This document shows positions 1 through 64,000 of a DNA stretch of 64,000 bases, in pieces. Each line of letters begins with the position of its first letter. Positions within the stretch are counted from its first letter, which is position 1. The stretch is from Trichothermofontia sichuanensis B231 (GTDB lineage: Bacteria; Cyanobacteriota; Cyanobacteriia; B231): assembly GCF_026240635.1 (NCBI RefSeq), contig NZ_CP110848.1, forward strand, positions 3,305,741-3,369,740, written 5' to 3'. The notes beneath the pieces are model-generated. The model ran no database searches. It had not been told where the DNA came from and worked only from the letters and a program-made list of their open reading frames with translations. The translations under genes were made by a program, and so were the position numbers.

Positions 1-1
1 A

Positions 2-1153
2 CGGGTTCAGCGTCAGGAAAATGATCTGCTGCTGCTAGCAATTCCTTTTCGTAGGCAAGATGCCCCGACTTTAGTAGTAGGCCGTACCCACGGGATTGCA
101 CCGGGATTTATGCGTCTGGATCTCGATCCAGGTTGGCGCTTTACCAAGCGATCGTTTAATGGTCAGCGGTTAGGACATATCTACCTTACGCACGATCGTA
201 GCCTTCAGGAACTGGCCCAACTGGCCGCTCCCTTGCCCCCTTCCCCACCACCGACCCGCCAGCAGCAAACGCCGATGGTCTCTGCTGCTCTCCCAACGCC
301 CCCTGCGCCAGAGATCCCGGCGGCAATGCCTGCCACACCGACGGCCCCTAGCACCCCAGTCACCGCTGCCCGCGAAGTTGACCAACCGATCATCATTCCG
401 GTCCCGCCGCCGGCATCAAGCCCTACTGCCCCAGTTAATACGAGTATCCGTAATCGCATCAACCCCAGCGCGATCGTGCCGCCTTCCCAGCGGCCAGTTG
501 CCTCCCCACCCCCCCTACCAATGACTACCCCGGCCACCGATCAACCGATTATCATTCCGGTCCCGCCCCCCGAATCGGGTCCTGTAGCTGCGGCCAATAC
601 CGGCATTGGTGGCCCCCTCATCCCCAGACCAATCGCGCCGCCACGCCAGCGGGAAAGCACACCGCGGAACAGCCGTTCCCCAATGCCAGCACCGCCGTCC
701 ACCCCAACGGCAGCTACCCCACCTAACGCCAATGCCGCCCTCATTGCTACCGCCAATCTGCCCACGGTTCGTATTGCGCCGACCCCTGGCTCGGTACCCC
801 CGCCCTTAGCCTCGCGTTCGGGTAGCGCTGCCGCTGAAGCCGCGACGACGCTATCAACCCCACCCTTACCCCCCCCAACCCCCCGCCCCCCAGCCCCTAC
901 TCGGAGTGCGTCCCCCCCGCCCAGTGCCGTCACTGCCACTGGCTTTGCCTATCGACTGGTGGCCTATGCCGATACGTCCCAAGCCCAAGCTGCCGTGCGA
1001 TCGCTCATCCCCGATGCCTTTCGGGTGATGTACAACGGTCGGGTGGTTTGGCAAGCCGGGTTATTCCGCGCCCATGAAATTGACCAGGCGCGATCGTTGC
1101 AACAGCAGTTGCGACAGATGAATATCCAAACGGTGTTATTGACCGCCCAGTAA
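2..1153 (+). CDS. Proline-rich protein with SPOR-like C-terminus (5' end outside window)
   Basis: The frame is open from base 2 to the stop at 1153, so the true start lies upstream; the ATG at 110 is internal. The readable protein has a short globular N-terminal part (through about residue 75) ending near LGHIYLTHDRSLQEL. A Pro/Ala/Thr-rich linker of about 200 residues follows, containing the motif DQPIIIPVPPP twice. The last 70 residues resemble a SPOR fold: a strand (FAYRLVAYAD), a helix, then RVMYNGRVVWQAGLF and a helix ending QTVLLTAQ. SPOR domains bind denuded peptidoglycan, which would suit an exported or envelope protein. The upstream domain cannot be judged from this fragment. Confidence 0.6.
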   Translation, partial: RVQRQENDLLLLAIPFRRQDAPTLVVGRTHGIAPGFMRLDLDPGWRFTKRSFNGQRLGHIYLTHDRSLQELAQLAAPLPPSPPPTRQQQTPMVSAALPTPPAPEIPAAMPATPTAPSTPVTAAREVDQPIIIPVPPPASSPTAPVNTSIRNRINPSAIVPPSQRPVASPPPLPMTTPATDQPIIIPVPPPESGPVAAANTGIGGPLIPRPIAPPRQRESTPRNSRSPMPAPPSTPTAATPPNANAALIATANLPTVRIAPTPGSVPPPLASRSGSAAAEAATTLSTPPLPPPTPRPPAPTRSASPPPSAVTATGFAYRLVAYADTSQAQAAVRSLIPDAFRVMYNGRVVWQAGLFRAHEIDQARSLQQQLRQMNIQTVLLTAQ

Positions 1154-1308
1154 TTGAGCATTAGTAGAAGCATTAGTAGATATGACAAGTTGTTAAATTT
1201 TCTTGCCACTCTGGTTAGCCACCTATCTAAAAGTCAACACTGGGCTGGTTTAGAAAGCGTCACCCCTGTTCAGGCAGGTTGGGCTAAAAACCGACACACT
1301 GGAAGTGT

Positions 1309-4300
1309 ATGATCCTCTCCCGGCAGCGGGAAGCTAACTGCCAAATGTTCAACCTGGGTAAAAGATGGCGTTTCAGTCTGGGGCTACTGCTCAGCCTGTT
1401 GATCCTGGGTCTGGTCAGTACCCTGAGTGTTGAGTGGCTCTGGTTCCAGTCTCTAGGGTATGGAGCGGCTTTTCAGGTCCGTGTGGCCCTCTATGGTCTG
1501 ATTTGGGTAATTACCCTTAGCGGTACGGCTCTGTTTCTGGGGGTTAACCTGCGGCTGGCCCAACGGTTGCGCCATTCCCGTCCTTCGTCTTCCCCCCCCG
1601 CTGGCAATCGCAGTGTTGCTTCCCCCCGGAACCGTCGCCCCCCTCCAACCGCGTATCATCCCGGTTCCCTCTCCCTCTGGCAAATACTCCTGAGCTTTGC
1701 CCTAGGGGCTATTCTGATCGGGCTGCTGCTTATGCACTATGGTCAAGAAGCGGTGGCCTACTGGTACCCAGAAAAACAACTGACTAGCCATACCCCCAGC
1801 CTTCCCAGTGCCTTTTCCCTGACGGTGATCGCCCAGATGCTCCAGACGTGGGTGATTCAACCGTGGCAAATCCTGGCAGCCATAGCCGGTGGCGTGTGCT
1901 TACTGATTGCCCCCCTGCGCACGGTGAGCGCGATCGCCCTGCTGTTGGGACTATGCCTGGGCACAACCCTGGCTGGTAGCTGGACCCATGTTCTCCTTTA
2001 CTTCCACACCAAAGCCTTTGGTCAAGTTGATCCCCTCTTTCACCTCGACCTGAGTACCTACCTCTTTCGGTTGCCCCTGTGGGAATTGTTGATCTTCTGG
2101 TTATTGGGCCTGAGCCTCTATGCCCTGATCGCGGTTTTCCTGGTTTATATCCTGTCGGGAAATAGCTTGAGTCAGGGGCGCTTTATCGGATTTTCCCCGG
2201 CCCAGCAACGGCACTTGTGTGGCGTCGGCAGTTGCTTTTTCCTGGTGAGCGCCTTTAGCTATTGGCTGTCGCGCTACAAACTGCTGTTTTCCGATCGCGG
2301 CGTGACGTATGGGGCCAGTTATACGGATATCACCGTTCAACTCCCCGTCAACACCCTGTTAAGTGTAGGGGCTGGCGTGTTAGCCATCCTGCTGCTATGG
2401 CAGGTCCTAGAGGGGCAGCAGCCGCTGCCGTTACCCAAGCTCCTGCAACCCTCCCGACGTTCCGTGCGTCGCTTTGGGGGCAGTCCCTCGCCGCAATCCA
2501 GCCCGCTTAGCGGTGGGCTATCCTCCCCGCGTCCGGGGCACGAACCGTGGCAACCGGTGCACCTGTTAGCCGTTGGCTTGCTCACGTATCTGATCCTCGT
2601 CGTGAGCTTGGGGTATGCTCTACCGGCCCTTGTGCAGCGGTTGGATGTGCAACCAAATGAACTGGCCCGTGAGCGGCCCTATATCCTGCGCAGTCTGGAG
2701 TTTACCCGCCAAGCCTTTGATCTCCAGAACACGGAAACTCGCACCTTTCTGCCAGAGGGACAACTCACGGTCCAGGATTTGTTAAAAAACGACGCGACGA
2801 TTCGCAACATCCGCCTCTGGGACGAGCGCCCCCTGTTGCAAACCAATCGCCAGCTTCAGCAGATCCGGCTTTACTATCGGTTTTACGATGCCGATATCGA
2901 TCGCTACCGCATTCGCCAAACCGATGGTCGCGACGAACTCCAGCAGGTCCTGATCGCGGCCCGTGAACTGGATTATAGCAGTGTCCCTCCCCAGGCCCAA
3001 ACCTGGGTGAATGAACATCTGGTCTATACCCACGGCTATGGCTTTACGCTGAGTCCAGTGAATACGGTTGGGCAGGCAGGTTTACCCTTTTACTTTGTCC
3101 GCAATATTGGCAGTGATACGACCATTGAAGGCAATGGGGCACTTCAGGTATCCGGCCCGGAAATCCGCGACAGCATCCCCATCGGCCAACCCCGCATCTA
3201 TTACGGCGAGTTGACCGATACCTATGTGATGACCAACACCCGGATGCAGGAGTTTGACTATCCCAGCGGGGATGACAATGTTTATACGACCTATACAGGA
3301 CGCGGGGGAGTCGCGATCGGCTCGCCGTGGCGGCGGCTTCTGTTTGCCCTGTATCTGCGGGATTGGCAAATGCTGTTCACGCGCAATTTCACGCCTGATA
3401 CGCGGGTACTGTTCCGGCGCAATATCCAGACGCGGGTGAAAACCCTGGCTCCGTTTTTACATCTCGATCGCGATCCATACCTGGTAGTGGCAGATGCCGA
3501 TCTGCACCTACCGGCGAATAATCCCCAGGCAGCGGTGTGGGCCAAACAACCGAAGACTGATGAAAACTATCTGTACTGGATGATTGATGCCTATACGGTT
3601 TCGGATCGATATCCCTATTCTGATCCGGGCACCCAACCCTTCAATTACATTCGTAATTCGGTCAAGGTCGTGGTTGACGCCTACAATGGCTCAGTCTACT
3701 TCTATGTAGCTGATCCCACTGATCCCCTCATCCAGGCTTGGAATGAAATTTTCCCCGGTTTTTTCCAGCCGCTGAGCCATTTACCGGCGACCTTGCGCAG
3801 CCATATTCGCTATCCGATCGACTTGTTTAATGTACAGTCAGAACGCCTGCTGTCCTACCACATGCGGGATGCCCAGGTGTTTTATAACCGGGAAGACCAG
3901 TGGCGGGTGCCCAGTGAGATCTATGGTGATGAGACCCAGCCCGTCGCCCCCTACTACTTGATTATGAAAATTCCCCAGGAAACCTCGGAAGAGTTTATCC
4001 TGTTGCATCCCTTCACCCCAATCGGGCGCAATAACCTGATTGCCTGGTTTGCAGGGCGATCCGATGGCCATAACTACGGCAAACGGTTATTGTATCAATT
4101 TCCCAAAGAACGCCTGATCTATGGACCAGAGCAAATCGAAGCCCGGATTAACCAGGACCCGATTATTTCCCAGCAAATTTCCCTCTGGAATCGGCGGGGG
4201 TCACGGGTGATTCAGGGCAATTTACTGGTCATTCCGATCGAACAATCCTTGCTCTATGTTGAACCCCTTTATTTAGAAGCCGAACGCAATAGCTTACCCA

Positions 4301-4494
4301 CCCTTGCCAGAGTCATTGTTGCCTACGAAAATCGGATCGTGATGGCCGCAACGTTGCGAGAAAGTCTGGAGGCAATTTTTATGCGCTCGGATCTCACTAA
4401 TGCTCCCGCGATCGTCCGTCCGCTAGCCGAAGCGGCCCTCCTCCCCTCGGAAGATGCCGCGATTGTTAATCCCTCCAATGCTCCCTTACCCTGA
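1309..4494 (+). CDS. UPF0182 family large membrane protein
   Basis: This 1061-residue protein has about seven hydrophobic segments in its first 440 residues and a long hydrophilic C-terminal part. Recognisable UPF0182 (COG1615) blocks include ERPYILRSLEFTRQAF, YYGELTDTYV and FTPIGRNNLIAWFAGRSDG. The family's biochemical role is unknown. The length fits the family. A second in-frame ATG at 1345 (MFNLGKRW) gives an N-terminus leading straight into the first membrane segment and may be the real start; neither ATG has an ideally spaced ribosome site. The gene stands alone between an envelope-type gene and a GIY-YIG gene. Confidence 0.85.
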   Translation: MILSRQREANCQMFNLGKRWRFSLGLLLSLLILGLVSTLSVEWLWFQSLGYGAAFQVRVALYGLIWVITLSGTALFLGVNLRLAQRLRHSRPSSSPPAGNRSVASPRNRRPPPTAYHPGSLSLWQILLSFALGAILIGLLLMHYGQEAVAYWYPEKQLTSHTPSLPSAFSLTVIAQMLQTWVIQPWQILAAIAGGVCLLIAPLRTVSAIALLLGLCLGTTLAGSWTHVLLYFHTKAFGQVDPLFHLDLSTYLFRLPLWELLIFWLLGLSLYALIAVFLVYILSGNSLSQGRFIGFSPAQQRHLCGVGSCFFLVSAFSYWLSRYKLLFSDRGVTYGASYTDITVQLPVNTLLSVGAGVLAILLLWQVLEGQQPLPLPKLLQPSRRSVRRFGGSPSPQSSPLSGGLSSPRPGHEPWQPVHLLAVGLLTYLILVVSLGYALPALVQRLDVQPNELARERPYILRSLEFTRQAFDLQNTETRTFLPEGQLTVQDLLKNDATIRNIRLWDERPLLQTNRQLQQIRLYYRFYDADIDRYRIRQTDGRDELQQVLIAARELDYSSVPPQAQTWVNEHLVYTHGYGFTLSPVNTVGQAGLPFYFVRNIGSDTTIEGNGALQVSGPEIRDSIPIGQPRIYYGELTDTYVMTNTRMQEFDYPSGDDNVYTTYTGRGGVAIGSPWRRLLFALYLRDWQMLFTRNFTPDTRVLFRRNIQTRVKTLAPFLHLDRDPYLVVADADLHLPANNPQAAVWAKQPKTDENYLYWMIDAYTVSDRYPYSDPGTQPFNYIRNSVKVVVDAYNGSVYFYVADPTDPLIQAWNEIFPGFFQPLSHLPATLRSHIRYPIDLFNVQSERLLSYHMRDAQVFYNREDQWRVPSEIYGDETQPVAPYYLIMKIPQETSEEFILLHPFTPIGRNNLIAWFAGRSDGHNYGKRLLYQFPKERLIYGPEQIEARINQDPIISQQISLWNRRGSRVIQGNLLVIPIEQSLLYVEPLYLEAERNSLPTLARVIVAYENRIVMAATLRESLEAIFMRSDLTNAPAIVRPLAEAALLPSEDAAIVNPSNAPLP

Positions 4495-4635
4495 GAGGGA
4501 TAACGGAGAGCTCCCGAATGATGAGCCGCTTCCCTGGATGCCTCCCCACTTTGGTAGCCGTCACCCTAAATCCCGCTCCCAAATCGGGAGAGAGACTGCC
4601 ATCCAGCTCCCCTGCTCCGCCATTGATTAAAAGCC

Positions 4636-5184
4636 ATGCTCCATTCCCCTGCTTCTGAAATTCCCACCCTTGCGAGTTTAGAACTGCAACCCTATCTAGA
4701 TAACAACGGTCAACTTCCCGAAAGCCTCCAGGGGAGGATTGGGGTCTATGCCATTTTTGATTCCGCACAAACCCTCCAACTGGTCAACTATTCCCGCGAT
4801 GTCTATCTGAGTTTGAAACAGCACCTGGTCCGGCAACCCCACCGCTGTTATGGTTTCAAGCTATACACCATCAGTCGGCCCCAGCGATCGACCCTGGAAG
4901 CCATTCAATCGGCCTGGATTCAAGAAAATGGAACGCTCCCACCCGGTAATGCAGATGAGGCGGAACAATGGGCACCCGCGATCGATGTTAAACCTTACCT
5001 CACGGAAGCGGAACAACAGCAATACGCCCAGGCGGCAGAACTGGATCAAATCAAGCTGCTGAAAACTGTTGCCCGTCGCGTGGAAACGGAGGTGCTGGCG
5101 GCCCTCGCTAGCCGGGGGGTGCAAATGCCGCTGCGGTTTGATCCCAAGGCAAAGGAGAAGGGCCTCTTGCAACTCAAGGCTTAG
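4636..5184 (+). CDS. GIY-YIG domain protein, cyanobacterial/plastid type
   Basis: A 182-residue protein. The first half carries the short GIY-YIG-like core (IGVYAIFD near residue 35, then YSRDVYLSLKQHL and CYGFKLYTI). Similar domains occur as stand-alone cyanobacterial proteins and fused to glutaredoxin S16 in plants. The second half (RVETEVLAALASRGVQMPLRFDPKAKEKG) is also typical of that cyanobacterial group. The family fold is a nuclease, but activity cannot be inferred here. The gene follows the UPF0182 gene after 141 bases and may have its own promoter. Confidence 0.75.
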   Translation: MLHSPASEIPTLASLELQPYLDNNGQLPESLQGRIGVYAIFDSAQTLQLVNYSRDVYLSLKQHLVRQPHRCYGFKLYTISRPQRSTLEAIQSAWIQENGTLPPGNADEAEQWAPAIDVKPYLTEAEQQQYAQAAELDQIKLLKTVARRVETEVLAALASRGVQMPLRFDPKAKEKGLLQLKA

Positions 5185-5269
5185 AGCACAGCAGGTTTAG
5201 GCATCCAGATTTTAGCGGCTCCCTGGGTTTGATGTTCCTGATTTCGGCGGCTGGGTCAGGAAAAACTGT

Positions 5270-5794
5270 GTGCCTGTGATGTCTATCCCCCTGCCGCCGA
5301 TGAAGACAGCCCTGATTGATCCACCGCTGGATTGGCAACCCCTGGATTGGGCGGATGCAGCCCGAATTATTCAACGCTGGGCTGAGCCGCCGTTGTTATT
5401 GGCTGGTGGGGCTACCCCAACTGGCAATCAATCTGGTCTTTCAACGTTTCCTGGAGAGACACTGGGTGAACGGCTCTGCCAACTCGCCCAACATTGTCTA
5501 GCCAGCAGTCGAGGATGGCAACAAGCCTGCCAGATAGGATGGGAGGGGGCGATCCAGGATGTGGCTCGCTATGCGCCACCGGTTGCCGCCCTTTCCTTGG
5601 CAAGTTTGTCTGGGGGCTACCTGCTTCAGGCCCCCCTTGCCGCGCCACTAGACCTCAGAGCACCCAGCTTCGCTGTCATTGAGAACTCAACGTTCACACC
5701 GCGTTTTACGATCCCGTCCCCTCCGATCGCTGCCTTTGTCGCGATCGCCTATCCGGAGCGGCTATCGCCGGAAATGAGAATAGATGCGAACTAA
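5270..5794 (+). CDS. Hypothetical protein
   Basis: A 174-residue ORF with a GTG start at 5270, preceded by AGGA at a spacing of 8; an in-frame ATG lies at 5279. The protein is rich in Ala, Pro and Leu and has no motif that I recognise. A Gly/Leu-rich stretch near residues 125-140 could be weakly hydrophobic. It ends 4 bases inside the convergent gene on the other strand. The compact start signal and length favour a real gene, but the composition could also come from chance, so confidence is modest. Confidence 0.4.
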   Translation: MPVMSIPLPPMKTALIDPPLDWQPLDWADAARIIQRWAEPPLLLAGGATPTGNQSGLSTFPGETLGERLCQLAQHCLASSRGWQQACQIGWEGAIQDVARYAPPVAALSLASLSGGYLLQAPLAAPLDLRAPSFAVIENSTFTPRFTIPSPPIAAFVAIAYPERLSPEMRIDAN

Positions 5795-6162
5795 CCCAGA
5801 GAATCCAGATCCAGCGCCTGGGACCCCCCACGCTCCAATTGCAGCAAAATCTTGCCCAATTGCCCCCAGACTAGGGCCGCTGTGAACAGCGTCAGGGGCA
5901 ACGAAATCGTATAGGACAATTCGGGCGGGAAACCAAAAATCTGTAACCCTGCGGTTAGGAATAAGCCGATGCCAATGCAGATGCCTAAGAACGGGAAAAA
6001 TAACTTGAAACTGCGCACGGCAGCCAAGTTCTCGCTAGTGCGATGTTTTGACCAGAACTGCACCGATTGTTTAAGGGTCCCAGAAAAAGCAGCTCCAGAA
6101 GTCATGCCAATGAATAAACCTGCTAAAAACAGGAAATAGGGGGGATCAGCTAGATAATACAC
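5791..6162 (-). CDS. Small conserved-type membrane protein
   Basis: A 123-residue protein with three hydrophobic segments: FLFLAGLFIGMTSGAAF near the N-terminus, LFFPFLGICIGIGLFLTAGL in the middle and a third around residues 80-100. The tail is polar. I do not recognise a named family. It lies 40 bases downstream of the UbiB-type kinase gene on the same strand, so the two are probably co-transcribed. Its 3' end overlaps the convergent hypothetical ORF by 4 bases. Confidence 0.65.
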   Translation of the reverse strand: MYYLADPPYFLFLAGLFIGMTSGAAFSGTLKQSVQFWSKHRTSENLAAVRSFKLFFPFLGICIGIGLFLTAGLQIFGFPPELSYTISLPLTLFTAALVWGQLGKILLQLERGGSQALDLDSLG

Positions 6163-6202
6163 GCAGACAACCTCTTACTTGAAAATCTCACTTGACAAGT
6201 CA

Positions 6203-7942
6203 TTAACGCAGGGCATTTTGTAAAGCACTCAGGGGGGCCATCGTGGGCAAAAAGGCAGCGGCTCCTTCTAGCGAAAACTCCGCCAGTGCCCCCAATGCCG
6301 AACTCAACAGCCGCTCAGGCCGCAGATCTTCCTTGATTAAACCCCAAAGCCGTTGCACTTCCTCTGTATGCAGGCGATCGTCTTCGGTCAGAGCCAGTAA
6401 CAATTGCCGCCGCAGATAACGCCCCTCCTCCGACAGGAGGTATTGGAAGCCCAATTGGGCTGTCGGTAAGAGATCAAAACTTTGATCGGTGCGGGCAATC
6501 CGCAACAGATTTTCTAGCCGCTGCCATTGGAACCGACCATCCCGGAAGAGGACCTCCAACAACCGCCGCCGTAATTGGGGCGACTCCCCTTGTAACAGGC
6601 GACGGGCCACATAGGGATAGGCGACCTCGACAATTTTGAAATTGGGGTTCATACTCAGGGCTAACCCCTCTTGGGTCACCAGCGATCGAATAATCAGGGC
6701 AAATTTAGCCGGCACCCGGAAGGGATAGTCAAACATTAATTCTGAGAAGCGATCGGTAATTGTTTTAAAGTTAAAATCCCGGACGCTTTCACCCATAATG
6801 TCGCCCAAAACCGCTTCCAGGGCCGGCACGATCGGGCGGATATCCGTCTCAGGAGCCAGAAACCCTAACTTCACAAAATCCATCGCCAGTTCCTGGTATT
6901 CCTGATTAATCAGATGCACCAAGGCATCCACCAAAGTTTCCTTCGTCTGCTCGTCCAGTTGGTCCATCATGCCAAAATCAATGTAGGCCAAGCGTCCGAA
7001 TACCTCTGGTTCCTGATCATCGACCGACATCACAAACAAATTACCAGGATGGGGGTCAGCGTGGAAAAAGCCAAATTCCAGCAATTGCTGTAACCCAGAG
7101 GTGACGCCAATACGGATAATTTCATTCACCTCCAGACCTGCCGCACGAATTTCCTCCGTGCCCGTCATCTTGATGCCATCGATCCACTCCAGGGTTAACA
7201 CCCGCGAGGAAGTATAACGCCAATAAATGCGAGGTACCTTGATTTCCGGGTGATCGCGGAAGTTCTCGGCAAACTTCTCCGCGTTGCGCCCCTCGTTCAG
7301 ATAATCGATTTCCTCAAACAGCTTGGTGCCAAACTCATCCACAATCAACCGCAGATCATGGCCGAGATTCAGGGGCAGAACCGCCGACAACCAGCCAGCC
7401 GCCCACCGCATCAGGAACAAATCCAGGGTCAGCACCGGTAACAGGTTAGGCCGCTGCACCTTCAACGCAACTGACTCACCCGTATGCAGTTGGGCACGAT
7501 AGACCTGTCCCAAACTGGCCGCGGCAACGGGTGTAGCAGACACGCTACTAAACATCTCGGCGATCGGCTGATTTAACTCCGCCTCCACCAGGGCCATTGC
7601 CTGGTCCGTGGGGAAGGGGGGCAGTTGATCTTGGAGTTTGACTAACTCTTCCAGAAAATCCTTATGGATCAAATCGGGTCGGGTGGACAAGGCTTGGCCC
7701 ACTTTGATAAAGGTCGGTCCCAGACGGGTCAGCAATTGACGGAGTTGGACGGCTCGCATGGCCTTATGGCTGGCCGTCTTCCCCATAAAACGGTCCCATT
7801 GCAACCCCAGCAGAAAGCCTGCAAACCCCCAGATAATTGTCAGCGCTCGCCAGAGCACTCGCCAAGGGCGGGCGGAGTAATAACGAGCGATCGCCTCAGG
7901 ATCGTAACTTCGTAGCGAGTCCAGTGAATGCCGGGTCACCAA
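6203..7942 (-). CDS. ABC1/AarF/UbiB-family atypical kinase
   Basis: A 579-residue protein with the full set of ABC1-family motifs: KVGQ at 80-83 followed by STRPDL, the Ala-rich loop AAASLG at about 140-145, a lysine in VALKVQRP at 161, HADPHPGN at 294-301 and DFG at 322-324. Members (UbiB, COQ8, plant ABC1K) act as atypical kinases or ATPases linked to isoprenoid quinone metabolism; in cyanobacteria and plastids they are associated with plastoquinone and tocopherol. The C-terminal 200 residues are all-helical with hydrophobic stretches. Start at ATG 7942. It heads a probable two-gene unit with the small membrane protein downstream. Confidence 0.9.
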   Translation of the reverse strand: MVTRHSLDSLRSYDPEAIARYYSARPWRVLWRALTIIWGFAGFLLGLQWDRFMGKTASHKAMRAVQLRQLLTRLGPTFIKVGQALSTRPDLIHKDFLEELVKLQDQLPPFPTDQAMALVEAELNQPIAEMFSSVSATPVAAASLGQVYRAQLHTGESVALKVQRPNLLPVLTLDLFLMRWAAGWLSAVLPLNLGHDLRLIVDEFGTKLFEEIDYLNEGRNAEKFAENFRDHPEIKVPRIYWRYTSSRVLTLEWIDGIKMTGTEEIRAAGLEVNEIIRIGVTSGLQQLLEFGFFHADPHPGNLFVMSVDDQEPEVFGRLAYIDFGMMDQLDEQTKETLVDALVHLINQEYQELAMDFVKLGFLAPETDIRPIVPALEAVLGDIMGESVRDFNFKTITDRFSELMFDYPFRVPAKFALIIRSLVTQEGLALSMNPNFKIVEVAYPYVARRLLQGESPQLRRRLLEVLFRDGRFQWQRLENLLRIARTDQSFDLLPTAQLGFQYLLSEEGRYLRRQLLLALTEDDRLHTEEVQRLWGLIKEDLRPERLLSSALGALAEFSLEGAAAFLPTMAPLSALQNALR

Positions 7943-8685
7943 CTTGTACCTCTACCTTACTCTAAGTGGCGTGTGTCATCGGGGCTACAGGCAGGCAAGG
8001 GCTACATGAATGCCCCTCCCCACCAGAAAACTCAAAAAAGATTAAGAATCGAATCTAAAGGCTCGTCGCATGGTATAGAGCGCTCCTGAAAAATAGCGTA
8101 TTAATTATCGATTTGTTAACTTAAGTATACAAAAATACAAATACTTTTGGACGATCGTTTGCGGTTAATTGGGAGCTGTTACCAGTCAAATTCCTGAGGA
8201 TTTCGCGCCAGGGCTTGCGATTGTGGGATCGATCGCAACTGGGTAAGAAACCGGCAAAACGTAAAGAAATGTAAACAACCTACCAATGCTTCCGATCGCG
8301 TTGGGGTCCGAATTAGCAGCGATGAGTCCATTAGAATTCAATCCATAGAAAAAAGACAGGGGTGCTCTCAAGACAGAGGTGATCGGGTTCATTCTGGCGG
8401 ATAGCGATCGCCCTTGTCTGTATCGTGGGGCAACTCAGTGGGGTCATCCGGTGGGGTGAACGCAATTCACCGATCGGCATGAGGTCTAGAGATGGCTGCG
8501 AGCGCGACACTGGGAGATAACGAATGGGCCCCAACCCCAAAACGGTGCTTCGGCCTAACCCCATAGACACTGCACGATCGCAGCCCCATCAGAGAACTGC
8601 ATGGCTGACTTTCTGAGTCAATCCCTTGCGGAATGATTAACTGTCTGCATTCAGGCTCCATCACGATTCACGCACAGAGACCCCT
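7943..8685. other. Long intergenic region, no gene recognised
   Basis: About 740 bases between the divergent UbiB-type gene and the small exported protein gene. The part near 8040-8170 is AT-rich with scattered A/T runs and could hold promoters for either side. Several ORFs of 60-80 codons are present but have arbitrary composition and no start signals. I see no tRNA, riboswitch or clear hairpin. Confidence 0.5.
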
Positions 8686-8919
8686 ATGAAAACTCTACTC
8701 ACCCAAGCCTTACTCAGCGGGTTGGCAGCCATCAGTACCACTGGAGTCGCCCTGCTGACTGCACAACCAGCAGACGCCATGACCTGTTACTATCAAACGG
8801 TCTATATCCCCATTGTCTCTGGTGGCTACGATACGGCCTAAGGCTATTGGGTCCCCCGTCAAGTACGGTATGTGCAACAAATCCAACCGGTTTGTGTGAT
8901 CAACCCAGTTGGCAGTTGA
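8686..8919 (+). pseudogene. Small exported protein gene with internal stop codon
   Basis: The ATG at 8686 opens a 51-codon frame ending in TAA at 8839-8841. The product has a clear signal peptide: MKTLLTQALL, a hydrophobic core and a cleavage-like ADA near residue 31. A Cys/Tyr-rich stretch CYYQTVYIPIVSGGYDTA follows. Directly after the TAA the same frame continues for 25 codons with matching character (GYWVPRQVRYVQQIQPVCV) to TGA at 8917-8919. This reads as one protein of about 77 residues broken by a nonsense codon, or as a readthrough or short-form gene. A sequencing error is also possible. It has no named family. Confidence 0.45.
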
Positions 8920-9093
8920 GTCTGCCCCATTGGCCAGAGGTGACCTAGTACCATACCCCTAAAGTTTCGCAACGTTGGTAGTCATGACTGTCGCCGTTGC
9001 TGGCTCTAGCCAGCGCTACAAACGTTGCGTAGTTTAATGAGTGGAATGCCCCCCTGTTGTGACGGATTTGCCCGTCATCCGTAGTAAACCCAG

Positions 9094-9441
9094 CTAGACC
9101 TTAGCCTTGAGGGTTTGATGAATACTTTGCAATTCCGCCAGAATCGCGGTTAAGAGTTCTTCGGTGCGATCGGGGACCCGGGGTTCAACCTCAATGATGA
9201 CGGGTTTGAGATCCAACACATCCCTAGCAAAGCGGGCTACCTCATTGGGGTGAAACAACAAAGGTTCGCGCTTATGTTGTCGATACTCCGGGTTCAACAG
9301 TTGGGGATTATAGGGGGGATTCAGAAGTCGCCGATCGGTATTGACATAGCGATAAACCGATGCCCGCGATCGATGCAATAGTTTTTGCACTGCATCGATA
9401 TCTAGTAATCCCACTGGCTCTGTAGGTTCAACTGTTGCCAT
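9094..9441 (-). CDS. Helix-turn-helix-like conserved cyanobacterial protein
   Basis: A 115-residue protein from the ATG at 9441. The frame is open to 9588, but that upstream part runs through a dispersed repeat and an inserted MITE, so it is not coding. The N-terminal half contains a MerR/excisionase-like helix-turn-helix (VGLLDIDAVQKLL then SRASVYRYVN). A segment rich in Pro and Asn follows, then HPNEVARFARDVLD and a short helical tail (TEELLTAILAELQSIHQTL). This suggests a small DNA-binding protein; target unknown. The upstream region was remodelled by repeats (9525-9751), which could have altered its promoter. Confidence 0.6.
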   Translation of the reverse strand: MATVEPTEPVGLLDIDAVQKLLHRSRASVYRYVNTDRRLLNPPYNPQLLNPEYRQHKREPLLFHPNEVARFARDVLDLKPVIIEVEPRVPDRTEELLTAILAELQSIHQTLKAKV

Positions 9442-9524
9442 ATTGCCCTGGACTCCCCGTGTGACTACCCAATCAATCTGAATCTGAGACAATCTTGAGA
9501 CAATCTTAATATGAGATTCCTTAG

Positions 9525-9751
9525 TATGGTCGATCCAAATAAGAACGACACGGCTCTTCTGGGGTTTTGGGGTAAACAGTATCAGCAACTACAAATAAAC
9601 GATCGCAAACGCTGAGTTTATGGTGGGAGCGCTACGCGCTCCCACCATAAACTCAGGAGAGCCAACGACACAGTTTTTGAGTCCCCTCTCCCGCGCTGGG
9701 AGAGGGGTTGGGGGTGAGGGTGCTGTTTCAGCCTAAATGGCAATGACTATA
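9525..9751. repeat. Dispersed repeat A, copy 1, interrupted by a MITE
   Basis: The outer parts match the 107 bp repeat at 19746-19852: the left end reads TATGGTCGATCCAAATAAG, and the right end ends CTAAATGGCAATGACTATA. The middle is split by the 112 bp element at 9552-9663 with an 8 bp duplication. Removing the insert and one duplication restores a repeat of about 107 bp. Confidence 0.85.
9552..9663 (+). mobile_element. MITE-like element B, copy 1
   Basis: A 112 bp element starting GGCTCTTCTGGG and ending CTCAGGAGAGCC (imperfect terminal inverted repeats). It is flanked by the perfect 8 bp duplication AACGACAC at 9544-9551 and 9664-9671. An internal hairpin at 9612-9656 has arms of 21 bases and a 3-base loop. 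It has no coding capacity. Ends of the form GGCTCTTC and 8 bp duplications are, from memory, typical of ISL3-family insertion sequences. Confidence 0.85.
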
Positions 9752-9895
9752 TGAGACTCATCTGATGGGAGAGACACAAGGGGGTGGACACAGACTTGGT
9801 TAGCTGAAAATCTTTTCCCCTCATCCCTGAATCCCTTCGCCCCTTGTGGGAGAAGGGACTTACACCGCTCATCTATCAACTCCCCTGAACCCTCA

Positions 9896-10492
9896 TCAAC
9901 CTCGACCCGGCTTGATGACCTTCAGCGTCATCGCAATTTCCTCAACCACGTTATTCAAAAAGAGGCTCTCTTGCATAAACAGGGCCTCATCGATCGGCCT
10001 TTCGGGATGTCGCTGGTGCCAGAAGGCGCTGGGTTTGAGGTGGGTTCTGATCATCTCAAAGTCAACGCCCAAGTGCAGCCCCAAGGTTGAAAAGGGGAGT
10101 CCTTTTTCGATCCACTCGCGGTTAAGACGTTGATCAAACAGTCGCAAACCGGTCGGGGTAATCGCCCGCACATGGGTGGGATCATTGAGGAAGTTTTCAT
10201 GGCGGGGATGGGGAACCACGATATCAATCAAAGCCCCTGGTTGGCAAATGCGATACATCTCCTGGATAATGCCCAAGTAGATATCGGCGGTTTTACCCAA
10301 ATGCTCCAATACATGGATCAGGCAAATTTCGCTGACACTGTTATCCGCCCACGGCCAGGGCAATTGTTCTAAGTCCAGGGATAGATCGGGGTCCCCAAAG
10401 CGATCGACATTGAGATAGCCGGCCATTTTTTGACTTCCACACCCCAGGTTGAGACGAAGGGGTGGGGTGTCCAGGTTCTCGGTTGCAATCAT
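9896..10492 (-). CDS. Class I SAM-dependent methyltransferase
   Basis: A 198-residue protein with the SAM-binding motif LNLGCGSQK near residue 15, an acidic motif II (NVDRFGDPDLSLDL), and VSEICLIHVLEHL followed by a post-II region typical of class I methyltransferases acting on small molecules, sugars or lipids. The substrate cannot be told. Its ATG overlaps the stop of the upstream CocE-type hydrolase gene by 4 bases, so the two are translationally coupled. Confidence 0.8.
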   Translation of the reverse strand: MIATENLDTPPLRLNLGCGSQKMAGYLNVDRFGDPDLSLDLEQLPWPWADNSVSEICLIHVLEHLGKTADIYLGIIQEMYRICQPGALIDIVVPHPRHENFLNDPTHVRAITPTGLRLFDQRLNREWIEKGLPFSTLGLHLGVDFEMIRTHLKPSAFWHQRHPERPIDEALFMQESLFLNNVVEEIAMTLKVIKPGRG

Positions 10493-12156
10493 CTGTCTTG
10501 ACCCTTGACCTCAGCCAACGTTATCCCCAAGCTACTGGGGAAATTGTCCCCCATCTTAACGACGATCGTAATCACTTGGGCATCCATCAGCCGCCCCGTC
10601 GCTAAAGCTGCCCCTGTTCCCAGATTGAGGGCATAGGCTGGAAAACACGCCGCACTCAGGCTGAGTCGGAGGGCATGACCAGGCGGAATCTGGGCACAGG
10701 TGGGTTGCAGTGGTATGCGGTAGGGCGGGCACGATTGCGCTGCCGTGATTCGCCGATAGCCTTGGCTGAGGTGATAAACCCGCCCATCGTCGTAAACTTC
10801 TGACAGAATTACACAGAGATCAAAACTGGGTCGATCAGCTTCACACCAGAGATCCACCCACAGGTTCCCCGCTAGGTGTAGCGCCTGGGTGAGGGGGGCA
10901 CTGGTATAGGTCAGAACATCACTCCGGCCATCGATCGCCCGTCGTTCAAAGGGACCCGCAGGGGCAGCGGCATGTCCCCCCAAGGCGGGTACCGGTCGCC
11001 AGGGATCGTGAACCAGGACATCCTGGACTGTGGGTCGCTCGGTGATGGCCGCTTCGCCCGCCTCCCTCATCACCAGTTGGCCAGCATCCTCCCGTATACT
11101 GGCGAGGCCATTACTGGTCAGTTGGTAGAGCCGGGTCTGCCCCTGGGGCCAAGCAGGGAACGATCGCCACTGATTGCTCCCCATTTCAAATAAACGCACC
11201 GGCAGTTCCCTGTCTAGTCCCTGATCCTGTCCCTTGAGGAACTGATCAAACCAGCGCAATTGCACCTGATCGACTGGACTCGCCGCTGCCGGGCCAAAGT
11301 CGATCGCCCCTACCTGGCGAGACCAGGGGAGATGTGCCCAGGGACCAATGAGTAAGTGTTGCGGGAAGACGCTGCGCTCGGCCATTTCCTGATAGAGACG
11401 CAAATTGCCCCGCAGGTAAGGATCAAACCAGCCACCGATGTGGAGCATCGGCAAGTCAACGCCAGATAAATCGGGCGATCGCGATCGCCAATACTCCCCC
11501 GGCTGCTCGTGACGTAACCAGTCGTGGTAGAAGGAGTCAGGTGCGAGGGCCTGCAACTGACGCGGATTGGCCGGAATGGGATCGATCAGGGGAAGCTGGC
11601 GGGAGGCGGCATAGAGTTGCTGGTAGGTGCTGGCATGACCTTGGCGACGGGCAGTTTCAGCCGCTAATTGGATGGCCCAGCCAAGATTAGCTTGCAGGCA
11701 AAATGCGCCCCCCTCATAAGCCCAGTCGGCATAAAGGTCATAGCCCACCATTGCTGGACAGATCACTTTCAGAGCAGGCGGACGGGCAGCAGCAGCATAG
11801 AGTTGGGTCATCCCCTGGTAGGAAAAGCCATACATCCCCACCTCACCCGTACTGCCAGGAAGTTGCGCCGCCCAGTTCACCGTTTCCAGGCCATCTTCAA
11901 CTTCATGGGCAAAGAGATCAAACTTCCCCTCTGAAGTCCCCCGTCCCCGCACATCCTGAATGACCACGATATACCCGTGAGCGGCATACCAACTGGGGTG
12001 GGCATACACGACCGTGGACGCGATCGCCCGGCCATAGGGCTGGCGCATCAGCAAAACGGGAAATAACCCAGCGATCGCGGGCCGGTAAATATCAGCATCG
12101 AGCCGAACCCCATCGCGGGTTATGAGAGAATCAGTAGTCTTGTTGACAGGTAGCAT
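10489..12156 (-). CDS. CocE/NonD family alpha/beta hydrolase
   Basis: A 555-residue protein. The N-terminal half is an alpha/beta hydrolase of the X-Pro dipeptidyl-peptidase/CocE type: DVRGRGTSEG near residue 68, nucleophile Ser112 in GFSYQG, and GPWAHLPWS carrying the likely catalytic His. The C-terminal 200 residues form the jelly-roll typical of the family (APLTQALHLAGNLWVDLW through LRLSLSAACFPAY). Such enzymes cleave acyl esters or amides; the substrate is unknown. It is the first gene of a two-gene operon with the methyltransferase. Confidence 0.88.
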   Translation of the reverse strand: MLPVNKTTDSLITRDGVRLDADIYRPAIAGLFPVLLMRQPYGRAIASTVVYAHPSWYAAHGYIVVIQDVRGRGTSEGKFDLFAHEVEDGLETVNWAAQLPGSTGEVGMYGFSYQGMTQLYAAAARPPALKVICPAMVGYDLYADWAYEGGAFCLQANLGWAIQLAAETARRQGHASTYQQLYAASRQLPLIDPIPANPRQLQALAPDSFYHDWLRHEQPGEYWRSRSPDLSGVDLPMLHIGGWFDPYLRGNLRLYQEMAERSVFPQHLLIGPWAHLPWSRQVGAIDFGPAAASPVDQVQLRWFDQFLKGQDQGLDRELPVRLFEMGSNQWRSFPAWPQGQTRLYQLTSNGLASIREDAGQLVMREAGEAAITERPTVQDVLVHDPWRPVPALGGHAAAPAGPFERRAIDGRSDVLTYTSAPLTQALHLAGNLWVDLWCEADRPSFDLCVILSEVYDDGRVYHLSQGYRRITAAQSCPPYRIPLQPTCAQIPPGHALRLSLSAACFPAYALNLGTGAALATGRLMDAQVITIVVKMGDNFPSSLGITLAEVKGQDR

Positions 12157-12517
12157 GGGGGTATGTTAACCCTAATCCACGCCTTTGGCTCTGCCATTTC
12201 AGGGTACCCGCTCCAGCAAGGGATCGAATGGATCGGATCCTGGTGAAAGCCTCCCACCTTGGCCAGCAGCCGGATTTTCAAGTCCCTCTCCCACTCTGGG
12301 AGAGGAATGTAGGGTGAGGGTCGTAAAATTTGGAAGCCCCCATCCAAGTTCATCGGAAGCATCTCAGTTGGGCAAGATGCAGCCCTCATCCCCCACCCCC
12401 TTCTCCCAAGTGGGGCGAAGGGGAGCCGGATTTTCAAGTCCCTCTCCCGCTCTGGGAGAGGGATTTAGGGTGAGGGCCGCACAAGTGAGATGCACCCAAG
12501 TTCATCACCCTTAAGCT
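12157..12517. repeat. Intergenic region with a direct repeat of period 155
   Basis: Two copies of a roughly 52 bp sequence (AGCCGGATTTTCAAGTCCCT onward, containing CCTCTCCC-GGGAGAGG) lie at 12269-12320 and 12424-12476. Related CCAAGTTCATC segments follow both. The CCCTCTCCC/GGGAGAGGG core resembles that of repeat A. I see no gene here. Confidence 0.6.
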
Positions 12518-12751
12518 TTAGGCATTCGGGAGTAGATTGCTGGTGTAAGCATCAACGACGTCAAAGGCGGGTGTCCGGGTTTGGTGATCGATGCTTTGGC
12601 CGGTCACCACTTCCGAGAGCTTTTCAAACGACGCCGATCGCCAGTTACGGGCATGAATCGGCTTAGTTTGTTCGCCCCGGAAATAAGCTTGGGTCCCGAT
12701 GATCGAAGCCGCAACCCAACCCACAATCAGTACAGAAATTACGATAGCCAT
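12518..12751 (-). CDS. Small single-pass membrane protein (possible photosystem-associated)
   Basis: A 77-residue protein. One membrane helix (MAIVISVLIVGWVAASIIGT) is followed by AYFRGEQTKPIHARNW and a soluble tail. The N-terminal layout is that of small thylakoid proteins, and the sequence recalls a conserved cyanobacterial family possibly equal to Psb35; I cannot confirm that name. A Shine-Dalgarno-like AGGAGGT lies just upstream. It is the most distal of three short same-strand genes at 12518-13377, which have separate gaps of about 120-150 bases. Confidence 0.65.
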   Translation of the reverse strand: MAIVISVLIVGWVAASIIGTQAYFRGEQTKPIHARNWRSASFEKLSEVVTGQSIDHQTRTPAFDVVDAYTSNLLPNA

Positions 12752-12897
12752 TGTTAGTACCTCCTGATTAAAAAATCTGAATCAACCAATCTACTTAACC
12801 TCAACACACCACACAAACCATCCATGCCAATGGAAACAGCCCAGTTGCTTCTATTCAGTGGATGAAGTTTCCCAGACTCTAGCCAAAAGCTAGCTTT

Positions 12898-13095
12898 CTA
12901 GGCCAGTAAACCTAATTTCTTACCATTGTCACGGGCTAGGCGAATCAGGTTTTGCCGCTGGGTCCGATCAATCCCCAGGCGATTGCAAACATCGGTAATC
13001 ACCTGGGAATGAAGGGCGATCGCCTTACCGCGAATCTTAATGAATTTGGCATCACCCAGGGCCTTACGAACCAGAACGACGATCGGTGCAAACAT
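12898..13095 (-). CDS. Conserved small basic cyanobacterial protein
   Basis: A 65-residue protein with the pattern FAPIVVLVRKALG, then IRGKAIALHSQVIT, CNRLGI and RQNLIRLARDNGKKLGLLA. Proteins of this size and pattern are widespread in cyanobacteria; some databases label them electron transporter without good support, and I assign no function. The ATG at 13095 is preceded by GGAGGAC. It lies between two small membrane proteins on the same strand. Confidence 0.7.
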   Translation of the reverse strand: MFAPIVVLVRKALGDAKFIKIRGKAIALHSQVITDVCNRLGIDRTQRQNLIRLARDNGKKLGLLA

Positions 13096-13212
13096 AGTTG
13101 AGTCCTCCAGATAGATCTGAAATTAACGGCTGTAGAGAACGGAACCTAAGCAAAAAACTTCAGGCAAGAAATTCAAGCAGCAACTTGCAACCCCGTAGTT
13201 GCACCAGTCGCC

Positions 13213-13377
13213 CTAGGCCGCTGCGGCCACCCCAATCAACAAACTGACAAAGAGCATCGCAACAGCACCTTGCAGGGCGTATTGCCGCTGCTGAGCCTCG
13301 GATGGATAGGTCGCGTAGGTCATCGCTGGCTCCATCGCGTAGCTATTCAAAACGCCTCGGTCATCGGTGGTGTACAT
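13213..13377 (-). CDS. psb34: Photosystem II assembly protein Psb34-like (Ssl1498 family)
   Basis: A 54-residue protein from the ATG at 13377 (MYTTDDRGVLNSYAMEP), chosen because AAGGAA lies about 9 bases upstream and because the family begins MYTT. A longer frame reaches an ATG at 13404 and beyond. The C-terminal half is one membrane helix (ALQGAVAMLFVSLLIGVAA) preceded by YPSEAQQRQY. In Synechocystis the Ssl1498/Psb34 protein binds photosystem II assembly intermediates at the CP47 side; the assignment rests on remembered sequence. Confidence 0.7.
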   Translation of the reverse strand: MYTTDDRGVLNSYAMEPAMTYATYPSEAQQRQYALQGAVAMLFVSLLIGVAAAA

Positions 13378-13760
13378 GGAACTGGTTCCTTGAGTTGCGG
13401 TCATTTGTAACTTTATGTAAATAACTATAACGACAATGTAACAATATTGCAACATTTATTGCAAAAATTTTTCTGAGATGGTAAAGCGACCGGGGAGCCG
13501 ATGGGGGATGGGGGAGATGCCCGTTCTCCTCGTGATGGCCGGGTGACGAGGAGACGTGAAGTTTGACGAAGTTACTGGGTTTTGTCCTGATCGGTCAGCG
13601 GGGACATCGTTTGGGTGGGTTAAGGCTTTTCTAAGCAGCTTGGCCGATCGGTCCATACCGTTCGTACCCTCTCTCCGCCGGAGAATCTGCTTGAGTCTCC
13701 CCTGGAGCATTACTCCTAGCATCTACCGTGTCCCCAACCCTCTAGAGACTGGAAACGACT

Positions 13761-14786
13761 ATGCATTCCCCCTGTCTGTCTGAACCCGCCCTAGCTGGAG
13801 CCATGTCGCTGCCCTGCGATAGCATCGCGACGCCAACGGCCTATCGTTTGGAATTCACCCCAGACGCTTGGCAAGGTGTTATTCATCAAGCTGAGGTGGC
13901 CCTCTGCGAAAGTGAGGTCTACCGTCGAGCATTGGCTAAATTGCGCCAAACCTTGGGTGAAGGCGCGGAAGAGTTACAATCTCTGCTCCACACGATCGGG
14001 CAAGAGGCCATTCGCCTTGCCTTAAAACAATTCACCCAGCATCCGGATCTGGCGACGGTGGTCCCGCCCCCGGATGTCACCGTTCCCCCGCCCGCACCAT
14101 CAGATTCACCACCAGCCGCCTCCGCACCAGAAAATCGCGCGGCGATCCTCCTAGCGGAGGATTGGGTACCGAATCCGAAGCAGGAACTGCCTAAGAAACC
14201 CCGCCTGCGCAAGGCCCAACAACAGGCGATCGCCGCCGCTCAAGCCCGGGAAGAACGGCTATTAGAAATTGGCAGAATTCTCAAGCAAGCGCGGGCCAAA
14301 AACCGACTCTCCCTAGGGCAACTCCATAGCCTCACGCTGGTTCCTACCCACCAGATTACGGCCCTTGAAACCGGCCAACTCAACCAACTGCCCGAAGATA
14401 TCTATATTCGCGGATTTATTCGACGACTCGGCAATGCCTTGGGACTGAATGGGACGGAACTGGCGGCTTCCCTACCCAAGGATGATCCCAATCGGGGCGT
14501 GGTGCCTTCCTGGTACCATCCGATCAAGGACAAGGGCCTGTACCTCCAACCCAGTCATCTGTACTTAGGCTATGCGGCTGTCATGGTGGGGGCAATGGGC
14601 GGATTGGCCTGGGCCACCCAACAAACGACACCGGAAGCTGTGGCCCACCCCGGGGTGCCCCCTGCCGCTAGCTTGCTTTCCCAAGCCGAGAAGGCAGCAC
14701 CGATCGCCCATACACCCGGTATGCAGACCAATGGCAAGGTAGCGGTCGGTTCGGAGATGGCTGCCCCGGAAGCACTGCCCTATTGA
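13761..14786 (+). CDS. RodZ-like helix-turn-helix membrane protein
   Basis: A 341-residue protein. The N-terminal 90 residues are helical, then come a Pro-rich linker and a HTH_25/RodZ-type domain at about 165-245 (LLEIGRILKQARAKNRLSL, then YIRGFIRRLGNALGLNGTELA). One membrane segment follows near 275-295 (HLYLGYAAVMVGAMGGLAWA), with a short periplasmic tail. RodZ proteins link MreB to the cell wall machinery; cyanobacterial homologues with a long N-terminal extension are usually labelled only HTH-domain proteins. Start at ATG 13761 with GGAAA upstream; ATG 13803 is an alternative. Confidence 0.75.
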   Translation: MHSPCLSEPALAGAMSLPCDSIATPTAYRLEFTPDAWQGVIHQAEVALCESEVYRRALAKLRQTLGEGAEELQSLLHTIGQEAIRLALKQFTQHPDLATVVPPPDVTVPPPAPSDSPPAASAPENRAAILLAEDWVPNPKQELPKKPRLRKAQQQAIAAAQAREERLLEIGRILKQARAKNRLSLGQLHSLTLVPTHQITALETGQLNQLPEDIYIRGFIRRLGNALGLNGTELAASLPKDDPNRGVVPSWYHPIKDKGLYLQPSHLYLGYAAVMVGAMGGLAWATQQTTPEAVAHPGVPPAASLLSQAEKAAPIAHTPGMQTNGKVAVGSEMAAPEALPY

Positions 14787-14800
14787 GGAGGCTATGAATA

Positions 14801-14907
14801 TATAGTCATTGCCATTTAGACTGAAACAGCACCCTCACCCCCAACCCCTCTCCCAAAGCGGCAGAGGGGAGTCAACAACTGTGTCGTTCTTATTTGGATT
14901 GACTATA
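14801..14907. repeat. Dispersed repeat A, copy 2 (107 bp)
   Basis: Runs from TATAGTCATTGCCATTTAGA to TTATTTGGATTGACTATA, in the opposite orientation to the copy at 19746. The ends share the inverted 8-mer TATAGTCA. The centre holds the CCCTCTCCC-type core. It lies just after the RodZ-like gene and could act as a transcript end. Confidence 0.8.
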
Positions 14908-15029
14908 TACAACTAAACTGGATACAACTAAACTGGTGTGCGAATCAGTGGTGTGCGAATTGGGTATCCTTGCACGTCACGATCGTTGTCCCTCAACAGA
15001 TTGCCCTGTCCGGACGAACGGACTGCCCG

Positions 15030-16226
15030 CTAACGCACCTCAATGCGGGCCAGTTGTGCCCCTCGGTAATAGTGCAACACGATTTGCTGATAGTTATAGC
15101 CTTGTTGCGCCATGCTGTAGGCTCCCCATTGGCTCATGCCTAGGCCATGCCCAAATCCCCGCCCAACTACCTGGAAAGCCGTGGGGACTGCGGACTTATT
15201 TTGCCCAGTCTTGGGAATGACGGCGAACAGGGTACTGCGCAACCCCAAGGCGTCGCGGAGATCTCGGCCACTGATCGTGCGTTGTCCGGCAGTCCCCACT
15301 ACCTTCATCGATACCACCCGCCCTTGAGGCGTTTTCCGGATCGGGGTCATAGAAATCACATTACCCACCCCGGCAATCAGACGGCTTAACTGCTCCTGGG
15401 TAAAGTCCTTGGTCCACTGAAAAACAGGGGCACCTTGATCAAAGTCGGGTACACCCCGCAAATATGGCAATGGCGTACTCCACACATCCTCAACGTTTTC
15501 AGTATGACCACCGGAGGAGGAATGGAAAACCGCCTCAATCACCTGGCCGTTGTAGGTTAAAACTTGCCCAGCGGTCGCATTAACCGCTGCCTGGGTCGTT
15601 GGGGCTTCGTCCTTGACGCCCCGATAAACCTGGGAAGCGATCGTGTCATCGACATCAAAGTAACGACCAGTAGCCTTTTGGCGACGGTTGAGCGCAAACG
15701 ATCGCGCCGCCACTGCCTGAGCTTTGAGGGCTTCCTGGGGCCAGTTCGGACTCATCTCTGCCCCCAACACACTGTAGAGATATTGCTCTAGATCCACGTA
15801 GTTAACTGCTGCCAGTCCCCCATTGACAGGTAATAATAAGGTTCGCCCGCGATACCAGCGATCGCCAATCCAGACCAAACCCTCCCCATTGGGTTCGACC
15901 CAAATTTGCTCCGCCTGCTTACCAGCGAGGGAAACCCTGCCGCCCTGAAGTCGAGCTTCTTGGGCATTCATGCTGGGCAGTTGGCCCAGGGATTGGCCGG
16001 CTCCATTGCGGAGGATAGCATTGGTAGACGTTCCTACCCGAATCCGACTCGCGCCCTCCTCAATGGCAACTCGCAGTTCCAGAGCGGCACTCGCCGGTGC
16101 GATCGTCAATATCCAAAGGAAAAGGGAGAACCACCAATGGCGTCTCCCCCAAAGCCTGGGCGTATTGAAAGTAACGGATGGGTTGAGCCAACGGAATAGT
16201 GAAGTCGCGAACGGATTCAAGCTCAT
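15030..16226 (-). CDS. SpoIID/LytB domain exported protein
   Basis: A 398-residue protein with an N-terminal signal/anchor (WWFSLFLWILTIAPASA). The SpoIID/LytB domain follows: NYVDLEQYLYSVLGAEMSPNWPQEALKAQA, AARSFAL, FHSSSGGHTENVEDVW and the closing GRGFGHGLGMSQWGAYSMA. In Bacillus, SpoIID is a lytic transglycosylase that cuts denuded glycan; cyanobacterial members are presumed to remodel septal or peripheral wall. Start at ATG 16226. It reads away from the prmA terminator region. Confidence 0.88.
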   Translation of the reverse strand: MSLNPFATSLFRWLNPSVTFNTPRLWGRRHWWFSLFLWILTIAPASAALELRVAIEEGASRIRVGTSTNAILRNGAGQSLGQLPSMNAQEARLQGGRVSLAGKQAEQIWVEPNGEGLVWIGDRWYRGRTLLLPVNGGLAAVNYVDLEQYLYSVLGAEMSPNWPQEALKAQAVAARSFALNRRQKATGRYFDVDDTIASQVYRGVKDEAPTTQAAVNATAGQVLTYNGQVIEAVFHSSSGGHTENVEDVWSTPLPYLRGVPDFDQGAPVFQWTKDFTQEQLSRLIAGVGNVISMTPIRKTPQGRVVSMKVVGTAGQRTISGRDLRDALGLRSTLFAVIPKTGQNKSAVPTAFQVVGRGFGHGLGMSQWGAYSMAQQGYNYQQIVLHYYRGAQLARIEVR

Positions 16227-16264
16227 GCTAACAGTCTCCTCACAACGGTAAGCTGAGTGCTGGG

Positions 16265-16444
16265 ATGATCAGGGAATGGGCCAAAATTGGGGTCAACACG
16301 GTGACCGGAATCGGTGTTGCCGCAGGTGTAGTCGCCACTAGTGATCGCGACGATCACCAGCGGCACACTCTCAACCCTGAGCAAGGTTCAGAACCAGAGA
16401 AAACTCTCAACACCCAGCGGAACATAAACACAAAATCTCGCTAA
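16265..16444 (+). CDS. Possible 59-residue small protein
   Basis: ATG 16265 to TAA 16444, below usual ORF cut-offs. The N-terminus is mildly hydrophobic (IGVNTVTGIGVAAGVVATS) and the rest is polar and charged (DRDDHQRH, EPEKTLNTQRN). It is divergent from the SpoIID gene. There is no convincing ribosome site and no recognised family, so this is a weak candidate in a 400-base gap. Confidence 0.25.
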   Translation: MIREWAKIGVNTVTGIGVAAGVVATSDRDDHQRHTLNPEQGSEPEKTLNTQRNINTKSR

Positions 16445-16455
16445 AGAACATAGCC

Positions 16456-16518
16456 CCTTGACGGTGTCTTGCTAGAAAGACTGGCCCTAATTCTGGCAAG
16501 TTCCAAGCGCCGTCAAGG
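16456..16518. other. Strong two-stage hairpin, possible structured RNA
   Basis: The outer arms CCTTGACGGTG (16456-16466) and CGCCGTCAAGG (16508-16518) pair over 11 positions with one G-U. The inner arms CTTGCTAGAA (16468-16477) and TTCTGGCAAG (16491-16500) pair over 10 positions with one G-U. There is no T-run on either side, so a simple terminator is unlikely. It lies between the SpoIID gene and the 3' end of prmA. I cannot match it to a known RNA family. Confidence 0.45.
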
Positions 16519-16604
16519 TGAATCGAGGTACCTGTGATTACGCTCAGTTTACCGGAACTTCCAATGTAAGTCACCAGCCGCCGCCGAGTCGGTCAGAAAT
16601 AGGT

Positions 16605-16630
16605 AAAAACCATACTGAGCGTTGACGCTC
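16605..16630 (-). terminator. Possible prmA terminator
   Basis: Just after the prmA stop, the minus strand reads GAGCG-TCAA-CGCTC, then 7 bases, then five Ts. The stem is short and the T-run distant, so this is only a weak factor-independent terminator. The same CGCTC/GAGCG bases can alternatively pair with 16541-16548. Confidence 0.35.
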
Positions 16631-16632
16631 GG

Positions 16633-17523
16633 CTATGAGCGCCGCACATTAAAGCAACACCAGTCTTGGCGACGCCAAAGGGTTCCCACCACCCAGCCAT
16701 TTTGCTCCAGTGCGTCAGCAACCGGCTTGGCTTGATCCAGCAAAACCCCACTGATAATGCCCCAACTTTCTGGCTTAATCAGATCGTTTAATTGCGGCAA
16801 CAAATCCACCACCACTTCAGCCAAAATGTTGCATAAGATACCATCGATCGGGGTTTCAGCTACCTCGCGCAGACGATCAACGCTGCCCAACTCCACCTGC
16901 ATCCGTTCTGCCACAATTTGATTCAAATCCCGATTGCTATTGGCAGCATGGACGGCCAACTCATCAATGTCTACGGCATAAATCTTTTTGGCACCGAGCA
17001 GTACTGCCCCAATACTGAGGATGCCTGAGCCACAGCCAATATCAGCAATGACACTGTCCGTCTCCCCCAACCCCAGGCGCATTTCCAGGGATTCCAGGCA
17101 GAGTTGAGTCGTCGGATGGGTACCCGTACCAAAGGCAGCACCCGGATCGAGGCGCAGGATCAGGCGTTGCGTATCGGCGGGGGGGGTCATCCAGGCGGGA
17201 CAGATGAGGAAGCGATCGCCAATTTCCTGGGGATGCCAGTGATCTTTCCAGGCGCTACTCCAATCTTCTTCATCAATCAGATGCCACTGAACGATCGGGA
17301 TGGGTTGCTGGATGGTGAGAGCATCCTGACGGAGTAGGAGCGATAGAGCGGCCAAATCCAACACGCGGGCTTGCCCTTCAGGCAAATAGGCTTTCACCAG
17401 GCTCATAGTTCCTTTGGTTTCAGTCGCAGTGCCACGACAACCAAACTTCCGCAGTCGCCAGAAGACCAGGTCATCCAGCACTGGATCGCAAAGCACTTGA
17501 ATTTCCCACCAGCTATTAGCCAA
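16633..17523 (-). CDS. prmA: Ribosomal protein L11 methyltransferase
   Basis: PrmA trimethylates ribosomal protein L11 using SAM. Seen: the PrmA hallmark [18 protein letters not shown] motif [27 protein letters not shown] and the NxxA-type motif [14 protein letters not shown]. The start chosen is TTG at 17523, which gives [10 protein letters not shown] as the N-terminus and 296 residues, as expected for cyanobacterial PrmA. The frame stays open to an ATG at 17646 that would overlap the upstream gene by 14 bases and add 41 unusual residues. It follows the glyoxalase-fold gene on the same strand. Confidence 0.9.
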
Positions 17524-17632
17524 GGTTAGGGGGGTCCTCAGTCTGAACAGTGAAGGGTAGCCGGTAACCGCCTGGGCACTACCCGCTACAAGAATATCAG
17601 GAAGTTTCCGGTCAAGCGACAGGGCGTCAGCG

Positions 17633-18091
17633 TTAATCGGGATCACAGCGGATCTCGATCATAAACCCATCGGGATCGTAAAAATAGATGCCCCGCCCGG
17701 TGGGACGCGTAACAGGCCCCTGGGCGATCGCTACCTGATGCTGTTGCAGGATAGCCACGGCCTGATCAAAAGCGTCAGGGGCAATGTCGAAAGCCAGGTG
17801 GTTGGCACGGGTAAACTGGCGATCGGGGTCGGGATCGGGGGGCGTTAACGTCGGTTCCCAAAAGAGATCGAGCACGAGGCCATCCGGTGTCACAAAATTC
17901 GCCACTTTCCCTGCCTGCACCATCGCTCGCAGGGTGCTGGGTACCTCGTCACCGGTTAATTCATGGAGTCCTAACAGGGTGCCGTAAAAGTGGCGCGATC
18001 GCTCGAGATCGGCGACATTCAGAGCCAGATGATGCACCCGTCGAAGACAGCCGACCGAGAGACCAGAAAACTTAGGCATAGGGTTAATCAT
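17633..18091 (-). CDS. VOC-fold (glyoxalase/dioxygenase superfamily) protein
   Basis: A 152-residue protein with paired beta-alpha-beta-beta-beta modules: [23 protein letters not shown], then [14 protein letters not shown], and the closing [16 protein letters not shown]. The His, second-module His and Glu of a typical metal site are present (VHHLA, NHLAF, MIEI). Enzymatic role unknown; members include glyoxalase I, dioxygenases and fosfomycin-type transferases. It lies immediately upstream of prmA and is probably co-transcribed. M6 (MPKFSG) is an alternative start. Confidence 0.82.
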
Positions 18092-18312
18092 GGCAAGGGT
18101 TGCAATGGGTTGACGACGGAGACGGGCTACCCTAGGGTTAACGGAGAGTCGGTTTTGTCCATGTTATCTGGAGACGTTATCTAGGGAACTTGGCCAAATC
18201 AGGGGTTTTCCCTTAGAGTAAGCTGACGCTGTTAAGGTTGGCTATGGGATAGCTGCTTGGGAGCAGTGCCTGAATTAGCAGTCAAAAAAAATCTGCCGCT
18301 TACCCCGTCCTT

Positions 18313-19713
18313 GTGATGATGGAAATGCCGTCACCCACTCGTCCTAATCCCGATCGCGCTGAGTTGCAGGACTTGGTGCGATCGCAATTACAGGCGTTGC
18401 TGGAGCGATCGCAGTTTGAAGCGGCCAAAACGATTCTACAACCCGTCCAACCGGCTGATATCGCCGATGTCATCGAATCCCTGCCCAGCCACCTGCAAGC
18501 GATCGCCTTTCGGTTACTGGCCAAAGACGAGGCCATTGCGGTTTACGAATATCTCGAACCTCCGGTTCAGGAAGCGCTGCTAGAGGATTTTAAACAGCCC
18601 GCTGTTTTGGAAATTATCAATCAGATGTCGCCCGACGATCGGGTACGGTTGCTGGACGAAATGCCCGCCAAAGTGGTGCGGCAATTGTTCCATCACCTCA
18701 GTCCAGAAGAACGGGAGGCTACGGCCCTCCTGCTGGGGTACAAACCGGAAACCGCCGGGCGGATCATGACCACGGAGTACGTGGCCCTCAAGGAGGAATG
18801 GACCGTTGAACAAGCCCTAGAACACGTGCGCAAAGTGGCAACCCATATCGAAACCATTTATACCCTTTATGTCACAGACACCTCCCGTCACCTCAGTGGC
18901 ATCTTATCCCTCCGCGAGTTAGTAGTGGCCCAACCCGACCAGTTGATTCGGGACATCATGACCCGCGATGTCATCTGCGTGCATACGGATACGGATCAGG
19001 AGGAAGTGGCCCACACCCTGCAACACTACGATTTCCTGGCCGTTCCTGTCGTCGATTCTGAGCAGCGCTTGGTGGGGATTGTCACCGTTGATGATGTCCT
19101 CGATATCCTGGAAGATGAAGCCACGGAAGATATCTATACTGCTGGCGGGGTGCAAGCCAGAGGCGATGATTATTTCAAAACTAACCTGTTTACGGTCGCC
19201 CGTAGACGGGTGGTTTGGCTTCTGGTTCTGCTGCTGACCAATACCCTGACCAGTGGCGTTATCCATGCCCAAGAGAATGTCTTGGCCCAAGTGATTGCCC
19301 TAGCGGCCTTTATTCCCCTCTTGATCGACACGGGCGGCAACATTGGCTCTCAATCCTCAACCGTCGTCATTCGGGGTTTGAATACGGGGGATGTCCGGAT
19401 GGGAGAAATGCTCAATATCCTCCGTCGGGAGGCGATCGCGGGGACCTTACTGGGTTTAATGCTAGGGGTGATCGTCATGGCCTGGGCCTATGTCCTGCAA
19501 CGGGGCGGCGATATTCGAGTCGGCCTGACTGTGGGACTGAGCCTGTTCGTGATTTCCGTGTTGTCTGCGGTTGCCGGTACGGGGCTGCCTTTTTTGTTCA
19601 AAGCCTTGAAATTTGATCCCGCTCTGATGTCGGCTCCCTTCATCACAACGGCAGTCGATGTCCTGGGGGTCAGCATCTACCTCGGCCTTGCCCGTTGGCT
19701 CTTCCAAATCTAG
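18313..19713 (+). CDS. mgtE: Magnesium transporter MgtE
   Basis: A 466-residue protein in MgtE order: an N-terminal superhelical domain (residues 10-135, with DDRVRLLDEMPAKVVRQL), two CBS domains (about 140-265, with LVGIVTVDDVLDILEDEATEDI), a plug helix and five membrane helices (about 295-466) including PLLIDTGGNIGSQSSTV, the GGN/GSQ pore signature. MgtE is a Mg2+-gated channel in the inner membrane. The start is one of several clustered ATGs (18313, 18316, 18319). A copy of repeat A lies 33 bases after the stop. No Mg riboswitch is visible upstream. Confidence 0.93.
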   Translation: MMMEMPSPTRPNPDRAELQDLVRSQLQALLERSQFEAAKTILQPVQPADIADVIESLPSHLQAIAFRLLAKDEAIAVYEYLEPPVQEALLEDFKQPAVLEIINQMSPDDRVRLLDEMPAKVVRQLFHHLSPEEREATALLLGYKPETAGRIMTTEYVALKEEWTVEQALEHVRKVATHIETIYTLYVTDTSRHLSGILSLRELVVAQPDQLIRDIMTRDVICVHTDTDQEEVAHTLQHYDFLAVPVVDSEQRLVGIVTVDDVLDILEDEATEDIYTAGGVQARGDDYFKTNLFTVARRRVVWLLVLLLTNTLTSGVIHAQENVLAQVIALAAFIPLLIDTGGNIGSQSSTVVIRGLNTGDVRMGEMLNILRREAIAGTLLGLMLGVIVMAWAYVLQRGGDIRVGLTVGLSLFVISVLSAVAGTGLPFLFKALKFDPALMSAPFITTAVDVLGVSIYLGLARWLFQI

Positions 19714-19745
19714 CAATAGCCCCTGTCGACCCAAAAGCGACGAGC

Positions 19746-19852
19746 TATAGTCAATCCAAATAAGAACGATACGGTTTTTCACTTCCCTCTCCCGCTCTGG
19801 GAGAGGGGCTGGGGGTGAGGGGGCTGTTTCAGCCTAAATGGCAATGACTATA
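19746..19852. repeat. Dispersed repeat A, copy 3 (intact, 107 bp)
   Basis: Starts TATAGTCAATCCAAATAAGA and ends AAATGGCAATGACTATA; the outer 8 bases are perfectly inverted and the next 12 or so partly. The centre has CCCTCTCCC...GGGAGAGGGG, able to form a hairpin. It lies between convergent mgtE and ndhJ. This copy defines the uninterrupted form of the element. Confidence 0.85.
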
Positions 19853-19868
19853 AGGTGCCCTAGTCGTC

Positions 19869-19901
19869 AAAAAAACAGGGGACAGCCGAGAAGGCCATCC
19901 C
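19869..19901 (-). terminator. Factor-independent terminator of ndhCKJ
   Basis: On the minus strand GGGATGGCC pairs with GGCTGTCCC (9 positions, two G-U) around the loop TTCTC. CTG and a run of seven Ts follow. It starts 35 bases after the ndhJ stop codon. Confidence 0.8.
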
Positions 19902-19936
19902 ACACAATCTGCACCCCCTAGGAGAGGTACGCTACC

Positions 19937-20470
19937 TTAGTAGGCATCCTGGAGTTCAAAGAAGTCGGGCGAGATATAGTCCTTGCGCAGGGGCCAACCC
20001 ACCCAGTCTTCGGGCATGAGAATCCGCTTCAAGTTGGGATGCCCTTCATAGACAATCCCAAACATGTCATAGCTCTCCCGCTCTTGCCAGTCGGCTCCCT
20101 TCCAGATCCAGTACACCGATGGCACACGTGGGTCCTCACGAGGCAGGAAAACCTTGAGGCGAACTTCCTCTGGCCGATCAGCATCGTCTTGAACCTTGAT
20201 CAGGTGATAGAAGCTAACCAACTGGTCGCCCGGACCGACATCATAGGCCCCCTGACACTGAAGGTAGTTGAAGCCATAGGCATAAAGAGCCGTCGCGATC
20301 GGCAACAGTACATCGCGATCGAGCTTGAGGATCTCTACCCCCAGATGGTCCCGCCCCAGCGTCTCATGGTGAAACCCATTGGCTGTCAGCCAACTGGAGA
20401 CAGGACCCGCTTCGACAATTTCACTGGTTGCTTGTTCACTGGTTGCTTGCGCTTCATTCGCGTCAGCCAC
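19937..20470 (-). CDS. ndhJ: NDH-1 subunit J
   Basis: A 177-residue homologue of the 30 kDa/NuoC subunit of complex I, part of the peripheral arm of the thylakoid NDH-1 complex (ferredoxin-plastoquinone oxidoreductase). Diagnostic is the C-terminal signature [20 protein letters not shown] followed by [22 protein letters not shown]. The start is GTG at 20470, with AGGAGG six bases upstream lying inside the end of ndhK, so the two genes overlap by 8 bases and are translationally coupled. It is last in ndhCKJ and followed by a strong terminator. Confidence 0.95.
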
Positions 20471-21218
20471 GATCGACCTCCTGGGGTTTGGCAGTTGCAG
20501 AAGCAGCCAAGGCGGGGGGAATCGGCACCCCGATCGCCGCTGCGAGTTCTGGGCTAGGCGCCTGACGGGTGGGGGATTGCAGATAGGTCCCCGTTAAAAT
20601 TGGCGGCACGACTTTCATCTGGTGCGATCGGGTATAGAGACGTGGCGTTGGCCCGCGGCTCGCCCGTTCCTGGAGAGATTCGTTAGCAATTTTCTTGCGT
20701 AGTTTGATGATGGCATCGAAAATGGCTTCCGGTCGCGGCGGACACCCAGGGATGTAGACATCGACTGGAATCAACTTGTCCACGCCTCGAACCGCCGTCG
20801 GGGAATCCATACTGAACATCCCCCCCGTAATCGTGCAAGCGCCCATTGCGATCACATACTTGGGATCGGGCATTTGTTCATATAGACGAACCAAGGCCGG
20901 CGCCATTTTCATTGTGATCGTGCCCGCCGTGATGATCAAATCCGCTTGGCGGGGACTGGCCCGTGGGACGAGACCAAAGCGATCGAAGTCAAACCGAGAG
21001 CCGATCAGGGCAGCAAACTCAATAAAACAACAGGCTGTGCCGTACATCATCGGCCACAGGCTCGACAGGCGCACCCAGTTGTGAAGGTCATCCAGCGTCG
21101 TCAGGATCACATTCTCTGATAGGTCTTGGGTCACCTGGGGCGGGTGGGCCACCGGATTCATGAGACGCTCAGCCGTTAAACAGTCAGCATCAGCGGTGGC
21201 TTGTTGATCCGTATTCAT
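20463..21218 (-). CDS. ndhK: NDH-1 subunit K (Fe-S subunit)
   Basis: A 251-residue NuoB/PSST homologue that carries cluster N2. Cluster ligands are seen in [21 protein letters not shown] and PGCPPRPEA. The ATG at 21218 forms an ATGA overlap with the ndhC stop, the usual arrangement; the frame extends upstream to 21245 inside ndhC but that is unlikely to be used. The C-terminal 40 residues, rich in Pro and Ala, are the variable tail seen in cyanobacteria. Confidence 0.95.
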
Positions 21219-21577
21219 GACCATTCCAGTGCTCCTTTCCGCCAAGCGTAAATCAGGGCAACAACTAAAATCGCAATAAAAATCAGCGCTTCAATGAAAG
21301 CCAGCACCCCCAGTTGGTGAAAGGCCACGGCCCACGGGTAGAGAAACACCGTCTCCACATCGAAGATGACGAAGACGAGGGCGAACATGTAATACCGAAT
21401 ATTAAATTGAATCCAGGCTCCCCCGATCGGTTCCATCCCGGACTCATAGGTCGTGCGTCGCTCTGCCCCCTGCCGGCGAGGGCGGACTAGGGCGGACGCT
21501 CCCAATGCGAGTACAGGCACTAACCCGGCAACGATCAGAAAGCCAAGAAGATATTCATAGCCGCTGAGGACAAACAC
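21215..21577 (-). CDS. ndhC: NDH-1 subunit C
   Basis: A 120-residue NuoA homologue with three membrane helices. The core motif [20 protein letters not shown] is followed by [19 protein letters not shown], both diagnostic. First gene of ndhCKJ; the promoter must lie in 21578-21700. Its stop overlaps the ndhK start. Confidence 0.95.
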
Positions 21578-22044
21578 TGTGCTGGGCCTCGTTGAGTTGA
21601 CTTGCGTTACATCTTTACATTTTTACATCTTTCCTGGCATCTTCGAGCAGTGACGACCCTGAGCGGAGAGAATTTTTTGCTCAACCTGGATGACAACATC
21701 GAGTCTATGCTCGCTGGTTCACTCCCCCCCGTTCCTCTCCCTAGCTGGGCATAGAGACATGCTGATCGCAGTCGTGTTTGTAGTCATGCTTATAGATTAG
21801 TATCTATAGCATTGATTACTTTTGAGATACCGTGATCATCCTCTCCTTAACCTGAGTATTATGGTGACACGCTGCATACAGGCTGATTGACTGACAAAAC
21901 TCGAACTACCCTCACCCCCAGCCTCTCCCAGAGTGGGAGAGGGGATTGAAAAACTGTATCGCTCTTATTTGGATTGACCATAACTACAAGCGAAGATAGG
22001 AAGCGAATACAGCCTTTACCTAATTGACTCAGTACCCAGTTAAG

Positions 22045-22156
22045 GGTTCTTCTGGGATTTTGGGGTAAGCAGTATCAGCAGCTACAAATAAACGATCGCA
22101 AATGCTGAGTTTATGGTGGGGGCGCGTAGCGCCCCCACCATAAACTCAGAAGAGCC
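22045..22156 (+). mobile_element. MITE-like element B, copy 2
   Basis: 112 bp, starting GGTTCTTCTGGG and ending CTCAGAAGAGCC. Perfect 8 bp duplication CAGTTAAG at 22037-22044 and 22157-22164. Internal 45 bp hairpin at 22105-22149. Carries the palindrome GTATCAGCAGCTAC. Same orientation and length as copy 1. Confidence 0.9.
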
Positions 22157-22202
22157 CAGTTAAGGTTTGGACTTTGGTTATCTGACCAATCCTTGCCTCT
22201 TA

Positions 22203-22290
22203 CGTGAGGAGAGAAAAGAGAAGAGAGAAAAGAGAACGGAGATAGTCGCTCAGTTTCCCTCACTGCTCACGCCTCTATCCTCACTCCTTC
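22203..22290. repeat. Dispersed repeat F, copy 1
   Basis: The segment GTGAGGAGAGAAAAGAGAAG... through GATAGTCGCTCAGTTTCCCT and CACGCCTCT is found again, inverted, at 60493-60590. It is a purine-rich block joined to a more complex core; no coding content. Confidence 0.7.
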
Positions 22291-22445
22291 TCCCACAAGG
22301 GAGGCAGGGACTTGCACTGCAAACCTTGGCTCGATGAGCACCTTGCTCGCTCTGGGCCAGGGATTTTAGGGTAAAGGTCACACCAGTGGGAGGCACCTAT
22401 TCTCACCAATGTAAAACTGTACTTTATGATGGAGGGAGGGGCTGT

Positions 22446-23081
22446 ATGATGCTAAACGATACGTTTTCTCCTGAGGTAGCTGTTCCAACAATTATTCCAA
22501 TTGACGAGGGTGAGCTATGGCTCTATCCAACGTTTTTGACGCCGGGGGCAGCCGATCGCGCCTTTACTGAGCTACAGGCTGACATCCCTTGGCGACAGGA
22601 GTCGATCACGATTTTTGGTAAACGCTACCGTCAACCCCGCCTGATTGCCTGGTATGGTGACACGGGGAAAACCTACGCCTATTCGGGCCTTGTATTAGAT
22701 CCCCGACCGTGGACGCCAACCCTCCTCCATTTGAAAACCCAAATCGAGGTCCTCGTCGGTTCATCTTTTAATAGCGTCCTGCTGAACTACTATCGGGATG
22801 GGCAAGATAGCATGGGTTGGCATAGTGATAATGAGCCAGAGTTAGGCATCAATCCGGTGATTGCTTCCCTCAGTTTGGGAGCCAAGCGTCGCTTTTGCCT
22901 ACGACATCGCACGCGCTCTGATCTGGCCAGGGTAGACGTATGGCTATCCCACGGCAGTTTGTTGATCATGGCGGGAGCCATCCAACACCATTGGCGACAT
23001 GCTATCCCAAAAACCGCTAAGGCGATCGGTCCTCGCATCAACCTAACATTTCGCTGGCTACACGATCCTTGCCGGGGATAA
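22446..23081 (+). CDS. AlkB-type 2OG-Fe(II) dioxygenase
   Basis: A 211-residue protein of the AlkB family (ALKBH2/3-like), which oxidatively removes alkyl groups from N1-methyladenine or N3-methylcytosine in nucleic acids. Seen: RQPRLIAWYGD, LLNYYRDGQDSMGWHSDNE with the HxD iron ligands, SLGAKRRF, the distal His in HHWRHAIPK and the 2-oxoglutarate-binding Arg in RINLTFR. The start ATG 22446 follows GGAGGGAGGGG; the frame runs upstream to 22386 but those codons lie in repeat E. No SOS-like box was noticed. Confidence 0.88.
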   Translation: MMLNDTFSPEVAVPTIIPIDEGELWLYPTFLTPGAADRAFTELQADIPWRQESITIFGKRYRQPRLIAWYGDTGKTYAYSGLVLDPRPWTPTLLHLKTQIEVLVGSSFNSVLLNYYRDGQDSMGWHSDNEPELGINPVIASLSLGAKRRFCLRHRTRSDLARVDVWLSHGSLLIMAGAIQHHWRHAIPKTAKAIGPRINLTFRWLHDPCRG

Positions 23082-23249
23082 AGGCCCAGTTTGGACCACG
23101 TCTTATGGTAGAAATCTTGCATTGACCTATTTGCGATCGGGATCATGTGATCGGGAGCTGGTTCTCCAGTAGAGACCCTACACGATCGTGGCCCTGGGAT
23201 CGTGACCCATCAATGTCGGTTGCGTTGCCGTTGATTTTGGAGGTTCCCC

Positions 23250-23588
23250 ATGCAAGACGCCCTAACCATAGCCTTTGACGTCACAGCTGTGACTGCTGCT
23301 GTTTACCTTTCCACCGAGTTTTGCCTGGGGTTAGCAGAGCGGGTTACTCATCCCAAGCCAACTCCAGCGACGCTGCCGGCCTCCCCCCCAATGGCCGCTG
23401 CCCCCGTGACGGCGGCACCCGAAGCAGCCACCCCCGTATCAACGGTTCCCACTACCCCAGCACCGAGCACCCCTATCGCTGGCACTGTCCAACCCCTCCC
23501 CACGCTCAGTGCGGTTCCCAAGCCAGAACCAGAATACCTACCCCTTACCCCCCAACCAACGCAACCCAATCCGTTAGCGGAAGATTGA
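23250..23588 (+). CDS. Hypothetical membrane-anchored Pro/Ala-rich protein
   Basis: A 112-residue protein. The N-terminal hydrophobic segment (about residues 6-30) is followed by an 80-residue tail dominated by Pro, Ala and Thr. A good ribosome site, GGAGG, lies 8 bases before ATG 23250. It is followed after 11 bases by another membrane protein gene, so the two form a cassette. No family recognised. Confidence 0.6.
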   Translation: MQDALTIAFDVTAVTAAVYLSTEFCLGLAERVTHPKPTPATLPASPPMAAAPVTAAPEAATPVSTVPTTPAPSTPIAGTVQPLPTLSAVPKPEPEYLPLTPQPTQPNPLAED

Positions 23589-23599
23589 GTACTAGGGTG

Positions 23600-23995
23600 A
23601 TGCGCCGGCAACGCTTACCCTGGTTAGCGCTCATCCAGATAGCAGCCCTGACGGTTTTTGTGGCTGGGGCAGTGGATCTTCTCTTTGCCTTTCTCCTAGC
23701 CGAATGGGATCTCCTGCAAGCGCTGATCTTGCCCTGGTTGAACTTTGTTCCCCCCCTGACTCAATTCTTTGTCGGTGTGGGGGTGGGTACCCTCGCTGTC
23801 TATCTTATGGAACGGCTCCGTTCCGACGTAAGGCTGACGTCGACCTCCCTGTGGGCCTTATGCCTGTGTCTCATCCTCTGCCTCTGGCTGAAGGCCCTCA
23901 CCCCCCTTCCCAGCTTTTTGGTAGGTTTGGACTATGCCCAAATTGTGGGTCTCTTGGTAGGGATCTCCTACCGGGGACAGCGTTATTGGCGGTGA
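23600..23995 (+). CDS. Hypothetical four-helix membrane protein
   Basis: A 131-residue protein read from ATG 23600 (GTG 23597 is adjacent). Four hydrophobic segments: near the N-terminus (ALIQIAALTVFVAGAVDLLF), around 40-65, around 80-100 (LWALCLCLILCLWL) and at the end (YAQIVGLLVGISY). The frame is open upstream to 23321, but that part overlaps the preceding gene. Unknown function; probably co-expressed with the preceding Pro/Ala-rich protein. Confidence 0.55.
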   Translation: MRRQRLPWLALIQIAALTVFVAGAVDLLFAFLLAEWDLLQALILPWLNFVPPLTQFFVGVGVGTLAVYLMERLRSDVRLTSTSLWALCLCLILCLWLKALTPLPSFLVGLDYAQIVGLLVGISYRGQRYWR

Positions 23996-24452
23996 GGCAG
24001 CCGGCGTTCCAGAAAGCTTGGATCGCTTCTGCCCAGACAATCCTGGCCTCTCTGCTTAGACGGATGACCAACTGAGTAGACACTTGAATTAATATTAAAA
24101 AATCTTCATAAAACGGCTCCATTTTCTATCAAATTATGTCGGATGGGACCATTCCAGCCAAGACCGTTGGGATTTTCTGGTAAAAATACTTAAAACAAGT
24201 CCTGGTATTCCGTCACCCACCTGTTCTCTGCCTACCGTTTTTGACCAGTCGGGCGGTAGGCTAGACAGATAGTGACTGCGCCTCTCGGTGGGGCCGGCCT
24301 ATCACCTGCCCCCTATATTGTTTTGGCAGGGTCTCGCGTCTTTTCTGGAGAATCGGTTGGCGACCCCCGCGCCGAATTGGCAGGGTCTCCAGCCCATCGT
24401 GAGGAGCCAGTGTTAACCCCCAGTGCTTTGCAAGGTCAAGGAGCTTAACTGC
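23996..24452. promoter_or_regulatory. chlH upstream region
   Basis: About 450 bases with no gene. The first half is AT-rich around 24085-24200. Nearer chlH there is a near-repeat TTGGCAGGGTCTC at about 24321 and 24377 and an inverted pair CTGGAGA/TCTCCAG around 24342-24395, which could form a leader hairpin. No known riboswitch is recognised. Confidence 0.35.
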
Positions 24453-27400
24453 ATGTTCACCCACGTCAAGCCCACCGTCCGCCATATTCAGCCAGACACG
24501 TTACAAGGACGGGCGCTGATCAAGGTGGTCTATGTTGTGCTGGAACCGCAATACCAGAGTGCCCTGTCGGCAGCGGTTCGCAAAATTAACCAGACGAATG
24601 CCAGTATCGCGATCGAAATCAGCGGCTATCTGCTCGAAGAACTGCGCAGTCCGGAAAACTACGAAGCTTTTACGCAGGACGTAGCAGCAGCCAATATTTT
24701 CATCGGCTCTTTGATCTTTATTGAGGACTTGGCCGATAAGGTGGTCGCTGCGGTGGAACCCCACCGCGATCGCCTCGATGCTGTGGTGGTCTTTCCCTCG
24801 ATGCCCCAGGTGATGCGCCTGAACAAGTTGGGTAGTTTCTCGATGGCGCAGTTGGGCCAGTCGAAGAGCATGATCGCCCAGTTCATGAAGAAGCGGAAGG
24901 AAAAGGCTGGGTCCAGCTTCCAGGATGGGATGCTCAAGCTGCTGCAAACCCTGCCCAAGGTGCTGAAGTACTTGCCGATCGACAAGGCCCAGGATGCCCG
25001 CAATTTCATGCTTAGCTTCCAATACTGGCTAGGGGGATCGGCGGAAAACCTGGAAAATTTCTTGTTAATGCTGGCGGATAAATACGTCTTCAAGGGAACT
25101 GATATCCAGGCGCAACCGCTGCAATACCTCGATCCGGTCACCTACCCTGATATCGGCATCTGGCATCCCCTCGCACCCCGGATGTTTGAGTCGCTGGAGG
25201 AGTATCTGGCCTGGTATGGGCAACGGGATGATATCGCCGATGACCTCAAAGATCCCCTGGCCCCCTGTATTGGGCTGGTTCTGCAACGGACGCACTTGAT
25301 TACTGGGGATGATGCCCACTATGTGGCCGTGGTGCAGGAATTGGAATGCATGGGGGCACGGGTGATTCCGGTCTTTTCCGGGGGGTTGGATTTCTCCAAG
25401 CCTGTGGATGCCTTTTTCTACAATGCCCAGGGTAATGCCATTGTTGACACGGTGGTTTCTCTGACTGGGTTTGCCTTGGTCGGTGGTCCGGCGCGGCAGG
25501 ATCATCCCAAGGCGATCGAGGCGCTTAAGCGTTTGAACCGGCCCTATATGGTGGCACTGCCCTTGGTGTTTCAAACCACGGAGGAGTGGCAAAGTAGTGA
25601 GTTGGGGTTGCACCCAATCCAGGTGGCGTTGCAGATTGCGATTCCGGAACTGGACGGCGCGATCGAGCCGATCGTCCTCTCTGGCCGCGATGGGGCAACG
25701 GGCAAGGCGATCGCGCTGCAAGATCGGGTGGAGGCGGTGGCCCGTCGGGCGATGAAATGGGCCAACCTGCGCCGTAAACCCAAGATCGATAAGAAACTGG
25801 CGATTACGATCTTCAGCTTCCCGCCGGATAAGGGAAATGTGGGGACGGCGGCCTATCTGGATGTGTTCGGGTCGATCTATAAGGTGATGGAGGCCCTGAA
25901 GCACAATGGCTATGATGTGCAAGAGATGCCCGAATCGCCAATGGCACTGATGGAGGCGGTGATCCACGATGCCCAGGCCCAGTACGCCAGTCCGGAGTTG
26001 AATATCGCCTATCGGATGTCGGTGCTGGAGTATGAGCGGTTTACGCCCTACTCGGAGCGGTTGCATGAGTCCTGGGGTCCCCCGCCCGGTCACCTGAATA
26101 CGGATGGGGAAAACCTGTTGATCTATGGCAAACAGTTTGGCAATGTCTTCATCGGTGTCCAGCCCACCTTTGGCTATGAGGGTGACCCGATGCGGTTGTT
26201 GTTCTCGCGCTCGGCCAGTCCCCACCACGGTTTTGCGGCTTACTACACCTACCTGGAGCACATCTGGCACGCGGATGCGGTGCTGCACTTTGGGACCCAC
26301 GGGTCGCTGGAGTTCATGCCCGGTAAGCAAATGGGGATGTCGGGCGATTGCTATCCCGATAACCTGATTGGCACCATTCCCAACCTCTACTACTACGCGG
26401 CCAATAATCCCTCGGAAGCGACAATTGCCAAGCGCCGCAGCTATGCGGAAACGATCAGCTACCTGACGCCACCGGCGGAAAATGCCGGGTTGTACAAGGG
26501 CCTGAAGGAATTGGCGGATCTGATTGGGTCCTACCAAACCCTGAAGGAGACGGGTCGGGGGCCGGCGATCGTCAACTCGATTATGGACAAGTGCCGCCTG
26601 GTCAACCTGGATAAGGACATTGCCCTACCGGCAGGCGATGCCCAGGATCTCAACGCTGAGGAACGGGATACGCTGGTGGGTCGGGTCTACGGCAAGTTGA
26701 TGGAGATTGAATCCCGCCTCTTGCCTTGCGGCCTGCACGTGATTGGTCAACCACCGACGGCAGAGGAAGCGATCGCGACTCTGGTGAGCATTGCCAACAT
26801 TGATCGTCCCGAAGAGGAGATCATGGGCCTGCCGCGCATCATTGCCAACAGCATCGGGCGCGATATCGAGGAGATTTACCGCAATAGCGATCGCGGTGTG
26901 CTCGCCGATGTGGAATTGGTCAACCAGATTACCCAAGCCGTGCGAGCAGCAGTTTCAGCGCTGGTGAAGGAGCAGGCAGATGCGGATGGCCGGGTTTCCA
27001 AGGTGACGGCCTTGAATTTCCTCAACATGGGCCGTAAAACCCCCTGGCTGGAAGCCCTCCACGGGCTGGGCTACGACAAGGTGGACCCGGAGGCGATTAA
27101 ACCCCTGTTTGAGTACCTGGAGTTTTGCCTGAAGCAGATCGTGGCGGATAACGAACTGGGGGCATTGCTCCGTGCCCTGGAAGGGGAATATATTCTGCCG
27201 GGTCCCGGTGGTGATCCGGTGCGCAATCCGGATGTGCTGCCCACGGGGAAAAATATCCATGCCCTCGATCCCCAGGCGATTCCAACGGCAGCGGCAATCC
27301 AATCGGCTAAGGTGGTCGTCGATCGCCTGCTCGATCGTCAGCGCCAGGAAAACCAGGGCCAGTATCCAGAGTCGGTCGCCTTTGTTCTCTGGGGCACAGA

Positions 27401-28436
27401 TAACATCAAGACCTATGGTGAATCCTTGGCCCAGGTGTTGTGGCTGGTGGGGGCGCGTCCGGTGCCCGACTCCCTGGGGCGGGTGAATAAGGTGGACCTG
27501 ATTCCCCTAGAAGTGTTGGGGCGGCCCCGCATTGATGTGGTGGTCAACTGCTCTGGGGTGTTCCGGGATCTGTTTATTAACCAGATGGCGTTGCTCGATC
27601 GGGCGATTAAACTCGCGGCTGAAGCTGAGGAACCCGTGGAAATGAACTTTGTGCGCAAGCACGCCCTGCAACAGGCGGCGGAACTGGGCATCAATCTGCG
27701 GCAGGCGGCAACACGGGTGTTCTCGAATGCGTCGGGGTCCTATGCGGCCAATGTCAATTTGGCGATCGAAAATAGCACCTGGGAGAACGAGTCGGAATTG
27801 CAGGATATGTACCTGTCGCGCAAGTCGTTTGCCTTTAATTCCGACAATCCCGGTGTGATGGAGCAGTCGCAGCAGTTGTTTGAGTCCAGCCTGAGGTCGG
27901 TGGATGTCACCTTCCAAAACCTGGATTCTTCGGAAATCTCGCTCACGGATGTCTCCCACTACTTCGACTCTGACCCCACCAAGGTGGTCTCGCGTCTGCG
28001 CGCTGATGGCAAGCAACCAGCGGCCTATGTGGCGGATACGACAACGGCCAATGCCCAAGTCCGTACCCTATCGGAGACGGTGCGCTTGGACGCTCGTACG
28101 AAGCTCTTGAATCCCAAGTGGTACGAGGGGATGTTGTCCCACGGCTACGAAGGCGTGCGGGAACTGTCGAAGCGGCTGGTGAATACGATGGGTTGGTCGG
28201 CGACGGCGAATGCGGTTGATAACTGGATCTACGAAGATACCAACACGACCTTCATCAAGGATGAGGCGATGCGCAACCGCCTGCTTAACCTGAATCCCCA
28301 CTCGTTCCGCAAGGTGGTGACGACGCTGCTGGAGGCCAATGGGCGCGGCTACTGGGAAACCAGTGAGAGCAACCTGGAGCTACTGCGCCAGTTGTACCAG
28401 GAGGTGGAAGACCGGATCGAAGGGATCGAGTCGTAA
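24453..28436 (+). CDS. chlH: Magnesium chelatase subunit H
   Basis: A 1327-residue ChlH, the porphyrin-binding catalytic subunit that inserts Mg2+ into protoporphyrin IX with ChlI and ChlD, the committed step to chlorophyll. Seen: the BchH N-terminal domain, then the cobN/Mg-chelatase core with [43 protein letters not shown] and [15 protein letters not shown]-type blocks, and the conserved C-terminal ending [16 protein letters not shown]. The length is normal. The start ATG 24453 ([10 protein letters not shown]) matches the family; an upstream in-frame codon at 24423 is unlikely. A hairpin follows the stop. Confidence 0.97.
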
Positions 28437-28450
28437 GCAGATCACTGAGC

Positions 28451-28484
28451 GGTGACAGGAGAGCGTTACGATAGCCCTGTCACC
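28451..28484 (+). terminator. Hairpin after chlH
   Basis: GGTGACAGG and CCTGTCACC (28476-28484) are perfect 9-base complements around a 16-base loop, 14 bases after the chlH stop. The following sequence has only short T groups, so termination or transcript-end protection are both possible. Confidence 0.5.
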
Positions 28485-28502
28485 TGCTTGACAGTCTTTA
28501 CC

Positions 28503-28548
28503 TATAGTCATTGCAATTTAGGCTGAAACAGCACCCTCACCCCCAACC
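28503..28548. repeat. Dispersed repeat A, truncated copy 4
   Basis: Matches the TATAGTCATTGC... end and the CACCCTCACCCCCAACC part of repeat A, then diverges into a GGGTGGGCTGCACC-type sequence. About 45 bases remain. Confidence 0.65.
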
Positions 28549-28650
28549 ATAGGGTGGGCTGCACCGGCGGGCTGCACCCAGCCTACCTATGTAAAACGGT
28601 ACTTTATGATGAGGTCAAGGCTGTAGTGATTGGCAAAGGAATACTGCTCT

Positions 28651-30159
28651 CTAAGCCGCTAGGTGAGTTTCTACCACACTAGCCAGTCGCTCAGTCCAGT
28701 GGTTAACCAGGTTGGCATCGGCGGCTTCCACCATTATCCGGATCAACGGTTCGGTTCCCGAAGCCCGCACCAGCACCCGACCACGATCGCCCATATCCGC
28801 TTCTGCCTGCGCGATCGCCCGTTGGACTGCTTCACACTGCTGCCAATTGAGCCGCCGCTGGCGATCGCCGACCCGTACATTATGTAACCGCTGGGGATAG
28901 GTTTGAAAACTACTATCCACCATCTCAGCCAGAGATTGGTTCCAGTGTTGCACCAGGGCTGCCAAATGCAAGGCGGTGAGAATTCCATCGCCGGTAATGC
29001 TGTAGTGATGGCAGAGAATGTGCCCCGACTGTTCCCCGCCCAACATCGCTCCCTGGGCCACCATTGCTGCAAACACATGTTGATCGCCGACGGGTGTGCG
29101 TACAAGGGTGCCCCCCTGCGCTTGCCAGGCGCGTTCAAAGCCTAGATTGGCCATGACCGTCGAGATGATTGTATTTCCGGGTAATTGTTGTGCTTGACGG
29201 AGGTGTTGGCCCCAGAAATAGAGAATGTAATCTCCATTAATGGCCCGTCCCTTTGCATCCACCGCCAGCGCCCGGTCAGCGTCGCCATCAAAGGCAAATC
29301 CTAGATCGGCCCCGTAGGCAATGACGGTTTCTTGTAGCGTTTGCAAGTGAGTTGAACCACAGTTGACGTTAATGCGATCGCCATCCGGTCGATCGTGGAG
29401 ACAAATGACTTCAGCCCCCAGCCTCCGAAACACTGCCGGGGCAATATGCACCGCTGCTCCCCAGGCTAAGTCTAAGACAATCCGCATGCCTTGCAGGAGC
29501 GGGACTTCCGGCCTGGTGGGGATCAGGGGACGGTAGAGCGAATCGGTATACTGATCCACCAGTTCCGAGCGTAGATAGTAGCGTCCCCACTGATTGGATG
29601 GGGTGACCGTTGCAGCAAGCCCCTCGGTCATCTGACCGCGTATTGCTGCTTCAATTTGGGCTTGCAGATGGGGCGATAGCTTGGTCCCTGCCGCGTCAAA
29701 AAATTTAATTCCGTTATCTTCGGGTGGATTATGGCTAGCAGAGACCATCACGCCTCCGATCGCTTCAGTCATACGGGTCAGGTGGGCCACACCTGCGGTA
29801 GGACACAGCCCTAAATTCCATACTTCCAGCCCCGCAGCCGTAAAGCCACTGGCTAGGGCCATCACCAGCATGTCACTGGAATTACGCGAGTCCTGACCAA
29901 TAATGATCGGTCCTGTGTGGGTTGCCTCGGTTTTAAGGCTGTGGCCAGCCCAGAACCCCAACTGCATCGCCAGGGGAGCGGTTAAGAGTTCCCCCACATG
30001 CCCCCGTACGCCATCGGTGCCAAACAGGGGAGTATCTGGCAGAGATACTAGATTCCAGGGTATTGCTGATGATAGGGATGACCCAAGCGCGGGGAGCGGT
30101 GTTGTTCCGTTAGCAGTTGCAGGCCGGTCCGTAGACCGTTGCGCCGAGGAAGCGATCAT
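28651..30159 (-). CDS. glmM: Phosphoglucosamine mutase
   Basis: GlmM converts glucosamine-6-phosphate to glucosamine-1-phosphate for UDP-GlcNAc synthesis. Seen: LFGTDGVRG near residue 45, the phosphoserine loop SASHNP (Ser142) and [10 protein letters not shown], the metal loop DGDADR and the phosphate-binding end [15 protein letters not shown]. The start used is ATG 30159, giving 502 residues; the frame is open to 30183. The first 40 residues before LFGTDG are an extension beyond the usual N-terminus. It stands divergent from the PEP-CTERM gene. Confidence 0.93.
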
Positions 30160-30332
30160 ACTTTCAATCTCCACACACAACACACGACTAGGAGCATAGC
30201 ACTTCCTCCCTGGCTCAGCTTCATTTCTAGCATTTGCATCAGATTATTGGTCCTGTTCCCTGGTCTCAGGTAATAAAAATTACCATACTGCTGGTAGAAG
30301 GATTACGAACGCTGAGATTGAGGAGGGAAGCC

Positions 30333-31172
30333 ATGTTCCTTTGTCGCAATGGATGGCAGGCTGCCGTGACTAGCGTATGGTTAGCCAGTGCGATCGCCAC
30401 GACGCCAGTACAAGCCTTTTCCCTGGGGGGATGGGATTATGCCATTGGTGCCTTCGATAATGGGACAGGGGGCAGTATTTTTGAGGTGCATGGGATTGCG
30501 ATTCAGCAAGTCAACAATCAGATGATTGTGGCTCTCAATGCTAATATGCCGTTAACAGGGACGGGCGATCCTGTAATCCCTATCAGTTGGGGGGATTTAT
30601 TTTTTAACTTTAGCTATCTGAATAGCTTTAATGCAGCCAATGGTCAGCTCTGGGGTATTCGATTCTCGCCAGTTTCCGACTCGCTGGTTGAGGTAGGCGT
30701 TTATCGCAATGTCACGGCTCGCAATGTGACCGCTTTCAATATGGGTTTCTCTAATCTGGGGGAATACAGTGTTGCCGTTGGAGGAAATCATCAATGGGGA
30801 GATTTGCCTGCCTATGATGCCAATCCTTCCTACTTCGATGGTCAGGAAACTGGAACATGGACGATCCTCAATTCGATCGCCACGGGGACACGGGTAGGGG
30901 ATATTCAAATGCTGAATGCTAGTGCCCTGGCAGGATTAGATTTTGGCTACTTCGGAGCCAAGGGCAGTGAGACGATCGCATTCAGTTTTGAGCGTCCCAA
31001 TGACTTTGTGGGTGAATTTATCGTTAGCCTCATGCTGGAATGCGCAAACGACGGTATTGTCATTCGTTCGGAAGCTGTTCCAGAACCGATGACAGTTTTG
31101 GGGTTAGGGTTGGCCGCGATCGGCTTGGGGGCTTTGCAATACCGACAAAAGCGGCAATCGGACAGAGTTTGA
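30333..31172 (+). CDS. PEP-CTERM exported surface protein
   Basis: A 279-residue protein. ATG 30333 has GAGGAGGGAAG just upstream and begins a signal peptide (VTSVWLASAIATTPVQAF). The mature part is rich in Asn, Gly and aromatic residues, with DLFFNFSYLNSF and WGIRFSP typical of a cyanobacterial exosortase-dependent repeat-free family. The C-terminus carries the sorting signal VPEPMTVLGLGLAAIGLGAL followed by a basic tail (RQKRQSDR). It is expected to be processed by an exosortase/archaeosortase-type enzyme (EpsH/Xrt); none is encoded in this window. The frame upstream of 30333 is probably untranslated. Confidence 0.82.
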   Translation: MFLCRNGWQAAVTSVWLASAIATTPVQAFSLGGWDYAIGAFDNGTGGSIFEVHGIAIQQVNNQMIVALNANMPLTGTGDPVIPISWGDLFFNFSYLNSFNAANGQLWGIRFSPVSDSLVEVGVYRNVTARNVTAFNMGFSNLGEYSVAVGGNHQWGDLPAYDANPSYFDGQETGTWTILNSIATGTRVGDIQMLNASALAGLDFGYFGAKGSETIAFSFERPNDFVGEFIVSLMLECANDGIVIRSEAVPEPMTVLGLGLAAIGLGALQYRQKRQSDRV

Positions 31173-31486
31173 TTGGGTACTGGGTTGACTAAGCAATCTT
31201 TGCTTTTTACATAAGAAGTGAGAAGTCAGAAGCTAGAAGTGAGAAGTGAGGTAGGAAGCAAAAAAAACTGCTTCTCTGGATTGACTGAGCTTGCTCTGGG
31301 AGAGGGGGTGAGGGCCGTTCAAGGTGTGTCAGTCAATCGGGATTGGATACTCCGGCTTCGCTGAACAGGGATCCAAGGCGCTAACTGGCTGAGATCTCGC
31401 CCGCAGGCTAAGATGGAACCGGATGCTCATTTGCTGGCCTCCAGTTAAGCCAGATACCCCCTTGTGTTTTATGGACTATCAAGTTT
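31173..31486. other. Intergenic region with GAAGTGAGAAGT repeats
   Basis: About 310 bases. A purine-rich stretch near 31208-31258 contains several imperfect GAAGTGAGAA units, and a short CTCTGGGAGAGG core follows. No gene is seen. At the end, a 16-base direct duplication (TATGGACTATCAAGTT type) spans the start of the next gene. Confidence 0.5.
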
Positions 31487-34400
31487 ATGGACTATCAAGC
31501 ATTTTTAGCACAATTACCAGAGTTATATAGCCAGTGGGGGCAAGAGACTGTTACTCCAAAATCTGAAGCCTTTCAATCCATCATCAATACGCTATCGGCA
31601 GCAACCAGCCCTAACATTTTACAACTTTTGAATTGTACCGTAGGCTGCTTGGATGCTAATGAAGTTTACTGCGAAGTCGGACCAGTCCAGGCTGCAACGC
31701 TAGTGGGTGCCTTGCTCAATCATCCTGATTGTGTCGCCTGGACAATCGGAGATTTTGGGCCAGAAGGTGATCCAGAAATAGCTTTTGAAGCATTGGTTAA
31801 TCAACTAGAACAATTTGGCCTAGCTGATCAGGTGCTACTGCATAGCCAGACGGTTGACAGTTTTTTTTATGAATTACGCTCATTAGATCAGCCTCAAAAA
31901 ATTGGAGTTTACTATTATCGTGGGCCTTCTGACTACCGATCGCAACTACTTGGCCTTGCCCTAGCTAAAGAGTTCTTGGCCGATCAAGCTCTAATTATTG
32001 TCGATAATAGTGATTATGAGGCGGTTGAACAGGCAATTGTCGATTTTATGCTCCTAAATCCGGTATGTCGTAGTCTGATACAACTAAAAAATTGTCCCAA
32101 TAGACATTCAAAAAATTTTTATCATACTGTTCACATTCTGGGCTGGGATAAGCAAAATAATGAGCTTCTTGAATTTACAGAAATCGAACGTCGTAACCAA
32201 AAATACTTCCTGGAGTATCTGCAAAGGTCCAATGAAAAGTTTATCGAAAAAAATAATCAGTTAAAACAGCTTCTCAAAGAGGCAGCTTCACTTCATTATG
32301 CAGGGCATTGGATAGAAGCGATCAAGAAATATCTGGCGTACTTAGAGGAAAATGAGTATGATGCAGAAGCCTGGCATGATCTCGGTATGACTTTTTTCAA
32401 ATTAGGAAACTATAGTGATGCTTTGCGGGCTGTGAGTACTGCACTCAACCTTGATGACGCTGTAGCTCTCAGACACTATAGTCTGGGTATGGTTTTGCAG
32501 CATAGTGGTCAGGTAGATGCCGCGATCGCTGCTTATTATCAGGCGCTTGAACGTGATCCCAATATGATTGATGCCTATAATAATATAGGCACCTTGCTAA
32601 TGCAACAAGATCGCTTAAGTGAAGCTGAGGCAATCTATCGGCAGGCTACAGTCATTAAACCCGATCATTTTGGGGCTTATCTCAATCTGGGAAATATTGC
32701 CTTTGTTTTGCAAAATTATGACGCTGCGATCGCTGCTTATGAAACAGCACTACGTTGTAAGCCAGGTTATCCTGATAGCCTCATGAATCTGGCGATCGCG
32801 CTAGAGAAGAAAGGCGATATTCAGCAAGCTAATCTATATTTTGCTCAAGCCTATGAAGCCCTAGGAGATTATGGCTCTGTTATCAAATACTACCAACAGT
32901 ATTTAAATCTAGTTGAAGATAAATCAACAATTTCACCTGATATTTATCTGGGATTGGCTAATGCCTATCAGATTCAAAATCATTTTTCAGAAGCGATCGC
33001 TACCTGCCAAGAGGGGGCAGCTTTCTACCCCAACGATCCAGAATTTGCCCTGAGGCTGGTTCATATTTTACAACAAGCAGGACAAACACAAGCAGCGATC
33101 CAGGTTGCCCGCGATGCCTCAGTTCAATTTCCGGATAACCTGGCCTTAAAACTGGCGATCGGACTAACGTTACCGGTGATTTATGAATCAGAAGCCGAAA
33201 TTGAGATCTACCGTGAACATTTTATCGAGTCCTTGACCCAATTAGTCAATCAAACTCCGTTAGACACAGAATTAAACCGCCGACAAGCCCTGAAAAGTCT
33301 CAACTATAGAACAACGTTCTTACTACAATATCAGGGCAAGGACGATCGGGATCTCCAAAGGATGTATGGCGAGTTTGTCCATCGTGTTATGGTGACAAAC
33401 TATCCCCAATGGTCACAGCCCTTATCCCTGCCTGCGCTTAGCCCTGGTGGCCGTCTTCGCGTTGGCTATGTTTCTGATTGTTTACGTTTCCATACAGTCG
33501 GTCAACTTTTTATTGGTTGGCTCAAGCACGCTGATCAAAACAAATTTGAGACTTATTGCTATCACTTGAATGCGATCCAGGATCAAAATACGCAGAAATA
33601 TCGATTGTATAGCCGTGCCTTTCACCATATCCCCAATGATCTGGAAGCCGTTTGCCAGCAAATCATTAACGATCGTCTCCACATTCTCGTTTTTCTAGAT
33701 CTGGGAATGTATCCGCTGGCGACTCAGATTGCCGCCTTGCGGCTAGCCCCAATCCAGTGTTTGACCTGGGGCCATCCGATTACTTCTGGCTTACCCACGA
33801 TCGACTATTTCTTGAGTAGTGATCTCATGGAGCCAGAGAATGGGGATGAACATTATACGGAACAACTGGTTCGCCTGCCCAACATTAGCATTGCCTACGA
33901 GAAACCGATTGTCCCTGAAGTTGAAAATCCCCGTGCCGAATTTGGATTTGCGGAGAACGATATTATTTATCTATCCTGTCAATCATTATTTAAGTATTTA
34001 CCGCGATATGATTTTATTTTTCCCGCGATCGCGCAGCAAGTCAAGCGGGCGCGTTTCGCTTTTATCTCCCATTCCAGTCAATATATTACCGATATCCTTC
34101 GAGAACGGCTATACCGGGCATTTAAGGAATTTAATTTAGATTACGAGCAATTTTGCATTATTTTGCCACGATTAAATCACCAACCTTATCTGCGCTTAAA
34201 CCTAGCTGCGGATATTTTTCTTGACACTTTGAGTTGGTCTGGGGGCAATACAACCCTAGAGGCGATCGCGTGTGGGTTACCGGTGGTGACCTGTCCGGGT
34301 GAATTTATGCGGGGACGCCATGCCTACGGGATTTTGCGGCAAATGGGGGTGACAGCGACGATCGCCCATAATGAATCGGAATATATTGAAATTGCAGTGC

Positions 34401-34531
34401 GCTTAGGCCGGGATGTGGCGTGGCGGGCGGAAATCTGTCAGCAAATGCAAGCCGGTCAGGCGCAATTATATGAAGATGTCACCTGTGTGCGGGCGTTGGA
34501 AGATTTTTATCGGCAAGTGACGGGTTTATGA
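31487..34531 (+). CDS. Methyltransferase-like / TPR / O-GlcNAc transferase (SPINDLY-type) fusion
   Basis: A 1014-residue protein in three parts. Residues 1-230 look like a Methyltransf_24-type class I fold with altered motifs (VYCEVGPVQAATLVGALL, GVYYYRGPSDYRSQ, ALIIVDNSDY). Residues about 260-560 are TPR repeats (YNNIGTLLMQQDRLSEAEAI, YLNLGNIAFVLQNYDAAIAAY). Residues about 620-1014 are a glycosyltransferase family 41 domain with LRVGYVSDCLRFH, CQSLFKYLPRYD and SWSGGNTTLEAIACGLPVVT ending RGRHAYGILRQMG. Such enzymes transfer GlcNAc or fucose to protein Ser/Thr or act on surface glycans. The gene is clearly more AT-rich than its neighbours, which suggests acquisition. Start ATG 31487 lies inside a 16-base duplication. 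Confidence 0.85.
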   Translation: MDYQAFLAQLPELYSQWGQETVTPKSEAFQSIINTLSAATSPNILQLLNCTVGCLDANEVYCEVGPVQAATLVGALLNHPDCVAWTIGDFGPEGDPEIAFEALVNQLEQFGLADQVLLHSQTVDSFFYELRSLDQPQKIGVYYYRGPSDYRSQLLGLALAKEFLADQALIIVDNSDYEAVEQAIVDFMLLNPVCRSLIQLKNCPNRHSKNFYHTVHILGWDKQNNELLEFTEIERRNQKYFLEYLQRSNEKFIEKNNQLKQLLKEAASLHYAGHWIEAIKKYLAYLEENEYDAEAWHDLGMTFFKLGNYSDALRAVSTALNLDDAVALRHYSLGMVLQHSGQVDAAIAAYYQALERDPNMIDAYNNIGTLLMQQDRLSEAEAIYRQATVIKPDHFGAYLNLGNIAFVLQNYDAAIAAYETALRCKPGYPDSLMNLAIALEKKGDIQQANLYFAQAYEALGDYGSVIKYYQQYLNLVEDKSTISPDIYLGLANAYQIQNHFSEAIATCQEGAAFYPNDPEFALRLVHILQQAGQTQAAIQVARDASVQFPDNLALKLAIGLTLPVIYESEAEIEIYREHFIESLTQLVNQTPLDTELNRRQALKSLNYRTTFLLQYQGKDDRDLQRMYGEFVHRVMVTNYPQWSQPLSLPALSPGGRLRVGYVSDCLRFHTVGQLFIGWLKHADQNKFETYCYHLNAIQDQNTQKYRLYSRAFHHIPNDLEAVCQQIINDRLHILVFLDLGMYPLATQIAALRLAPIQCLTWGHPITSGLPTIDYFLSSDLMEPENGDEHYTEQLVRLPNISIAYEKPIVPEVENPRAEFGFAENDIIYLSCQSLFKYLPRYDFIFPAIAQQVKRARFAFISHSSQYITDILRERLYRAFKEFNLDYEQFCIILPRLNHQPYLRLNLAADIFLDTLSWSGGNTTLEAIACGLPVVTCPGEFMRGRHAYGILRQMGVTATIAHNESEYIEIAVRLGRDVAWRAEICQQMQAGQAQLYEDVTCVRALEDFYRQVTGL

Positions 34532-34548
34532 CCTGGACTTTTGCGGAA

Positions 34549-34621
34549 CCACCAAGACACCAAGAACACTAAGTCACACAAAGCGCTTGGTGTTTCTTCG
34601 TGTCCTTCGTGTCTTTGTGGT
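34549..34621. repeat. Long palindromic repeat between convergent genes
   Basis: ACCACCAAGACACCAAGAAC at the left pairs with the right arm ending CGTGTCTTTGTGGT, giving a long imperfect hairpin. Sequences of the ACCACAAAGACACGAAG type recur in many bacterial genomes. It lies 17 bases after one stop and 9 bases from the other, so it may terminate both transcripts. Confidence 0.65.
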
Positions 34622-34630
34622 GAGTCTTCC

Positions 34631-35542
34631 CTACTCCCCCGCCCCGATCGCGGCCATACCCAGCTTCTGTGCCCGATCCTCCGCCTCCGCCATCACCGTG
34701 GCCAACGACTCCAACAACTCACCAGGATGTTTCTCCAGCACCCGCGTTGACAGGGAAACCCGACCTTTCCACTCATCCAAATCCACAATCACTGCCTTGA
34801 TCGTTTGGCCAATTTCAAACAGCACGGGCAAGGAAGCAATATAGGTCTGACTGATTTGCTTAATGTGCAGGAGGGCGGTGGTGCCGCCGATATCTACAAA
34901 CAAGCCATAGGGTTTAATGCTGACGATCGTGCCTTCTACCAATTGGCCGATCGCAAGTCGGCTGATGTTGGCTGATCGCGAGGCCAAACGTTCCGAGAGG
35001 ACCAGTTTTTTCGCCTCTGGGTCCACCGTAAGAAACGTCACGGTTAAACTTTGGCCCACGAAGGTTTCCAACTCATCCCGCAGGCTCAGGTGCGATCGGG
35101 GAATAAAACCCCGTAGGCCCTGGGCATCCACAATCAAACCGCCCTTATTCGTGCCCGTTACCCGCACGGTGATTGTCTGGTTACTGGCCTGTAACGCCAG
35201 GAGGGTATCCCAGGCTTGTTTCAGGGCCAATTGGCGCAGCGACAACATGACCTGACCATCCGCATTCTGTTCCCGGACGATCAGGAATTCCCGTTCTTCC
35301 TGGAGCGGCAAGAGTTGGGTCAAATCCGCTGTAGCGCTAAGGGCGGTCTCCTGACGGGGCAGAAAAGCGAGGGACTTAGCCCCGATATCAACGTAAACGC
35401 CATCGGGTTCGTGGCTGTAGACTTTTCCCCGAATTGTTTGTCCTTTTTGGAACTGGTAGTCATGCTGCTCTAGGGCCTTGGCGAAGTCTTCCATCGAAAA
35501 TTCGGCAACAGCAGACTGGGGGCGGGGTGATTTGGAACTCAT
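34631..35542 (-). CDS. S1 RNA-binding domain protein, ribosomal protein S1-like
   Basis: A 303-residue protein with three S1 domains: residues about 30-105 (GQTIRGKVYSHEPDGVYVDIG), 115-190 (VRVTGTNKGGLIVDAQGLRGFIPRS) and 195-275 (GQLVEGTIVSIKPYGLFVDIGG). Cyanobacteria carry short S1 proteins of this type, often two paralogues (rps1a, rps1b); the divergent sequence and polar tail fit the second form, but the paralogue is not certain. It would bind mRNA during translation initiation. Confidence 0.82.
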   Translation of the reverse strand: MSSKSPRPQSAVAEFSMEDFAKALEQHDYQFQKGQTIRGKVYSHEPDGVYVDIGAKSLAFLPRQETALSATADLTQLLPLQEEREFLIVREQNADGQVMLSLRQLALKQAWDTLLALQASNQTITVRVTGTNKGGLIVDAQGLRGFIPRSHLSLRDELETFVGQSLTVTFLTVDPEAKKLVLSERLASRSANISRLAIGQLVEGTIVSIKPYGLFVDIGGTTALLHIKQISQTYIASLPVLFEIGQTIKAVIVDLDEWKGRVSLSTRVLEKHPGELLESLATVMAEAEDRAQKLGMAAIGAGE

Positions 35543-35996
35543 GATCTATGAATGAACGTGCAAATATAACGAAATGATCGAATCGGCAGGGCGGGAACGG
35601 TTACCCTGATGGCAATCCTGCTACTTCACTTTACTGTTTTTTCCTCAGAAGTAGGCATATCGGACTGAGGGGTAGACCGGGCTGTTGGGCTTATATCGTT
35701 GTCCTGAGCGTTGTCCTGAGCGTCCTAACCTTAAATTTTCATGGCAAACAGGACGGGTGTATTGGGCAATCTGCCATGCTAGCAATGGTCGCCTCTTCCC
35801 CTGAAGCTTGAGAGCAAGGGCGAGTTCCGCATGGGGGTTGTTCGGCAGGCGCACCTTGAACCGGTCTACCCCGTGCTTCTGACACACCCGCAATTGTCTG
35901 CTCCCCACGGGAAACAGTCGCAAGTAACGAAAAACGAGACGCAAGGCAAGGGAGACTTGCCGTTCAAAATTCAAGATTCAAAACTCAACACTGACT
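35543..35996. other. Intergenic region, no convincing gene
   Basis: About 450 bases between the divergent S1 and P-type ATPase genes. It contains a tandem pair of GTTGTCCTGAGC at about 35698-35721. A 109-codon minus-strand frame (35645-35974) has unnatural composition (rich in Arg, Leu, Pro) and is not called. Confidence 0.45.
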
Positions 35997-38900
35997 ATGG
36001 CGCTCCCCCATCAGCCTATCTGGACCCTACCGATCGCTGCCGTCTACGAATCCCTGGCCACCAGTCCCCAGGGGTTATCAGCAGCAGAGGCAGCGCGGCG
36101 GTTGGCACAATTTGGAGCCAATGAACTACCGGAACCAGCCCACCGTCCCCTGTGGTTGCGTTTGACCGATCAACTGACCCACTTTATGGCACTGTTGCTC
36201 TGGGTGGCGGGGGGGTTGGCGTTTGTCTCCCAAATGCCAGAGTTGGGCTGGGCGATCTGGGCCGTGATCGTGATTAACGCCCTTTTCAGCTTTGGGCAAG
36301 AGTTTCAGGCTGAGCGGGCGCTGGGAGCCTTAAAAAAAGTGTTGCCGATGACTGTCATGGTCTACCGGGGGGGAGAATTGCGGCAGATCCCAGCCCGCGA
36401 GTTGGTACGGGGGGATGTGCTGCAACTGGAAGCGGGCGATCGCCTGTCCGCTGACGCACGGTTGGTGTCTGCCGATAGCCTCTATCTCGATGCTTCTGTC
36501 CTGACGGGGGAATCTCTGCCGGTGGCCCGCAATGCTTACCCGGTCCGGTTGCGCGAGGCAATGGCCCTGCGCAACGGCAAACCCCTGACTCGCCACGGCG
36601 AACATCCCCTCCAGGAACGGATGAATCCGGCGGAAATTGCCAACCTGGTCCTGGCAGGTTCAACGGTTGTTGCGGGTCGGGGCATCGCGGTTGTCTATGC
36701 CACGGGGGCACAGACGGAATTTGGCCAGGTGGCCCATCTGACGACGATCGTCAAGCGTGAACCCAGTACCCTGGAAATTCAGGTTGCCCGGATTGTCCGG
36801 GTGATTACGGCGATCGCGATCGGGATGGGGGTGACGGTCTTTCTGCTCAGCTACTGGCTGGTGGGCATGAAGGCCACGGAAAGCTTTTTGTTTGCGATCG
36901 GCATCATCGTCGCCAACGTACCGGAAGGCTTGCTCCCGACCGTAACCCTGGCCTTGGCCCTGGGGGTACAACGCATGGCCCGCCAGAACGCCCTCGTGCG
37001 TCGGCTCTCGGCAGTGGAAACCCTGAGTGCGACCACGGTCATTTGCACCGATAAAACGGGAACACTGACCAAGAATGAGATGACGGTCCGTTACCTGTGG
37101 TTACCCTGGCAGGCCCCTGCCACGCCCGTATTGGCCCAGCCTGCCCAAGGGGAAATCGCCCATTCCCCGGACGAGGATTCGTCGGCACCGCCGCTGCTGG
37201 CCCACACCGCGCCTGCCCCGGTCAATCCCCCCCCTATTTCCCTACAGATTGAAGTCACTGGCTCCGGCTACGATCCCACCCGTGGCATGGTTGTCATTCC
37301 GCCCGACTCCGCTGAAGACTGGAATGTTCACCTCTTACTGGCGGGGGCAGCCCTATGTTCCAATGCTCGCCTGATCCACCTGACGGCCCCTAGTCGCTGG
37401 CAGGAAATCGGCGATCCAACGGAAGCAGCCCTGCTGGTTGCGGCTGCGAAGGCAGGCTTAAATCTGGAAACCTTGCAACGCCAATTTCCCCGCCAGCGTG
37501 AATTGCCCTTCGACTCCCGCCGCCGCATGATGACCGTGGTTTTGGATTGGCGAAGCTCAACGCTATGGCCCATTGACTCTCCCTACCTGGCGTTTACCAA
37601 AGGAGCCCCCCTGGAAGTGCTCCGCCATTGTCAGTCCATCCTGCGTCGGGGTCAGGTGCAGCCCTTAACGGCAGGGGACGGGGATCAGGTTGCAGCCGCC
37701 AACGATAGTCTGGCACGGCAGGGATTTCGGGTGTTAGCGGTGGCTGCTCGCCAAGGGGGGGATGCCCTCCTCCAGTTACGCGCCCAGGAGTTGGAGCAGG
37801 ACTTAACCCTGGTGGGCCTGATCGCCATGTTCGATCCCCCCCGACCAGAGGTGCCGATCGCGATCGCCCAATGTCACCAGGCCGGGATTAAGGCCACGAT
37901 GGTCACCGGTGACTACGGCCTTACTGCTGCGGCGATCGCCCAGCAAATTGGCCTGGTGGGGGAGCCGGTGCGGGTGGTGACGGGGGAAGGCATGGGTCAC
38001 CTGTCCGATGCCCAGTTGCGGCAGATCTTGAAATATCGCACGGGCCTCGTGTTTGCGCGGATGTCACCCGAACATAAGCTGCGGCTGGTGGAGGCGTACA
38101 AACAGATGGGCGAGGTGGTCGCCGTTACGGGGGATGGGGTGAATGATGCCCCGGCCCTGCGATCGGCCCATATTGGCATTGCGATGGGGATGAATGGGAC
38201 CGATGTGGCCCGTGAAGCGGCAGAGATTGTGCTTACAGATGATAATTTCGCCACGATCGTCAGTGCCGTAGCCCAGGGACGGGCCATTTATCAGAATATC
38301 CGCAAGTTCATGACCTATATTTTGGCGTCCAACATTCCGGAAATTGTGCCCTTTCTGGCAATGGTTATCCTGCGCATCCCCCCCGCCCTGACGATTCTGC
38401 AAATTCTGGCAGTGGATTTAGGCACTGATATGGTCCCGGCTCTGGCGTTGGGGGCTGAACCACCGGCAGCCGGGACGATGGAACGTCCCCCCCGGCGGCA
38501 ACAGGACTTTTTACTCGATCGCGCCCTTCTCCTGCGGGCCTATGGTTTCCTAGGGATGATCGAGGCGATCCTGTCAATGGCGGGCTTCTTCTTCGTCTGG
38601 GGGAGTCATGGCTATTCCCTTGCGGAGCTTCAGCAGGTCACCCCGGCTATCCTCACCCACCGCGCTGACCCAGCCGTCATGGCGATCTATCGGCAAGCCA
38701 CCACGATGACCCTGGCAGCGATCGTCGCCTGTCAAGTGGGCAATTTGTTCGCCTGTCGCTCCTCCTGGGCAGACACGGCGCGAACAGCGTGGACTGACCT
38801 TTGGCACCTTTCCTGGCGTCAGAATCCCCTTTTGTGGATTGGGCTGGGGGTGGAATGCCTTGCACTCTGGGCATTTATCTATATTCCCCCCTTACGCCAG

Positions 38901-39008
38901 GTCTTTGGCACCGCCCCATTAACGGCTGAGCAATGGTTGTTGCTGCTCCTGTGTCCGGGTTTGATGGTGGCGGCGGAGGCGGGCCGGAAAAGGGTGGTTA
39001 GTCGCTGA
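35997..39008 (+). CDS. Cation-transporting P-type ATPase, Na,K-ATPase-like (P2C-type)
   Basis: A 1003-residue P2-type pump. Seen: cation ATPase N-terminal domain, actuator loop TGES (170-173), PEGL in helix M4 (309-312), phosphorylation site DKTGTLT with Asp352, KGAPLEVL in the nucleotide domain, hinge TGDGVNDAPAL and about ten membrane helices. The M4 block IGIIVANVPEGLLPTVTLAL and the M6 block DLGTDMVPALALG resemble eukaryotic Na,K/H,K-ATPases more than typical bacterial Ca2+ pumps. The ion is not proven. An insertion rich in Pro and Ala (about 370-405) follows the phosphorylation site. It stands alone and convergent with the kinase gene. Confidence 0.9.
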   Translation: MALPHQPIWTLPIAAVYESLATSPQGLSAAEAARRLAQFGANELPEPAHRPLWLRLTDQLTHFMALLLWVAGGLAFVSQMPELGWAIWAVIVINALFSFGQEFQAERALGALKKVLPMTVMVYRGGELRQIPARELVRGDVLQLEAGDRLSADARLVSADSLYLDASVLTGESLPVARNAYPVRLREAMALRNGKPLTRHGEHPLQERMNPAEIANLVLAGSTVVAGRGIAVVYATGAQTEFGQVAHLTTIVKREPSTLEIQVARIVRVITAIAIGMGVTVFLLSYWLVGMKATESFLFAIGIIVANVPEGLLPTVTLALALGVQRMARQNALVRRLSAVETLSATTVICTDKTGTLTKNEMTVRYLWLPWQAPATPVLAQPAQGEIAHSPDEDSSAPPLLAHTAPAPVNPPPISLQIEVTGSGYDPTRGMVVIPPDSAEDWNVHLLLAGAALCSNARLIHLTAPSRWQEIGDPTEAALLVAAAKAGLNLETLQRQFPRQRELPFDSRRRMMTVVLDWRSSTLWPIDSPYLAFTKGAPLEVLRHCQSILRRGQVQPLTAGDGDQVAAANDSLARQGFRVLAVAARQGGDALLQLRAQELEQDLTLVGLIAMFDPPRPEVPIAIAQCHQAGIKATMVTGDYGLTAAAIAQQIGLVGEPVRVVTGEGMGHLSDAQLRQILKYRTGLVFARMSPEHKLRLVEAYKQMGEVVAVTGDGVNDAPALRSAHIGIAMGMNGTDVAREAAEIVLTDDNFATIVSAVAQGRAIYQNIRKFMTYILASNIPEIVPFLAMVILRIPPALTILQILAVDLGTDMVPALALGAEPPAAGTMERPPRRQQDFLLDRALLLRAYGFLGMIEAILSMAGFFFVWGSHGYSLAELQQVTPAILTHRADPAVMAIYRQATTMTLAAIVACQVGNLFACRSSWADTARTAWTDLWHLSWRQNPLLWIGLGVECLALWAFIYIPPLRQVFGTAPLTAEQWLLLLLCPGLMVAAEAGRKRVVSR

Positions 39009-39073
39009 CAACGCGCTTTAGAACCCGCTAAGAGGGGTGCCTAACCCCATCGGCATTCAATGACCCTGCTCGC

Positions 39074-42000
39074 CTAATCGTCTTTAGCCAGAAGCGCACG
39101 AACTTGGTCCAGCAGACTATCCAGTGTATAGGGTTTGGCTAAAAAGACTATCGCACCAGCGGCTAGGGCAGGTTCCCGCTGGGTAGGCAGCCCACTGATG
39201 GCAATGATCTTAACTTGGGGGTTAATGGCCTTCAGGTGTTGGATTAAGGTAATGCCATCCATATCAGGCATCGTGATGTCGAGGATAACCAGTCTGATCG
39301 CGGCTTGATGTTGCGTATAGAGATCGATCGCGCTCGACCCATCACTGACTGCCAACACCCGATAGTGATAGTGCGTCAGCAGCGTTTGGGTCGTTGTCCG
39401 TACGTCTAGATCATCATCGACAACCAGCACAGATTCACCTAGCCCCTCGCTGGGGAGGGCATCTGGGCTAGGACTGGGATTAGTCTGGGAGTCTGGTGCA
39501 TTCCGACAGTCTGGCTGCCGAAGAATCGGTAAGTACACCTTCACCTGGGTGCCCTGGCCAACTTCGCTCAAGATCTGGATAAACCCACCATACCCCTTGA
39601 TAATGCCCAGCACGATCGCCAGGCCCAGTCCGGTGCCTTGCCCTGGTGCCTTGGTGGTGAAGAAGGGATCAAAGATGCGGGACTGAATTGCTGGGGGAAT
39701 GCCCACCCCCGTATCCGCGATCGTCACAACGACATACTCACCCACCGCTGCATCCAGGTTAGCCTGGGCTAGGGCTGCATCAACCCGACAGGGTGCCAGG
39801 GAAATAGACAGGGTTCCCCCAGTCGGCATGGCGTCACAGGCATTGACACAGAGATTCATAAACGCCTGGTGGAGGTGCATCGCATTGGCCGCTACGAGCC
39901 AGGGGGCTGGGTCAGGCAAGGTTACTTGTAGGACGATCGTCTCAGGGACCGTTTGTTGGAGCAGCCGCAGTACATCCTGGAGGAGAGAGCCAATGGCGAT
40001 CGGGCTGCGCTCGTCGTCGGTACCGCGCGTAAAGGTAAGGATTTGTTTGATCATCCCTGCCCCCCGCTTGGCACTGTCTTCGAGCACCTGCAACATTTCC
40101 TGAAACTGTGGCTCCAGGTTGGGCAATTGCAACTGCAAGAGCTTAGAGATAGCCAAAACCGGTGTGAGGACGTTATTAAGATCGTGGGCAATTCCACTGG
40201 CTAGGATGCCTAAACTTTCGAGACGTTGGGCTTGATAGGACTGGGTCTCCAAGAATTTCCTGTCCGTAATATCCGTTGAAATTCCGCAGACAGCATAGGG
40301 CCTACCCTCCGCATCCCAGAGGGGAAACTTAACTGCAAGATAGCTGCGCGATCGACCATCGGGATCATGGACAATTTCTTCAACCTGGAGGCGTTGACCG
40401 GTCTCCAGGACCAGCCGGTTATGGGTTGCCAGGGTATCCACATCCTCTGGTGGCCAAAAGTCCTCAAGACGTTTACCCAGTAGCTCTGGCAGCGGGGTTC
40501 GATGCAGTTGGGCACACATCTGATTCGCTAACAGAAATCGGTTTTCGGCATCTAATACATAGATAGCGACAGGCGAGTTATCCAAAATCATCTGGAGCCG
40601 TTGTTCACTCTCGCGCAGCGCCTGCTCGGCCTGTTTGCGATCGGTAATATCCATGACAAAGCCCTCCAAATAGAGGAGCTTGCCGTCGTCAGCATACACC
40701 CCCTGCCCCCGTCTCCACACCCATTTTTGCTCACCCGATCGGGTCACTATCCGATATTCACATTCGTAAGGTTGGTGATTTTCAACCGCCTGTTGTATCC
40801 GATCCCAGACCCAATCCCGATCGTCGGGATGTATTTCCTGGCCACAGGAGGTTGTCCGATAATGGAGATAGTCTGCTTGATGATAACCGGTGATCTCAAA
40901 GACACCTTCGCTGACAAATTCTGGAGTAAAGCTGAGATCATTGGCAACTCGGTAGACATAACCCGGCAAGTTGTTGATTAAAGTTGAGAGTTTGCGTTCA
41001 CTTTCCTGTAGGCTCAAAACTGCTTGCTGACGCTCTACTTCATGGCGTTTTTGTTCGCTCGCATCTCGCATAATCAAAAGATGATGATTGGGCACAAAGT
41101 TGGCGATCGCGTTGACGTGAACATCCCGAACGGTGCCATCCGGGCGCATCAGCCGCAACTCATCCGATAATTGTCCCTGTTGCTGCAAGGTGTGCCACGC
41201 CTTTTGAACCTTTGCCTCTGATTCTGCAAAGTGAGTGATCCGCGATCGCAAAACTTCTTGCCTTGGGGCACCTAATAACCGACAGGCTGCGGGATTAACA
41301 TCAAGATAGTGACCGTTGTCATCGGCAATAGCAATCGCATCAAGGGCATGTTCAAACAAGGCTTGCCACTGATCCCGTTGCTGCTGTAAGGTTTGGTTGG
41401 CTGCTAGCAATTCAGCCGTGCGCTTTTCGACCCGCTGTTCCAGTTCATCATGGGCCGCTTTCAGTTGTTGCCGCTCCCAGGCAATCGTTTGATAGGCAAC
41501 CTCTAATTCTTGATGCTTTTGCTCTAACTCAGCTTGGGCTGATCGCAGTTGCTCCAGGGTTTTGCGTAATTCTTCATTAACCGCATTCAACTCAGCCACC
41601 TGAGATAAAGTCGGTTGCTCCGATCCTTTTGGCGTTGGCGGGGATGCGTAGAGAGGATTTAATTGATAGCCAACCCTATAAAGAGTCTTAATAAAATCTT
41701 TAGGCGCACCCAATGCCGTAAGTTTGCGTCGTAATTTTTTAATATGCGATCGTACAACATCTTCGCCTGGTGCTTCCAGGGAAGTCCAAACATGATCCAA
41801 AATAACGCTGGCACTGAGAGCTTGTTGGGGTTTGCGTAGGAACAATTCTAAAATAGCATATTCTTTTGGTGAAACAGTGACCAAATGGGTGCCATAGGCC
41901 ACCTTACGAGTACTGGGATCAATCGATAGTTGTCCCCAACTTAAAATCGTTTGATGGGTAACAGTACTCCGGCGCAACAAGGCTTGCACGCGGGCAATTA

Positions 42001-42322
42001 ATTCCTCTGGATCAAACGGCTTGACAACATAATCATCAGCGCCAGCATTGAGCGCCATCGCTTTTGTATGACTTGCCTCTTGGCCTGTTAATAATAGAAT
42101 TGGGCTTTGGTAACCCTGTGCTCGAAATTCTTTGCATAGACTAATGCCATCTAGTTTAGGAAGCATAATATCTAACAAAAAAAGGTCATAATCATAGGCA
42201 TCTGCCATTTGCAGACCTTCATATCCATCAGTAGCGATATCGGCAGCATAGTTATAGCTAGAAAGTAAAATCTTCAAAGTTCTAGCAACTGGTTTATCAT
42301 CCTCGACAATCAAAACCTTCAT
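39074..42322 (-). CDS. OmpR-type regulator fused to PAS-histidine kinase-receiver
   Basis: A 1082-residue protein from ATG 42322 (MKVLIVEDD). Order: receiver 1 (phospho-Asp51 in FLLDIMLPKLDG), an OmpR winged-helix DNA-binding domain (about 125-225, ending DFIKTLYRVGYQLNP), a coiled coil (about 240-320), three PAS/PAC modules (about 320-715), a histidine kinase dimerisation domain (ASGIAHDLNNVLTPV), an HATPase_c domain (VVTIADTGVGIP, GQGTGLGLAIV) and receiver 2 (LVILDITMPDMDG). Thus sensing, phosphorelay and a possible DNA-binding output are in one chain. The frame is open to 42355. A cluster of TTGACAA/TTGTCAA sites lies 48-66 bases upstream. Confidence 0.9.
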   Translation of the reverse strand: MKVLIVEDDKPVARTLKILLSSYNYAADIATDGYEGLQMADAYDYDLFLLDIMLPKLDGISLCKEFRAQGYQSPILLLTGQEASHTKAMALNAGADDYVVKPFDPEELIARVQALLRRSTVTHQTILSWGQLSIDPSTRKVAYGTHLVTVSPKEYAILELFLRKPQQALSASVILDHVWTSLEAPGEDVVRSHIKKLRRKLTALGAPKDFIKTLYRVGYQLNPLYASPPTPKGSEQPTLSQVAELNAVNEELRKTLEQLRSAQAELEQKHQELEVAYQTIAWERQQLKAAHDELEQRVEKRTAELLAANQTLQQQRDQWQALFEHALDAIAIADDNGHYLDVNPAACRLLGAPRQEVLRSRITHFAESEAKVQKAWHTLQQQGQLSDELRLMRPDGTVRDVHVNAIANFVPNHHLLIMRDASEQKRHEVERQQAVLSLQESERKLSTLINNLPGYVYRVANDLSFTPEFVSEGVFEITGYHQADYLHYRTTSCGQEIHPDDRDWVWDRIQQAVENHQPYECEYRIVTRSGEQKWVWRRGQGVYADDGKLLYLEGFVMDITDRKQAEQALRESEQRLQMILDNSPVAIYVLDAENRFLLANQMCAQLHRTPLPELLGKRLEDFWPPEDVDTLATHNRLVLETGQRLQVEEIVHDPDGRSRSYLAVKFPLWDAEGRPYAVCGISTDITDRKFLETQSYQAQRLESLGILASGIAHDLNNVLTPVLAISKLLQLQLPNLEPQFQEMLQVLEDSAKRGAGMIKQILTFTRGTDDERSPIAIGSLLQDVLRLLQQTVPETIVLQVTLPDPAPWLVAANAMHLHQAFMNLCVNACDAMPTGGTLSISLAPCRVDAALAQANLDAAVGEYVVVTIADTGVGIPPAIQSRIFDPFFTTKAPGQGTGLGLAIVLGIIKGYGGFIQILSEVGQGTQVKVYLPILRQPDCRNAPDSQTNPSPSPDALPSEGLGESVLVVDDDLDVRTTTQTLLTHYHYRVLAVSDGSSAIDLYTQHQAAIRLVILDITMPDMDGITLIQHLKAINPQVKIIAISGLPTQREPALAAGAIVFLAKPYTLDSLLDQVRALLAKDD

Positions 42323-42357
42323 CTTTTGTCTAACCTGATTGACTTGAATGAGCACTT

Positions 42358-42388
42358 GTCAATGAAGATTTGTCAATGAAATTGACAA
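42358..42388 (-). promoter_or_regulatory. Possible operator/promoter of the hybrid regulator gene
   Basis: TTGTCAAT (42370-42377) and ATTGACAA (42381-42388) form a perfect inverted repeat with a 3-base spacer, and a third TTGTCAATGAA lies directly before it. On the minus strand these read as repeated TTGACAA half-sites, also resembling -35 boxes, upstream of the regulator start at 42322. Confidence 0.4.
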
Positions 42389-42827
42389 AAATCGTTAAAA
42401 AAGTAACAGAATCTTGATGAGATTTCATTAATTAAAAACTGTGATTTTTAGCACAGTAATCCCTGCATTCCCTGCCCCTAAAGTCAACACAACAATGGCA
42501 TATCCTAATGGCATGTCCTAGCGATCGATATGGTCGCCTTAAAACAGCAATTTTTCGCTGCGATTAATAGTTGATTGCTATTAATCATCCATGACCTATC
42601 GTATGCTGGATGACATCAGCTTCGTGGGTGCTTGAGAAAAGTCATGTTTGGCTTTGATCAAACATTTAATTCCCTTAGTTCCCTTAGTTCCAGCAATTTC
42701 ACTACCGGATTCCAGATTTAAGATTATTAATTGAGGGGTTCTTGTGCCAGTGTAGAGATCATGCAAGCACAAAGATCTCAATCACATCTACTTGAGGTGA
42801 CTGTCACACGATAACCTGACGTAGTTT
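42389..42827. other. AT-rich intergenic region, no gene
   Basis: About 440 bases between the hybrid regulator start and the 3' end of cnaT. It is AT-rich near 42389-42450 and carries short direct repeats (AATGGCAT(A/G)TCCTA at about 42493 and 42508). A 61-codon minus-strand frame (42596-42781) looks non-coding. Confidence 0.45.
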
Positions 42828-43865
42828 TCAAAGCCGGGTGCGAAGATGTTCCCACTGTTGGGCCACCTGCCCCTCCCGCAGTAACTGCTCGGCTAATGTG
42901 ATGCCGGCACTCAAGCTAGTGCAAGCTCCCGCCTGCCAGAGGTAAAATCCCGCATTCCACCGACAGGCTGCGGCCATCTCGTTGTTTGCACCCTGAAGTA
43001 CGCCCTCTGCCTGGGCTGCCCACTCAGACAGAGTGGTATAGGGCAGTTCAGGACCGGCCATCCCATAGTCACGGGGATGGAGCAGCCGTCGCTCAGGTTC
43101 AGATCCTGGTTTGCCCGTGGCCACAATCCCGGTGCGCTGGCGCGGCAGGTCACAACTCCCCTCCAGTCCTTTGACCGTCACTAACCGTTCACACCCCCGC
43201 AGGGTTAGAGTCTCCCAAAAGCGGGCTTCGGTAGGCGGGTGGACAAAGCCAGCCACGATCGTCGCTGGCCCGCGATAGGGACACCAGATCAACTCAACGG
43301 TTGCTAGGGGAGGCCGCTTCCCAATCTGATCCCGATAGGTGACCAAGCCATCCGCCAGGGGAAAATGATCGGGCAGGTACAGCAGAGCCAGACGGGTTGT
43401 GGCCAAAGTCGCCTGCACTTGGGCCAAATTCAAGCCGGTCCAGTCTACCCCTAGCGCTTGCCAGAGATCCACTAGGGGTACTCCATACTTGGTGGGCATC
43501 TGGCGTCCCCCATGCAGAAGCACTGGACACCCTGCCGCACTGAGGATCAAACTGGTCAACGGACTCAAAGGAGCCGTGCGCGATCGCCCATCATAGGGCG
43601 AACCAAATACCATGACCGGATAGTCCGCCGCGATCGCAGCTAGGGCTGGCCCCAGGGCATCGTAGGCATCCAGCATCCCGGCCAGTTCATCGGCGGTTGG
43701 ACGTTTAATCCGGTGGGCGATCAAAAACGCCCCAATCTGGGCTGGGGTGGCTTCCTGACGCAACATCAGCTCGGTGGCCAGACGGGCCTCCTCCCGGCTG
43801 AGGGATTGGCTTGTATGTTCGCCGCTGCCAATCTTACGCAACAAGTCCCGAAATACCTGGCTCAT
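42828..43865 (-). CDS. cnaT: Anthranilate phosphoribosyltransferase-like protein CnaT
   Basis: A 345-residue TrpD-like protein with the N-terminal helical domain (LTRE-type SLSREEARLATELML, PAQIGAFLIAHRIK) and the Rossmann-like core (LSAAGCPVLLHGGRQMPTKYG). The TrpD loop GTGGD is replaced by FGSPYDGRSR, so tryptophan synthesis is unlikely. In Anabaena 7120, a TrpD-like protein named CnaT, encoded next to ntcB, is required for expression of the nirA operon; the position here, 73 bases downstream of ntcB on the same strand and 3 kb from nirA, fits. Its reaction is unknown. Confidence 0.82.
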   Translation of the reverse strand: MSQVFRDLLRKIGSGEHTSQSLSREEARLATELMLRQEATPAQIGAFLIAHRIKRPTADELAGMLDAYDALGPALAAIAADYPVMVFGSPYDGRSRTAPLSPLTSLILSAAGCPVLLHGGRQMPTKYGVPLVDLWQALGVDWTGLNLAQVQATLATTRLALLYLPDHFPLADGLVTYRDQIGKRPPLATVELIWCPYRGPATIVAGFVHPPTEARFWETLTLRGCERLVTVKGLEGSCDLPRQRTGIVATGKPGSEPERRLLHPRDYGMAGPELPYTTLSEWAAQAEGVLQGANNEMAAACRWNAGFYLWQAGACTSLSAGITLAEQLLREGQVAQQWEHLRTRL

Positions 43866-43938
43866 ACCAATACCTCAGGGCCAACGCCACACTCAGTCCC
43901 AAATACACGGTTTGAAACGACTGTCTTAAACGATTGTC

Positions 43939-44868
43939 CTAATATCCTACGGCGGCGGGTAAACGCGTCAGATTCCGATCGGGGATTAATTGTTGAGCCA
44001 GTTCTCGAAAATGGCGAATGGGGGGAATCTGCAAGCGATCGTGGGTGGTTACTAACACAACTTCCCGGCTGAGGACGGGGGCTGCCGTGGGGCGAATCGT
44101 TAGGGTAGGGTCCTGGCTGGCCTCCAGCAGCGCGGCATGGGGTAACAGGGCGATCGAGCGTCCCTGGCGCACAATACCCCGAAAAGCATCCAGGGTGTTC
44201 AGTTCCAAAACGGCATTCAGGGTAAGGTCCTGGCGTTGAAAATGCTCCTGTACCAGCCGCTGCATCCCGTAGCCATCCTTAAAGATTACCTGGGGATGGG
44301 TAGCCAGCGCCGACCAGGGAACCTGGGCATACTCACTCAGGGGATGGCTAGTCGCCATCAACACCGCAATCGGTTCGATCAACAAGGAATCGACCACCAT
44401 CTCCGGTGTGGCCGTCAGGAACCGGTTGTTCATGACGATCGCGAGATCCACGAGACCATCCCGTAGCACCTTGAGGGCACGATCGCTCCCCAGGGAGGTG
44501 ACCCGCAGTTGCACATAGGGATAGTCGCGGCAGAATTGCTCAATGACCGGCGGCAAATACTGACTACAGACGGACCCAATCACCGCAATACACAATTCCG
44601 GCTGTTGCCCCGTCAACAGTTCAGCGATCGTTTGGGTAGCACTGGCCCACTCCTGACAGATTTTCTGGGCACGGGGCAGAACCTGTTCCCCCGCGACGGT
44701 CAGTTTTGCCTGGGGACCACGATGGACTAGCGGTGTACCAAGGGTGGCCTCAAGGGCCTGGAGTTGGCGGCTAATCGTAGATTGGGTCACCCCACATTGC
44801 TGGGCTGCCTTCTGAAAACTCCCGGTGGCGGCGATCGCCAGAAACGCTTGCAACTGCTCTAAGCGCAT
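43939..44868 (-). CDS. ntcB: LysR-type nitrate assimilation regulator NtcB
   Basis: A 309-residue LysR regulator. The winged helix-turn-helix is at the N-terminus (MRLEQLQAFLAIAATGSFQK, CGVTQSTISRQLQALEA) and the effector-binding fold follows, with LRVTSLGSDRALKVLRDGLVDLAIVMNN. In cyanobacteria NtcB activates nirA-operon transcription together with NtcA in response to nitrite or nitrate. The start used is ATG 44868, the family N-terminus; the frame extends to 44937. It is probably co-transcribed with cnaT downstream. Confidence 0.9.
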   Translation of the reverse strand: MRLEQLQAFLAIAATGSFQKAAQQCGVTQSTISRQLQALEATLGTPLVHRGPQAKLTVAGEQVLPRAQKICQEWASATQTIAELLTGQQPELCIAVIGSVCSQYLPPVIEQFCRDYPYVQLRVTSLGSDRALKVLRDGLVDLAIVMNNRFLTATPEMVVDSLLIEPIAVLMATSHPLSEYAQVPWSALATHPQVIFKDGYGMQRLVQEHFQRQDLTLNAVLELNTLDAFRGIVRQGRSIALLPHAALLEASQDPTLTIRPTAAPVLSREVVLVTTHDRLQIPPIRHFRELAQQLIPDRNLTRLPAAVGY

Positions 44869-45087
44869 AATCCCCTCTTGCCCCCAGCCATCCTCACCCG
44901 CCAGTACCGATTGCCAGTGACGACAGGCGTTACCCATACGATCGCTAGACTAGAAGAAGTTCTGGGGCAGATTTGTATCTCCCAGCACAAGACCTGACCC
45001 TATCTAGGTTGGGGATATCATCAAAATTCAGTTTTTCTTAAGACTTTATATACATTTCTTCACATTAAGCCAACGGCAGGGGGCAAG

Positions 45088-45426
45088 ATGACGACTCACG
45101 CTAATGAACCCACCTTACGGGATATTGCCGATAAGCTTGATCGCCTGGATACGGACCTGGGTAGCCTCAAGGGGGAGGTCACCAACCTCAAGGGGGAGGT
45201 CACCAACCTCAAGGGGGAGGTCACCAACCTCAAGGGGGAGGTCACCAACCTCAAGGACAACGTTACCCACTTGCAGGAGAACTTCCTCCATTTGCAGGAG
45301 AACGTCACCCAATTCAATGACAAGTTCACAACTTACCAAAAAGCTACCCAATGGGTGGTGCAGTTGGCCTTTGCCTTGATTGCCTCGGCGACGGTGACGG
45401 TTGTGATCTCATCGGTGTTTCGTTAG
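45088..45426 (+). CDS. Coiled-coil protein with C-terminal membrane anchor
   Basis: A 112-residue protein. Residues about 10-85 are a continuous coiled coil; four perfect copies of the heptad LKGEVTN are followed by related heptads (LKDNVTH, LQENFLH, LQENVTQ). The last 25 residues form one membrane helix (VVQLAFALIASATVTVVISS). An AGGGGG ribosome site precedes ATG 45088. The layout resembles hemolysin XhlA/DUF1640-type tail-anchored proteins, but no family is certain. It lies between ntcB and the HEAT-repeat gene. Confidence 0.65.
   Translation: MTTHANEPTLRDIADKLDRLDTDLGSLKGEVTNLKGEVTNLKGEVTNLKGEVTNLKDNVTHLQENFLHLQENVTQFNDKFTTYQKATQWVVQLAFALIASATVTVVISSVFR
45166..45249 (+). repeat. Four perfect 21 bp tandem repeats inside the coiled-coil gene
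   Basis: The unit CTCAAGGGGGAGGTCACCAA(C) occurs at 45166, 45187, 45208 and 45229 with no mismatch; degenerate units continue to about 45312. One unit equals one coiled-coil heptad, so unit gain or loss stays in frame and in register. Confidence 0.95.
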
Positions 45427-45465
45427 GGCGGTATGGGCCGTTGCCAGGAAGCTACAGCCAGCGAG

Positions 45466-46860
45466 CTAGTCGACGGGGGCGTAGAGCTTGGCTTGTTCGA
45501 GTTGATTGAGGGCAGCGAGAAGATGCAGCCGACAGCGATCGCGCGCATGGGCAAGGTGTTGCTGGAGGGGAGCGATCGCGGGGATATGGCCTAAATGGGC
45601 AAGACTCAGAGCGATCACCGGCAGCATTTCTTGATCGTAGGGGGGATGATGGGCAGGATGATCAGTGGTGGCCAAGAGACGAAGCAAAATGGCGGCAGCG
45701 TGGGATTTCGCAGGGGTGGTTTCCACCTGCCCCAGTAGACGAGTAATTTCCTGACTAACGGCTATCACATCCAGGAGGTGAAGATGGGCCGTTGCAGACC
45801 TATCTAGTAGATAGATCTCTAGAGCAACTAGGGCTGGTTCACTGGCAATTCGGGCCAGTTCGCGGACAATTGTCTGTGATCGTGCCAGGGGGAGTGGTTG
45901 AAATAAACCCGCTGTTAGGATCTCTACTGCTGCCGGTGTTCCCAGACGTCCCAGGGCGATCGCAGCCTGTTGGGCCACCTCTGGCTCCCCGGTCAACAGA
46001 TGGGTTTTCAAGGCAGCGACCAGTGGTGCTTCCGGTAGCTGCGGAGCCTGTAGGCCAGCCGCAATGACCGCAACCCGTTGCACTTGGGGGTCAGGGTCAG
46101 TGAGGGCAGGTACGATGATCTCGGCCAAGTTCGCTACTGGCAGCCGACTTAGTGCGTCGATCGCCATCATCCGGATCGCTGGATCGGGGTCAGTGGTGAC
46201 CGACAGGAGCAAATTGATCGTGGCGGGGGTTTGCAGGTGGGCCAGGGTTTGGACGGCATAGCGGCGGGTGCTGGGTGATTGTAAGAGTTCGGCTAGTTGG
46301 GGAAGTACGATCGCGCCCATCTTCGCCAGGGCCAGAGCGGCCATACTGGCAACGTCCGTAGGGGGTGTGGTTTGCAGCAGGTTGACTAGGGCTACGCCTG
46401 CCGCCGGATCTTGCATCTCACCGAGGATCCGGGCAATAAACCAGGGCAGATCCCAATCAGCCTCGTCGTCATCGGCCCAGTCAATACTTGCCAAGCGGTG
46501 CACCAGCGGCGCGATCGCCAGTGTGCCTAACGCTGGGATGAGCTTCGCCACCTGCCAGCGGGTTTGGAAGTCTCCCTGATCGAGCAGGTCCAAGGCGAGA
46601 TCCAGAACCATCGCGGCGGTGGGGGCTGCGGTTGCACTCACCGCGCTACGACTAGCGGCTGTCACCTCGACTCGCACCCCTGAGGCAAGCTGTACCAATT
46701 GTTGATAGAGACGCTGACAGTCCCCTGGTGTGAGGGGCAAGGCACAGAACGATTCACCAACAGAAACACCACTCGAATGCGGGCTGCCGGGATATTTCAG
46801 AGGAAAAGCAGTCAGGTGATTAAGAGGGGGCATAGCCAGGGAGGATGGAAGTTTTCCCAA
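45466..46860 (-). CDS. HEAT-repeat protein divergent from nirA
   Basis: A 464-residue protein built almost entirely of HEAT/PBS-lyase-type helical repeats, e.g. DEADWDLPWFIARILGEMQD, VALVNLLQTT, DPDPAIRMMAIDALSRLP and DPDPQVQRVAVIAAG. HEAT proteins act as binding scaffolds; related repeats occur in phycobilin lyases, but no lyase motif is evident here. It is transcribed away from nirA across a 223-base shared promoter region holding the NtcA site, which suggests a role tied to nitrite reductase expression or maturation. No characterised name is assigned. Confidence 0.75.
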   Translation of the reverse strand: MGKLPSSLAMPPLNHLTAFPLKYPGSPHSSGVSVGESFCALPLTPGDCQRLYQQLVQLASGVRVEVTAASRSAVSATAAPTAAMVLDLALDLLDQGDFQTRWQVAKLIPALGTLAIAPLVHRLASIDWADDDEADWDLPWFIARILGEMQDPAAGVALVNLLQTTPPTDVASMAALALAKMGAIVLPQLAELLQSPSTRRYAVQTLAHLQTPATINLLLSVTTDPDPAIRMMAIDALSRLPVANLAEIIVPALTDPDPQVQRVAVIAAGLQAPQLPEAPLVAALKTHLLTGEPEVAQQAAIALGRLGTPAAVEILTAGLFQPLPLARSQTIVRELARIASEPALVALEIYLLDRSATAHLHLLDVIAVSQEITRLLGQVETTPAKSHAAAILLRLLATTDHPAHHPPYDQEMLPVIALSLAHLGHIPAIAPLQQHLAHARDRCRLHLLAALNQLEQAKLYAPVD

Positions 46861-46948
46861 CTTATCAAGGCTTTTCTGTCATGGCTAGCATCTGCTATGC
46901 AATCTCTGCATGATGGGAATGCGTTTTGATCATGGACTGTGTCGTTTT

Positions 46949-46990
46949 GTAACTGAGGCTACCTAATGTCTGATTGATCCCGCCTAGGGT
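46949..46990 (+). promoter_or_regulatory. NtcA-activated promoter of nirA
   Basis: GTAACTGAGGCTAC (46949-46962) matches GTAN8TAC exactly. Exactly 22 bases later lies TAGGGT (46985-46990), matching TAN3T. This is the canonical class II NtcA-activated promoter spacing and predicts a transcript start near 46997, about 85 bases before nirA. The region also separates nirA from the divergent HEAT-repeat gene. Confidence 0.85.
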
Positions 46991-47083
46991 AACCCTATCA
47001 CCCACTTTGGTGCAGTTCAGCCATTTGGGAGTGGGCAGTGTCCCTATCGATTTAATACGGCCTCTAAAAAGGGGGAAACCTTC

Positions 47084-48631
47084 GTGACCCAAACTACCTT
47101 TCCCCAACTCACCCAACAGACTACCCAGAATAAATTTGAGCGGTTTAAAGCGGAAAAGGATGGCCTCGCCGTCAAGGCAGAATTAGGTCACTTTGCCCAA
47201 ATCGGCTGGGAAGCCATCGACCCTACCGATCGCGAACAACGTCTGAAATGGCTGGGAATTTTCTTCCGGCCTGTCACACCTGGTCAATTTATGCTGCGGA
47301 TGCGGACACCCAGTGGTATCCTTACTAGCCCGCAATTACGGACCTTTGGTGAGATTTTGCAACGCTATGGAGAGGACGGCAGCGCCGACATTACTACCCG
47401 TCAAAATATCCAATTACGCGGCATTCGCATTGAAGATATCCCGGATATTTTTCAACGCTTCGATCGCGTGGGTCTCACGAGCATTCAATCGGGTATGGAT
47501 AATGTGCGGAACATTACCGGATCACCCGTAGCGGGATTAGATGCGGATGAGTTGATCGATACCCGATCGCTGATCCAGCAAGTCCAGGACATGGTTACCA
47601 ACCACGGCCAGGGGAATCCCGAATTCTCGAATCTGCCGCGCAAGTTTAACATTGCGATCGAGGGTGGGCGGGATAATTCCGTCCACGCCGAGATTAACGA
47701 TGTGGCCTTTGTGCCGGCCTATCGGGAAGGTATCCTCGGATTCAATATCCTGGTGGGGGGCTTCTTTTCCGCCAAGCGCTGTGCCGCCGCCATCCCCCTC
47801 AATGCTTGGGTTTATCCTGATCAAGAAGTGGTAGAAGTCTGCCGTGCGATCCTGAGTGTCTATCGGGATCATGGGCTGCGGGCCAATCGCCAGAAGGCGC
47901 GGCTGATGTGGTTGATCGATGAATGGGGGATCGATCGCTTTCGCGCGGAAGTGGAAGCGTGGTTGCAACGGCCCCTGCTGTCGGCGGCCCCCCAGGATGC
48001 GATCGACTGGGAAAAGCGGGATCACATTGGCGTCCATCGCCAAAAACAACCAGGTTTTTTCTATGTGGGCCTCCATGTTCCCGTGGGTCGCCTAGATGCG
48101 GCAGCGTTTTTTGAACTGGCCCGCTTGGCGGAGGTTTATGGCAGCGGTGAAGTGCGGCTGACTGTAGAACAAAATCTGATTATTCCCAATATCCCTGAGG
48201 CTGGCTTGCCAGTTTTCCTGCAAGAGCCTTTGCTGCAACGGTTTTCTGTTGAACCAGATCCCCTCACCCGGCGCTTGGTCTCCTGTACCGGGGCACAGTT
48301 TTGCAACTTTGCCTTGATTGAAACCAAGAACCGTGCCCTTGCAATGATTCGCGCTCTTGAAGCCGAGTTAAACATTCCCCAAGGGGTGCGGATTCACTGG
48401 ACGGGTTGCCCTAACTCCTGCGGTCAGCCCCAGGTAGCTGATATTGGCCTGATGGGCACCAAGGTGCGCAAAAACGGCCAAACTCTGGAAGGGGTCGATA
48501 TTTACCTGGGCGGCAAGGTGGGCAAAGATGCCCAGCTCGGTGAACTCGTTATGAAGGGGATTGCCTGTGAGGATCTCCAACCCATCCTGCGATCGCTCCT
48601 GATTGAGCACTTTGGCGCGACCCCCCGCTAG
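47084..48631 (+). CDS. nirA: Ferredoxin-nitrite reductase
   Basis: A 515-residue NirA that reduces nitrite to ammonium with six electrons from ferredoxin. Two sulfite/nitrite reductase half-domains are seen (QFMLRMRTPSGILT, TTRQNIQLRGI; GVHRQKQPGFFYVGLHVPVG). The [4Fe-4S]-siroheme ligands lie in SCTGAQFCNFAL and TGCPNSCGQ. The start is GTG 47084 behind AAAGGGGGAAA. First gene of nirA-nrtABCD-narB; no C-terminal ferredoxin extension. Confidence 0.96.
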   Translation: MTQTTFPQLTQQTTQNKFERFKAEKDGLAVKAELGHFAQIGWEAIDPTDREQRLKWLGIFFRPVTPGQFMLRMRTPSGILTSPQLRTFGEILQRYGEDGSADITTRQNIQLRGIRIEDIPDIFQRFDRVGLTSIQSGMDNVRNITGSPVAGLDADELIDTRSLIQQVQDMVTNHGQGNPEFSNLPRKFNIAIEGGRDNSVHAEINDVAFVPAYREGILGFNILVGGFFSAKRCAAAIPLNAWVYPDQEVVEVCRAILSVYRDHGLRANRQKARLMWLIDEWGIDRFRAEVEAWLQRPLLSAAPQDAIDWEKRDHIGVHRQKQPGFFYVGLHVPVGRLDAAAFFELARLAEVYGSGEVRLTVEQNLIIPNIPEAGLPVFLQEPLLQRFSVEPDPLTRRLVSCTGAQFCNFALIETKNRALAMIRALEAELNIPQGVRIHWTGCPNSCGQPQVADIGLMGTKVRKNGQTLEGVDIYLGGKVGKDAQLGELVMKGIACEDLQPILRSLLIEHFGATPR

Positions 48632-48722
48632 TGCCGCTTCACTCACATATTTGCGCCTCACATATTCGCGCCTATTTTCTGCCTACGTTCCTAAGTCTTC
48701 AATTCATTGCGAACTACCCATT

Positions 48723-50063
48723 ATGTCACAGTATTCTCGTCGCAAATTTTTGGTCACGGCTGGTGCCACGACCCTGGGTACCTTGCTGATGCACAGTTGT
48801 GCCGCCAATACCTCCAGCAGCACGGCTACCCCGGATACCGCTTCCCCCTCCCCCAGTGCCGCACCCGCCGTCAATGTAGCGACCACCGATACCCCGGAAG
48901 TAACCACTGCTAAACTCGGCTTTATTGCCCTGACCGATGCGGCGGCCCTGATTATTGCCAAGGAGAAGGGGCTTTTCGCCAAATATGGAATGCCCGATGT
49001 TGAGGTTGCCAAACAAGCCTCCTGGGGGGCTACCCGCGATAACTTGGTACTGGGTTCGGCGGGGGGCGGCATTGACGGTGCCCACATTCTGACCCCGATG
49101 CCCTACCTAATTTCAGCGGGGATTGTCACCGATGGCAAGAAGGTGCCGATGTACATCCTGGCCCGGTTGAACACGAACGGTCAGGGGATTTCTGTGGCAA
49201 ATGCCTATAAGGATCTCAAAGTCGGCACCAATAGTACGCCGCTCAAGGAAGCCTTTGGCAAGGCCAAATCGACCGGGAAGGAAGTCAAGTGTGCGGTGAC
49301 CTTCCCCGGTGGGACCCATGATATGTGGATGCGCTACTGGTTGGCTGCCGGGGGCATTGATCCGGATAAGGATGTTTCCACGATCGTGGTGCCTCCTCCC
49401 CAAATGGTGGCCAACATGAAGGTGGGGAGTATGGAAGCCTTCTGCGTGGGTGAACCCTGGAATGCCCAGTTGGTCGCCCAGAAGTTGGGTTTTACCGCCT
49501 TGACGACTGGCGAACTCTGGCAGGACCACCCGGAAAAAGCCCTAGGGATGCGGGCCGATTGGGTAGATAAACATCCCAAGGCGGCTAAAGCCCTGTTGAT
49601 GGCGGTCCAGGAAGCGCAGATGTGGTGCGACAAGCCGGAAAACAAGGAAGAAATGTGCGAGATTCTCGCGAAGCGGGAGTGGTTCAAGGTACCCAAGGCG
49701 GATATTCTGGGTCGCGCTCAGGGCACGATCGACTATGGCAATGGTAGGGTCGTGGAAAACAGCCCCTACCTGATGAAGTACTGGTCTGACTATGCCTCCT
49801 ATCCCTTCAAGAGCCATGACTTGTGGTTCTTGACAGAAAATATTCGCTGGGGTTATTTGCCGCCGGATACGGATACGAAGGCCCTGGTGGATGCAGTGAA
49901 CCGGGAAGATATCTGGCGGGAAGCGGCGCAAGCCCTCAATGTCCCAGCAGCCGATATTCCCAGTGGGACTTCGCGAGGAGTGGAAACGTTCTTTGATGGG
50001 GTGAAGTTTGACCCGGAAAATCCCCAAGCCTATCTGGATAGTCTCAAGATTAAAAAGGTCTAG
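48723..50063 (+). CDS. nrtA: Nitrate/nitrite ABC transporter substrate-binding lipoprotein
   Basis: A 446-residue NrtA that binds nitrate and nitrite in the periplasm. The start ATG 48723 gives a twin-arginine signal (SRRKFLVTAGA) with a lipobox-like LMHSC, so it is probably exported folded and lipid-anchored. A Ser/Thr/Ala/Pro linker follows, then the periplasmic domain with KLGFIALTDAAALIIAKEKG, FPGGTHDMWMRYWL and EAFCVGEPWNAQL. The gap to nirA is 91 bases and holds a 15 bp tandem duplication. The frame is open upstream to 48603 but that part is not family-like. Confidence 0.95.
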   Translation: MSQYSRRKFLVTAGATTLGTLLMHSCAANTSSSTATPDTASPSPSAAPAVNVATTDTPEVTTAKLGFIALTDAAALIIAKEKGLFAKYGMPDVEVAKQASWGATRDNLVLGSAGGGIDGAHILTPMPYLISAGIVTDGKKVPMYILARLNTNGQGISVANAYKDLKVGTNSTPLKEAFGKAKSTGKEVKCAVTFPGGTHDMWMRYWLAAGGIDPDKDVSTIVVPPPQMVANMKVGSMEAFCVGEPWNAQLVAQKLGFTALTTGELWQDHPEKALGMRADWVDKHPKAAKALLMAVQEAQMWCDKPENKEEMCEILAKREWFKVPKADILGRAQGTIDYGNGRVVENSPYLMKYWSDYASYPFKSHDLWFLTENIRWGYLPPDTDTKALVDAVNREDIWREAAQALNVPAADIPSGTSRGVETFFDGVKFDPENPQAYLDSLKIKKV

Positions 50064-50233
50064 GGTTCCCCTGTGGGATAGGCCGTTTGGGCCACCTGCA
50101 GGAACGGTCCTATTCCCAATTAGAAGTTGTCGGTTGGTGTCGAGTTTGCGAGACCCAACACACTGGTTAGCTGTTCTGGTTGGGTCGCACGGCGTTTGAC
50201 CGGACCTACAAGATTGAGGCAGATTCCTAGAGT

Positions 50234-50361
50234 TGGGCAGGTTTCGAGAGATTTTGGGTTTGCAGCCAAGCTTTTGGTACAACCCGCCCTTACCTGGGGA
50301 TTGGGCGGGTTTCGAGAGATTTTGGGTTTGCAGCCAAGCTTTTGGTACAACCCGCCCCTAC
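50234..50361. repeat. Two palindromic repeats D in the nrtA-nrtB gap
   Basis: Copies at about 50234-50292 and 50302-50361 share an almost identical centre (TCGAGAGATTTTGGGTTTGC onward). Each starts GGGC(A/G)GGTTT and ends AACCCGCCC(C)TA, so each can fold into a hairpin. They lie in an unusually long 389-base intra-operon gap. Confidence 0.85.
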
Positions 50362-50452
50362 AAAGGTTCGATCGCGACTCACAATTCGGCAATTCTCCTG
50401 TCTTCTTACTTCTCTCTCCTCTTTTCTATTTCCTCTCTTCTACTTCCTAACT

Positions 50453-51295
50453 ATGGCTATTAGTACGGCTCGATCGCAATCTGCTCTCCCCCGGTGGTTA
50501 ACCCGGATTCTCGTTAATCTAAACAAACGCAGCAAACAATGGCTCCTGTCTGCCAGTGCCATTTTTATTTTCCTCATGATCTGGCAAATCATCTGTTCAG
50601 GCGAAGATCCACCGCTGCCGCCGCCGACTAAGGTCCTTCAGGAAACTTGGGAACTGATTATTAATCCGTTTTTTGACAATGGCGGCACTGACAAAGGGTT
50701 ATTCTGGCAAATCCTAGCTAGCTTGCGGCGGGTGGCGATCGGGTTTTCCCTAGCGGCTGTGGTAGGGATTAGTATCGGGGTTTTGATTGGCAGCAATAAG
50801 CTGCTCTACGGGGCTGTTGATCCCATTTTTCAGGTATTGCGGACGGTGCCCCCCCTGGCTTGGTTGCCCATCTCGCTGGCCGCATTGAAGGATAATGAAC
50901 CGGCTGCGATTTTTGTGATTTTTATTACGGCAATTTGGCCAATTATTATCAATACTGCGGTGGGGGTCCAACAGGTTCCCCAGGATTACAAAAATGTCTC
51001 GCGGGTTTTACAACTGTCGCGGATGGAATACCTGAGTAATATCCTGCTCCCTGCAACGGTTCCCTATGTGTTCACAGGGTTACGCATTGGGATTGGTTTG
51101 TCCTGGCTGGCGATCGTGGCTGCGGAGATGCTCATTGGTGGCGTGGGGATTGGCTTCTTTATTTGGGATGCCTGGAATAGTTCCCTCATTAGTGAAATTA
51201 TTATCGCACTGATTTATGTGGGGATTGTTGGCCTCTTGCTGGATAAGTTAGTGGACTTCATTGGCAAACTTTTCACACCAGGAGGACAGCAGTAA
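50453..51295 (+). CDS. nrtB: Nitrate/nitrite ABC transporter permease
   Basis: A 280-residue inner-membrane permease with about six helices and the coupling-loop EAA-like motif (RVLQLSRMEYLSNILLPATV). The segment GVGIGFFIWDAWNS is typical of NrtB/SsuC permeases. Start ATG 50453 (MAISTARSQ) gives the usual NrtB length. It is 2 bases from nrtC, so those two are tightly coupled, whereas the gap to nrtA is long. Confidence 0.94.
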   Translation: MAISTARSQSALPRWLTRILVNLNKRSKQWLLSASAIFIFLMIWQIICSGEDPPLPPPTKVLQETWELIINPFFDNGGTDKGLFWQILASLRRVAIGFSLAAVVGISIGVLIGSNKLLYGAVDPIFQVLRTVPPLAWLPISLAALKDNEPAAIFVIFITAIWPIIINTAVGVQQVPQDYKNVSRVLQLSRMEYLSNILLPATVPYVFTGLRIGIGLSWLAIVAAEMLIGGVGIGFFIWDAWNSSLISEIIIALIYVGIVGLLLDKLVDFIGKLFTPGGQQ

Positions 51296-51297
51296 TC

Positions 51298-53364
51298 ATG
51301 GTTGCCTTTCTCGAAATCGATCACGTTGATAAGATTTTTCCCCTACCGGATGGGGGACGCTATGTCGCGATCGAAAATGTTAGCTTCAAGATCCAGCAGG
51401 GCGAGTTTGTCTCCCTGATTGGGCACTCTGGCTGTGGCAAATCGACATTGTTGAATATGGTGGCGGGGCTGGAACGCCCGACCGCTGGCGGGGTGATTCT
51501 AGAGGGACGTGAGGTGAGGCAACCTGGTCCCGATCGCATGGTGGTGTTCCAAAACTATTCCCTCCTGCCCTGGAAAACCGTGCGCCAAAATATTGCCCTG
51601 GCGGTGAACTCGGTGTTGCGCCATTTACCCAAAGGAGAACGGCGGGGTGTGGTGGAGGCAGCCCTGGATTTAGTGCATCTGCGGCCAGCGGCGGATAAGT
51701 ACCCGGCCCAGCTATCGGGGGGGATGAAACAGCGAGTGGCGATCGCCCGTGCCCTGGCCCTGCGGCCCAAGGTGTTGCTGCTGGATGAACCTTTTGGTGC
51801 CCTTGATGCCCTCACCCGTGGCAATTTGCAAGCCCAGTTGATGCAGATCTGCCAGGAATCCCAAGTGACCTGCCTGATGGTGACCCACGATGTGGATGAA
51901 GCCCTGTTGCTTTCCGATCGGGTCATCATGCTCACCAATGGTCCTAGTGCCCACATTGGCCAAATCCTGGAGGTGGATATTCCCCGCCCCCGTCGTCGCC
52001 TGGAGGTGGTCGAGCATCCCAGCTATTACAGCCTGCGCAGCGATATGGTCTATTTTCTGGATCAGCAAAAGCGGGCCAGTCGTCGCCAAAGACGGGGGCA
52101 AGTGATACAGACAGGCACTCGGACCGGGGCAGTACAATCACAGGTGACCCTGCCGGTAGCCACCCGTATGCCTCTAGAGAAAAACAGCCTGGATCTCGGC
52201 TTTATCCCCCTGACCGACTGTGCCCCGATCGTGGTTGCCCAGGAAAAGGGGTTCTTTGCCCAGCAGGGCTTGGAGGTAACCCTGCACCGTAAACCCAATT
52301 GGCGGGCGATCGCCCAGGGAGTCATCAATGGTGAACTGGATGCGGCCCAAATGGTCGCGGGGATGCCCCTCGCCCTCACCCTTGATCCTACGGCTCCTGC
52401 CCCGGTCCCGATCGTCACGGCGCTGACCCTCTCGCGCAATGGGAACGCGATTACCTTCAACCGCTCCCTGCTGAAGGCAGGTATTCATACCCTGGGCGAT
52501 CTCAAGGCGGCGATCGCCCGTGATTCTGATCGGACCTATACCTTTGGCATGGTCCATCCTGCTTCCATGCACAACCTGCTCCTGCGTTACTGGTTGGCAG
52601 AAGCAAGCATTGATCCCGATTCGGATGTGCGGTTGTCCATCCTGCCCCCGCCGCAAATGGCTGTTTACCTCAAAAGTGGCAAGCTAGATGGGTACTGCGT
52701 CGGCGAACCGTGGAATTCACGCGCAGTTTATGAAGAAACCGGGTATGTGATGGCGACAGATCTGGACCTGTGGGATGGACACCCGGAAAAGGTGTTGGGG
52801 GTTCGGGAGGATTGGGCCATGTCCCATCCCCACACCCACGTCGCCCTCGTCAAGGCCCTGATCCAGGCCGGTGAATATTGCGATCGGCCTGAACATCGGG
52901 AGGAAATTCTGACGCTGCTGTGCCAACCCCAATATGTGGGATCTGCACCGGCATATACTCGGCCTGGGTTCCTGGACCCCTACGATCGCGGAACGGGAGA
53001 GGCTCCACAATTGCTCTCTGGGTACAACCGTTTCTTCCAAGATCATGTCAATCAGCCCGATCGCGGTGAAATGCTATGGATACTAACCCAACTGAACCGG
53101 TGGGGCATTACGCCCTTCCCCAGCAATTGGTCCGATGTCCTCGATCGCCTCGTGCATGGGGATATCTTCAACCAGGCCATGCAGGAACTGGGCCATTCGC
53201 CCCTAGATCGCGGTCCTAGTAAGCCTGGGTCAAGGATTGCACTTTTCAGTGGTCCAGAATTCACCCCCGATCGCCCCCTGGAGTACATCAATGCTTTTGC
53301 GATCAAGCATCCCGATGCCGGACGCACCCTGAGGGTTACCCTGCCCACTGCTGCGGTGGCCTGA
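51298..53364 (+). CDS. nrtC: Nitrate ABC transporter ATPase with fused NrtA-like regulatory domain
   Basis: A 688-residue NrtC. The ABC domain covers about 1-255: Walker A GHSGCGKST, Q-loop, signature LSGGMKQRVAIARA, Walker B VLLLDEPFGALD and the H-loop VTHDVDE. After a basic linker, residues about 295-660 are an NrtA-like binding domain (LDLGFIPLTDCAPIVVAQEKG, GYCVGEPWNS). In Synechococcus elongatus this C-terminal domain mediates ammonium-promoted inhibition of transport. Length and domain order are normal. Confidence 0.96.
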   Translation: MVAFLEIDHVDKIFPLPDGGRYVAIENVSFKIQQGEFVSLIGHSGCGKSTLLNMVAGLERPTAGGVILEGREVRQPGPDRMVVFQNYSLLPWKTVRQNIALAVNSVLRHLPKGERRGVVEAALDLVHLRPAADKYPAQLSGGMKQRVAIARALALRPKVLLLDEPFGALDALTRGNLQAQLMQICQESQVTCLMVTHDVDEALLLSDRVIMLTNGPSAHIGQILEVDIPRPRRRLEVVEHPSYYSLRSDMVYFLDQQKRASRRQRRGQVIQTGTRTGAVQSQVTLPVATRMPLEKNSLDLGFIPLTDCAPIVVAQEKGFFAQQGLEVTLHRKPNWRAIAQGVINGELDAAQMVAGMPLALTLDPTAPAPVPIVTALTLSRNGNAITFNRSLLKAGIHTLGDLKAAIARDSDRTYTFGMVHPASMHNLLLRYWLAEASIDPDSDVRLSILPPPQMAVYLKSGKLDGYCVGEPWNSRAVYEETGYVMATDLDLWDGHPEKVLGVREDWAMSHPHTHVALVKALIQAGEYCDRPEHREEILTLLCQPQYVGSAPAYTRPGFLDPYDRGTGEAPQLLSGYNRFFQDHVNQPDRGEMLWILTQLNRWGITPFPSNWSDVLDRLVHGDIFNQAMQELGHSPLDRGPSKPGSRIALFSGPEFTPDRPLEYINAFAIKHPDAGRTLRVTLPTAAVA

Positions 53365-53408
53365 CCTGCCTGCTTGTCCCTGTTTCCTAGACGCAGTTGA
53401 GTATCCGC

Positions 53409-54266
53409 ATGGTTAAATCAAGTCCTATGCCCACGTTGGAAGATCATCGCTTGACCGTACACCCCCCGCTGAAGGCCGACCCCTTCTTAACGATTACCAA
53501 TCTCTCCAAGGTCTACCCCACCCCCCAGGGTCCCTACCCAGTTCTGGATGGGATTAATCTGACGATTTACGAGGGGGAATTTGTGTGCCTGATTGGCCAC
53601 TCCGGCTGTGGCAAAACGACCCTCTTAAATATGGTTTCCGGCTTTGCCAAACCCACAGATGGCGAAGTGCGGCTCCAAACCAAACGGATTACCCGTCCTG
53701 GTCGCGATCGCATGGTGGTATTCCAAAACTATGCCCTTCTCCCCTGGAAAACAGCGTTTGATAATGTTTATCTGGCCGTCAATGCTGCCTTCCCCAAGCA
53801 CTCCAAAGCAGAGAAAAAGGCGATTGTCCGGGAACATTTAGAGATGGTGGGCCTCACGGAAGCCGCCCATAAATATCCCCATCAATTATCGGGGGGGATG
53901 AAACAACGGGTGGCGATCGCCCGTGCCCTTGCGATTCGCCCCCAGGTTTTAATCCTCGACGAACCCTTTGGTGCCCTGGATGCCATTACCAAGGAAGAAC
54001 TCCAGGAAGAACTGCTCAATATTTGGCGAGAACATCGCACCACGGTGTTAATGATTACCCATGATATTGATGAGGCGCTATTTCTGGCTGATCGTCTGGT
54101 GATGATGACGAATGGTCCAGCGGCCCACATTGGCGAGATTTTAGACATTCCCTTTGATCGGCCCCGTGTGCGATCGCAGGTGACGGAAGATCCGCTCTAT
54201 TACGAACTGCGCAACTACGCTCTGGATTTTCTCTATCGACGCTTCGCCCACGACGATGTGGATTGA
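53409..54266 (+). CDS. nrtD: Nitrate ABC transporter ATPase
   Basis: A 285-residue ATPase that pairs with NrtC. Walker A GHSGCGKTTL, signature LSGGMKQRVAIARAL, Walker B VLILDEPFGALD and VLMITHDIDEAL are all present. Start ATG 53409 is chosen; TTG 53397 and ATG 53427 are in frame. It follows nrtC after 44 bases. Confidence 0.94.
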   Translation: MVKSSPMPTLEDHRLTVHPPLKADPFLTITNLSKVYPTPQGPYPVLDGINLTIYEGEFVCLIGHSGCGKTTLLNMVSGFAKPTDGEVRLQTKRITRPGRDRMVVFQNYALLPWKTAFDNVYLAVNAAFPKHSKAEKKAIVREHLEMVGLTEAAHKYPHQLSGGMKQRVAIARALAIRPQVLILDEPFGALDAITKEELQEELLNIWREHRTTVLMITHDIDEALFLADRLVMMTNGPAAHIGEILDIPFDRPRVRSQVTEDPLYYELRNYALDFLYRRFAHDDVD

Positions 54267-54463
54267 TGCGCTAACCATTCAGGCGGGCGTCGGGGCGGTT
54301 TGCACCCAGATCCTGTAGAAGAACCGATCGTGTCGGTGAACCCACCCCCCAGGAATTGCGTATCTGATTAATTCCTGTAATGCCAATGGGTCAGGTTTAT
54401 GATGGTCATTTGGGATTAGGAATTGTTAGGGTACCTGACATCTTTGCGTGTGTTGTTAAATTC

Positions 54464-54578
54464 GGCTCTTCTGAGTTTATGGTGGGGGCGCTACGCGCCC
54501 CCACCATAAACTCAGCATTTGCGATCGTTTATTTTTTGTAGCTGCTGATACTGCTTACCCCAAAATCCCAGAAGAACC
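54464..54578 (-). mobile_element. MITE-like element B, copy 3, upstream of narB
   Basis: 115 bp in the opposite orientation to copies 1 and 2: starts GGCTCTTCTGAG and ends CCCAGAAGAACC. Perfect 8 bp duplication TTAAATTC at 54456-54463 and 54579-54586. Hairpin 54471-54515. Contains GTAGCTGCTGATAC (54538-54551), a GTAN8TAC match. Confidence 0.9.
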
Positions 54579-54590
54579 TTAAATTCTAAT

Positions 54591-54813
54591 GGGGCAGGTT
54601 TATGGAGATGGTCGTTTTAGGTCAAAAATTGTGGAAAAACCTGCCCCTACGATCGTAATATCTCTGGTAATGAGGGCAGGTTTATGATGATGGTCGTTTT
54701 AGGTCAAAAAATTATGGGAAAACCTGCCCCTACAAATTGTATATCTCTGGTGTGAGGGCAGGTTTATGATGATGGTCGTTTCGGGATCAAAATTTTGGGG
54801 AAACCTGCCCCTA
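54591..54813. repeat. Three tandem palindromic repeats C before narB
   Basis: Units at 54591-54650, 54674-54732 and 54756-54813, spaced about 82 bases. Each starts GGGCAGGTTTATG, has TGGTCGTTTTAGGTCAAAA in the middle and ends AAACCTGCCCCTA(C/T), so each can form a hairpin by its ends. The last unit ends 33 bases before the likely narB start. Confidence 0.9.
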
Positions 54814-54846
54814 TAACAATTTGAATTGCTAATTCCTTATCCTCCT

Positions 54847-57018
54847 GTGTCTACATCGACTAAAACCCTATGTCCCTATTGCGGTGTTGGCTGTGGTCTA
54901 GAGGTGATGCCGAACCCCTCGGACTCGGCAAATGCCTGTCCGCCCAAAGTCAAAGGCGATCGCAGCCATCCCTCTAGCCAGGGGTATGTGTGTGTGAAAG
55001 GGGCCACGGTGGCGGAAAGTCTGGATCGCGATCGCTTGCTCTACCCAATGGGCCGCGATCGCCTGGATCAGCCCTGGCAACGCCTGAGTTGGGATGCGGC
55101 CCTCGATCGGCTCGTCGATCGTCTGCAACAGGTGATCACCACAGCCGGACCCGATGCCGTCTGTATGTATGGGTCCGGTCAGTTCCAGACAGAAGACTAC
55201 TACGTGGCCCAGAAGCTCCTGCGCGGCTGCCTAGGGACGAATAACTTTGACTCCAATTCACGACTGTGTATGTCGTCGGCAGTAGTCGGGTATCAGCGCA
55301 GCTTGGGGTCAGATGGTCCCCCCTGTTGCTACGAAGATCTGGAGTTAACCGATTGTGCCATGTGGATTGGCAGCAATGCCGCCGAATGCCACCCGATCGT
55401 CTTTAACCGCTTTCTGCGCTATCGCAAGCAGAATCCCCAGGTCAAAATGATTGTGATCGATCCGCGCCGGACCCCAACGGCAGAAGCAGCGGATCTGCAT
55501 TTGGCGATTACCCCCGGTACAGATATCGATCTGCTTAATAGCATTGCCTACCTGCTGTGGTCCTGGGGAGCGATCGATCGTCCCTTCATCAATGCCCATA
55601 CCCATAACTTCGCCGCCTTTGAAGCCCTGATCCAGTCCTATACCCCAGCTAAAGTGGCTCCACGCTGTGGCCTTACGGTCGAGGCAATTGAACAGGCCGC
55701 CCGCTACTGGGCTGATTCCCAACGGGTGTTATCCCTCTGGTCGATGGGGGTGAACCAGTCCCAGGAAGGTACCGCTAAAGTTCAGACGATCATCAATCTG
55801 CACTTGCTGACCGGGCAGATCGGTAAACCAGGGGCGGGTCCCTTTTCCCTGACGGGCCAACCCAATGCAATGGGAGGACGGGAAGCCGGAGGGTTAGCCA
55901 AGTTGCTACCAGGGTATCGATCGGTTACCCATGAGCGCGATCGCGCCGAAGTCGAGCAATTCTGGCAAGTTCCCGCCGGTCGGATTCCAGCTCATCCCGG
56001 TCGCACCGCTTGGGAGATCATCACCGGGCTAGAAACGGGGGACGTACAGTTTCTGTGGATCGCCGCGACCAACCCAGCAGTCAGTTTGCCCGACTTGGAA
56101 CGGGTTAAAGCCGCCCTCGCGCGATCGCCCTTCACGGTGTACCAAGATGCCTACTACCCTACGGAAACCACCGCCTACGCCCATCTCCTGCTGCCCGCCG
56201 CCCAGTGGGGAGAAAAAACCGGGACCATGACCAATTCCGAACGGATGGTCACCCTAGCCCAAGCCTTTCGCTCGCCGCCGGGGGAAGCCCGAGCGGATTG
56301 GGAAATTTTTGCCGAAGTGGGCCGCCGCTTAGGGTTTGCCGAGCAGTTTCGGTTTACAACGCCCGCAGACGTTTATCGGGAATTTGTCCAACTCACCCGC
56401 GATCGCGTTTGTGATATGAGCGGTATCAGCCATGAACGCTTGCAACAGGGACCGCTGCAATGGCCCTGTCCGGCTGAGGAGGCCCAGGGAACGGGGGATG
56501 GCGAGTCAACCGCCAAACGCCTGTACCTGGATCACCGCTTTGCCACCGCTGATGGTCGCGCCCTCTTTGCTCCATACCATAGTCGTGGGCTGGCCGAACC
56601 CCCCGATCCTGCCTACCCCTGGGTGCTGACGACGGGACGCCTCTATGGCCACTGGCATACCCAAACCCGCACTGGACGCATTGCCAAAATTACTAAAATG
56701 CATCCCCACCCCTTCCTGGAAATCCATCCCCGTGATGCGGAAAAGTTGGGGATAACCGCAGCCGATTGGGTCGAAGTGCGATCGCGCCGCGGCATAGCCC
56801 GTCTTCCCGTAAAACTAACCCCCGCGATCGCCCGTGGTACCGTGTTCATGCCCATGCATTGGGGCACCCTCTGGGCCGAGCAAGCCGAAGCGAATGCCCT
56901 TACCCATCCCCAAGCCTGCCCCTATTCCTTCGAGCCAGAGGTCAAAGCCTGCGCCGTCGACTTACGTCCGCTCAGGCCAGCAACGCCGATCGCTGAGCGT
57001 CCCCCCAGCCCAGTTTAG
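54847..57018 (+). CDS. narB: Ferredoxin-nitrate reductase
   Basis: A 723-residue molybdopterin oxidoreductase that reduces nitrate to nitrite with ferredoxin. The N-terminal [4Fe-4S] motif is [12 protein letters not shown] plus YVCVKG. Cofactor-binding blocks include [47 protein letters not shown] and the C-terminal [15 protein letters not shown]. Start: GTG 54847 ([12 protein letters not shown]) is favoured; TTG 54826 is in frame. Last gene of the nirA-nrtABCD-narB array, after a 580-base repeat-filled gap. Confidence 0.95.
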
Positions 57019-57085
57019 GTGGACACGCTGCCTGCTGGGAACCCACCGACCCCTCATGGCCGCGCTGCTGGTAGTGAGTCCGGCG

Positions 57086-57319
57086 TCAAAGTGTCGTTTG
57101 TGTCGCTGCCGATTTAGCATCTGGGGCCACCGGCAAGGGTGCCTCCCGAGTACCGTGACTCAGTTGGGTGCCGATGAACAGCGGCAGGGACACAGCCACA
57201 GCGGCAGCCGCCACGATGCCCAAAACCCTCTTCAGCCATTTAACCCGGCGTTCGTGCTGAAAGCGAATTTCTAAACGCTGCCGAAATGCCTCAATCTGCC
57301 TCAGTTCCTCTGTATTCAT
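57086..57319 (-). CDS. Small membrane protein beside narB
   Basis: A 77-residue protein. ATG 57319 has AAGGAG five bases upstream. An N-terminal charged amphipathic part (ELRQIEAFRQRLEIRFQHERR) precedes one membrane helix (VLGIVAAAAVAVSLPLFIGT). A polar tail follows. No family recognised. It is convergent with narB and divergent from narM. Confidence 0.6.
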   Translation of the reverse strand: MNTEELRQIEAFRQRLEIRFQHERRVKWLKRVLGIVAAAAVAVSLPLFIGTQLSHGTREAPLPVAPDAKSAATQTTL

Positions 57320-57551
57320 AAGCACTCCTTACTGCTTCTCACGCCTTGCCAAGCGGCGTATTACAGTGCTCTTGATGCCCCTATAGAGCTGGCCTGTTGC
57401 CCGGTTTGATGCAGTGTCGTAATCGCTTCGCGACGCCAAAAGGCCAATCGCGAGGATGAGTCCCCCTTCACTCCCTCACATCGCTTATATCTAGAGTATT
57501 CCCAGGCCCCCCGTCTCTCTCTAAACCCATTCTAAAAAAATTGGAGAAAAC

Positions 57552-57591
57552 GTAGCTTAAAATACAATTTACCTTGACAAAAGGTGTCAAG
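57552..57591 (+). promoter_or_regulatory. Possible NtcA site and inverted repeat upstream of narM
   Basis: GTAGCTTAAAATAC (57552-57565) matches GTAN8TAC. Eight bases further is CTTGACA-AAAGG-TGTCAAG (57573-57591), a perfect 7-base inverted repeat that includes a -35-like TTGACA. A -10 box at the canonical 22-base spacing is absent, and isolated matches occur by chance about once per 4 kb, so this is a candidate only. Confidence 0.4.
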
Positions 57592-57728
57592 AAAGACAGA
57601 TTTATTTTAATTTAAGCTAAATTTAATTTGCGTAAAAAATAGTTGACAAAAAGCACTTCTTCTATTTGGGTTGGGAGATGCATAATTTCCCGATCCTAGG
57701 CCAGGTGGCAGGTCAGGTTGGTATAAGC

Positions 57729-58175
57729 ATGTTTTTTAACTTTGAAGCAGAATTTGTCGAATCGTTACGCTGCATTCCCATGCAGGTGCGCTACAAGCTG
57801 GATACCTGCGGTGTCAAGCTCAAACTTCAGCATTGGCACCAGTTAACCCCCGCAATCCGACAGCAATTGGTGACCTTGCCCTGTGATACCCCGGCAGCGA
57901 TCGCGGCCTATCGACAGCAACTTCAGCAGTGGGTGACCGAAGCCACCGGCTCCCCCGCTGGCGAACTAGCGATCGACCCTCACCCGCCCTGGTTACAAGC
58001 TGAGACAGTGCCAGACAGTGTGCAGGCCAAAGCGGCGGAATTTCAGGTGACGATCGCTCCCCTGCAATGGGCCAACCTTACCCCTTTGCAACGATTTGCC
58101 CTGATCAAACTCAGCCGTGCCAGCCACGAGAACCGGAATTTCTGGCCCGCCCTCCAGGAATTTGGGCTAGCCTGA
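57729..58175 (+). CDS. narM: Nitrate reductase-associated protein NarM
   Basis: A 148-residue protein of the nitrate-reductase-associated family (PF09655 type): FFNFEAEFVESLRCIPMQVR, YKLDTCGVKLKL and LTPLQRFALIKLSRASHENRNF. In Synechococcus elongatus NarM is needed for active nitrate reductase, probably in maturation. ATG 57729 is chosen because the family starts just before the FNFE motif; TTG 57666 and ATG 57678 are upstream in frame. Its position 0.7 kb from narB supports the call. Confidence 0.85.
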   Translation: MFFNFEAEFVESLRCIPMQVRYKLDTCGVKLKLQHWHQLTPAIRQQLVTLPCDTPAAIAAYRQQLQQWVTEATGSPAGELAIDPHPPWLQAETVPDSVQAKAAEFQVTIAPLQWANLTPLQRFALIKLSRASHENRNFWPALQEFGLA

Positions 58176-58369
58176 CTCTGTGCGTGCGTTTCACCTACAA
58201 CTATCTGAGATGACTATATAACTATAAAGTGTAAAGTGACCTTCAAACTATGACTGTATAAAACCATGACTGTATACAGTAGTCTTCAATTATCTGCAAG
58301 GTCATAGTGGGCCAGGGCGTGTCTTGGGGAATGGTCTCAGGTGGCAGAAAGGTTGAGTGAAGGAGCAAG

Positions 58370-60280
58370 ATGGCCGATCGCAAGCAAGATGGGCGGGGAA
58401 TGGTGAAAAGTAGACACTGGGTTGCCAGGGGATGGCGACGCTGGCTCGGATTCTGTCTGGCAATGGGGTTAGGGTATTGGCTCGCTTGGGGAGGTATCCC
58501 AGGGATGGTTCACTGGGTTGTCCCTGCCGGTATGGCTCAGGTGCAACCGGGCGGAGTCAAACCGATCGCGCCATCAGCTAGTCAGCCGACACCGACGCCC
58601 ACACCGACCACCCAATTCCCTTTAAATCTGAGCTTGCCCCCGGAACTAGAGCGTTTTTTTAGCAATCGGCCCTCGATGAGCCAAGCGGCTGTTAGCCTAG
58701 ATGGGCAACCCTTGTTTCAAGTGGCGGCTCTCGACATAGCAACTGGGGACGATCCGGCAGCGGATTCTGTCTCGGTACAGGCACGGGTCCGGTTAATTGA
58801 GTCGCGCTTGAATCGCATTGCCACCCGTGGGTTTGATCCCAATACCTTAGCGGTCCAGATTGCCTGGGAGAATCAGCAGCCCGTCTTGATTGTGAACTCG
58901 CGGGCAGATGGCCGAACCTACCAGGATACGCTGCTCACGGTGACCGATCTCGATGCCCGGTTGCATGAGACGGATATGGAGACCTTAGCCCAGGAGTGGG
59001 CGGCCACCGTGGAAGCGGCCCTACGACGCTTTCAACAGGAACGCCAGCCCACCTTTCTCCGGCACCAGTTGCTCGTGGCGGCGGCCCTGTTTACGATGGC
59101 GGCGATCCTCAGTTTGCTCCTGCGCTACTGGCAACACCGTCTGCACCAGGAGCGCGATCGTCTGGCCCCTGTGGCCCACACTGAACCCAGCCCGTTAACG
59201 GCTACTGATCGGGATACCCCCCCTACCGTGACAACAACCCTGCTTCAGCAGCAGCTTCAAAATCGGCAACGACGCAGTGTTCTGGCTATCCAGCAGCTTT
59301 TTGCAGTGGTTGGACAGGTGCTCCTCTGGTTTAGTACGGTGTTCCTGATCCTGGGGCTTTTCCCCTATACCCGCTGGTTGCAGCCCCTGCTGTTGCGCTT
59401 GATCAATATCCCAGGGCGGTTGCTAGCGATCGCGGCCCTGTTCTATGTCCTGATGCGCCTGAGTGTGATGGGGATCGATCGCATTTTTACCCTCTTGCAG
59501 GAAGGTCCCGAATGGTCGCCGGAACAGTCACAACGGCGTGCCCTACGGTTTTCCACCTTTGCCAGTGTGTTAAAGGGGGTGGCGGTTGCCATCCTGGCGA
59601 TGATCGGCGCGATCGTCGGGTTGTCCAGTGTGGGGGTCCAGATTGCTCCCCTACTGGCTGGGGCTGGGATTGTGGGGTTAGGCATTTCGTTAGCGGCCCA
59701 AAACCTGATCCGAGATATCATCAATGGCTGCTTGATTCTGCTGGAGGATCAGTATGGGGTGGGGGATGTGATTCGGGTGGGCGAGGTGTCGGGCTTGGTG
59801 GAATACATGGGCCTGCGTATGACCCAACTGCGGGATACGGACGGACGGCTGATCACCGTGCCCAATAGCTCGATTACGATCGTGCAAAACCTGACTAAAG
59901 AGTGGTCCCGTGTCGATTTAATGATTACCGTTGCCCTGACTGCCGATCTGGAGAAGGCGCTACAGGTGATCCAGCAGGTTGCCCAGGAGATGCGATCGGT
60001 CTATCCCTGGCAGGCGTTGATTCTCGATACCCCGCAACTATTAGGGGTAGAACACCTCGACCATGTGGGAGCCACCATCCGGCTCTGGATCAAGACCCTG
60101 CCCCAGAAGCAATGGGAGGTGGCACGGGAATATCGGCGGCGGCTGAAGTTGGCCTTCGATCGCGAGGGCATTGCGATCGGGGTGCCGCAACAGTCCGTCT
60201 GGTTCCACAGCCGCGTCACGCCCCTGCCACCCGATCGGATGACCCCACCAGGGGAAGCCCAACTCAGCAACTATCCCTAA
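58370..60280 (+). CDS. MscS-family mechanosensitive ion channel
   Basis: A 636-residue protein. It has an N-terminal signal/anchor (about 20-55), a periplasmic domain with a BON- or YdgH-like region (ARVRLIESRLNRIATRG), several membrane helices (about 230-440), then the MscS pore helix and beta domain: LLAGAGIVGLGISLAAQNLI, GDVIRVGEVSGLVEYMGLR and ITVPNSSITIVQN. The C-terminal alpha-beta domain contains VGATIRLWIKTLPQKQWEV. Cyanobacterial large MscS proteins act as osmotic safety valves or signalling channels. Start at ATG 58370; ATG 58400 is possible. Confidence 0.88.
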   Translation: MADRKQDGRGMVKSRHWVARGWRRWLGFCLAMGLGYWLAWGGIPGMVHWVVPAGMAQVQPGGVKPIAPSASQPTPTPTPTTQFPLNLSLPPELERFFSNRPSMSQAAVSLDGQPLFQVAALDIATGDDPAADSVSVQARVRLIESRLNRIATRGFDPNTLAVQIAWENQQPVLIVNSRADGRTYQDTLLTVTDLDARLHETDMETLAQEWAATVEAALRRFQQERQPTFLRHQLLVAAALFTMAAILSLLLRYWQHRLHQERDRLAPVAHTEPSPLTATDRDTPPTVTTTLLQQQLQNRQRRSVLAIQQLFAVVGQVLLWFSTVFLILGLFPYTRWLQPLLLRLINIPGRLLAIAALFYVLMRLSVMGIDRIFTLLQEGPEWSPEQSQRRALRFSTFASVLKGVAVAILAMIGAIVGLSSVGVQIAPLLAGAGIVGLGISLAAQNLIRDIINGCLILLEDQYGVGDVIRVGEVSGLVEYMGLRMTQLRDTDGRLITVPNSSITIVQNLTKEWSRVDLMITVALTADLEKALQVIQQVAQEMRSVYPWQALILDTPQLLGVEHLDHVGATIRLWIKTLPQKQWEVAREYRRRLKLAFDREGIAIGVPQQSVWFHSRVTPLPPDRMTPPGEAQLSNYP

Positions 60281-60663
60281 ACTCAAAATTGAACCCTCGG
60301 CATCGGGGAACGGGATGGTTAATACCGACTGCTTGATTCTAGATTATTAATAATTGTTAAGATTGTTAAGATCTAATTACTGTTTAGCGGTGATCTCGGT
60401 CTTAGATCCTGATTGACCGACAAAACTCGAACGGCCTCCACCCCAACCCCGCTCCCAGGGTGAACGGTCTGCCTCTCTGTTCTCAAGATACAAGGAGTGA
60501 GGACAGAGGGAGTGAGGACAGAGGCGTGAGAAGTGAGGGAAACTGAGCGACTATCTCTGTTCTCTTTTCTCTCTCCTCACTCCTCACGTCAGGGGAAAAG
60601 ATGGGTCAGTCAAGCCGGTCTGAGATCGCCGTTGCCATCTACTGCTTCTGTGAGCCAGCCACT
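60281..60663. other. Intergenic region with repeats
   Basis: About 380 bases. A degenerate repeat A relative (GACAAAACTCGAAC..., about 60414-60465) precedes the inverted repeat F copy (60493-60590). No gene; the devB promoter is expected here. Confidence 0.5.
60493..60590. repeat. Dispersed repeat F, copy 2 (inverted relative to 22203-22290)
   Basis: Read on the minus strand it gives GTGAGGAGAGAGAAAAGAGA..., GATAGTCGCTCAGTTTCCCT and CACGCCTCTGTCCTCACT, matching copy 1. A short internal duplication (GAGTGAGGACAGAG twice) is present. Confidence 0.7.
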
Positions 60664-61836
60664 ATGACGATCGGTCAGCGATTTCAGTCCAACCTCCCCA
60701 GTCGCCCCTGGATCATTGCGGGGGGTCTCCTGACGCTCGTGATCTTGGGGGTGGGATTAACCCGCCTCTTGCCCTGGTTGTCAGCGCAACGCAGTGAGCC
60801 GGAGCGGGTAGCAACGCCATTGCCCCAACGGGTGACGGTGGCGGCGTTGGGTCGTCTAGAGCCGAAAAGTGAGGTGATCCGGGTGAGTGGTCCGGTGGGA
60901 GAACGGATTGGTCAGTTACGGGTAGCTAGGGGGGATCAGGTAAAGGCCGGGCAGGTGCTGGCGGTCCTGGAAAGCTATCACGAACGGTTGGCGGAACGGA
61001 ATCTCAGCGCTAGCCAACTGGCGGAGGCTGAGCAGCGGCTTCAGGCAGAAACCCAATTCCGGCAGGCCCAGGTCCGCGAGGCCCAAACCCGGATTCAACA
61101 AGTAGCCCAACCGAAGGCGTTTGAGGTGGAGGCCCAACAGGCCAGGGTACGGGAACTGGAGGCGAATTTAGCCCTAGCCCAGGCCGATCGCGATCGCGCG
61201 GCCAGTCTCTACCAGGAAGGCGCGATCGCCCAACAGGCCCTCGATCGCCAGGAAACCGAGGTCCGCCGGATCGAAGAACAGTTGCGCAATGCCCGCTCGA
61301 CCCTGACCCAACTGCGGGAAGCCCGTCAGGTAGACACCCGCAATGCCCAGGCCCAACTCCAGGTGGCCCAAGCTAATTTGCCCCTGGCGCAAGTGCAAGC
61401 GGCGGTGGAGTCTGCCCGTCAAAACTTGAAACTGGCGGAAGCTCGCCTCGATCGCACCCTGATCCGGGCACCCCAGGATGGGCGGGTCCTGCAAATTCTG
61501 ACCCGGGCCGGGGAAGCGATCGGCAACGCGGGCATTCTGGATTTGGGGGATACTCGCCAAATGAATGTGGTGGCAGAGGTCTATGAAACCGATGTCAATC
61601 TGGTGAAGGTGGGGCAACGGGCAACAATTACCAGTCGCAATGGGGCTTTTCCGGGTAGCTTGACGGGGAAAGTGATCGAAGTGGGCTGGCAAGTGTTTAA
61701 GAACGATGTCTTGGATGATGATCCGGCGGCTAATGCCGATGCCCGTGTGGTGGAAGTCAAAATCCGCCTGGATAACAGTCAACCCGTGGAAGCCCTGACG
61801 AATCTGCAAGTGGATGTCAAGATCGACGTGTCATGA
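60664..61836 (+). CDS. devB: DevB-family membrane fusion protein of an ABC exporter
   Basis: A 390-residue HlyD-type periplasmic adaptor. One N-terminal membrane anchor (IIAGGLLTLVILGVGLTRLL) is followed by a half-lipoyl motif (ALGRLEPKSEVIRVSGP), a long coiled-coil hairpin (about 110-270, Ala/Gln/Glu-rich), the second lipoyl part (IRAPQDGRVLQIL) and a beta-barrel region (VAEVYETDVNLVKVGQRATI). In Anabaena, DevBCA with TolC exports heterocyst glycolipids; paralogues exist in non-heterocystous species. ATG 60664 is favoured over 60601. The stop overlaps the devC ATG by 4 bases. Confidence 0.9.
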   Translation: MTIGQRFQSNLPSRPWIIAGGLLTLVILGVGLTRLLPWLSAQRSEPERVATPLPQRVTVAALGRLEPKSEVIRVSGPVGERIGQLRVARGDQVKAGQVLAVLESYHERLAERNLSASQLAEAEQRLQAETQFRQAQVREAQTRIQQVAQPKAFEVEAQQARVRELEANLALAQADRDRAASLYQEGAIAQQALDRQETEVRRIEEQLRNARSTLTQLREARQVDTRNAQAQLQVAQANLPLAQVQAAVESARQNLKLAEARLDRTLIRAPQDGRVLQILTRAGEAIGNAGILDLGDTRQMNVVAEVYETDVNLVKVGQRATITSRNGAFPGSLTGKVIEVGWQVFKNDVLDDDPAANADARVVEVKIRLDNSQPVEALTNLQVDVKIDVS

Positions 61837-62975
61837 GAACCCCTTTGGCTTGGCTGAACCTGGTTCATGAGAAAACCCGCCTGCTGGTGGCGATCGCCGG
61901 GGTGGCCTTTGCCGTGATGATTATTTTCATGAATTTGGGCTTCCTCGGTGCCCTGGGCACAGCAGCTAGTGCGATCTATACCAAACTCAACGCCGATATT
62001 GTGCTCAGTTCACCGAAAACTCTGGAAATTGGGTCGAGTAAACCGTTTCCGATCGACCGTCTGTATCAGGCAGCGGGCATTGAGGGGGTGGAGCGCGTGA
62101 TGCCCCTTTACTTGGGAATCTCCCTCTGGCGCAATGCCGAAACGCGCAAGATGCGGGCGATTTTTATCTATGCCTTTAACCCCAATGATCCGGTTTTTCT
62201 GCTACCGGAACTGGCAACGCCGGAACTTCAGGCTGCCCTGCGCCGCCCCAATACGGTTCTCATTGATCAACGATCGCGCCCGGAATATGGTCCCCGCGAC
62301 ATTGGGATAGAGACGGAACTCAATCGCCGTGCTGCCACGATCGGGGGGCACTACGAACTGGGGGGCGGCTTTTCTGCGGATGGTACCCTCATCATGAGTG
62401 ACCAGAATTTTCGGCGTTACTTTGACCCTCGCCCCCTGAATCTCATTGACTTTGGTCTGATCCAACTGACGCCAGGAACCGATACTGACGCGGTGGCAGC
62501 AAAACTGCGGCAGGTTCTACCCGCCGATGTGCGCGTCTTTACCCGCCAGGAAATTATGGATCGCGATCGCACGTTCTGGATTCAAACCACCTCCACCGGC
62601 TTCATCTTCGGTATGGGCGTTGTCGTTGCCTTGATTGTCGGTACGGTCATCGTTTATCAAATCCTCTATACCGACATCACCCAACACCGTGTCCAGTACG
62701 CTACCCTCAAGGCAATGGGATACCCCAGTACTTTTCTGTTTAGTCTCGTGCTGCAAGAGGCCCTGATCCTGGCCTGTCTGGGGTATATTCCTGGGTTTGC
62801 CATCTCCCTTGGTCTCTACGATATGGCCTATAAAGCCACAGCGGGAACGCTCCTCATCATGATGGATGCCCAACGGGCGATTCTCGTTTTTTGTCTCACC
62901 CTGGGCATGTGTACCGTATCAGGTCTGATTTCAGTACGAAAGGCCGTTGTCGCTGATCCGGCGGAGGTTTATTAG
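61833..62975 (+). CDS. devC: DevC-family ABC exporter permease
   Basis: A 380-residue permease of the MacB/FtsX (type VII) group: one N-terminal helix (LLVAIAGVAFAVMIIFMNLG), a large periplasmic domain (about 45-255) and three C-terminal helices with YQILYTDITQHRVQYATLKAMGY and ALILACLGYIPG. Translationally coupled to devB. The ATPase partner (devA) is not in the window. Confidence 0.92.
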   Translation: MRTPLAWLNLVHEKTRLLVAIAGVAFAVMIIFMNLGFLGALGTAASAIYTKLNADIVLSSPKTLEIGSSKPFPIDRLYQAAGIEGVERVMPLYLGISLWRNAETRKMRAIFIYAFNPNDPVFLLPELATPELQAALRRPNTVLIDQRSRPEYGPRDIGIETELNRRAATIGGHYELGGGFSADGTLIMSDQNFRRYFDPRPLNLIDFGLIQLTPGTDTDAVAAKLRQVLPADVRVFTRQEIMDRDRTFWIQTTSTGFIFGMGVVVALIVGTVIVYQILYTDITQHRVQYATLKAMGYPSTFLFSLVLQEALILACLGYIPGFAISLGLYDMAYKATAGTLLIMMDAQRAILVFCLTLGMCTVSGLISVRKAVVADPAEVY

Positions 62976-62980
62976 CCGTT

Positions 62981-64000
62981 ATGTTACCGCCTCGTTACAC
63001 CTTTCTCGCCTGGTTTAATCTCACCCACGAACCCCGTCGGTTGGTGACCGCGTTGGCGGGGGTAGCGTTTGCCGTATTGTTAATGTTTATTTTTCTAGGG
63101 TTTAAGAATGCGCTGTACGATAGCCAGGTACAACTGATTAAGATCCTGAATGCGGATATCGTGATTATCAATAGCATTAAGGACAATATGTTTGTGCCGG
63201 AGCAATTTGCCCTGCGGCGATTATATCAGGCCCGTGCATTTGAGGGGGTAGAGGCGGCTTATCCGCTCTATACCAATACAGCAGATTGGAAAAATCCCGT
63301 GACCAAGGAGACGCGCCCACTGCGGGTTCTAGCATTTAATCCCCATGATCCGGTGTTGTTAGTGCCAGAGGTACTGGAGAATGTATCGGCGCTCCAATTG
63401 CCGTGGACAGCATTGGTGGATGAAAAGGCGCGTCCGGAGATTGGCCCCATTCAACCTGGCATGGTGACTGAATTAATGAACCAACAGGTGCGAATTGTGG
63501 GGACCTTTCGTTTGGGGACGGATTTCGCAGCGGGAAATGGCAATGTGGTCATGAGTGATCAGAATTTCCTACGCTATTTTGCCCGTCTGGGGCCGGAGGT
63601 GGATAGCCGGACGTTGAATACGGTAGATGTGGGGTTGGTTAAGGTCAAGCCGGGGACGGATGTGGGGCTATTGGTGAAAACCCTGCGGGAACAATTGCCC
63701 AAGGATGTTCAGGTTTTAACGAAACGGGAGTTTGAGCAACAGGAACGTCGCTATTGGCAGGAGAATACGAACATTGGGTTTGTGTTTGGTCTGTTAACGT
63801 CGATGAGTTTTGTGGTGGGCATTATTCTGGTCTATCAAATCCTCTATACCGATGTGGCGGATCATTGGGCAGAATATGCCACGCTGAAGGCGATGGGCTA
63901 TTCGGGGTTGCATCTATTGGGGGTGGTGATGCAGGAGGCGGTGATTTTGGCAATTTTAGGGTTCGTGCCAGGGATGATTGTGAGTCTGGGGTTATATGAT
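62981..64000 (+). CDS. Second DevC-family permease (3' end outside window)
   Basis: ATG 62981 opens a frame of 340 codons that is still open at base 64000. It starts MLPPRYTFLAWFNLTHEPRR and shows the same layout as the preceding DevC: GVAFAVLLMFIFLGF, LNADIVIIN, VVMSDQNFLRYF and VYQILYTDVADHWAEYATLK. The two are clearly paralogous but diverged. Only 5 bases separate the genes. Codon choice is richer in GTG/TTG and TTA than in the first copy. Confidence 0.9.
   Translation, partial: MLPPRYTFLAWFNLTHEPRRLVTALAGVAFAVLLMFIFLGFKNALYDSQVQLIKILNADIVIINSIKDNMFVPEQFALRRLYQARAFEGVEAAYPLYTNTADWKNPVTKETRPLRVLAFNPHDPVLLVPEVLENVSALQLPWTALVDEKARPEIGPIQPGMVTELMNQQVRIVGTFRLGTDFAAGNGNVVMSDQNFLRYFARLGPEVDSRTLNTVDVGLVKVKPGTDVGLLVKTLREQLPKDVQVLTKREFEQQERRYWQENTNIGFVFGLLTSMSFVVGIILVYQILYTDVADHWAEYATLKAMGYSGLHLLGVVMQEAVILAILGFVPGMIVSLGLYD

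Follow-up and report, generated by a model that had tools for sequence, protein, structure and literature searches.

The analysed stretch of DNA (hereafter the window) spans 64,000 nucleotides (positions 3305741-3369740) of the Trichothermofontia sichuanensis B231 genome, which is assembled as a single 4.44-Mb contig and 99.8% complete. It holds three copies of a MITE, whose coordinates are collected in Table 1 together with their target duplications and hairpins. A first-pass annotation had described these as a three-copy family with common ends, 21-base hairpin arms and a different perfect 8-bp duplication around each member. The copies, ends, arms and duplications were all confirmed, and the count of three is right for the window, yet not for the genome (see below). 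Equal length, likewise claimed, applies to two copies at 112 bp, whereas copy 3 reaches 115 bp through an A-run (the ACAAAAAATAAA stretch) that is longer by three A. Many genomic copies are 100% identical to copy 2, and the hairpin arms of copy 1 bear a compensated change from G-C to A-T.

Table 1. Copies of the MITE in the window, their target duplications and hairpins, and the empty site of copy 1.
Feature	Position in window	Strand	Remarks
MITE copy 1	9552..9663	+	subfamily A2-like, loop TAC
Target duplication of copy 1, left	9544..9551	.	AACGACAC
Target duplication of copy 1, right	9664..9671	.	AACGACAC
Copy 1 hairpin	9612..9656	+	
Uninterrupted paralogue of the 107-bp repeat hit by copy 1	19746..19852	+	in-window empty site
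MITE copy 2	22045..22156	+	subfamily A1, 112 bp, ends GGTTCTTCTG / CAGAAGAGCC
Target duplication of copy 2, left	22037..22044	.	CAGTTAAG
Target duplication of copy 2, right	22157..22164	.	CAGTTAAG
Copy 2 right-end hairpin	22105..22149	+	21-bp arms, 3-nt loop GTA
MITE copy 3	54464..54578	-	subfamily A1, 115 bp
Target duplication of copy 3, low-coordinate side	54456..54463	.	TTAAATTC
Target duplication of copy 3, high-coordinate side	54579..54586	.	TTAAATTC
Copy 3 hairpin	54471..54515	-	

Copy 1 is located inside an older 107-bp repeat with the ends TATAGTC/GACTATA. When the flanks of this copy are rejoined with one AACGACAC, they align without a gap to the intact repeat elsewhere in the window, and this paralogue is a direct empty site for the insertion of copy 1. 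The interrupted repeat belongs to a second, older family of ~107 bp with TATAGTC/GACTATA ends (9525-9752, 14801-14907, 19746-19852, 21922-21985 and 28503-28548), which, judging by these ends, may be an IS630-type MITE. Besides, three repeat copies at 82-bp spacing adjoin MITE copy 3 (54589-54814), with a related repeat at 50233-50361, and the ORF 45088-45426 contains tandem 21-bp coding-type units (CCTCAAGGGGGAGGTCACCAA; 45144-45311), probably a coiled-coil-like repeat.

Read in the orientation of a copy, the element starts with the tip GG(C/T)TCTTCTG, continues through a left part of ~50 bases into a hairpin (61-105) and closes with AAGAGCC or GAGAGCC. The hairpin is built of two 21-bp arms (MITE positions 61-81 and 85-105) around a 3-nt loop; its right arm is the right-end sequence, its left arm an inverted copy of the same. 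Folded as DNA, the full 112 nt reach z = -7.2, with none of 200 shuffles as good. All six frames of the 112-bp element contain stops, which rules out that a gene is read through in frame across the 120-bp insertion. Short, non-coding and multicopy, with terminal inverted repeats and target duplications, the element has the properties of a MITE and differs from REP and small dispersed repeats, which have neither target duplications nor transposase-type ends.

Genome-wide, a covariance model based on 16 distinct elements recovered at least 150 full-length relatives: every one of the 150 candidates scored, which was the upper limit, came out at E<=1e-9. An interior 20-mer matched at 119 places with up to three mismatches (59 and 60 on the two strands), while the reversed control matched at none. 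These 119 places represent the main subfamily; most copies fall into the subfamilies A1 and A2, and the A1 20-mer has 55 exact genomic matches. Subfamily B was considered as a further large family, but has only seven copies. Neither plasmids nor viral contigs yielded a MITE. Both ends were read in 99 copies, 92 of which have the exact length of 112 bp. Perfect 8/8 duplications flank 75 of the 99, every one of them different, and three more match at 7/8 positions. These numbers bear on whether we might be looking at a generic palindromic repeat (REP-like or a small dispersed repeat) without transposase-specific ends, flanked by coincidental duplications. G+C-rich apexes of the form GGCGC-NNN-GCGCC do occur in unrelated hairpins of other cyanobacteria that lack GGCTCTTC ends, which would be in line with such a repeat. 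However, the perfect, all-different duplications, the sharply conserved ends and the presence of an uninterrupted paralogue speak against it. The duplications together with the empty site refute this reading, to which we assign next to no probability, and uphold transposition, as the first-pass annotation had proposed.

No recognisable duplication surrounds 21 of the 99 copies, which otherwise look intact and are mostly A1 (e.g. L014, L043, L061, L070). Exchange between copies was rejected as the cause: there are no reciprocal flanks among these 21 and, across all copies, a single 8-mer match (L061/L025), which is probably due to chance. Adjacent deletions are a possible explanation. Hairpin-only elements of ~59 bp also exist, with a tip at each end and right end facing right end (L125, ~508-566; L117, ~459-517); they are without matching duplications.

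The 75 perfect duplications have an A+T content of 66%, with a purine at position 1 in 57 and a pyrimidine at position 8 in 56 of them. Insertions avoid genes: in rejoined sequence, 8 of 36 fall into ORFs of at least 100 aa, compared with 68% of random window positions (p = 1.6e-8).

The resemblance to the ISL3 family, originally proposed from the tip and the duplication length, is supported. The two checks that could have overturned it came out in its favour: most copies across the genome carry duplications, and the matching ends are those of ISL3 elements. Terminal inverted repeats beginning GGCTCTTC/GGCTCTCC match members of this family, and the elements with matching ends encode ISL3 transposases (Pfam PF01610, PF14690, PF13542). 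On a profile of 17 ISL3 left ends (positions 9-43, tip excluded), the MITE left ends score 21-25 bits, a value reached by none of 20,000 shuffles, and the left ends of homologous MITEs in the relative G007 (see below) give the same outcome (0/20,000). Further in, the right end of the MITE (TTTATGGTG) is similar to ISL3 right-end sequence; its match to the right-end profile is weaker (150-282 of 20,000 shuffles as good, across subfamilies), because the shared stretch extends only ~14 bases beyond the tip. The right end also scores on the left-end profile, since both ISL3 ends resemble each other. Of 39 ISL3 relatives fetched from named cyanobacterial records, three show perfect 8-bp duplications; these are autonomous elements of ~1.24 kb with the same tips (L174, CATAAGTT; L176, GTAGAGTC; L178, GTCTGGAG).

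The transposase of many cyanobacterial ISL3 elements is encoded in two frames, one for the zinc-ribbon/HTH part and another (-1) for the DDE part, with the change near codon 139 (L147, L148, L174-L180, L184). The frames meet at a run of A6-A10, for instance A_AAA_AAG or A_AAA_AAC, and elements with perfect duplications (L174, L176, L178) show split frames. Other transposases consist of a single ORF (L185, L198, L205, L146). Judged from the reading frames, this arrangement suggests programmed frameshifting or transcriptional slippage; our literature search found no published account of an A-run frameshift in ISL3.

The window contains no transposase, and the proposal that movement would be in trans gains support from the rest of the genome. 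The sole ISL3 match is one broken gene outside the window (3638852-3639560), and no intact ISL3 transposase was found in the assembled genome. This remnant begins with an ISL3-type left end (GGCTCTTCTGGGTTTTTGGTGTAAA), encodes the zinc ribbon, the HTH and about the initial third of the DDE domain, and stops at residue ~239 of about 385, at which point sits a MITE copy with the duplication TGACTTAT. Both TGACTTAT copies span the junction between ISL3 and non-ISL3 sequence, so that the gene would have been truncated before the MITE arrived. The MITE would thus still have been mobile when the remnant was dead, and the active transposase would therefore have come from another copy or from a replicon absent from the assembly. 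The left end of the remnant is similar, not identical, to that of the MITE, and its right end is lost; beyond this similar left end, no direct parent element of the MITE was found. Immediately next to the left end of this remnant lies a truncated MITE right-end hairpin (L031, 938-990), an arrangement that looks like a MITE stem interrupted by the IS.

A search of 96 genomes showed homologous MITEs in G007, with 74-78% identity over the matched element parts and 85-98% in the hairpin. The covariance model detects at least 15 of them, and those at L137, L139 and L141 have perfect duplications. The same genome encodes an intact 387-aa ISL3 transposase that is 65% identical to the N-terminal part of the remnant. 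Another genome, G088, harbours a 1247-bp ISL3 element that shares these tips, has a perfect duplication around it and is itself identical to the element of Drouetiella hepatica. Weak model matches in genomes of family f23 were discarded as unrelated hairpins without GGCTCTTC ends.

With the assembly holding no intact ISL3 transposase, the MITE might also have been mobilised by a transposase of a different family that likewise makes 8-bp duplications. We consider this improbable, as the match to ISL3 left ends reaches past the tip into the subterminal sequence and the pairing of an ISL3 gene with homologous MITEs recurs in G007. Based on its sequence, the element is very probably a non-autonomous ISL3-family MITE moved in trans. 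The copies, their duplications, the empty site, the homology of the ends and the lack of an intact ISL3 gene in the assembly are observed directly; the origin of the transposase in this ISL3 clade and the strand-transfer chemistry of insertion are inferred. Such an ISL3-family MITE would have kept the terminal 7-10 bp plus ~43 bp of the ISL3 left (transposase-promoter side) end and ~20 bp of the right end, with no gene between the ends and only the hairpin. An ISL3 transposase made elsewhere would have recognised these ends, and copies would have inserted at staggered cuts that gave rise to the 8-bp duplications. Most of the chosen sites lie outside genes, and they are rich in A+T, with a purine at position 1 and a pyrimidine at position 8. 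Two bursts (A1 and A2) would have produced the dozens of identical copies, after which the source transposase would have been lost, unless it is located outside the assembled replicon. What is left is the truncated ISL3 gene, itself host to a MITE insertion.

Arm positions of the hairpin covary: five pairs are changed on both sides, as against 1.2 in shuffles (0/500 as high) and 0-1 when the arms are slid. Copies that are identical in all other respects differ by an inversion of the 3-nt loop: in A1 (n=45), 27 read GTA and 18 TAC, and in A2 (n=29) the two orientations number 23 and 6. These numbers do not yield inversion rates, because much of the pattern could stem from a small number of ancestral flips that were then amplified. 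Relative to position 106, the loop state is homoplastic, a pattern indicative of repeated inversion or of gene conversion. Beyond the MITE, we compared perfect hairpins at orthologous sites of two closely related cyanobacteria, G184 and G218. In five of the eight that could be paired (orientation scored by hand; L270-L289), the 3-nt loop is flipped, with flanks 98.2-99.9% identical. These flips fit template switching by DNA polymerase. Assembly error at hairpins could also generate loop inversions, yet it would need to be frequent and always exact.

Template switching between inverted repeats is described to homogenise arms and invert spacers (PMC8604942), and loop inversion by this process is described in PMC8794818. 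Because loops invert at orthologous, non-moving hairpins in other cyanobacteria, we read the MITE hairpin in the same manner: its arms are probably kept matched, and its loop repeatedly inverted, by template switching during replication and not by transposition. To a broader proposal we give slightly better than even credence, namely that near-perfect cyanobacterial hairpins invert their loops near-randomly at 0.1-1.8% divergence, and that the MITE hairpin would be a self-repairing flip-flop driven by template switching, with the loop marking extrusion in vivo. Alternatively, the hairpin may be kept by selection, e.g. as an RNA element or a transposase-binding structure, rather than by template switching. 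To this we attach a tentative but appreciable likelihood: the excess of arm pairs changed on both sides, the higher identity of the hairpin than of the full element between this genome and G007 (85-98% vs 74-78%) and the ISL3 right-end sequence contained in the arms would agree with it. On the other hand, no selection is needed for template switching to homogenise arms and invert spacers (PMC8604942, PMC8794818), and loop inversion is found in non-MITE hairpins at orthologous sites as well. Between G184 (L263) and G218 (L264), one orthologous 1113-bp stretch differs solely by an inverted hairpin loop.

Here a recent, large-scale burst of MITEs would have outlived its source of transposase, which is gone from the assembled genome; this would constitute a clean instance of mobilisation in trans after which the engine disappeared. 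The copies, dozens of them identical and at well-defined insertion sites, form a natural assay of target choice, gene avoidance and loop inversion. With them, the speed at which hairpins arise and are copied wrongly can be tested directly in a living cyanobacterium.

For Microcystis, a MITE linked to ISL3 that has GGCTCTTCG ends and 8-nt repeats is already on record (PMC11448079), and the present elements are therefore a new family of a known kind. By its description, the MITE of Microcystis aeruginosa PCC 7806 shares GGCTCTTC-type, ISL3-matching ends and 8-nt direct repeats with ours, and it too has a stem-loop, is mostly intergenic and occurs in dozens of identical copies. However, it is 187 nt long as compared with 112 nt here, and its 31-33 identical copies contrast with at least 150 copies here; unlike in the Microcystis setting, no intact ISL3 is left in the present genome. 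Autonomous cyanobacterial ISL3 elements (L174 from Tychonema, L176 from Drouetiella, L178 from Microcoleus and L146 from G007) have the same tips, left subterminal sequence and 8-bp duplications, yet they span ~1.24 kb and encode a transposase, and none of those read has the right-end hairpin of the MITE. Nezha (Zhou et al. 2008, as referred to in PMC10969869) is an active cyanobacterial MITE. The repeated loop inversion between close relatives has a parallel in the hairpin 'small inversions' of chloroplasts (PMC6824564), although those cases concern plastomes and loops of 4-24 bp, whereas ours concern free-living cyanobacteria and 3-nt loops, here within a transposon. What sets the present family apart is its high copy number, the lack of a living parent, a right-end hairpin built with an ISL3-like end in inverted form, and the inversion of the loop.
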